From positions 1 through 30,837 of the forward strand of contig DHKE01000018.1 of NCBI GenBank assembly GCA_002404675.1: a stretch of 30,837 nucleotides of DNA. The letters are read 5' to 3'. Made by a program: the position numbers and the translations under genes. Of the stretch, positions 1-30,837 are shown in pieces; position 1 is the first letter of the stretch, and each line of letters begins with the position of its first letter. Source of the DNA: Porphyromonadaceae bacterium UBA4702 (GTDB taxonomy: Bacteria; Bacteroidota; Bacteroidia; Bacteroidales; Muribaculaceae). The notes under the pieces are model-generated. The model did no database searches and was not told the origin of the DNA. It saw only the letters and a list, made by a program, of their open reading frames with translations.

Positions 1-17
1 CACGGCACGCCGTGTCC
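1..17. repeat. Palindromic repeat, truncated by the window edge
   Basis: The first 17 bases are the reverse complement of the left 17 bases of the perfect 8-bp-stem palindrome at 5092-5111. This copy lies downstream of the rlmH stop. It looks like a short dispersed intergenic palindrome of REP type. The missing left arm lies outside the window, so its full extent cannot be seen. Confidence 0.5.
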
Positions 18-60
18 CTACCCTGCCGGCAACAGACGGACATGCTCTTTGCGGTGTGAT

Positions 61-534
61 TCAGCGGTGGTGATACGGCTCGCCGGCAAGAATGGTCATG
101 GCACGGTAGACCTGCTCAATGAACAGGAGGCGTATCATCTCGTGCGAAAACGTCATCTGCGACAGCGACATCTTGCGGTCAGCACGCGCATATACCTCCT
201 CTGAAAAGCCGTAAGGGCCGCCGATAACGAACACAAGGCGTTTCAGCCCCGACGACATCTGCTTCTGCAGCAGCCCGGCGAAGTCTTCCGACCCGCACTC
301 GAAGCCACGCTCGTCGAGCAGCATCACATAGTCCGAGGGCTGCAACATCGCGAGTATGCGCTCCCCCTCCTCCGCTTTCTGGCGTTCTGGCGTGGGCTTG
401 CCCCGTTTCTTCAGGTCGGGGATGCACGTCATCGTAAACCCGATATAGTGTTTCAGGCGCTTGAGATAGTCGTCCACTCCCTCCTGGATGTATTTTACAG
501 AAGTTTTACCTACTGTCAGCAATGCTATTTCCAT
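61..534 (-). CDS. rlmH: 23S rRNA (pseudouridine1915-N3)-methyltransferase RlmH
   Basis: A 157-aa protein of the usual RlmH (YbeA, SPOUT-class) length. RlmH uses S-adenosylmethionine to methylate N3 of pseudouridine 1915 in helix 69 of 23S rRNA on assembled ribosomes. The family signature is visible: a glycine-rich SAM loop IGGPYGFS (residues 104-111), then SLSQMTFSHEMIRLLFIEQ (123-141) and the C-terminal YRAMTILAGEPYHHR that belongs to the trefoil-knot SAM/substrate site. The ATG at 534 gives the canonical N-terminus MEIALLTVGKT. The gene diverges from nadC, with a TAACTTTG -7 box about 20 bases upstream of the start, so the leader must be short. The call is firm because the C-terminal motif is diagnostic. 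Confidence 0.97.
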   Translation of the reverse strand: MEIALLTVGKTSVKYIQEGVDDYLKRLKHYIGFTMTCIPDLKKRGKPTPERQKAEEGERILAMLQPSDYVMLLDERGFECGSEDFAGLLQKQMSSGLKRLVFVIGGPYGFSEEVYARADRKMSLSQMTFSHEMIRLLFIEQVYRAMTILAGEPYHHR

Positions 535-553
535 AAAAATGCGTATCTTCGCA

Positions 554-561
554 CAAAGTTA
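554..561 (-). promoter_or_regulatory. Bacteroidota-type -7 box for rlmH
   Basis: Read on the minus strand this is TAACTTTG, an exact match to the TAnnTTTG box used by the Bacteroidota primary sigma factor. It lies about 20 bases before the rlmH ATG. No clear TTTG -33 element is seen at the expected 19-21 base spacing, so the call rests on the -7 box and its position. Confidence 0.55.
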
Positions 562-648
562 GCAATTAATGCTGTCTTAACGGCTGTCCTCCGCCGCAAA
601 ACTGCGGCCAGAGATGCCGGCAAGGCGGGAAACACATACACTCCGAAT

Positions 649-1497
649 ATGAAAAGCAAGGAAGAACTGATAGACGACCTGCTCGACCTCGCCTTTGCCG
701 AGGACGTGGGCGACGGCGACCATACCACCCTCTCAACCATCCCGGCAGATGCCATGGGACGCTCGCGACTTCTGGTCAAGGAAGAGGGCATAATCGCCGG
801 CATCGACGTGGCAATCAAGGTGCTGCACCGTGTTGACCCCTCGATAACCGTTGAGGTGATGATGCACGACGGCGACCATGTGAAGCCGGGCGACGTGGCG
901 TTCATCGCCGCCGGCCCGGTACGCTCGCTGCTCGTGGCTGAACGCACCATGCTCAACATAATGCAGCGCATGAGCGGTGTCGCCACCATGACCCACCGAT
1001 ACCAGCAGGAGCTTGCCGGCCTCAAGACCCGCGTGCTCGACACTCGCAAGACCACCCCAGGGATGCGCATGCTCGAGAAAGACGCTGTGCGCATCGGCGG
1101 AGGCATGAACCACCGCATCGGACTGTTTGACATGATACTCATCAAGGACAACCACATCGATTTCGCCGGCGGCATCGAGAACGCCATAAACCGTGCGCAC
1201 GAGTACTGCCGCAAAAACGGCAAAAACCTCAAAATCGAGGTCGAAGCCCGCTCGCTTGACGACATACGCCGCATCCTCGCCGTCGGCGGCGTGGACCGCA
1301 TCATGTTTGACAACTTCACTCCGCAGCTGACTGCCGAGGCTGTCAAGCTCGTTGACGGGCGCACCGAGACCGAGTCATCGGGCGGCATCACCCTCAGCAA
1401 CCTGCGTGCATACGGCGAGGCCGGCGTCGATTTCATATCCGTAGGCGCACTGACACACAGCGTCAAAGGCCTCGACATGTCTTTCAAAGCCATCTGA
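649..1497 (+). CDS. nadC: Nicotinate-nucleotide pyrophosphorylase (quinolinate phosphoribosyltransferase)
   Basis: A 282-aa protein when started at the ATG at 649 (MKSKEELIDDLLDLAFAEDVG), the normal length and N-terminus of NadC. The open frame continues about 200 bases upstream into the rlmH start region, but that extension has no family resemblance. NadC converts quinolinate and PRPP to nicotinate mononucleotide, CO2 and pyrophosphate in de novo NAD synthesis. Diagnostic blocks are LDTRKTTPGMRMLEK (130-144), GGGMNHRIGLFDMILIKDNH (150-169), the IEVEARS and IMFDNFTP strands of the barrel, and the phosphate-binding SSGGITLSNL near the end. The stop overlaps the next ATG by one base (TGATG), so translation is probably coupled to aguA. 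No nadA or nadB is nearby. No TAnnTTTG box was seen upstream on this strand. Confidence 0.96.
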   Translation: MKSKEELIDDLLDLAFAEDVGDGDHTTLSTIPADAMGRSRLLVKEEGIIAGIDVAIKVLHRVDPSITVEVMMHDGDHVKPGDVAFIAAGPVRSLLVAERTMLNIMQRMSGVATMTHRYQQELAGLKTRVLDTRKTTPGMRMLEKDAVRIGGGMNHRIGLFDMILIKDNHIDFAGGIENAINRAHEYCRKNGKNLKIEVEARSLDDIRRILAVGGVDRIMFDNFTPQLTAEAVKLVDGRTETESSGGITLSNLRAYGEAGVDFISVGALTHSVKGLDMSFKAI

Positions 1498-2543
1498 TGA
1501 CAGACATACGGTTCATACCCGAATGGGAGGATTGCCGCTCCGTGCTGATGGCGTTGCCGCACGCCGGCACGGACTGGGCATACATGCTGGACGACATACG
1601 CCGCCAGTACCATGACATCATCGCCGCGCTCACCGCTGCCGGCGAACACGTAGTGCTGCTGTGCGACGACACCGACGACGCGGCATCGCTGCTCGCCGAC
1701 ATCAGCAGCGACGCCCTCGCGCTGGTACAATGCGAGTACAACGACACCTGGACACGCGACTACGGCCCGCTGACTGTGGTCAAGGACGGACGGCTGCGGG
1801 CACTCGACTTCGGCTTCAACGGCTGGGGGCTGAAATTCGCCTCTGACCGCGACAACCTCGTCAACCTGCGTCTGCACGAGCGCGGCATAACCGGCAGCGG
1901 CATATACCGCAACGAGCGTGACTTCACACTCGAGGGCGGCTCTGTCGAGACTGACGGACACGGCACTGTACTCACCACCTCGCGATGCCTCTGCTCCCCT
2001 AACAGGAACGGCGGCAAGTCGCGGCAGGAGCTGAACGAAGTCCTCGCCATGCGCCTCGGCGCAGACCATGTATTGTGGCTGGACTACGGCGCGCTCGACG
2101 GCGACGACACCGACTCGCACATCGACACCCTGGCACGCCTCTGCCCCGACGACATTATCCTCTTCACCGGCTGCCGCGACCTCGACGACCCGCATTTCGA
2201 GGAGCTGCTCAAGATGCGTGCGCAACTGTCGATGTTCCGCACCCCCGACGGACGTCCGTACAACCTCGTGGAACTGCCGCTGCCCCGCGCCGCTTACGAC
2301 CCCGAGGACGGCTCGCGGCTGCCCGCGACATACTCAAACTACCTGGTCACGCCGCGCAACGTGTTCGTCCCCACATACGACGACCCGATGAACGACACGC
2401 TCGCGTGCCAGACCATACGCATCGCCTTCCCCAGGCATAACATTGTCCCGGTGGACTGCCGCCAGCTGATACGCCAGCACGGCTCGCTGCACTGCGCAAC
2501 GATGCAGATACCCGACGGCATTTTCAATTACGACAAGATATGA
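1497..2543 (+). CDS. aguA: Agmatine deiminase
   Basis: A 348-aa member of the Porphyromonas-type peptidyl-arginine/agmatine deiminase family. It hydrolyses agmatine to N-carbamoylputrescine and ammonia in the cytoplasm. The N-terminal FIPEWEDCRSVLMALPHAGTDW is the family opening. Likely catalytic and guanidine-binding residues are Asp88 in WTRDYGP, Glu146 in LEGGSVETDG, His208 in DDTDSHIDT and the nucleophile Cys333 in GSLHCATMQIP. There is no signal peptide, which argues against a secreted peptidyl-arginine deiminase. It overlaps nadC by one base and aguB by four (ATGA), and pairing with aguB confirms the polyamine role. The residue assignments come from motif alignment to the known family, not from a structure. 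Confidence 0.95.
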   Translation: MTDIRFIPEWEDCRSVLMALPHAGTDWAYMLDDIRRQYHDIIAALTAAGEHVVLLCDDTDDAASLLADISSDALALVQCEYNDTWTRDYGPLTVVKDGRLRALDFGFNGWGLKFASDRDNLVNLRLHERGITGSGIYRNERDFTLEGGSVETDGHGTVLTTSRCLCSPNRNGGKSRQELNEVLAMRLGADHVLWLDYGALDGDDTDSHIDTLARLCPDDIILFTGCRDLDDPHFEELLKMRAQLSMFRTPDGRPYNLVELPLPRAAYDPEDGSRLPATYSNYLVTPRNVFVPTYDDPMNDTLACQTIRIAFPRHNIVPVDCRQLIRQHGSLHCATMQIPDGIFNYDKI

Positions 2544-3433
2544 CCGACAGCAAAATCATACGTACCGGAATAGTGCAACGCACTTTCAACGAGGACGTTG
2601 ACCTGAACCGTGCCGCCAACGTCACCGCGATAGAGAACCTCGCCGGCGACGGCGCAGACCTCGTGGTGCTGTCCGAGCTGCACGACTCCCTGTACTTCTG
2701 CCAGACAGAGGACGTGGACAACTTCGACCTCGCAACTCAGCTCTCTGGCGAGTTTGCCGACATATACGGCGCGGCGGCAGCCGACAACTCCGTGGTGCTC
2801 GTGGCAAGCGCGTTCGAGCGCCGCGCCCCGGGGCTGTACCACAACACCGCCGTGGTGTTTGACAGCGACGGGAGCATCGCCGGCACATACCGCAAGATGC
2901 ACATCCCCGACGACCCCGGTTTCTACGAGAAATTCTATTTCACCCCCGGCGACATGGGCTTCAACCCCATAGACACGTCGCTCGGGCGGCTCGGCGTGCT
3001 GGTATGCTGGGACCAGTGGTACCCCGAAGCAGCGCGGCTCATGGCAATGCGCGGCGCGGAAATGCTCATCTACCCCACCGCTATCGGCTGGAATCCAGAC
3101 GACCCCGCCGACGAGAAGGCACGTCAGCGCGAAGCATGGATAACGGTGCAGCGCGGACACGCCGTGGCTAACGGGCTGCCGGTGGTGTCGGTCAACCGGG
3201 TCGGCTTTGAGGAGGACAAGTCGCAAGCCACGTCAGGCATCGACTTCTGGGGCTCGAGCTTCGTCGCCGGGCCGCAAGGGGAGCTGCTGTTCATGGCGCC
3301 CGAGACGCAAAGCTGCCAGACCATCGTAGACATCGACACCGAGCGCACAGAGAACGTGCGCCGCTGGTGGCCCTTCCTGCGCGACCGCCGCATCGACGCA
3401 TACGACTGTCTGCGCAGCCGATACCTCGACTGA
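2540..3433 (+). CDS. aguB: N-carbamoylputrescine amidase
   Basis: A 297-aa nitrilase-superfamily hydrolase that converts N-carbamoylputrescine to putrescine, CO2 and ammonia, completing the agmatine route begun by AguA. The Glu-Lys-Cys triad is visible as Glu46 (LSELHDSLYF), Lys119 (TYRKMHIPDDP) and Cys156 (GVLVCWDQWYPE). The block PDDPGFYEKFYFTPGD is typical of carbamoylputrescine amidases rather than general nitrilases. The ATGA overlap with aguA indicates translational coupling. The last nine codons (CLRSRYLD and stop) are oddly repeated at 5024-5048 on the far side of an AT-rich two-gene insert. The gene itself is intact. Confidence 0.95.
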   Translation: MTDSKIIRTGIVQRTFNEDVDLNRAANVTAIENLAGDGADLVVLSELHDSLYFCQTEDVDNFDLATQLSGEFADIYGAAAADNSVVLVASAFERRAPGLYHNTAVVFDSDGSIAGTYRKMHIPDDPGFYEKFYFTPGDMGFNPIDTSLGRLGVLVCWDQWYPEAARLMAMRGAEMLIYPTAIGWNPDDPADEKARQREAWITVQRGHAVANGLPVVSVNRVGFEEDKSQATSGIDFWGSSFVAGPQGELLFMAPETQSCQTIVDIDTERTENVRRWWPFLRDRRIDAYDCLRSRYLD

Positions 3434-3434
3434 C
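3407..3434 (+). repeat. Left copy of the duplicated aguB 3' end (candidate attachment site)
   Basis: These 28 bases cover the end of aguB. They match 5024-5051 at 25 of 28 positions by direct reading, and weaker similarity continues into the next ~15 bases (AACATTAC against AACATCAC). All three mismatches within the coding part are synonymous (TGT/TGC, CTG/CTC, CGA/CGC). Confidence 0.75.
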
Positions 3435-3485
3435 CCCCCAACATTACTCGAAAGGATAAGAGACAGACTTCGTTTATATTAGGCC

Positions 3486-4118
3486 ATGTTTCATTCCAGA
3501 CATCAAGGCAACTCAACGCCTGCACTGAACACGTTTGGCGATTTCATTTTCTATGCATACTCCAACCTGCAAATGTTGATGTTTGCACTGAAAAATGGGA
3601 AGACGAAATTTGACCGCTCCTGTTATATGATGAGAGCGTATAATTTCAAGAGACTTCGGGATGGTTCACGAAAAATCCATGACCTGTACATAAACAACGT
3701 ATGGAAAATGGAAGCAGGACAATGCTGCTTCTATTGTGGCTCTTCTGAAGGGGAACTTTCCGTTGACCATATTTTCCCACGAAGCAAGAATGGAACAGAC
3801 ACAATTGACAATGTAGTCTTGTCATGTCAGTCGTGCAATTCATCAAAAGGCGACCTCGACTTGCTTGAATGGTACTCAGTCAGGCTAAAGGGATGGCCTC
3901 TTCCTTACATATTCGCATACTACCTCAAACACGTCTACTTATATGCGCTCAAAAATGAATTGCTCTCAAAGACATCTGATGAAATAGACAACATGTCATT
4001 GCCTTTCAAATACGAATACATTCCATTATCATATCCAAATTCTTATTTGGAGTTTCTGCAATGCAATTCCGACTCAACATCAAATAATACAACTGATACC
4101 GACTTAGACAATAAATAG
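3486..4118 (+). CDS. Stand-alone HNH endonuclease-domain protein
   Basis: A 210-aa protein with a complete HNH nuclease motif: the zinc-ribbon pair Cys81-x2-Cys84, the catalytic block VDHIFPRS (93-100) with Asp94-His95, Asn109, then Cys114-x2-Cys117-Asn118 followed by SSKGD. The ~75 residues before the domain and ~80 after it match no family I recognise. There is no signal peptide or membrane segment. The gene is much more AT-rich than its flanks and sits 22 bases upstream of another AT-rich gene, so the two probably form one transcript. HNH proteins of this form occur in restriction, phage and mobile-element settings. No methyltransferase or integrase accompanies it here. The start at 3486 is the first in-frame ATG after aguB and is moderately certain. 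Confidence 0.85.
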   Translation: MFHSRHQGNSTPALNTFGDFIFYAYSNLQMLMFALKNGKTKFDRSCYMMRAYNFKRLRDGSRKIHDLYINNVWKMEAGQCCFYCGSSEGELSVDHIFPRSKNGTDTIDNVVLSCQSCNSSKGDLDLLEWYSVRLKGWPLPYIFAYYLKHVYLYALKNELLSKTSDEIDNMSLPFKYEYIPLSYPNSYLEFLQCNSDSTSNNTTDTDLDNK

Positions 4119-4140
4119 TAAGACATCAAAAAGTCACCGC

Positions 4141-4980
4141 ATGAAAATAAACAAACGTCCTGTCATAACCTGGCTTCTACAAAATGACATCCACGAAATA
4201 AAAGAAAATATCAGCGTGCCGAATCTAACAAACCCAATGCACGCAGGTTATCTCGCTAACGGCATTAACGCACTAATAAACATACAAGAAGCAAATCCTC
4301 GATGGGGATTACCAGAATTGCTAATGCCCTCTTTTGAAAAAGTCATGAAAAAAAGCGCAAAAGCATTCCTTAAACTCGACCATCAACTATTTCAAGAGTT
4401 TTCAGAGACTGATGAGTGCGGTATTCTTATCACAAAAGAAACAGGCACAGTCGTTTATGGTTTTGGAGAAAACACTTTGTATGTTTGGATGTTCAAGGAA
4501 AGCAATGGCAAAAGTTTATTGTATATGTACTTCTATGCCGTTTCTACTGAAGACAATATTCGCCAAATATACACTTGGCCTTCCCTGAAAAATGACCCAC
4601 AAATCTTCCTCAATGCAAATAAGGACAACGATGACTTTTACTCGCAGATCACGAATCTGCTAATGGTATATTTAGCGGTAAAAAAGTATGCTCCAATAGA
4701 AACTATAATCGTGCCAACAAACAAAACAATGAAATTTGACAGCACCATTTTAGGCTATAAAGCAACTGAAAAGGTCAGAAATGAATCTGGGCAAGAGGTT
4801 ATTGTAATGGACTCCCGTTGGTTTACAAAAATTGTCAACGACAATGATATATTTGTTCGTGGTTTCTTCCGTATGCAAAATAAGAAGAACAAAGAAGGTA
4901 TCTGGTATAAGGAACTAATCTTCATCGATCCATTTATAAGACATGGTTATCGCCGCAATGCAAAAATGGAAGATGACTGA
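4141..4980 (+). CDS. Protein of unknown function, partner of the HNH gene
   Basis: I do not recognise this 279-aa protein. It has no signal peptide, no membrane segment and no catalytic signature I can name. Residues about 1-100 look alpha-helical, with WLLQNDIHEIKENI near the start and a lysine-rich stretch FEKVMKKSAKAF. The middle looks like a beta-rich cytoplasmic domain (GILITKETGTVVYGFGE, YVWMFKESNG). The C-terminus has an aromatic and basic tail, VRGFFRMQNKKNKEG then FIDPFIRHGYRRNAK, faintly like tails in phage and mobile-element proteins. Base composition is the lowest in the window (18 of 60 G/C at 4681-4740). It ends 43 bases before the second copy of the aguB 3' end, so it lies wholly inside the insert. 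A role as antitoxin, immunity or target-recognition partner of the HNH protein is possible but unproven. Confidence 0.8.
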   Translation: MKINKRPVITWLLQNDIHEIKENISVPNLTNPMHAGYLANGINALINIQEANPRWGLPELLMPSFEKVMKKSAKAFLKLDHQLFQEFSETDECGILITKETGTVVYGFGENTLYVWMFKESNGKSLLYMYFYAVSTEDNIRQIYTWPSLKNDPQIFLNANKDNDDFYSQITNLLMVYLAVKKYAPIETIIVPTNKTMKFDSTILGYKATEKVRNESGQEVIVMDSRWFTKIVNDNDIFVRGFFRMQNKKNKEGIWYKELIFIDPFIRHGYRRNAKMEDD

Positions 4981-5023
4981 ATTTTTCATCAAAAACGCAT
5001 TCCACTATTACTATACAAAGATT

Positions 5024-5051
5024 TGCCTCCGCAGCCGCTACCTCGACTGAC
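5024..5051 (+). repeat. Right copy of the duplicated aguB 3' end
   Basis: This is a second copy of the final aguB codons, reading CLRSRYLD and stop in the same orientation, with only synonymous differences from 3407-3434. No start codon or upstream reading frame belongs to it. It is therefore a remnant of an aguB allele or one arm of an attachment-site duplication. Confidence 0.75.
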
Positions 5052-5091
5052 ACCCGTTCAACATCACATTCGCATATCCCCGACCAGGCAA

Positions 5092-5111
5092 GGACACGGC
5101 GTGCCGTGTCC
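5092..5111. repeat. Perfect intergenic palindrome (REP-like)
   Basis: GGACACGG-CGTG-CCGTGTCC forms an 8-bp perfect stem with a 4-base loop. It sits between the insert and the convergent gene ending at 5183. A 17-base copy is at the window's left edge. It has no T-run, so it is more likely a dispersed palindromic element than an intrinsic terminator. Confidence 0.55.
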
Positions 5112-5182
5112 GCAACCAAGTCATTGCAAATCAAATAATTGTGTTTGCCGCTTTTCTGATGATGTCAGTGCGAGGAGGCCAA

Positions 5183-6640
5183 TCAGTGCTGTGACTGCTG
5201 TTCAAGCCAGTCGCGGCGCATTCGATCCAGCTCCTCATACATCTTGAAAATGCTGGCGGGCTTCAGTTCTTCTGCGACGTGGCCGTTTGGTGTGCCTATT
5301 TCCAGTTCCACCACGGCGTAATTACCGGCAGCTCCACAATCCACGTACCCGGTGTCAAACATCGTTTTGATTTCAGACAGCAGCTCAACGGCGTTTATAT
5401 CCATAAGGGCACTCACAACCAGCCCGGCGAAAGTTCCGTCACAGCAGCGCCTTGCCGGAAGGTTCTCGGTCATCATGTTGAGCAGCCGGCGGAACACTTC
5501 GAGGATTTCCCCACGCCGCGACGGCTCGTTGTACGCTATCATGGCAAGCGCGACAACCGCCTCATAGCGGAAGAACCACCACAGCCCCGGCTCGTAGAGG
5601 TATGCCTCTATGGCATCCGCATTGTCCTTGCCGCACGCATACAACGCCTGATGGACAATCATCGGCGTCAGCACATCTCCCAACAGGGCATCCATGAACG
5701 CTTCCGACTGGCGCATTATCTCCAGGACCGGCTCGATGCCAGCCGGTACTCCCAACGCCATAAACAGCAGCAAGGAGTGAAGTATCGAGTCGTTTTCAGC
5801 CTCGACCAGCACGCCGTCGTTGATGTCGCGGTATGTCTGTCCGATTTCATACATGACGATGCGGCGCAGGTCTTCAGCCACCTCGTCATGCGGCAACGCG
5901 AGTATGCGCTCTATCACCTCACGCGGCAGCACCATCATGTTATTCTCGCTGAACAATTCGTCTGCTATGAACTGATGCTTCACCTCCAGCGTCTGCGGAT
6001 ATTCAGGGTACTGGTACGTGTATTCCTCTGAGGAATTGTTTCCGTATTCATCATCGTCAAAATCGTCGTCCGGATCAAGCTCAAACAGGAAATCAAAGTT
6101 GTCTCCGAGCCGCTCCTTAAGAATCGGGATATACAGCCTCTCAATGCCGTCCGGGCCGACGATGAGGAAATGCTTTCCGTCCCTGCCGAACTCGTACTCT
6201 ATCAGCGGAACGTCATCCGTGTCCTCCTCGAGGACATAGCTTGCGGTGTAAAAATCCTTGCAAGGCTCGATGCCGGCCTCCTCGGCGAAACTGAGCGCAC
6301 CGTAGATGATGTTGTGCGCCTCCTCGTAGGTTATCTCCTCGTTGTCAAACCCGGACTTGTATTGCTGTAAGAATTCGTCAAACTCATAGTCAACCATGTT
6401 GTCACGGTAAAGCACAGCCTTCACTCCGAGGCAGAACGTGTCTACCAAGAACAGACCCAAGACAATGTTGCCGCTCGGGCGGACACGGGTCACGACAACA
6501 TCAGCCATCCCGGCTTCCTGCCAATCAGAATTTACATAACACTTGCCCAGCGGCAGCTGGCGTGCCTTCTCGCGCATGAACCGCGCCGGAGACAGGAAAA
6601 CCTGCGGCTGCGCCTTCTTCTTTGATTTCTTCTTTGCCAT
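5183..6640 (-). CDS. Cytoplasmic HEAT-like repeat protein of unknown function
   Basis: A 485-aa protein whose function I cannot name. It starts with a lysine-rich MAKKKSKKKA segment. Next comes a domain (about 15-90) with CYVNSDWQEAGMADVVVTR and NIVLGLFLVDTFCLGVKAV, a pattern I associate with uncharacterised Bacteroidota proteins often found near SEC-C or DUF1186-type sequences. An acidic linker follows (187-212, ELDPDDDFDDDEYG). The C-terminal half (about 225-480) is helical, with repeat-like segments such as RYEAVVALAMIAYNEPSRRGE that resemble HEAT repeats, suggesting protein-protein contacts. No signal peptide or membrane segment is present. A TACCTTTG -7 box lies about 55 bases upstream. 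It is transcribed alone, convergent with the HNH module and divergent from glutamine synthetase. Confidence 0.85.
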   Translation of the reverse strand: MAKKKSKKKAQPQVFLSPARFMREKARQLPLGKCYVNSDWQEAGMADVVVTRVRPSGNIVLGLFLVDTFCLGVKAVLYRDNMVDYEFDEFLQQYKSGFDNEEITYEEAHNIIYGALSFAEEAGIEPCKDFYTASYVLEEDTDDVPLIEYEFGRDGKHFLIVGPDGIERLYIPILKERLGDNFDFLFELDPDDDFDDDEYGNNSSEEYTYQYPEYPQTLEVKHQFIADELFSENNMMVLPREVIERILALPHDEVAEDLRRIVMYEIGQTYRDINDGVLVEAENDSILHSLLLFMALGVPAGIEPVLEIMRQSEAFMDALLGDVLTPMIVHQALYACGKDNADAIEAYLYEPGLWWFFRYEAVVALAMIAYNEPSRRGEILEVFRRLLNMMTENLPARRCCDGTFAGLVVSALMDINAVELLSEIKTMFDTGYVDCGAAGNYAVVELEIGTPNGHVAEELKPASIFKMYEELDRMRRDWLEQQSQH

Positions 6641-6695
6641 AATCGTATGCAGTCAGTAGCCGCGAGCGAAAATCAGGCTCGCCGGCGAGACGGCA

Positions 6696-6703
6696 CAAAG
6701 GTA
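6696..6703 (-). promoter_or_regulatory. Bacteroidota-type -7 box for the 485-aa gene
   Basis: On the minus strand this reads TACCTTTG, matching TAnnTTTG, about 55 bases upstream of the ATG at 6640. No clear -33 element is seen at the standard spacing. Confidence 0.5.
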
Positions 6704-6827
6704 CACAAAAACGGCGACATTTCCGCCCCTGGAGCGGCGCAGATTGCACTTTGACGCGGAGAAACCGCCCAAAACTGCGCTGAAACGGCTCTAATATGCC
6801 ACGTTGCAGACAGTTGTCCCGATTTTA

Positions 6828-6859
6828 TTTTGCCATGTCAGATTTTTGAACTACTTTTG
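6828..6859 (+). promoter_or_regulatory. Promoter of the glutamine synthetase gene
   Basis: A -33 element TTTTG (6828-6832) and a -7 box TACTTTTG (6852-6859) are separated by 19 bases. This matches the Bacteroidota consensus spacing. It leaves a leader of about 50 bases before the ATG at 6915 and supports that start over an in-frame ATG at 6804, which lies upstream of the promoter. Confidence 0.7.
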
Positions 6860-6914
6860 CCGTCCAGCCACCAGCGTGCGGCTGCATAAACCTGAATCAA
6901 TAAATATCATTACC

Positions 6915-8414
6915 ATGGAAGATGTAAAACTTTGCCGTAACAGCTTGGTTAAGTTCTTGGGAAAGACCCCGGATCAGTTCCGCAAAAGCGACATCATTCG
7001 CTTTGTCAAGGAGAATGACATCCGTATGGTCAACTTCATGTATCCGGCAGACGACAACCGTCTGAAAACCCTTAATTTCGTCATCAACTCCGAGGAATAC
7101 CTCGACTCAATCCTCACCTACGGTGAGCGCGTTGACGGCTCGAGCCTGTTCCCCTTCATCGAGGCCGGCAACAGCGACCTCTACGTGATACCCCGCTACT
7201 GCACTGCATTCGTTGACCCGTTTGCCGAAATCCCCACGCTCACAATGCTCGCCTCATTCTTTGACAAGGAAGGCAACCAGCTTGAGTCTTCACCCGAATA
7301 CACGCTGCAGAAGGCCTGCGAGGCGTTCCGCCGCTCTACCGGCATGGAGTTCTACGCAATGGGCGAGCTGGAATACTACGTCATCTCAGAGGACACCGGC
7401 CTCTTCCCCGCCTCCGACCAGAAGGGATACCACGAGTCGTCGCCCTTCGCCAAGTTCAACGAGTTCCGCACCACCTGCATGGACCTCATCGCACACGCCG
7501 GCGGCCAGATCAAGTACGGACACAACGAGGTGGGCAACTTCACCCACGATGGCAAGATCTACGAGCAGAACGAGATCGAGTTCCTCCCCATACCGGCACG
7601 CCAAGCTGCAGACAACCTGATGATAGCCAAATGGATAATCCGCACACAGGGCGCACGCATGGGCTACGACGTGACTTTCGCGCCGAAAATCACCGCCGGT
7701 AAAGCCGGCAGCGGCCTGCATATCCACTTCAAGGTGATGAAGGACGGACACAACATGATGACCGAAAACGGCAAGCTCAGCGACATCGCCCGCCGTGTAA
7801 TCGCCGGAATACTCGAGTATTCCGACGCTATCACCGCCATGGGCAACAAAGTCCCCACGAGCTACTTCCGCCTCGTGCCGCACCAGGAAGCGCCCACATC
7901 CATCTGCTGGGGCGACCGCAACCGCTCCGTGCTCGTGCGCGTCCCCCTCGGCTGGACAGGCGAAAAGGACATGTGCTCGCAGGTCAACCCTCTCGAGAAG
8001 GACCACGGCGGCATCGCTCCCGAGAAGCAGACAGTCGAGCTGCGCAGCGGTGACGGCTCTGCCGACGTATACCAGCTCATCGCAGCAATGGCAGTAGGCG
8101 CGCGCCTCGGCATGGAAGACCCCAACGCACTCAAACGCGCCGAAGAGATGTACGTAAGCGTCAACATCCACAGCGACGAGAACAAGGCCAAGCTCGAGCA
8201 GCTCAAGTCGCTGCCCGACAGCTGCGTGGCATCTGCCAAGGCTCTTGCCGCTCATCGCGACGTATTTGAGAAGGAAGGCGTATTCTCGCCCCAGATGATC
8301 GACGGCATCATCGGCAAGCTGACGGCATACGGCGACAGCGACCTGCGCGACCGCGTAAGCGGCAACGACGAGGAGATGATGAAGCTTGTCCGCCGCTTCT
8401 GGCACTGCGGCTGA
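6915..8414 (+). CDS. glnA: Type I glutamine synthetase, ~500-aa form
   Basis: A 499-aa glutamine synthetase catalysing ATP-dependent ligation of ammonia to glutamate in the cytoplasm. The ATG at 6915 (MEDVKLCRNSLVKF) lies just downstream of a good promoter; 37 further in-frame residues upstream would precede that promoter. Family blocks appear in order: MGELEYYVI and the metal-ligand strand QNEIEFLPIPARQAADN, then GSGLHIHFKV (ATP/metal site), TSYFRLVPHQEAPTSICWGDRNRS, and VELRSGDGSADVYQL with the conserved substrate arginine. The tyrosine loop adenylylated in enterobacterial GlnA (NLYDLPPEE) is not recognisable, so control by adenylylation is doubtful. It is much shorter than the ~700-aa GSIII also common in Bacteroidales. 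It stands alone, with its own terminator. Confidence 0.93.
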   Translation: MEDVKLCRNSLVKFLGKTPDQFRKSDIIRFVKENDIRMVNFMYPADDNRLKTLNFVINSEEYLDSILTYGERVDGSSLFPFIEAGNSDLYVIPRYCTAFVDPFAEIPTLTMLASFFDKEGNQLESSPEYTLQKACEAFRRSTGMEFYAMGELEYYVISEDTGLFPASDQKGYHESSPFAKFNEFRTTCMDLIAHAGGQIKYGHNEVGNFTHDGKIYEQNEIEFLPIPARQAADNLMIAKWIIRTQGARMGYDVTFAPKITAGKAGSGLHIHFKVMKDGHNMMTENGKLSDIARRVIAGILEYSDAITAMGNKVPTSYFRLVPHQEAPTSICWGDRNRSVLVRVPLGWTGEKDMCSQVNPLEKDHGGIAPEKQTVELRSGDGSADVYQLIAAMAVGARLGMEDPNALKRAEEMYVSVNIHSDENKAKLEQLKSLPDSCVASAKALAAHRDVFEKEGVFSPQMIDGIIGKLTAYGDSDLRDRVSGNDEEMMKLVRRFWHCG

Positions 8415-8440
8415 TCGCCCCTCCCCAACCCCGAAACACC

Positions 8441-8480
8441 GCGAGGGCGCATCTCAACCGATGCGCCCTCGCTTGTTGTT
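8441..8480 (+). terminator. Intrinsic-type terminator after glutamine synthetase
   Basis: A perfect 12-bp GC-rich stem (8441-8452 with 8461-8472) with an 8-base loop is followed by TTGTTGTT. It begins 27 bases after the glnA stop. Confidence 0.75.
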
Positions 8481-8545
8481 ACCATAAGCAACAGTCACAT
8501 TTGTCCTCGGCTTAACCCCGACTTGGTAGAGACACGGCTGCGCAT

Positions 8546-8579
8546 AAAAAAGAGGGTGCGCCTATTTTGACGCACCCTC
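8546..8579 (-). terminator. Intrinsic terminator of the glycine cleavage operon
   Basis: Read on the minus strand, a 9-bp stem GAGGGTGCG/CGCACCCTC with a 10-base loop is followed directly by six T residues. It lies 27 bases past the lpd stop. It is separate from the glnA terminator, so each of the two convergent units has its own. Confidence 0.85.
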
Positions 8580-8605
8580 GTATCGGGATTGGATTGTGAG
8601 TCGGG

Positions 8606-9958
8606 TTATTTCACGGCGTGGAGGGCGGACATGATGACTTCGGAGACTGTGGGGTGTCCGAAGATGACGTCTTCCATCTTATCAATGGTGAAGCCGGCGT
8701 TGATCATGTCGGCGCACTGCTGCGCCAGGTCTGCCGCCTGCACGCCCATGATGTGCGCACCGATGAGCAGCCCCTCCTCGGTGAAGATGAGCTTGCAGAG
8801 GCCTTCAGACTCGCCGAGGGCGAGCGCCTTGCCGTTGGCGCGGAAGAAGCTCTGGCCTGTGCGTACCTTCATGCCGCGTTCCTTGCACTGGTCGGCGGTG
8901 AGGCCTACCATGCCACATTCGGGTACTGTGAACACAGCCGAAGGGACGACATCCATGCGGATGCTGTCCTCCTTGCCCTGTATGGCGTTCAGCGCACGCA
9001 GTCCCTGAAAGGTAGCCACGTGGGCGAGCATCATACGCGCATTGACATCGCCGATGGCGTATATGCCGGGGACGCTGGTGCGCATATTGTCGTCTACGCT
9101 AATGCCGCGCTTGGAGTATTCCACGCCGGCAGCCTCGAGGTTGAGGCCGTCAACACGGGGCGCACGGCCTACGGCCATGAGCAGGTCGGTGGAAACGACT
9201 GTCTCCTCCTTGCCCTTGCACTCGTAGGTGACCACGATGTCGCCGTCCTCGTTCTTGGCAATGGCCTTGGCGGCTGCCGAGGTGATGATTTTCACGCCCT
9301 TCTTGGTCATGGCCTGTTTCAGACGCTTGGATATGTCGCTGTCGAAGGGGGGCAGTATCTGCTTCATGAACTCGATGACCGTAACCTGCGAGCCGAGGCT
9401 GTTGAATATGCCGGCGAACTCCATGCCTATCACGCCGCCGCCGATAATGGTGAGCGACTCGGGGATATGGTCTATGGAGAGGAGGTCGGTCGAGTCCATG
9501 ACGCAGTCGAGGTCATGGCCAGGTATGGGGAGCGAGCGGGAGTCGCTGCCGGTGGCAATGATGATGTTGTCGGCAGTGTACTCCTCCCCTCCAGCGATGA
9601 TGGTCTTGGCATCGCGGAATGAGGCGTACTCGTTGACTACATTCACCTTCGCGCCCTTCATGAGCATGGCGATGCCATCGCGCAGCTGAGCGACGATGCC
9701 GTCCTTGCGCTCCATGATTTTGCCGAAATCGACGGAGAATGTGAAGTCGTCGATGCCGAACTGCTCCGCGTCCTTGAACTGCGAAACGACCTCGGCGTTG
9801 CGGCAGAGGCACTTGGTGGGTATGCAGCCACGGTTGAGGCAGGTGCCGCCGAGGTTGTCGCCCTCAAAGAGGGTGACGGACATGCCTCGCTTGGCAGCGG
9901 TGAGGGCGGTTTCGTAACCGCCCGGGCCGGCGCCAATGATTATAAGGTCACTATGCAT
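8606..9958 (-). CDS. lpdA: Dihydrolipoyl dehydrogenase (L protein)
   Basis: A 450-aa FAD disulfide oxidoreductase that reoxidises dihydrolipoyl groups with NAD+. Residues 5-15 form the FAD-binding IIIGAGPGGYE. The redox-active pair is Cys40-Cys45 in GGTCLNRGCIPTK. A second dinucleotide site IIGGGVIGMEFAG is mid-chain, followed by the AIGDVNAR FAD-binding block. The C-terminal active-site His435-Pro and Glu440 (GHPTVSE) complete the family pattern. There is no fused lipoyl domain. The start ATG overlaps the last codons of gcvPB by 8 bases, and it is the final gene of the glycine cleavage cluster before a strong terminator. Its main partner is thus likely lipoyl-GcvH, although the protein could also serve 2-oxoacid dehydrogenases. 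Confidence 0.96.
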   Translation of the reverse strand: MHSDLIIIGAGPGGYETALTAAKRGMSVTLFEGDNLGGTCLNRGCIPTKCLCRNAEVVSQFKDAEQFGIDDFTFSVDFGKIMERKDGIVAQLRDGIAMLMKGAKVNVVNEYASFRDAKTIIAGGEEYTADNIIIATGSDSRSLPIPGHDLDCVMDSTDLLSIDHIPESLTIIGGGVIGMEFAGIFNSLGSQVTVIEFMKQILPPFDSDISKRLKQAMTKKGVKIITSAAAKAIAKNEDGDIVVTYECKGKEETVVSTDLLMAVGRAPRVDGLNLEAAGVEYSKRGISVDDNMRTSVPGIYAIGDVNARMMLAHVATFQGLRALNAIQGKEDSIRMDVVPSAVFTVPECGMVGLTADQCKERGMKVRTGQSFFRANGKALALGESEGLCKLIFTEEGLLIGAHIMGVQAADLAQQCADMINAGFTIDKMEDVIFGHPTVSEVIMSALHAVK

Positions 9959-11417
9959 TCTGCTTCAGTGTTTTGTAACTCAAAATAGGATGCTTGGCGG
10001 CGTTGGTTTCGTCGAGGTGACGCACGGGAGTTGTCAGCGGAGCCTCGATGACCTTTTCGGGGGTCTCGCGAGCCTCGCGAGCTACGGTGTGCATCACGTC
10101 GATAAACTCGTCGAGCGTCTCGAGGCTCTCGGTCTCGGTAGGCTCTATCATCATCGACTCGTGGAAGAGGAGCGGGAAGTAGATGGTGGGAGCGTGGAAA
10201 CCGTAGTCGAGCAGACGCTTTGCCACATTGAGGGTGGTAACGCCAGTAGACTTGTCCTTCAGGCCGTCAAACACGAACTCGTGCTTGCAGACACCAGAAA
10301 TCGGGAGCAGGTAGTCATCCTTGAGCGACTCCTTGATATAGTTGGCGTTGAGCGTAGCCATCGGGCCGACGTTGCGTATGCCCTCCTTGCCGAGGGTAAG
10401 GATGTAAGCGTAGGCCTTGAGCATCACGCCGAAGTTGCCGAAGAATGTCGATACCGAACCGAGGCTCTCCTTGCCGCAGTCGATATAGAACTTGCCGTCG
10501 TCGCCCTTCTTGACACGAGGGTTGGGGAGGAACTGCGTCAGGTGTGCGGCTACGCCGACAGGGCCTGAACCGGGACCGCCGCCGCCGTGAGGTGTCGAGA
10601 AGGTCTTGTGCAGGTTGATGTGCATGATGTCGAAGCCCATGTCGCCGGGACGCACCTTGCCGAGCAGCGGGTTGAAGTTTGCCCCATCATAGTAGAGCAG
10701 ACCGCCGGCCTCGTGCACGAGCTTGGCAATCTCGATGATTTCGGTCTCAAACATACCCAGTGTGTTGGGGTTTGTCATCATGATGCCGGCGATGGTGTCA
10801 TCGAGGAGCGGCTTGAGGTCCTCCACGTCTATCGAGCCGTTGGGCTTTGACTTCACCTCGACGATTTCGAGGCCAGCCACCATTGCAGACGCGGGGTTGG
10901 TGCCGTGTGCAGAGTCGGGTACGATGACCTTGGTGCGCTTCACGTCGCCGCGAGAGCGGTGGTATGAACGCATTACCATCAGGCCAGTCAGCTCGCCGTG
11001 CGCGCCAGCGTACGGGTTGAGTGTGAACTCTGCGAAACCGGCGAGGTTGGCGAGAGCCTTCTGGAGGTTGTAGTATACCTCGAGCGCACCCTGAACAGTC
11101 TCGGGGTTCTGCAAGGGATGAATCTCGTTGAACTCGGGCATAGCGGCGATTTCCTCGTTGATTTTCGGGTTGTACTTCATGGTACAGCTGCCGAGGGGAT
11201 AGAAACCGGTGTCAACGCCGAAGTTCTTGGTAGACAGGTTGGTATAGTGGCGCACCACGTCGAGTTCGCTCACCTCAGGGAGGTTGAGAGCCTCGCTGCG
11301 CAGCAGATTGGCGGGAATGTCCTTTGCGCCGTCGGTATTGAACGTGTTCTTGGGCAGCTCGTAGCCCTTGCGGCCATCGCGAGAAAGTTCAAATATCAGT
11401 TTATCGTAATATTTCAT
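9951..11417 (-). CDS. gcvPB: Glycine dehydrogenase (decarboxylating) subunit 2, P protein
   Basis: A 488-aa PLP-dependent half of the P protein. With GcvPA it decarboxylates glycine and transfers the aminomethyl group to lipoyl-GcvH. The PLP lysine is Lys271 in INLHKTFSTPHGGGGPG, the glycine-rich strip characteristic of this subunit. Other family blocks are YPLGSCTMKYNPK (73-85), PYAGAHGELTGL (135-146), DSAHGTNPASA (168-178) and YYDGANFNPLLGK (242-254). It lies 3 bases after gcvPA and overlaps lpd, so all three are almost certainly co-translated. Many Bacteroides encode the P protein as one ~950-aa chain, so the split arrangement here is notable. Confidence 0.97.
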   Translation of the reverse strand: MKYYDKLIFELSRDGRKGYELPKNTFNTDGAKDIPANLLRSEALNLPEVSELDVVRHYTNLSTKNFGVDTGFYPLGSCTMKYNPKINEEIAAMPEFNEIHPLQNPETVQGALEVYYNLQKALANLAGFAEFTLNPYAGAHGELTGLMVMRSYHRSRGDVKRTKVIVPDSAHGTNPASAMVAGLEIVEVKSKPNGSIDVEDLKPLLDDTIAGIMMTNPNTLGMFETEIIEIAKLVHEAGGLLYYDGANFNPLLGKVRPGDMGFDIMHINLHKTFSTPHGGGGPGSGPVGVAAHLTQFLPNPRVKKGDDGKFYIDCGKESLGSVSTFFGNFGVMLKAYAYILTLGKEGIRNVGPMATLNANYIKESLKDDYLLPISGVCKHEFVFDGLKDKSTGVTTLNVAKRLLDYGFHAPTIYFPLLFHESMMIEPTETESLETLDEFIDVMHTVAREARETPEKVIEAPLTTPVRHLDETNAAKHPILSYKTLKQNA

Positions 11418-11420
11418 GTC

Positions 11421-12743
11421 TTATGCCTCCACCATTAGTTTAACAAGGTTATCAATCTCCTCTTTGGTACGCTTCTCGGTAACGGCAAACTCAACCATGC
11501 CGCCGCCGAGGTTGAGGCCGCCCATGATGCCGTGCTGTTCGAGACGGCGGTTGACAGCATCGATGTCGAGGTCAGTCTTCATGACGAACTCCTTGAGGAA
11601 TGGCTTGTCGAAAGCGGGGGTGAACTTGCCGGTCTCGACGAGCTTGTTATAGAGGTAGTGAGCGCCGTCGCAGCTCATGCGGTTGACCTCCTTCATGCCC
11701 TCGCGTCCCATGAGCGCCATGTAGATAGTGGCATAGAGAGCCATGAGCGACTGGTTGGAGCAGATGTTAGAGGTAGCCTTCTGGCGGCGTATGTGCTGCT
11801 CGCGAGCCTGGAGCGTGAGGACGTAGCAGCGCTTGCCGTCAGCGTCCTTGGTGACACCTACGACACGTCCGGGCATCTTGCGCAGCATGCTGTTGGAGCA
11901 AGAGAGGTAGCCGAGGTACGGGCCGCCGAAAGTCATCGGCATACCGAGGCTCTGGCCGTCGCCGCAAGCTACGTCTGCGCCCCACTCCGCCGGAGTCCGC
12001 AACACTGCGAGCGTCGAGGGGTCGGCATTGATGCCGAAGAAGCCCTTTGCAGCATGGAGCTTGTCAGCAACGCCAGAGAAGTCCTCGATGATACCGTACT
12101 TGTTGGGGCAGGGAGCGATGAACCCGGCAACGTCGCCGGCAGCCAGCAGCTCGTCGAGAGCAGCGAGGTCAGTCACACCGTCCTTTTCAGGCACCATTGT
12201 GAGGTCAACGCCGTGGAAGTCTGCGTAGGTGCGGACAACCGCGAGGATGCGGTCAGAGAGCGTGGAGGACAGCAACACGCGGTTCTTCTTGCGTGCGGAA
12301 GCCACCATCATGAACATCATCTCGGCAGTTGCAGTCGCGCCGTCATACATAGAGGCGTTTGTAGCCTCCATGCCGGTGAGCTCGCTGATCATGCTCTGGT
12401 ACTCGAAGATGTACTGGAGCGTGCCCTGCGAGATTTCAGGCTGGTAGGGGGTGTATGCGGTGTAGAACTCGCTGCGCTGCAGCAGGTGAGCGACTACGGC
12501 GGGAGAATAGTGGTCATAGACACCGCCGCCGGCGAATACCGTCATACGTTTGTTCTTGGCGCCGAGTTCACGCATGAACTTGCGCAGCTCCACCTCAGAC
12601 ATCGCGGAGGGGATGTCATATTCATCACGGAAAATGACCTCTGCGGGGATATCTCCATAGAGGTCATCTACCGATTTCACCCCGATTTTGTCGAGCATCA
12701 CGCGGATGTCGGCATCGGTATGAGGAATAAACTTATTACTCAT
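11421..12743 (-). CDS. gcvPA: Glycine dehydrogenase (decarboxylating) subunit 1, P protein
   Basis: A 440-aa subunit corresponding to the N-terminal half of single-chain GcvP. It pairs with GcvPB to form the active glycine decarboxylase; it has the same fold but lacks the PLP lysine. Recognisable blocks are FIPHTDADIRVMLDKIGVKS at the start, FAGGGVYDHYSPAVV (70-84), YTPYQPEISQGTLQ (95-108), NASMYDGATATAEM, the region around CGDGQSLGMPMTFGGPYLG, and SNICSNQSLMALYATIY. The ATG at 12743 follows a 145-base gap after gcvH that contains a strong hairpin, the only sizeable gap in the cluster. The gap is a possible point of differential expression. Confidence 0.96.
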   Translation of the reverse strand: MSNKFIPHTDADIRVMLDKIGVKSVDDLYGDIPAEVIFRDEYDIPSAMSEVELRKFMRELGAKNKRMTVFAGGGVYDHYSPAVVAHLLQRSEFYTAYTPYQPEISQGTLQYIFEYQSMISELTGMEATNASMYDGATATAEMMFMMVASARKKNRVLLSSTLSDRILAVVRTYADFHGVDLTMVPEKDGVTDLAALDELLAAGDVAGFIAPCPNKYGIIEDFSGVADKLHAAKGFFGINADPSTLAVLRTPAEWGADVACGDGQSLGMPMTFGGPYLGYLSCSNSMLRKMPGRVVGVTKDADGKRCYVLTLQAREQHIRRQKATSNICSNQSLMALYATIYMALMGREGMKEVNRMSCDGAHYLYNKLVETGKFTPAFDKPFLKEFVMKTDLDIDAVNRRLEQHGIMGGLNLGGGMVEFAVTEKRTKEEIDNLVKLMVEA

Positions 12744-12811
12744 GATGTGTAAAATCAGAAATTAGGTATGTTATGCCGAGGCTTCCGGGGGCACCCCCCT
12801 TATAACCTCTG

Positions 12812-12848
12812 CAAAGTATCGCAGAGCAATCAGGCCTGCGATACTTTG
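12812..12848. other. Long hairpin between gcvH and gcvPA
   Basis: A 13-bp perfect inverted repeat (12812-12824 with 12836-12848) encloses an 11-base loop. It is the only strong secondary structure inside the glycine cleavage cluster. No T-run follows on the minus strand, so it is not a standard terminator. It could be an mRNA processing or stability element, a partial attenuator, or a palindromic repeat insertion. Confidence 0.6.
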
Positions 12849-12888
12849 TTATGATATAGAATGATAGTGATAGTCACGCAGTGCGGGA

Positions 12889-13269
12889 TTACTCCTCGCA
12901 GATTTTTGCGTAAGCAGCGGCATCCAGAAGGCTGTCGATTTCGGAAGCGTCGGATACCTTCACCTTCATGATCCAGTTGGCGTAAGCGTCAGCGTTGATA
13001 GCCTCGGGGGTGTCCTCGAGAGCCTCGTTGATTTCCACGACCTCGCCAGACACGGGCGACATGAGGTCGCTGGCAGCCTTGACAGACTCAACTGCGCCGA
13101 ACTCCTCATCCTTAGTCACCTCGTCGCCGACCTCGGGCATGTCAACATACACGATGTTGCCGAGTGCGTGCTGTGCATAGTCAGTGATGCCGACAGTGGC
13201 GATTTCACCTTCGAGTTTCACCCATTCGTGGGACTCCGCATAGCGGAGATCGTCTAAAATCTTGCTCAT
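12889..13269 (-). CDS. gcvH: Glycine cleavage system H protein
   Basis: A 126-aa lipoyl carrier protein, the usual GcvH length. It shuttles the aminomethyl group from the P to the T protein and returns reduced lipoate to the L protein. The lipoylation site is Lys64 in GAVESVKAASDLMSP. The fold signature HEWVKLEGEIATVGITDYAQ (14-33) and the C-terminal NADAYANWIMKVKVSD are clear. No lipoate ligase or lipoyl synthase gene is in the window. It lies 68 bases after gcvT. Confidence 0.97.
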   Translation of the reverse strand: MSKILDDLRYAESHEWVKLEGEIATVGITDYAQHALGNIVYVDMPEVGDEVTKDEEFGAVESVKAASDLMSPVSGEVVEINEALEDTPEAINADAYANWIMKVKVSDASEIDSLLDAAAYAKICEE

Positions 13270-13337
13270 GATATTATGGTTTTATTTGTTTGCTGTTTGT
13301 GTATGCCGTGCCGCGCGTTGCGGCTTTCTGGCTGTCG

Positions 13338-14432
13338 TTATTTCTTGTAATTCTTGTCGTAGAAACGTTTCTTGACCACCTTGCCGGGGAATGTCTTCTT
13401 GCGGATGCGGATTTCAACATCTGTGCCGAGCTTGTCGTAGGGCTTGTTTACCATAGCCATAGCGACGCTCTTGCCGGTAGATATGGAGCGGTAGCCTGTA
13501 GTCACCTCGCCGACAACCTCGCCGTTGACCTCAACGGGATAGCCGTGACGGGGAATTGCGTTGCCCTCGAGCTCGATGCCGACGATGCGGCGTTTCACGC
13601 CGTTGGCCTTCTGCGCTGCGAGAGCTTCCTTGCCGATGAACTCCTCCTTGTCGAGTTTGACGAACATGCTGAGGCTTGCCTCAATCGGGGTGATGTCGGC
13701 GCTGAGCTCGTCGCCGTAGAGGGGCAGGCCGACCTCGAAGCGGAGAGTGTCGCGGCAGCCGAGGCCGCAGGGGGTTACGCCAGCCTCCATGAGCTTGTCC
13801 CACAGACGCTGTATGAACTCGTGGCTTCCGTATACCTCGAAGCCGTCCTCGCCAGTATATCCGGTGCGGCTGATGATGACATCCTCGCCCTCAATGTGGA
13901 AAGTCTTGAAGTTGTAGAACGCGATGCTCTTCAGGTCAAGGCCCATGACGCGCTCAAGAGTCTCCTCGGCTTTCGGGCCCTGTACGGCAACCTCGCCGTA
14001 GTAGGGGCTTTCGTCAGTGACAGTCACGTCATACCCCTCGGCGTTGCCCTTGATCCAGGCGACATCCTTGTCGATGTTGGCAGCGTTGATCACGAGGAAG
14101 TACTCGTTGTCGTTCACTTTGTAGACGAGCAGGTCATCTACAGTGCCGCCGTTTTCGTAGCACATCATTCCGTAGAAAATCTGGCCGTCAGGTGCGTCGG
14201 TCACGTCGCCAACGAATATGTGCATGACATACTTGAAAGCCTCCGGGCCCTTAATTCTCACCTCGCCCATGTGGCTGACATCAAATACACCCACTGCGTG
14301 GCGCACTGCGTTGTGTTCCTCGGTGATTGTGCTGTACTGTATGGGCATGTCGAAACCGCCGAAGGGTTCCATCTTCGCACCCAGTTTGACATGACGGTCA
14401 TAAAGACACGTTCTGACGAGTTTATCCTCCAT
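13338..14432 (-). CDS. gcvT: Aminomethyltransferase (glycine cleavage T protein)
   Basis: A 364-aa protein when started at the ATG at 14432 (MEDKLVRTCLYDRHVKLGAKM). The frame opens 23 residues earlier, but those residues look unlike the family. GcvT moves the methylene group from GcvH-bound aminomethyl-lipoate to tetrahydrofolate, releasing ammonia. Family blocks are PFGGFDMPIQYSTITEEHNAVR, VFDVSHMGEVRIKGPEA, the folate-contact region around VQGPKAEETL, SRTGYTGEDGFEVY, and CGLGCRDTLRFEVGLPLYGDEL. It is the first gene of the T-H-PA-PB-L cluster and has a well-spaced promoter about 100 bases upstream. Confidence 0.97.
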   Translation of the reverse strand: MEDKLVRTCLYDRHVKLGAKMEPFGGFDMPIQYSTITEEHNAVRHAVGVFDVSHMGEVRIKGPEAFKYVMHIFVGDVTDAPDGQIFYGMMCYENGGTVDDLLVYKVNDNEYFLVINAANIDKDVAWIKGNAEGYDVTVTDESPYYGEVAVQGPKAEETLERVMGLDLKSIAFYNFKTFHIEGEDVIISRTGYTGEDGFEVYGSHEFIQRLWDKLMEAGVTPCGLGCRDTLRFEVGLPLYGDELSADITPIEASLSMFVKLDKEEFIGKEALAAQKANGVKRRIVGIELEGNAIPRHGYPVEVNGEVVGEVTTGYRSISTGKSVAMAMVNKPYDKLGTDVEIRIRKKTFPGKVVKKRFYDKNYKK

Positions 14433-14533
14433 TTGTCTTGTTGTATTTTGTCGGTTATTGAAATTTAAGGTTAGTAGGCGCATTGCTGTGCCAATTTGCA
14501 ATCAGGCGATTTTACAACCGCCGTTTTGTGCTT

Positions 14534-14565
14534 CAAAGTTAGCATTAAAGCGGCGATTGGCAAAA
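14534..14565 (-). promoter_or_regulatory. Promoter of the glycine cleavage operon
   Basis: On the minus strand, a -33 TTTTG (14561-14565) and a -7 box TAACTTTG (14534-14541) are 19 bases apart, matching the Bacteroidota consensus. The predicted leader before the gcvT ATG at 14432 is about 95 bases. I see no glycine riboswitch-like tandem structure in it. Confidence 0.7.
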
Positions 14566-14632
14566 TAATTATCCAAAAAAGAATTGGCAGAGGCGAAAAC
14601 ACTGCCGCAAGCCTGAACTGCCGCAAGCGGCT

Positions 14633-14959
14633 TCACTGCTCGTCGTCGCCAGGCTTCCACAAATGCTTTTTCATGTCTACGCAGCCGTTTCCCCGGACAG
14701 CCACACCCTCCTCGCGGAGCAGAGCCGCTTGCTGAGGCCAGCATGGGGCAGGCCGTCCCATGCTGTTGACCACACGATGGCACGGCAACCCATGCTCCGT
14801 TGACGCGCCGCTCATCAGCCGGCCGACCATACGGGCCCTCCGGGGGAAGCCGGCAAGCGCGGCTATGCGTCCGTATGTCAGCACCTTGCCGACTGGTATC
14901 TGCGCCACGACGGCATAGACAGCGGCTGCGAATCCCTCGTTGTCGCCGACAGTCTTCAT
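14633..14959 (-). CDS. MGMT-family DNA alkyltransferase-like protein, short form
   Basis: A 108-aa protein equal to only the C-terminal DNA-binding and active-site domain of O6-methylguanine-DNA methyltransferase. It has the entry block IPVGKVLTYGRIAALAGFPR (21-40), an arginine-rich helix RARMVGRLMS and the methyl-acceptor motif PCHRVV with Cys60. Alkyltransferase-like (ATL) proteins of this size often replace that cysteine, so keeping it leaves true suicide methyl transfer possible. The N-terminal domain of full-length Ogt/Ada is absent. It overlaps tag by 4 bases (ATGA), making a two-gene alkylation-repair operon. The function is clear in broad terms; whether it accepts alkyl groups or only flags lesions is not. 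Confidence 0.88.
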   Translation of the reverse strand: MKTVGDNEGFAAAVYAVVAQIPVGKVLTYGRIAALAGFPRRARMVGRLMSGASTEHGLPCHRVVNSMGRPAPCWPQQAALLREEGVAVRGNGCVDMKKHLWKPGDDEQ

Positions 14960-15540
14960 ACAGCATCGTCTGGGCGGTAAAGCCAGCAGCCTGGCTCGTG
15001 AGAATTGACAATACCGACGGCTTGCAGAAAGGAGTAAATGACCTTCGTGCCGACAAATTTCATTCCGCGCTTCTTCAGGTCGGCGGAAATGCGGTCTGAC
15101 AGCGGCGAAGAGACCGGCTCATGCTCGCGAATGACCTCGCCGCCGGTATACGCCCAAATGAAGCGGTCAAACGAGCCATACTCCCTCTGAATATCCATGA
15201 AAACAGCGGCATTGGCAATCGCAGCCTTGATTTTCAACACGTTGCGTATTATGCCTTTGTCCTGAAGCAATGAGGCTATCTTCTCACCGTTGTAGCAAGC
15301 TATCTTAGCGCAGTCAAAACCGTCAAACGCCGCACGGAAGTCCTCCCTCTTGCCCAGCACGCACTCCCATGACAGCCCAGGCTGGAACGACTCGAGCAGG
15401 AGCATCTCAAACAGCTTGCTGTCATCATGCACGGTGACACCCCACTCATTGTCATGGTAATCGACATAAAGCGGGTTGGCGATGTTGCACCAGCGGCAAC
15501 GGCATTTCCCTGACGGGTCCTGGCTGTGTTTATCCATCAT
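14956..15540 (-). CDS. tag: DNA-3-methyladenine glycosylase I
   Basis: A 194-aa protein of the Tag family, which excises 3-methyladenine from alkylated DNA. The N-terminal CRWCNIANPLYVDYHDNEWG aligns with the enterobacterial protein. By that alignment the zinc ligands would be Cys15, His29, His181 and Cys185, and the catalytic acid Glu45 in SKLFEML. ESFQPGLSWECVLGKREDFR is the helix-hairpin-helix entry block. Two ATG codons are adjacent (15540 and 15537) and either could start. A TAACTTTG box lies 24 bases upstream. The gene is coupled to the MGMT-family gene by an ATGA overlap. No Ada-type regulator is in the window. Confidence 0.96.
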   Translation of the reverse strand: MMDKHSQDPSGKCRCRWCNIANPLYVDYHDNEWGVTVHDDSKLFEMLLLESFQPGLSWECVLGKREDFRAAFDGFDCAKIACYNGEKIASLLQDKGIIRNVLKIKAAIANAAVFMDIQREYGSFDRFIWAYTGGEVIREHEPVSSPLSDRISADLKKRGMKFVGTKVIYSFLQAVGIVNSHEPGCWLYRPDDAV

Positions 15541-15563
15541 CTGACACCATATTTATTGTGCAG

Positions 15564-15594
15564 CAAAGTTAGCCAGCCGCAGCGAGCGGCGCAA
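15564..15594 (-). promoter_or_regulatory. Promoter of the tag alkylation-repair operon
   Basis: On the minus strand, a -7 box TAACTTTG (15564-15571) has an upstream TTG (15592-15594) at 20 bases. The start of tag is 24 bases further on, giving a short leader. Confidence 0.6.
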
Positions 15595-15799
15595 CATCAT
15601 TCCGCCGTGAAAGCGTCACAAACAGTCATAAATGGGCATAAACAGAGCAAATTAAGATTAAACCAGCGGCAGGTACAGACAATCCAATTATTGTTGGCGT
15701 GATATTTGACTTTTATTAATAGTCGGATATGTCACAGCCTCCGAGGGCTGTGCGTCACAGATAAGAAACGAAGAAAAGTACAACAAACTATCTTTTGAT

Positions 15800-17266
15800 A
15801 TGAACAGAAAAGCATTATTCTCACTCGCAATGGGTGTGCTGGCACTGGGGCTTACCGCTCCGGAAGCGTCGGCGCAAAATCAAGGGGAGTTTATCAGGAC
15901 ATCACAGGCAGCAGCGTTTGACACGGACTTCACCGAAGCAGCGGAGAAGACCGTCAATGCGGTAGTCTGCATAAAGAGCTACAGCAACCGCAGCCAGCAG
16001 CAGTACGGCAACGGCGGCATGTATGACCCCTTCGACATGTTCGAGTTCTTCTTCGGACAGCCGCAGCCGCGCCAGCAGCCGCGCGGACAGCAACGCCGCC
16101 AGAGCAACGAGCCGGTACAGTCAGGCCTCGGCTCTGGAGTGATACTTACCGACGACGGATATATCGTCACCAACAACCACGTGGTGGACGGCGCGGACAA
16201 ACTGGAAGTGCTGCTCAATGACAACTCCACATACGACGCACGCATAGTCGGCACTGACGAGGCCACCGACCTCGCCCTTCTGAAGATAGACGCTACAGGG
16301 CTCTCCCCTATCACATTCGGCGACAGCGAGGCTGTCAAGGTGGGCGAATGGGTGCTCGCAGTCGGCAATCCCTTCGGCTTCAACTCGACTGTCACCGCCG
16401 GCATCGTGAGCGCAAAGGCTCGCAGCCTCGGGAACTCGCACAATATGAACGGCATAGAATCGTTCATACAGACCGACGCGGCTCTCAACCCCGGCAACTC
16501 GGGCGGCGCGCTGGTCAACCTGAAAGGGGAACTGATAGGCATCAACTCAGCCATATACAGCAACACGGGCAGCTACGCGGGCTTCTCGTTTGCAATACCG
16601 ACTTCGATAGTGAAGAAAATCATGACAGACCTGCGCCAGTACGGTGTGGTACAGCGTGCAGTGCTGGGCTGCACCATCATGGAACTCGACTCCAAGCTCG
16701 CCAAGGAGAAGGACATCACGGCTGTCAAGAGCGGCCTTTACATCGAGTCGGTGCAGGACATGAGCACCGCCAAGGAACTCGGCCTGAAAGAGGGTGACGT
16801 GATAACCGGCATCAACAGCCAGACCATCGCCAACCGCTCGCAGCTCGTGGAGCAGCTCAACAAGTTCCGCCCGGGCGACACTATCTCCATAACCTACTAC
16901 CGCGACAACAAGAAGTACACCAAGAGCGGCGTGCTGCGCAACCCGCAGGGCAATACCACGATAGCCAAGAAGAATGACTTCACGAGCATCGGCTGCGCGT
17001 TTGTCAAGGTGTCTACGGAGCTGAAGAACAACCTCGGCATCTCACACGGCATGCAGGTGAGCGGGCTTAAGAACGGCGCGTTCCGCAACGCCGGCATCAA
17101 GGACGGGTTCATCATACTCGACATCAACGGCAATGACATCAACTCTGCCGACGACATAGAGATGATTTACAATGAGGTGATGAAGAGTTCAGACCATGTA
17201 TTGTTCGTATCGGGCATCTACCCGACTGGCAAGAAAGTATATTACGCAGTAGACCTGTCCGAATGA
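15800..17266 (+). CDS. Periplasmic serine protease/chaperone, DegP/HtrA family
   Basis: A 488-aa secreted trypsin-like protease that handles misfolded envelope proteins. The signal peptide (about 1-26) ends at the likely cleavage site ASA-QN. The catalytic triad is His127 (TNNHVVDG), Asp157 (ATDLALLK) and Ser234 (NPGNSGGAL). Two PDZ domains follow, about 283-375 (GLYIESVQDMSTAKELGLKE, GDVITGINSQ) and about 395-488 (GMQVSGLKNGAFRNAGIKDG, FIILDINGNDI). A glutamine, arginine and proline-rich loop (87-107) precedes the core, in the position of the DegP LA loop. The gene is monocistronic between a 259-base upstream gap with a small hairpin (15733-15752) and a downstream terminator. I cannot tell degP from degQ by sequence alone. 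Confidence 0.95.
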   Translation: MNRKALFSLAMGVLALGLTAPEASAQNQGEFIRTSQAAAFDTDFTEAAEKTVNAVVCIKSYSNRSQQQYGNGGMYDPFDMFEFFFGQPQPRQQPRGQQRRQSNEPVQSGLGSGVILTDDGYIVTNNHVVDGADKLEVLLNDNSTYDARIVGTDEATDLALLKIDATGLSPITFGDSEAVKVGEWVLAVGNPFGFNSTVTAGIVSAKARSLGNSHNMNGIESFIQTDAALNPGNSGGALVNLKGELIGINSAIYSNTGSYAGFSFAIPTSIVKKIMTDLRQYGVVQRAVLGCTIMELDSKLAKEKDITAVKSGLYIESVQDMSTAKELGLKEGDVITGINSQTIANRSQLVEQLNKFRPGDTISITYYRDNKKYTKSGVLRNPQGNTTIAKKNDFTSIGCAFVKVSTELKNNLGISHGMQVSGLKNGAFRNAGIKDGFIILDINGNDINSADDIEMIYNEVMKSSDHVLFVSGIYPTGKKVYYAVDLSE

Positions 17267-17292
17267 GGGTCTGTTGCCCTATCTGACTGACT

Positions 17293-17324
17293 AAGCCCCC
17301 ACGTCGGTGACGATGCGGGGGCTT
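17293..17324. terminator. Shared terminator hairpin between the DegP-like and TonB receptor genes
   Basis: AAGCCCCC (17293-17300) pairs with GGGGGCTT (17317-17324) around a 16-base loop that may close by one more C-G pair. It lies 27 bases after the protease stop and 29 bases before the convergent receptor stop, so it may serve both directions. The following T content is low. Confidence 0.65.
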
Positions 17325-17352
17325 CAATTATATCCTGGTCTGTGATATGCGG

Positions 17353-19764
17353 TCAGAACTCTATAGCGAGACGGACGTTGATTTGGCGGCGTGTCAGGTA
17401 GTTTGGGACGGCATACTGTATGTCGTTCACGTCTGTCACCCAGTAGTAGCTGCTGACGTTGGAGATGTCAAGCAGGTTGAACACGTCCAGCCCAATGACA
17501 ATGCTCTTGAAATGCCTGCGCCAGTCATACGGGCGCACTCCGTCTGTCGGTGCGCCGACAAGCTGGTAGCTCACGCCGATGTCAAGACGCCTGTACGCCG
17601 GTGCGCGAAACCACGATGTGGAGCGCGACACACGCGGCGCGGTCATGGTAAGGCCGTCGGAAAGTATGCCGCGCAAGCTGAATTTCAGCTTCGGGAATTT
17701 CGGGAAGTAGTCGTTGAAGAAAAGGGCTATGGAGTAGCGTTGCTCGCCAGGGAGCGGGCATTTCACGCCATTTAGCGTCTGCTGCGCCTTCATCAGCGAG
17801 AAGGAGAGCCACGAGTCGCTGCCTGTGACAAACTGCCCGAACAGGCGCATGTCAAGCCCCATGATGTAACCCTTGGAGTCGTTCACGCCGGAATAGGACA
17901 CTTTCAGGTTGTCATATTCGTATGAGATGAGGTTTGCGAGGTTCTTGTAATACGCCTCGCCGGTAATCTTGAACGGGCGGTCAAAGGCTCGAAACGTGTA
18001 GTCTGCGCCGAGCACCACCTGTATGCTTCGCGGCGACTTGATGTCGCGGTTGAGCTGGACGACGCCGTTGCCGTCGGCATCGGTTATCGACTGCCGGTAC
18101 TCCTTGTAGAACGGCGACTGATAGTACATGCCCAGAGCCAGACGGTACGTCCAGCGGTTGTTGACCATCGGCGAGAAAGTGAAATTGACGCGAGGCGAGG
18201 CGAGGAACTCCTTGTTGAAGTCCCAGTATGAGAAGCGCACGCCGCCGTTGAGCGAGAAATGCGCCTTCTCGGTGTCCCAGTAATATGAATCCTCGAGGAA
18301 GAAGGCAAGACGGTTTGCGCTTATGTCCTGACGCGAAGCGAGGTTGTATATCAGGTGAACGCCATCGGGGAGGTGCGGCAGCGAATACCCAGAAGAGTCG
18401 CGCCATTCCCACTCGCGTGTGCGGTCTCGGAAAGTCTCGTGCTGGTATGTCAGCCCATATGTGAAATGGTTGCTGCGCCAGGTGGTGTTGCCCCGGAGCA
18501 TGGCCTGAAGCACCGAAGCTTTCAGCCGGTTGCGCGAGTGTTCCATATACTTGCCCACGCCAAGCTCGCCGCCCACGCCTTCAGGGCCGGACGTTCCGGC
18601 CTGGTTGAGCCAGTACTCGCCTGAAATGTCATAACTTACCAATTCATCTGTAATGAAGCCCGACAGACCGAATGTGAAGTCGGAGGCATTGCTCGGGCGG
18701 TAGTTCATAGCCAACGCGCCGAGCCATGTCTGGAACTTGTCGTCCTCGTCGCCGTCGAAATAGACCTTGAACTGCTTGACATCCTCGCTCGTGCCGAAGC
18801 TCGTCTCGCGGTCGGCGGGCTTGAACTTGTAGTTGTTGAGCGATATGTTGCCGAGGAAATTGACGGAGAATTTCTCGGAGGTCTTCAGGTTGATGTTTGT
18901 CTGGTAGTCGAAGTACAAAGGGTCATACTCGCCGCGTGTCTCGAGAGAGGAGAGCAGGGAGTTGTTCTTCTTGAGGCGCACGCCGTGCATCTGCGAGAAT
19001 TTGCCGGAGTTCTGACCTATCGCCAGCGAGCCGCCCATGAGGCTGAGCGACACGGCTCCCTCGAAGGATTCCGGCTCGCGGTACGTGATGTCGAGCGCAG
19101 AGGACATCTTGTCAGCATAACGAGCCGGGAAGCCGCCTGTGGAGAAGCGTATGCTCCCCACCATGTCCGGGTTGATGATTGACAGTCCCTCCTGCTGCCC
19201 CGAGCGCATCAGCTGCGGGCGATATATCTCCACTCCGTTGATATATACTGAGTTCTCGTCATACGAACCTCCGCGCACAGAATATTGCGAACTCATCTCG
19301 TTGCTGGAGTTCACGCCCGCCATTGTGGAAATCATCGCCTCGACAGAGCCTCCGGAAACGTCGGGGGAGGTTTTGAGCGATTCTCGGTCAATGGACTGCA
19401 TGCCGTTGATGGTGTTCTTGTAGCCCATTACGACAACATCCTGCAACTCCACGTCAGAGGACATCAGCTTGACATTGAGCGTGACCTCCTTTTCGGGCTT
19501 GATGAGGCGTTGCTTGAGTTCCTTGAAGCCGATGCTGGTGAATATCACGTCGAGGGTGTCCTTCTGCGCCACGGTAAACGAATAGTAGCCTTGCAGATCG
19601 GTGTTGGTGCCTATGGCAGTGCCTCCGATGCGGACAGTGGCAAACTCGATGGGGTTGCCCTCTGCATCCGTCACCTTGCCGCCTATCTTCACGTCGGCGG
19701 CGTAAGCGGCAGCGCAAACCGCCACCCAGAGTATCACAAAGAGGAATAATCTTGCGTATTTCAT
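17353..19764 (-). CDS. TonB-dependent outer membrane receptor with carboxypeptidase-like N-terminal domain
   Basis: An 803-aa outer membrane transporter. It has a signal peptide (1-22, cleavage near AYA-AD), then a carboxypeptidase regulatory-like beta domain (about 26-110: KVTDAEGNPIEFATVRIGGT, TNTDLQGYYSF). The plug domain is about 115-235 (LQDVVVMGY, YSVRGGSYDENSVYINGVEI, FPARYADKMSSALDITY), and a long beta-barrel ends in the terminal phenylalanine RLAIEF expected for barrel assembly. No SusD partner lies beside it, so it is not a standard SusCD polysaccharide pair; iron, cobalamin or peptide substrates are equally open. It lies 31 bases after the GNAT gene and may be the end of a longer minus-strand transcript. 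Confidence 0.93.
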   Translation of the reverse strand: MKYARLFLFVILWVAVCAAAYAADVKIGGKVTDAEGNPIEFATVRIGGTAIGTNTDLQGYYSFTVAQKDTLDVIFTSIGFKELKQRLIKPEKEVTLNVKLMSSDVELQDVVVMGYKNTINGMQSIDRESLKTSPDVSGGSVEAMISTMAGVNSSNEMSSQYSVRGGSYDENSVYINGVEIYRPQLMRSGQQEGLSIINPDMVGSIRFSTGGFPARYADKMSSALDITYREPESFEGAVSLSLMGGSLAIGQNSGKFSQMHGVRLKKNNSLLSSLETRGEYDPLYFDYQTNINLKTSEKFSVNFLGNISLNNYKFKPADRETSFGTSEDVKQFKVYFDGDEDDKFQTWLGALAMNYRPSNASDFTFGLSGFITDELVSYDISGEYWLNQAGTSGPEGVGGELGVGKYMEHSRNRLKASVLQAMLRGNTTWRSNHFTYGLTYQHETFRDRTREWEWRDSSGYSLPHLPDGVHLIYNLASRQDISANRLAFFLEDSYYWDTEKAHFSLNGGVRFSYWDFNKEFLASPRVNFTFSPMVNNRWTYRLALGMYYQSPFYKEYRQSITDADGNGVVQLNRDIKSPRSIQVVLGADYTFRAFDRPFKITGEAYYKNLANLISYEYDNLKVSYSGVNDSKGYIMGLDMRLFGQFVTGSDSWLSFSLMKAQQTLNGVKCPLPGEQRYSIALFFNDYFPKFPKLKFSLRGILSDGLTMTAPRVSRSTSWFRAPAYRRLDIGVSYQLVGAPTDGVRPYDWRRHFKSIVIGLDVFNLLDISNVSSYYWVTDVNDIQYAVPNYLTRRQINVRLAIEF

Positions 19765-19795
19765 CTTATATTAAACGCTTGGCGGCGATGCTATA

Positions 19796-20344
19796 TTATA
19801 CGCCGGCCGCCAAGTCGCGGCAATACACATACAAGTCCTCGGGCTCGCCGCCGAAGCAGAACCATTCGGGCAGGGCTGCAATGCGAGAATAGCCCATCTC
19901 CTCAAACAGGCGTATGCTCGGCGTGTTGCGGGAGGCGATTTTGGCGGCAAGACGGCGCAAATGCAGCACGTCGCGGCCATAACGCTCGAGCGCGTCAACG
20001 GCGGCACGCGCAAACCCCTTGCCCCGCCACTCGCGTCCTATCACAAGTCCCAGGTATGCACGGCGGGCATTTATGTCAATCTCGTAGAAGTCTCCCAGGC
20101 CGACGGGCATCTGTCCCTCCACCGACTCGATGACAAGACGCAGCTGGCCGGCACGGAAGGGGTCGGCATCGTAGTCCAATGCATACTGCATCAGCTGGTG
20201 TCGCGAAAGGGGGGCGACACGCTCGGAATAACGCCATATCGACACATCGTTCTCGATGTCGAACATCATCGCCACATCCTCCGGTTCGAGGGCCCGCAGG
20301 CGCACCCGGTCGTTGCCAACGCTTCGGTCTGCCTGTCTGTTCAT
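19796..20344 (-). CDS. GNAT-family N-acetyltransferase, SpeG/RimJ-like
   Basis: A 182-aa acetyltransferase. The start [20 protein letters not shown] and the acetyl-CoA loop [21 protein letters not shown] (residues about 99-119) define the GNAT fold, with the usual C-terminal [15 protein letters not shown]. The opening resembles polyamine (SpeG) and ribosomal-protein (RimJ-type) acetyltransferases of Bacteroidota. With an agmatine-to-putrescine operon elsewhere in the window, a polyamine substrate is an attractive guess but not shown. Its ATG overlaps the recR stop (ATGA), so it is translationally coupled to recR. Confidence 0.88.
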
Positions 20345-20964
20345 GAGTGTATGGTGTCTGAAAACGGTATACGGTTCATCAGCGAGCGTCCCAAGGTAAG
20401 CGAGTCGGTGTATTCCAGCTCGCCGCCCACGCTCACGCCACGCGCCAGCATAGTCACCTTGACCGGCAGATGCTGCAACTTGCGGTATATGTAGTAGTTG
20501 GTGGTGTCACCCTCCATTGTCGCGCTCAGCGCGAGTATCACCTCGCGTATCCCCCCGTCCTCGACACGCTTGACCAGCGAGTCAATTTCGAGGTCATTGG
20601 GAGAAACACCTTCGAGTGGGGATATGATGCCCCCCAGCACATGGTATACGCCGTGATGCTCATGCGTTTCCTCAATGGTAATCACGTCCTTGACGTTTTC
20701 CACCACACAGACCACCGAGCGATCGCGGCGCGTGTCGGCGCAAATGGCACAGGTGTCCGTGTCGCTTATGTTATGGCAGTGGCTGCAATAGCGCACGCCT
20801 TTGCGCATATCTATTATCGCGTTGCCGAGGGCAAGCGATGTCTCCTCGCCCTCGCGCAGCAGGTGCAGGGCGAGCCGCAGGGCTGTACGCGCCCCCACGC
20901 CAGGCAGCCGCGACAGCTGCGCGACAGCCTCGTCAAGGAGTTTTGAATTGTCAGATAAGTTCAC
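20341..20964 (-). CDS. recR: Recombination mediator protein RecR
   Basis: A 207-aa RecR, which acts with RecF/RecO to load RecA on gapped DNA. The order is an N-terminal helix-hairpin-helix ([20 protein letters not shown], 17-36), a four-cysteine zinc motif (Cys60, 63, 72, 75), a Toprim domain starting at [15 protein letters not shown], and the C-terminal [27 protein letters not shown]. The start is a GTG at 20964; no in-frame ATG exists before the hairpin-helix region, so GTG is required. It lies 33 bases after ftsE and overlaps the GNAT gene by 4 bases. Confidence 0.96.
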
Positions 20965-20997
20965 TGTCAGTATATATTATAGCTGTGGAGCTGTATT

Positions 20998-21669
20998 TCA
21001 ATGCATTATCAGCCGGTGGTCATGGCACTCCATGACACGCCCCGGGTAACGGTCTACGAGCTGCAGGTTGTGCGTCGCCATAAGCACGGTATGCCCGCGC
21101 TGCACCAGGCTGTGCAACAGCTCGACGATGTTGCGCCCCGTCTCGGGGTCGAGGTTGCCCGTAGGCTCGTCGGCAAGTATGAGCTGCGGCTTGTTGAGCA
21201 ATGCCCGCGCTATTACAATGCGCTGCTGTTCGCCTCCGCTCAGCTCATGGGGCATCTTGTAGCTCTTGTTGGCCATGCCCACCACGTCCAGCACCTCATG
21301 GATGCGGTCCTCCATGTCGCCACGGCGTTTCCAACCGGTCGCCTCAAGCACGAAGCGGAGGTTTGCGTTCACCGAGCGGTCCTGGAGCAGCTGGAAATCC
21401 TGGAACACGATGCCTATCTCGCGGCGCAGGTAGGGTATGTCCCGGCGGCGTATCGTGTCAACGTCATAGTCGAGGACACGGGCCCGCTCGGCGCTTGCCA
21501 CAGGCACGTCGGCATACATGGTCTTCATCAGCGAGCTCTTGCCGCTGCCGACACGGCCGACGAGGTAGCAGAACTCGGCACGTCCGAGCGTGAAAGTCAC
21601 GCCCTTCAGCACCTGCCTCTCGGCACGGTCTATGTCCACATTATTGTAGTCTATAACAATGTCGCTCAT
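20998..21669 (-). CDS. ftsE: FtsE-type ABC transporter ATP-binding protein
   Basis: A 223-aa ABC ATPase. Walker A is GRVGSGKS (38-45), the Q-loop glutamine is Gln90 (IVFQDFQLL), the signature is LSGGEQQR (143-150), Walker B is LILADEP (163-169) and the switch histidine is His200 (MATHN). The short length and the [13 protein letters not shown]-loop are typical of FtsE, which works with the membrane protein FtsX in cell division and peptidoglycan hydrolase control. No ftsX is adjacent, so a LolD/MacB-like role remains possible. It begins 4 bases after the ygiQ stop, implying one transcript. Confidence 0.88.
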
Positions 21670-21673
21670 GTCG

Positions 21674-23602
21674 CTATCGTTTGGGGTTATGCTTGCCGGG
21701 CGGCTTCGGCTTGCGGAAATTGGGGTTGAACGAGCGGGGCGGCCCCGGGAAAAGCCGACCGATGAGGTCGGGGCGGTGCATCTGCCGCAAGGTGCGTTCC
21801 AGCCCCTGCCGCGCTTCTGGCTTGTACCAGAAGAAGAACATTCGTTGCTTTAGCTTCTCTTGTGGTGTGTGGGCTGAGAATACTTCTTCAAGAGTGTAGG
21901 GATGGTAACCAGAATACCATGTGTCGGTAGAGACAGTCATAGGAGTAGGCGTGAAGTCTTGCACTTGTTCGAGTTGGAAGTCCATATCGCGGGTCTCTGT
22001 TGCGAGTTCAGCCATATCCTCTTCTGTGCATCCTGGATGTGAAGAAATGAAGTAGGGAATGATTTGTTGGCGAAGCCCTGCTTCTCGGTTGATGCGGTCG
22101 AAGATGCGCTTAAACTCGTGGAAGAGTTGGAATGAAGGCTTACGCATGAGTCGGAGCACACGGTCGGAAGTATGCTCAGGTGCTACTTTAAGTCGGCCAG
22201 ATACATGATGGATAATCAGTTCCTTGGTGTATTCTTCTGCTGCTTTACGTAGTTCTGGGTCTTTGTACTGATTAAGCAAAAGGTCGTATCTCACACCGCT
22301 ACCAATGAAGCTTTTCTTTATGCCAGGTAAAGCATCGACGGCTTTGTAGATGTCGAGCAATGGGGCATGATCTGCATTCAAGTTCGGGCAAACAGAGGGA
22401 TTGATGCATGATGGGCGCTTGCATTTTCCACAGAGTTCCCGATTCTTTCCGTGCATCTGATACATGTTGGCTGATGGGCCGCCTAAGTCGGAGAGGTAGC
22501 CACGAAAATCAGGCATATTTATAATTTGCTTGACTTCGCGCAGAATGCTTTCCTTCGAACGGCTCATGATGAATTTGCCTTGATGGGCAGATATTGTACA
22601 GAATGCGCACCCACCGAAACATCCGCGATGGATGTTGACAGAGAATTTGATCATCTCGTAAGCAGGAATGCGCTTGTTCTTGTACTTGGGGTGGGGCAGA
22701 CGGGTGTATGGGAAGTCGAATGAACGGTCAATCTGCTTAGTCGTCATGGGTGGATAAGGCGGGTTGACCACTACATAGATGTTTCCCGTTTTTTGCAATA
22801 TTCGTTGTGGATGCAACTTGTTGCTCTCTTCCTCTATATGTCGGAAGTTTTCAGCAAAATGACGCTTATTTGCAAGACAGTCTTCGTGAGAGTGCAGAAT
22901 GATATCGTCGTCGCAGATGCCCCGTGGAATGTTTTCTTCACTTTGCAGCGTAACAGTTTGCTTTATGGGAAACTTGCGCATCAAATCGTTGAACTGCTCT
23001 GTAGTACAAAAGGCCTCTTCCACGTCGTGGAGAATGTAGTGATTGATGTTCTTACAGATATCAGTCATAGGCAGTTCTCCCATGCCGTAGACAATCATGT
23101 CGGCCCCACTATTGGTGAGGATGCAAGGACATAGCTTCTCTTTCCAATAATCGTAATGCGTAACTCTTCGCAAAGAAGCTTCAATGCCACCCAATACTAT
23201 GGGCACGTCGGGATAAAGTTCTTTAAGAATCTTAGAGTAGACGATAGTGGGATATTCAGGACGCATGTCATGACGGCCGTCGGGAGTGTAGGCGTCTTCC
23301 GAACGCAGTCGTCGATTGGCCGTATACTTGTTGACCATCGAGTCCATACATCCTGGAGCTATGCCAAAGAACATTCTTGGACGTCCTAACTTCTTGAAGT
23401 CGCGGTAATCGCCGTGCCAGTCGGGTTGTGGAACTATGCATACACGATATCCTTCCGCCTCGAGGAGCCTACCTATTACGGCTGCTCCAAAAGAAGGGTG
23501 GTCAACGTAAGCATCGGCTGAAAAGAGGATGATGTCGGCGACGTCCCAACCGCGTAGGTCCATTTCTTTACGTGTTGTAGGAAGCCAATCTGTTAATTGC
23601 AT
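21674..23602 (-). CDS. ygiQ: YgiQ-family radical SAM protein
   Basis: A 642-aa protein when started at the ATG at 23602 (MQLTDWLPTTRKEMDLRGWD); 18 more in-frame residues upstream do not resemble the family. YgiQ proteins combine an N-terminal B12-binding-like region with a radical SAM core, and their reaction is unknown. The iron-sulfur cysteines are in HRGCFGGCAFCTIS (about Cys328, Cys332 and Cys335). A cysteine cluster CGKCKRPSCINPSVC follows. ADAYVDHPSFGAAVIGR, GGIEASLRR and the terminal MFFFWYKPEARQGLERTLR are family landmarks. Composition changes sharply within the gene: the last ~55 codons (21674 to about 21835) are GC-rich like the left block, and the rest is AT-richer. The reading frame is unbroken across the change. 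Confidence 0.92.
   Translation of the reverse strand: MQLTDWLPTTRKEMDLRGWDVADIILFSADAYVDHPSFGAAVIGRLLEAEGYRVCIVPQPDWHGDYRDFKKLGRPRMFFGIAPGCMDSMVNKYTANRRLRSEDAYTPDGRHDMRPEYPTIVYSKILKELYPDVPIVLGGIEASLRRVTHYDYWKEKLCPCILTNSGADMIVYGMGELPMTDICKNINHYILHDVEEAFCTTEQFNDLMRKFPIKQTVTLQSEENIPRGICDDDIILHSHEDCLANKRHFAENFRHIEEESNKLHPQRILQKTGNIYVVVNPPYPPMTTKQIDRSFDFPYTRLPHPKYKNKRIPAYEMIKFSVNIHRGCFGGCAFCTISAHQGKFIMSRSKESILREVKQIINMPDFRGYLSDLGGPSANMYQMHGKNRELCGKCKRPSCINPSVCPNLNADHAPLLDIYKAVDALPGIKKSFIGSGVRYDLLLNQYKDPELRKAAEEYTKELIIHHVSGRLKVAPEHTSDRVLRLMRKPSFQLFHEFKRIFDRINREAGLRQQIIPYFISSHPGCTEEDMAELATETRDMDFQLEQVQDFTPTPMTVSTDTWYSGYHPYTLEEVFSAHTPQEKLKQRMFFFWYKPEARQGLERTLRQMHRPDLIGRLFPGPPRSFNPNFRKPKPPGKHNPKR
21815..21855. 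other. Composition breakpoint inside ygiQ
   Basis: Hand counts of G/C per 60 bases fall from 43 (21721-21780) to 36 (21781-21840) to 27 (21841-21900) and stay low afterwards. The change lies next to the codons for the conserved FFFWYKPE stretch, where two species could share near-identical DNA. It marks either an assembly join or a recombination crossover. Confidence 0.7.
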
Positions 23603-23811
23603 GCTATGAATGGGGAGATGATTGTTGATTTTTACGATAGTGGCTCGTTCTGCCAAAAGAACTTTATGAATGGTAGTCGTTCATCAAAAGGAACGATTCT
23701 ACAATAAAAGAGGAAGACAAGCATTTTGCTGCCTCTTGTAAGAAACGAACTGCTTGTCCTTCTCCTTCTTTTAGTTGTACTATAGCTCTGTAAGAATGCA
23801 GAGAAATAGTG

Positions 23812-24141
23812 TTATGCTTCATGTTGAACTTCTTCGGACAATACAGGGTGAGACACTTCCCACTCGTGATAAGCTTGAATAAGGTTCTTCAGACCAAAGG
23901 CTTTCATCTTGTCGTGGTAAATCACGTCGATGCAAAGGTCGAGCAAGTCCTTTGTATTATCAGAACTTGAAGCAATGAGTGAGCGAATGTTGAGCTTGAG
24001 CTTGTCAAGCTCTGCTTCTGTAACGTAGCCAGTAGAATTAATAAGTCCGTTGAATAGGTCGTATTTACGAATGGTGTTCATATTCTGGTCGGTTACGTTC
24101 ATGTGGCGTGTGCCACTCTCGTTGAGTTGAATGTCGTACAT
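23812..24141 (-). CDS. Conserved small protein of unknown function (109 aa)
   Basis: I do not recognise a named family. Starting at the ATG at 24141 (MYDIQLNESGTRHMNV) gives 109 residues. The frame extends 51 residues further, but that part overlaps the preceding gene and looks like noise. The protein is soluble, has no signal peptide, and is helical in its second half (ELDKLKLNIRSLIASSSDNTK, LIQAYHEWEVSHP). It sits 28 bases after a secreted 162-aa protein and about 210 bases before ygiQ, all on the minus strand downstream of ruvC. Co-transcription is likely for the first three. Confidence 0.7.
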   Translation of the reverse strand: MYDIQLNESGTRHMNVTDQNMNTIRKYDLFNGLINSTGYVTEAELDKLKLNIRSLIASSSDNTKDLLDLCIDVIYHDKMKAFGLKNLIQAYHEWEVSHPVLSEEVQHEA

Positions 24142-24169
24142 GATAGATGGATTATAAAGTAGTAAAAAA

Positions 24170-24658
24170 TTATTTTTTTGTTTGTGATTTGGCTGCCGCA
24201 TAGGCTTTCTGCCAGTCTGTATTAAGACAGAAAGGTGTGAGTTCTCCACCTTCGTTGATGTAGGACATCGTGGTTTCTTGGTCTTTGTCGTCAAACATAG
24301 GATTTGATACCGACGCGTCCATAAATAGCATAATTTTTTCCTTTCGTTTATCTTCGTTCATCTTTTTGCTCTTAAGAATTTCGTCGAAAAAGAGCGTAAT
24401 GAACTCTGAAAGATAATAAGCCTGCGTATCGAGAAAGGCAGAAGGGACGGAGTCAGTCTCTTCGAAAGCCTTTTTCTTCATATAGATAAGGGCTGTTCGT
24501 TTAAATTGTGCTATTTGGGTCTGTGTAAAGCTACTTGTGGGAGAGTTGACTATGCGTGTGGCGTTGTCAAGTACTATATTATATACGTCTTGTGCTCGCC
24601 CAGTAGCGAAGCAGCTTAACAGTAAGACAAGGGTTGCGAGGAAAAATTTGTTCTTCAT
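24170..24658 (-). CDS. Secreted protein of unknown function (162 aa)
   Basis: A 162-aa protein with a clear N-terminal signal peptide (MKNKFFLATLVLLLSCFATGRA, cleavage before QDVYN). The cysteine at 16 is followed by FATGRA and is not a convincing lipobox, so periplasmic export is likelier than lipoprotein anchoring. The mature part is mostly helical (YNIVLDNATRIVNSP, QIAQFKRTALIYMKKKAF, YYLSEFITLFFDEILKSKK). I recall similar unnamed proteins in Bacteroides and Prevotella but no function. It lies 52 bases after ruvC on the same strand. Confidence 0.75.
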   Translation of the reverse strand: MKNKFFLATLVLLLSCFATGRAQDVYNIVLDNATRIVNSPTSSFTQTQIAQFKRTALIYMKKKAFEETDSVPSAFLDTQAYYLSEFITLFFDEILKSKKMNEDKRKEKIMLFMDASVSNPMFDDKDQETTMSYINEGGELTPFCLNTDWQKAYAAAKSQTKK

Positions 24659-24710
24659 ACTGCGTCTGAGTATTGGTGTTTTGTAAATGAAGGGCTATTT
24701 GTCGCAGCGA

Positions 24711-25274
24711 CTAATGCACTCTGTCTGCATTTTGCTTTACAAAGGAAGCCCAAGAGTGAGGTACATTCTCATTTCGTTCTGGTCGTCCACTTTGTAGGAA
24801 GTGGCAATAAGCTGCGCCGAGGGCGTCGGTAGCATCGAAGAACGGAAGCATGCTTTCATTGGGAATATGAAGCATGCGCTGTAGCATGGCAGCCACTTGC
24901 TCTTTGCTCGCTTGCCCATTGCCCGTAATGGCTTGCTTTATCTTTAGAGGTGCGTATTCGTGGATCGGAACATCACGACTAATAGCCGCGGCAATCGCTA
25001 CTCCTTGAGCACGCCCCAACTTTAGCATGCTCTGTACATTCTTTCCAAAGAAGGGTGCCTCGATGGCCATCTCATCGGGTTTGAATGATTCGATGATGCC
25101 AAGAACACGCTCATAGATGCGCCCGAGCTTGAGGTACACGTCCTTACATTTCCTCAGATCTATCACGCCCATTGCTTCCATGGAAACCTTGCGACCACTG
25201 ATTTTGATGACACCATATCCAAGCACGTTTGTGCCAGGGTCAATGCCGAGAATTATCTTTTCAGGGATTGTCAT
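24711..25274 (-). CDS. ruvC: Holliday junction resolvase RuvC
   Basis: A 187-aa endonuclease that cuts Holliday junctions with RuvAB. The ATG at 25274 ([15 protein letters not shown]) is the family start; 42 upstream in-frame residues are rejected because they lie across the promoter. Catalytic acids are Asp12 (GIDPGT), Glu72 ([10 protein letters not shown]), Asp147 and Asp150 ([13 protein letters not shown]). [16 protein letters not shown] is the conserved helix region. A TATTTTTG -7 box ends only 5 bases from the start codon, so the transcript may be leaderless or nearly so. No ruvA or ruvB is nearby. Confidence 0.96.
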
Positions 25275-25278
25275 AGTG

Positions 25279-25286
25279 CAAAAATA
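25279..25286 (-). promoter_or_regulatory. -7 box for ruvC, nearly abutting the start codon
   Basis: On the minus strand this reads TATTTTTG, matching TAnnTTTG, 4 bases before the ruvC ATG. If used, transcription would begin at or next to the ATG. No standard -33 element is evident. Confidence 0.4.
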
Positions 25287-25349
25287 CACAATGAAGAGCA
25301 AATCTAAGCATTTATTTCTGCAAAATTTTCCTATTCTAATATTAACTTG

Positions 25350-25357
25350 TATATTTG
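25350..25357 (+). promoter_or_regulatory. -7 box for the DUF1573 gene
   Basis: TATATTTG matches TAnnTTTG and lies 58 bases upstream of the ATG at 25416, within the region divergent from ruvC. The -33 position holds only a weak TTTTC. Confidence 0.55.
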
Positions 25358-25415
25358 CATCATGCAGTAATTTGCAAATTGAAGATTTACGCTTACACAA
25401 TAAACTAACAAAGCA

Positions 25416-25793
25416 ATGAAACGTTTATTATCTTTCCTCTTTGTCGCAATGGTCAGTACGATCATGATGGCTCAAGCTGTAATCAAATTCGAAAAGACTA
25501 CTATCGATTTTGGTACTTTCAATGAGAATAAAGTGCAGGTAGGAAGTTTTGTATTTACCAACACAGGTGATAAGCCTTTGGTAATCCAACAGGCTTATGG
25601 GTCGTGTGGATGCACTGTTGCTACTCCTCCTAAGGATCCTATTGCTCCAGGTGCAAAGGGTGTAATAAAGGTGTCATACAACGGCAAAGGAAAGTTTAAA
25701 GGCTTCTTCAAAAAAGCCATAACAGTCCGTTCAAATGCATCTAACTCTATCGTACGTGTCTATCTGCAGGGCAATATGCTTGTAGATGAGTAG
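25416..25793 (+). CDS. Secreted DUF1573 family protein
   Basis: A 125-aa protein with a signal peptide ([21 protein letters not shown]) and one DUF1573 domain, an immunoglobulin-like beta-sandwich common in Bacteroidota. The family hallmarks are [38 protein letters not shown] with the SCGC pair, and [21 protein letters not shown]. The molecular role of the family is not established. It is divergent from ruvC and lies 83 bases before the sugar nucleotidyltransferase gene. Confidence 0.93.
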
Positions 25794-25876
25794 TAGAGGA
25801 CGCCTCCAATCCACTTATCCCTTTTCAGTACGGGATAAAATAAATAGAACCATTTCCATTATTATACGTACAGTAT

Positions 25877-26932
25877 ATGAATAGCAATAACTATCTTGTC
25901 GTTTTGGCTGGAGGAGTCGGAAGTAGATTCTGGCCAGTTAGTAGTGAGTCTTTACCCAAGCAGTTTCTTGATATATTGGGCTGTGGACGCACTTTGATTC
26001 AGCTTACTTTGGATCGCTTCAAGGGCCTCATTCCGATTGAAAACGTTTGGGTGGTTACCTCAGAAGATTATAGGCATATCGTGGAACAACAACTCCCCGA
26101 TATGCCTAAGCAGAACATATTGTGCGAACCTTGTCGTCGGAACACTGCTCCGTGCATTTGCTACGTAAGTTGGAAAATAAAGAAGCAAAATGCAAAAGCT
26201 AACATTGTAGTGTCGCCTGCCGACCATGTAGTAATGGATAAGCAAAGTTTCCAAGAAGCGGTAGATGACTCCTTATCGTTTGCTGCTGAGACGGATGCTG
26301 TGGTGACGATAGGCCTAAAGCCAACTCGCCCTGAGACCGGCTATGGATATATCAAAGCTGATCTGAGTTACTCTTCTTCGCGTAAGCAAAATATCTTCCG
26401 TGTGGATGAATTTAAGGAGAAACCGACACTTGAAGTGGCAGAGGAGTATGTGAAGCATTCCAATTATTTATGGAATTCTGGCATATTTATATGGAATGTT
26501 AATACCATTATCAATGCTTTCCGTGTATACGAGCCTCAGATTTCCGAAATCTTTGAGGATTTGCTTCCGGTATATGATACAGAGCAGGAGCAAAAGGCCA
26601 TAGATGAGGCTTATCCTAAGTGTGAGAACATTTCGGTGGATTATGCCATTCTTGAGAAAGCAGAAGAAATATTCGTATTCCCAGCATCCTTCGCATGGAG
26701 TGATTTAGGCACATGGAACTCTCTTAGAGAGCAGTCGGAAAAGGATCAATATGGCAATGTAAGCATAGGTGATAATATAAAGCTCTTTGATACTTACAAC
26801 ACGATTGTTCACGCCTGTGGTAAAAAGGCCGTCGTAGTAGAGGGCCTTGATGGTTACGTAGTGGCAGAGAAAGATGACAAACTGCTTATCTGCAAGCTCT
26901 CTGAAGAACAGCGCATTAAGTTGTTTCATTAA
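25877..26932 (+). CDS. manC: Mannose-1-phosphate guanylyltransferase
   Basis: A 351-aa nucleotidyltransferase making GDP-mannose from mannose-1-phosphate and GTP, for capsule, lipopolysaccharide or glycan synthesis. The pyrophosphorylase signature AGGVGSRFWPVSSESLPKQF occupies residues 11-30, VVSPADHVV gives the metal/nucleotide aspartate, and FKEKPTLEVAEEY and WNSGIFIWN are typical of ManC. FAWSDLGTWNSL closes the catalytic domain. It lacks the extra C-terminal isomerase (cupin) domain of bifunctional ManC/AlgA enzymes. No other GDP-sugar genes are adjacent. Confidence 0.94.
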   Translation: MNSNNYLVVLAGGVGSRFWPVSSESLPKQFLDILGCGRTLIQLTLDRFKGLIPIENVWVVTSEDYRHIVEQQLPDMPKQNILCEPCRRNTAPCICYVSWKIKKQNAKANIVVSPADHVVMDKQSFQEAVDDSLSFAAETDAVVTIGLKPTRPETGYGYIKADLSYSSSRKQNIFRVDEFKEKPTLEVAEEYVKHSNYLWNSGIFIWNVNTIINAFRVYEPQISEIFEDLLPVYDTEQEQKAIDEAYPKCENISVDYAILEKAEEIFVFPASFAWSDLGTWNSLREQSEKDQYGNVSIGDNIKLFDTYNTIVHACGKKAVVVEGLDGYVVAEKDDKLLICKLSEEQRIKLFH

Positions 26933-27116
26933 TTTGCCTGTTGAAAATTCTTGAGGGGGTTATAAGTAGATCCGTCGTGAAGAAGAGAACGTGAAGATCG
27001 CTTGAATAATGTAAAGCCGATAATCCACTATTAGTTACCTATCTCGTTAGCATATACAGGGAAAACTTTATAACTCCATAATATCAGAATTTCAAACCTC
27101 AACATAGAGAGGAAGA

Positions 27117-28136
27117 ATGTTTTCAAGTACAATCTTAACATGGTATGCGCAGCACAAGCGTGACTTGCCGTGGCGAAATATCTCCGATCCATATAAAATA
27201 TGGGTGTCGGAGATTATTTTGCAACAGACTCGTATTATTCAAGGGTATGATTACTATGTGCGTTTTATAACAGCCTTTCCTACTGTAGAGTCATTGGCAG
27301 ACGCAGAGGAGGATGAGGTAATGCGCCTTTGGCAAGGATTGGGATATTATAGTCGAGCTCGCAATATGCATGCGGCAGCCAAACAGATTGTGGATGCAGA
27401 AGGGTTTCCTACGACGTATCAAGGTGTAAGAGCTTTAAAGGGTGTGGGAGACTATACGGCAGCAGCCATATGTTCTTTTGCCTATCACTTGCCCTATGCA
27501 GTAGTCGACGGAAACGTGTACAGAGTGCTGAGCAGATATTTCGATATTGATGTCCCAATCGACACCACTAAAGGAAAAAAATATTATGCAGAGCTTGCAC
27601 AGTCCTTGCTTCCTAAACACAATGCTCATGATTATAATCAAGGACTGATGGATTTTGGAGCTACTCAATGTGTGCCCACCAATCCAGATTGTGAGCATTG
27701 TCCATTAGTGGAATCGTGTGCAGCATTGGCTCATGATGTGGTGGAAGAGCGTCCTGTGAAAACGCATCGAGTGAAAGTGCGTGAGCGCTTCTTCGTCTCC
27801 GTCAAAGTCGTTACTCCCAATGGCGTGTGGATTCATAAGCGAAAGAATAATGACATATGGCGTGGTCTGTATGAATATGTGCTGTTAGAATTCCAGCAAG
27901 CGCCGAATTTCTTACAATTGGAAAAGGCGGCTTTAGCGCATCATCTGCCCAAAGGAGGTACGTGGTCCGTTGTCAAAGAAAAGGTGCGCCATGTACTGAC
28001 TCATCAGGTGCTATGGACGGATTTCTATCAGTTGGATTATAGTGAGAATATCCCTTTATTCCCTCAATATATATTAGTAAAGGAAGATCAATTAGCTGAT
28101 TATGCTATGCCGCAGTTGCTTCAAAATAGATATTAG
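27117..28136 (+). CDS. mutY: A/G-specific adenine DNA glycosylase
   Basis: A 339-aa base-excision enzyme that removes adenine mispaired with 8-oxoguanine. The catalytic pair is Glu32 (SEIILQQTR) and Asp131 (AVVDGNVYR). The helix-hairpin-helix is LKGVGDYTAAAICSFA (107-122). Four cysteines at 185, 192, 195 and 201 show the C-x6-C-x2-C-x5-C iron-sulfur cluster. A C-terminal NUDIX-like domain (about 225-335) for 8-oxoguanine recognition follows. GAGAGGAAG lies just before the ATG. The 184-base gap after manC holds nothing I recognise. Confidence 0.97.
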   Translation: MFSSTILTWYAQHKRDLPWRNISDPYKIWVSEIILQQTRIIQGYDYYVRFITAFPTVESLADAEEDEVMRLWQGLGYYSRARNMHAAAKQIVDAEGFPTTYQGVRALKGVGDYTAAAICSFAYHLPYAVVDGNVYRVLSRYFDIDVPIDTTKGKKYYAELAQSLLPKHNAHDYNQGLMDFGATQCVPTNPDCEHCPLVESCAALAHDVVEERPVKTHRVKVRERFFVSVKVVTPNGVWIHKRKNNDIWRGLYEYVLLEFQQAPNFLQLEKAALAHHLPKGGTWSVVKEKVRHVLTHQVLWTDFYQLDYSENIPLFPQYILVKEDQLADYAMPQLLQNRY

Positions 28137-28226
28137 AGAGGCACAGGCATATAAGGCATAAATACAGAAAATCTTCTTTCTATCGAATCAAAAAAATAGC
28201 ATAACAATACTCAATAACCAATCAAT

Positions 28227-29651
28227 ATGGCTCGTAAACGCAAACCCTTACCCATTCTGGAGAATGTGACCATCACGGATGTTGCAGCAGAAGGAAAGGC
28301 TATAGCTAAAATAGATAATCTTGTAATTTTCGTCCCCTATGTAGTTCCGGGTGATGTAGTTGACTTGCAAATACGTCGTAAGAAGCACAGCTATGCTGAG
28401 GCAGAAGCCATACGCTTTCATAAGTATTCGGAGAAGCGAGTAAAGCCATTCTGCCAGCACTTTGGTGTGTGTGGTGGATGTAAATGGCAATGTCTTTCAT
28501 ACGAAGATCAGATACACTATAAGCAAAAGCAGATTGTGGACAATCTGACACGCATAGGAAAGGTAGAATTGCCCGAAATCAGTCCCATATTAGGAAGTAA
28601 GCATCAGACGCATTACCGCAACAAACTGGAGTTTGGCTTTTCAAATAAGCGTTGGCTTACCGCAGAAGAAGTAGCATCGGGCAAGAAGTTCGATGTGATG
28701 GATGCAGTAGGATTTCACATACCTGGCGCATTTGATAAGATTCTTGACATAGAGTGTTGTCACTTGATGGACGATATCAATAATCGCCTTCGTAATGGTA
28801 TTAGAGCGTTTGCTTTGGATCATCATCTCAGTTTCTACGATATCAGAGGTGGTCACGGATTACTGCGCAATATGATGATACGCACGTCGGCCACTCATGA
28901 GATTATGCTTCTTATGCAATTCTGCATCCATTCAGAGGAAGAGCGGGAACAAGCCATGTCGGTGATGGAATATATCAAGACCTCTTTCCCTGAGGTAACC
29001 TCTTTGCTTTGGGTAAATAATCTAAAGTGTAACGATACGATAGGTGATCTTGACATTCAGACTTATCACGGCACGGATTTTATCTATGAAATAATGGAAG
29101 ATTTGCGCTTTAAAGTCGGCCCCAAGAGTTTCTATCAGACCAATACGGAGCAAGCTTACGAACTTTATAAAGTAGCACGCCATTTTGCTGGTCTAACTGG
29201 TACCGAACTCGTATACGACCTCTACACTGGCACAGGAACTATTGCTAACTTTGTAGCTCATCAAGCCAAGCAAGTGATCGGTATAGAATATGTGCCCGAA
29301 GCTATAGAAGATGCGAAAGTTAATTCGCAAATCAATCATTTGGATAATACGCTATTCTATGCGGGCGATATGAAGGATATTCTTAATCAAGACTTCATCG
29401 AAACTCATGGACGTCCTGATGTAATAATTACGGATCCTCCTCGTGCAGGTATGCATACCGATGTAATTAATACCATACTTTTTGCTGCTCCAAAGCGAAT
29501 TGTCTACGTCAGTTGTAATCCCGCCACTCAAGCGCGTGATCTACAGTTGCTCGATGCAGACTATAAGGTCATGGCCGTGCAGCCCGTTGATATGTTTCCA
29601 CAGACTCACCATGTAGAAAATGTGGTGCTGCTCGAACGCAGACAGAAATAA
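28227..29651 (+). CDS. rlmD: RlmD/TrmA-family 23S rRNA (uracil-5-)-methyltransferase
   Basis: A 474-aa RNA m5U methyltransferase. An N-terminal TRAM domain (about 10-65) is followed by an iron-sulfur motif Cys76, Cys82, Cys85 with a later cysteine at 177/178. The SAM-dependent catalytic domain has YDLYTGTGTIANF, ITDPPRAGMH and the nucleophile Cys430 in VSCNPATQARDL, then the base HHVENVVLLER. The TRAM plus cluster layout fits RlmD (m5U1939), but Bacteroidota can carry several paralogues, including RlmCD-like types, so the exact target uridine is not certain. It is followed after 11 bases by a 230-aa unknown gene. Confidence 0.92.
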   Translation: MARKRKPLPILENVTITDVAAEGKAIAKIDNLVIFVPYVVPGDVVDLQIRRKKHSYAEAEAIRFHKYSEKRVKPFCQHFGVCGGCKWQCLSYEDQIHYKQKQIVDNLTRIGKVELPEISPILGSKHQTHYRNKLEFGFSNKRWLTAEEVASGKKFDVMDAVGFHIPGAFDKILDIECCHLMDDINNRLRNGIRAFALDHHLSFYDIRGGHGLLRNMMIRTSATHEIMLLMQFCIHSEEEREQAMSVMEYIKTSFPEVTSLLWVNNLKCNDTIGDLDIQTYHGTDFIYEIMEDLRFKVGPKSFYQTNTEQAYELYKVARHFAGLTGTELVYDLYTGTGTIANFVAHQAKQVIGIEYVPEAIEDAKVNSQINHLDNTLFYAGDMKDILNQDFIETHGRPDVIITDPPRAGMHTDVINTILFAAPKRIVYVSCNPATQARDLQLLDADYKVMAVQPVDMFPQTHHVENVVLLERRQK

Positions 29652-29662
29652 AACTTTCAGGC

Positions 29663-30355
29663 ATGATCACGGTACATCGGCACAATCCTTTGCTACGAGG
29701 CAAATTGATGGCGTTTCAGCAGTCGGGTGATGCTCATGCTATGGCTCGATTCCTATCAGAACTCTCTGTGTCCGATTTTCGAACCGCGGGCTATTTGCTA
29801 TCGGAGGAAGTCCTTCCCGCAGCATCGGAACGTACTTACTGGGCTTTCTTCGTACAGATCGTTCCTCTGCATCCTAAAGCTTATTTGGGTACATTCTTAA
29901 AAGCCGCTGTCAGCATGTATCGTAAGCAGCTGCTGTCGCTTTCTGTTGAGGCTTTGCAGAAGTTCGCTATGCAGTGCACGCCTATAGATCGCAAGAAGTT
30001 GCTCGAAACGCTCTTGCCCGTAATGCGCTCTTCAGAAGAGGTGGCTACGCTTATCAATGTGTTTTGTCCAGAAGAGACCGACGCTTCGCTTATCTATCTT
30101 ATCAAAGCTCATACTCCGCAGACTTACTATCAGCTCTTTCAGCGAATGAAGAAGGTTGATGCGCAAAAGGTTCGCTCGTGCGTGATTTCGCTTATGAAGC
30201 ATAATGATGCACTATCATTTAATATGGCAAGTCTTGTGAAGAGATACTTTGATTTACCCAACGTGCCAGGTACATTCTCCTTGCAGGTCAACGACTATGA
30301 ACTCAGTCGGTTAGATCAAGGGTATGAATCTTTCGCCAAAATGCTTAAGCGGTGA
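29663..30355 (+). CDS. Helical protein of unknown function (230 aa)
   Basis: I do not recognise this family. The 230 residues are rich in helix-forming sequence (LSVEALQKFAMQC, IDRKKLLETLLPVM, TYYQLFQRMKKVDAQKVRSC), with no signal peptide or membrane span. Several segments of similar size suggest a helical repeat fold. It begins 11 bases after the rRNA methyltransferase gene and probably shares its transcript, which might hint at a ribosome or RNA link. Confidence 0.78.
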   Translation: MITVHRHNPLLRGKLMAFQQSGDAHAMARFLSELSVSDFRTAGYLLSEEVLPAASERTYWAFFVQIVPLHPKAYLGTFLKAAVSMYRKQLLSLSVEALQKFAMQCTPIDRKKLLETLLPVMRSSEEVATLINVFCPEETDASLIYLIKAHTPQTYYQLFQRMKKVDAQKVRSCVISLMKHNDALSFNMASLVKRYFDLPNVPGTFSLQVNDYELSRLDQGYESFAKMLKR

Positions 30356-30430
30356 AACTCGAAAGAACGCGATCGATCAATATATGAACTATCAATTCGC
30401 AATTTAAAATTGCCTATACTCTCAATAACA

Positions 30431-30837
30431 ATGAAACAAATTTTACCTGTAATTGCAGCGACCTTCTTGCTTTCCATGCCTATGGTAGCTAGAAAATCCA
30501 ATCCTAAGTCGCCTGCAGCCACAGTCCAACCAGCAAGTGTCACTCAGAAAGGACTATTCACGGTGACAAAGACTGGTACGGACTATTATTTCTCTATTCC
30601 CGACTCTTTGCTCGGCAGAGAGATGCTTGTTACGGTACGTTTTACCTCAACTCCTGCTGGTACAGGAAAGTACGGAGGCGAAATGGCCAATGAACAGACC
30701 GTCTATTTTGAAAAATCTCCTGACGGAAAACTCCAAATGCGTTCGCGCTTGCTCATCAATAAGGCCGACTCTGTAGATAAAATCAATCGTGCCATCGTGA
30801 TAAGCAACGAAGACCCTATTATTGCATCGCTCAAAGT
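30431..30837 (+). CDS. Secreted zinc-dependent metalloprotease (DUF5118/DUF5117 type), N-terminal part
   Basis: The first 135 codons of a gene cut off by the window end. The signal peptide is MKQILPVIAATFLLSMPMVA. After a short linker the text GLFTVTKTGTDYYFSIPDSL, LGREMLVTVRF, KYGGEMANEQTVYFEKSPDG and NRAIVISNEDPI matches the N-terminal DUF5118 region of large (~800-aa) Bacteroidota metalloproteases. The HExxH zinc site would be beyond the window. The 75-base gap before it contains a small palindrome (30399-30413) of no clear function. Confidence 0.82.
   Translation, partial: MKQILPVIAATFLLSMPMVARKSNPKSPAATVQPASVTQKGLFTVTKTGTDYYFSIPDSLLGREMLVTVRFTSTPAGTGKYGGEMANEQTVYFEKSPDGKLQMRSRLLINKADSVDKINRAIVISNEDPIIASLK

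Follow-up and report, generated by a model that had tools for sequence, protein, structure and literature searches.

Two allelic aguB 3' ends flank an AT-rich HNH endonuclease-like gene and its partner in a Muribaculaceae genome

The window analysed here, a stretch of 30,837 bases from Porphyromonadaceae bacterium UBA4702 (Muribaculaceae), carries the 3' end of aguB twice. The two ends are distinct alleles, each with its own intergenic start, spaced 1,617 bases apart, and the DNA between them is foreign in composition and has an abrupt joint on its right side. A new observation is that, within the species, AguB hardly varies before residue 286 and then ends in one of 8 versions of its last residues. 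We tentatively suggest that the gene for an HNH endonuclease-like protein and its partner gene were imported together with the aguB end of a close relative, most likely by recombination anchored in aguB, and that the old end was displaced in the process. Gene-end replacement is the natural reading of this footprint, which is a clear one, concerns a housekeeping gene in a Bacteroidales lineage of the gut and has population-level support; from it we infer the direction of the event (the second copy being the resident one), its route and the passive status of the cargo.

Read directly from the sequence, the first copy (3407-3434) is TGTCTGCGCAGCCGATACCTCGACTGAC and the second (5024-5051) is TGCCTCCGCAGCCGCTACCTCGACTGAC. 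The initial annotation had described an aguB end repeated at 25 of 28 positions beyond a ~1.6-kb AT-rich insert, with only synonymous differences, and both statements hold. Identity is indeed 25/28, and the best ungapped score between the flanks of the two-gene stretch (1,200 bases on each side) is 22.0, compared with a mean of 10.98 (sd 1.10) and a maximum of 14.0 in 200 mononucleotide shuffles. The three coding differences (TGT/TGC, CTG/CTC, CGA/CGC) all fall in third positions and are synonymous, an outcome with P = 0.010 for three random substitutions in these 27 nt. The ungapped repeat covers 32 nt (3407-3438 and 5024-5055; 28/32, 88%), and in a MAFFT alignment the likeness runs 14-17 nt beyond the stop, across a 3-nt gap, as far as CAACATTAC/CAACATCAC (3439-3447 and 5059-5067), so that some intergenic DNA must have been duplicated along with the coding end. 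The left joint of the insert is seamless, and the right joint lies abruptly at codon 290. The first T of the second copy may be a chance match, this position being occupied by Gly, Val or Asp in other alleles.

Chance, or a repeat common in this genome, can be discarded as the source of the second copy: within the window the 27-mer, allowing up to 3 mismatches, is found at these two places only, and 100 shuffles yielded no occurrence. Judged by repeat length, a simple misassembly through the repeat would be unlikely, the longest exact run common to both copies being 13 nt, below usual assembly k-mers.

Table 1. Features of the window around the two aguB 3' ends
Feature	Position	Strand	Remarks
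aguB	2540..3433	+	Complete, 297 aa; carbon-nitrogen hydrolase of the N-carbamoylputrescine amidase family
aguB 3' end, first copy	3407..3447	+	Codons 290-297, stop and intergenic start; allele now in use
HNH endonuclease-like gene	3486..4118	+	210 aa; PF01844, E 1.6e-13
Partner gene	4141..4980	+	279 aa; broad AT-rich accessory family
aguB 3' end, second, displaced copy	5024..5067	+	Has its own intergenic start
Palindrome	5092..5111	.	8-bp stem; 41 nt past the second stop
Right-flank gene	5183..6640	-	485 aa; weakly DUF1186-like, E 0.0019, 18.2 bits (cut-off 22)

The aguB product matches PF00795 (E 2.3e-50) and TIGR03381 agmatine_aguB, the latter at 271.4 bits, under the curated cut-off of 410.25. 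In 500-base windows the GC content is 0.60-0.64 in aguB and 0.36-0.42 in the insert, which measures ~1.6 kb and holds two ORFs on the same strand with a gap of 22 nt between them. As the initial annotation had stated, no integrase, transposase or relaxase is encoded inside: the ORF list and profile searches give the HNH and partner genes as its only main ORFs, without a recombinase, integrase, relaxase or coupling gene.

The catalytic core of the HNH protein is intact (H95, N109, N118, C81, C84, C114 and C117 are invariant in a 28-row alignment, A3), and nuclease activity is predicted. By profile, its best solved relative is 4h9d (E 9.5e-14), and many phage HNH endonuclease families match it as well. 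What it shares with 4h9d, IscB and the HNH domain of Cas9 is the HNH core, and the likeness is limited to that core. The match to the IscB model (E 1.2e-12) reaches 47.7 bits, far from the NCBIfam cut-off of 175 expected of a full-length IscB, and the match to a PtuB-like model is weak (E 2.1e-8) and again covers the core. A Septu system, in which PtuB lies next to the ATPase PtuA, does not fit: the partner is without a PADLOC or Pfam match at E <= 1. A word-based search of 5.8 billion proteins returned 23 HNH relatives; genomes with a relative number 5/397 in the nearest family (the one in G065 partial in length, E 4.3e-10) and 3/223 among those drawn across the order. Two of the relatives are solitary and AT-rich (GC 0.36 and 0.39) and stand 3' of prs-like (L087) and nitroreductase-like (L088) genes, these names, like radA-like below, being our own reading of the translations. 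Other neighbours include a regulator-like ORF and an Eco57I-type restriction-modification (RM) gene (L090). At L090 (G183, contig C46) the HNH relative lies directly 3' of the Eco57I-type methylase gene, with a large helicase-like gene, so read from its sequence, adjoining, and the neighbourhood is a possible defence cluster.

Pfam, PADLOC and NCBIfam gave no match at E <= 1 for the partner protein. Its family is broad: of 835 candidate proteins, 580 reach E <= 0.001 (120 of them listed), and relatives occur in 24/397 genomes of the nearest family. The loci inspected have a GC content of about 0.30-0.42 and varied neighbours: a SacI-like restriction gene (L092), a NotI-like gene and a methylase-like ORF (L091), a CoiA-like gene (L103) and, 5' of the partner relative, a radA-like gene (L098). 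An AF2 model of the protein (mean pLDDT 83.3) found no convincing match among solved structures, and its best match in a viral library is an uncharacterised phage protein. Relatives of both genes together were found in none of the 397 genomes, drafts that may miss genes, so that within this set the two do not form a conserved operon; this disposes of a conserved two-gene module for the genomes searched. Clusters very close to both proteins do occur in public contigs (P0121 for the HNH protein in 11, P0001 for the partner in 30, the longest of these measuring 232,633 bases).

Population-level support comes from the protein itself. A search with AguB returned a tight, near-identical group from the species, or species complex, to which the window belongs; in it residues 10-285 are at least 97.4% identical across 21 sequences and the end takes 8 versions: DAYDGLRSRYLD (7 sequences), DAYDVLRNRYLD (4), DAYDCLRSRYLD (3, among them the window and P0179, an entry seemingly identical with the window), DAYDGLRSRYLE (3), plus the singletons DAYDDLRSRYLD, DAYDVLHNRYLD, DEYGDITRRYIDR and ENYGDITRRFID. 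The DEYGDITRRYIDR and ENYGDITRRFID tails lie on short contigs and may be chimeric. With these two sequences dropped, 12/276 sites vary in the body and 4/12 in the tail (Fisher p = 0.0024). Variation is concentrated in residues 286-297, and within this tail, the same two sequences apart, it is confined to the last eight residues. The contigs behind the AguB proteins P0144-P0160 reach 171,834 bases. The GLRSRYLD, GLRSRYLE and VLRNRYLD tails are on contigs >75 kb, the Cys tail of P0144 is on contigs of up to 16,342 bases, and the Asp and VLHNRYLD tails are on contigs of 7,827 and 8,522 bases. Among eight species clusters with at least 4 sequences (P0248 and P0253 were also dropped from this test), six have no tail excess and one other has it (P0237, P0254, P0259 and P0260; four sequences, p = 0.0001). 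Codons 286-297 of the window have a mean nucleotide identity of 52% with those at 80 aguB loci from 79 nearest-genus genomes. Judged from these alignments, the aguB end would be either exchanged more than the rest of the gene or under locally relaxed constraint, and the low identity between species makes the latter a serious candidate explanation of the tail's point differences.

In the course of events that we propose, a segment from a close relative, carrying an aguB 3' end and two orphan AT-rich accessory genes, would have entered behind aguB. On its left side the segment would have joined by recombination within aguB, which would leave the gene ending in the donor's synonymous last codons, and on its right side, beside the resident gene's codon 290, it would have joined with no long stretch of homology. 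The resident's last codons, with their own intergenic DNA, would have ended up 1.6 kb farther downstream, reduced to a non-coding remnant, the outcome to be expected of homology-facilitated illegitimate recombination. The HNH gene and its partner would be passive cargo, probably of a defence type or selfish, transcribed behind aguB. Recombination of this kind has been proposed for displaced genes and gene 3' ends at Vibrio T6SS and Rhs loci (PMC5361080). There, at effector-immunity and Rhs loci, incoming DNA likewise uses a homologous anchor, and what used to lie downstream ends up behind it; here, by comparison, the gene is metabolic and not a toxin gene, nine codons are displaced, and the encoded tail is unchanged.

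Several observations favour the import. Both copies code for the same eight residues, which are absent from the listed relatives' tails, whereas the window's tail codons share a mean of 52% nucleotide identity with those of the nearest genus, so the donor was probably close kin. The concentration of AguB variation in the tail and the lack of a recombinase among the ORFs of the insert also speak for the import. Codon use offers modest evidence that the second copy would be the resident end and the first the incomer: in seven window genes the codons of the second copy are preferred (TGC 0.89, CTC 0.50, CGC 0.66), and those of the first are rarer (TGT 0.11, 5/47; CTG 0.37; CGA 0.02, 3/154), an order that a coarser ORF set, a spurious ORF included, reproduces. 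Homologues of the cargo genes stand behind other genes without clear repeats (L087, L088, L098). The model expects an intact gene whose end diverges, cargo behind it and a remnant of the old end leading into native DNA. Gene, cargo and remnant are present in the window; the second copy would be the resident end and the right flank would be native, and the gene on that flank is itself accessory in the genus (19/111 genomes, sometimes with two separate matches). Against the import, the duplicate does not reach beyond the last nine codons, a confinement typical of att sites at gene ends, and a random joint would more often leave a longer one; the donor order, aguB-HNH-partner without a second end, was found at none of the aguB loci examined; the tail point differences could also stem from relaxed constraint; and such illegitimate events are rare according to the same paper (PMC5361080).

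A search of relatives for the footprint found it nowhere else. Aligning related downstream regions for second aguB ends, the check put forward in the initial annotation, gave no second direct end at any of 159 other aguB loci (best direct match 14.0, compared with 22.0 in the window), which speaks against a general hot spot behind aguB in the genus. These are 80 regions from 79 of 82 genus genomes with an aguB match (G389 gave two; G300, G371 and G375 were left out) plus 79 of 80 further loci (L032 was too short), and they are loci rather than independent genomes, some, such as G001 and G002, being in both lists. Downstream DNA starts at 381 bases, with a median of 5,957, and reaches at least 1,600 bases, the spacing found in the window, at 151/159. 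Inverted matches scoring 18-20 at three aguB loci (L179, L211, L213) may be hairpins. The two contigs of G389 (C2 and C50; L177 and L178) present almost identical aguB neighbourhoods in a single assembly, probably an assembly redundancy. The genes 3' of aguB vary among species of the nearest genus, a hydrolase-like and ligase-like pair, in our reading, being frequent.

Flanking repeats were equally elusive around relatives of the cargo genes, with best scores of 9.0-14.5 and none above 14.5 at 27 testable loci (7/8 HNH and 20/26 partner places; L084 and L107, with too little flank, L102, with 142 bases downstream, and L112-L116, fragmentary partner matches, were left out). Five of them (L088, L092, L096, L173, L174) score 0.5 or 1.0 higher than the best of ten shuffles of the same locus, and this small excess is treated as noise. 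A crude motif scan, run with no positive control, covered 1,353 ORFs from the window and from 160 loci of relatives and found none that was tyrosine-recombinase-like, and IMG/VR gave no exact match to the core pattern or to the upstream coding pattern.

Among the alternatives, the one that deserves most attention, though we consider it unlikely, is a decayed, CIME-like integrative element which kept both att sites at the aguB 3' end, restored the gene with its own copy and was served by a tyrosine or serine recombinase encoded elsewhere. The anatomy fits: direct repeats that include a gene 3' end bracket the cargo, just as CIMEs at fda, rpsI and rpmG of Streptococcus salivarius carry 1.2-13 kb of cargo without recombination genes between att repeats at housekeeping 3' ends (PMC7563491). 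Such an element would account for a nine-codon duplicate better than the import does, duplicate and tail variation both being limited to the aguB end. The Dickeya dadantii prophage phiDda3 is reported to be flanked on its left by an N-carbamoylputrescine amidase gene (PMC6385640), so genes of this kind can border integrated elements elsewhere. Unlike the published CIMEs, however, the insert lies in a Bacteroidales host, no ICE or IME was seen in the relatives' loci examined, and the repeat is imperfect, with four mismatches in 32 nt, an indel just beyond and no exact run longer than that given above. The element would also need a recombinase, of which there is none in the insert and none by the uncontrolled motif scan; the relatives' aguB loci examined lack a second end, and no clear flanking repeats accompany the homologues of the cargo genes at other places. 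The literature matches listed contain no account of the aguB 3' end as a Bacteroidales insertion site, which, given their limited journal coverage, says little. Homing is improbable. Here the HNH nuclease would cut an uninvaded aguB end, and repair would copy in the cassette with an uncuttable gene end. The invariant core with its four cysteines and the many matching phage families speak for it, and in phages free-standing HNH homing genes are likewise small, patchily distributed and set beside conserved genes, with nuclease genes near essential genes flanking exchanged segments (PMC10448857). Yet clean homing leaves no duplicate, the present gene is chromosomal and paired with an unrelated one, and the HNH relatives adjoin unrelated genes, with no conserved nuclease target among the loci inspected, aguB included.

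There is equally little to recommend a two-gene defence or toxin-antitoxin operon, an HNH effector with its regulator, exchanged as a unit. The short gap and common strand would suit it, as would the weak PtuB-like match and the presence of relatives of either gene near SacI-like (L092), NotI-like and methylase-like (L091) and Eco57I-type (L090) RM genes, but the two genes never share one of the 397 genomes and the partner lacks a PADLOC match. Hardly to be expected, too, is that the aguB 3' end is a dedicated cassette site, at which recombinase-free units with their own last codons would replace one another, driven by an encoded nuclease, here the HNH protein, or a helper in trans, the tail versions recording past occupants. 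If such repeated cargo turnover were true, the aguB end would offer a simple system for how accessory genes settle harmlessly behind core genes, and one could ask whether solitary HNH nucleases drive such settling.

The initial annotation had read the footprint as that of a mobile unit which replaces the gene end. The replacement is supported, by two functional-looking alleles flanking the insert and by the tail variation; a recurring mobile unit is not supported, with the two genes apart in 397 genomes, 27 loci without a clear repeat and 159 aguB loci without a second end, and within the family either gene is found on its own with no gene end displaced. The other reading offered there, that recombination brought in a cassette, is no worse a fit and may be a better one, and the footprint resembles an import more than an established mobile element.

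The palindrome GGACACGGCGTGCCGTGTCC lies in the gap that separates the displaced aguB end from the right-flank gene. Its fold is not significant (z -1.08), and it is absent from the terminator-like list of a scan of the window; it is possibly the former end of the aguB transcript. GC-rich palindromes likewise lie 3' of the HNH gene at L087 (about 8440-8530). In G106 (contig C2), two halves of a partner-family gene (L115 and L116) lie ~1.7 kb apart with identical ORFs between them, and the gene seems to have been split by an insertion with ORFs that we read as transposase-like.
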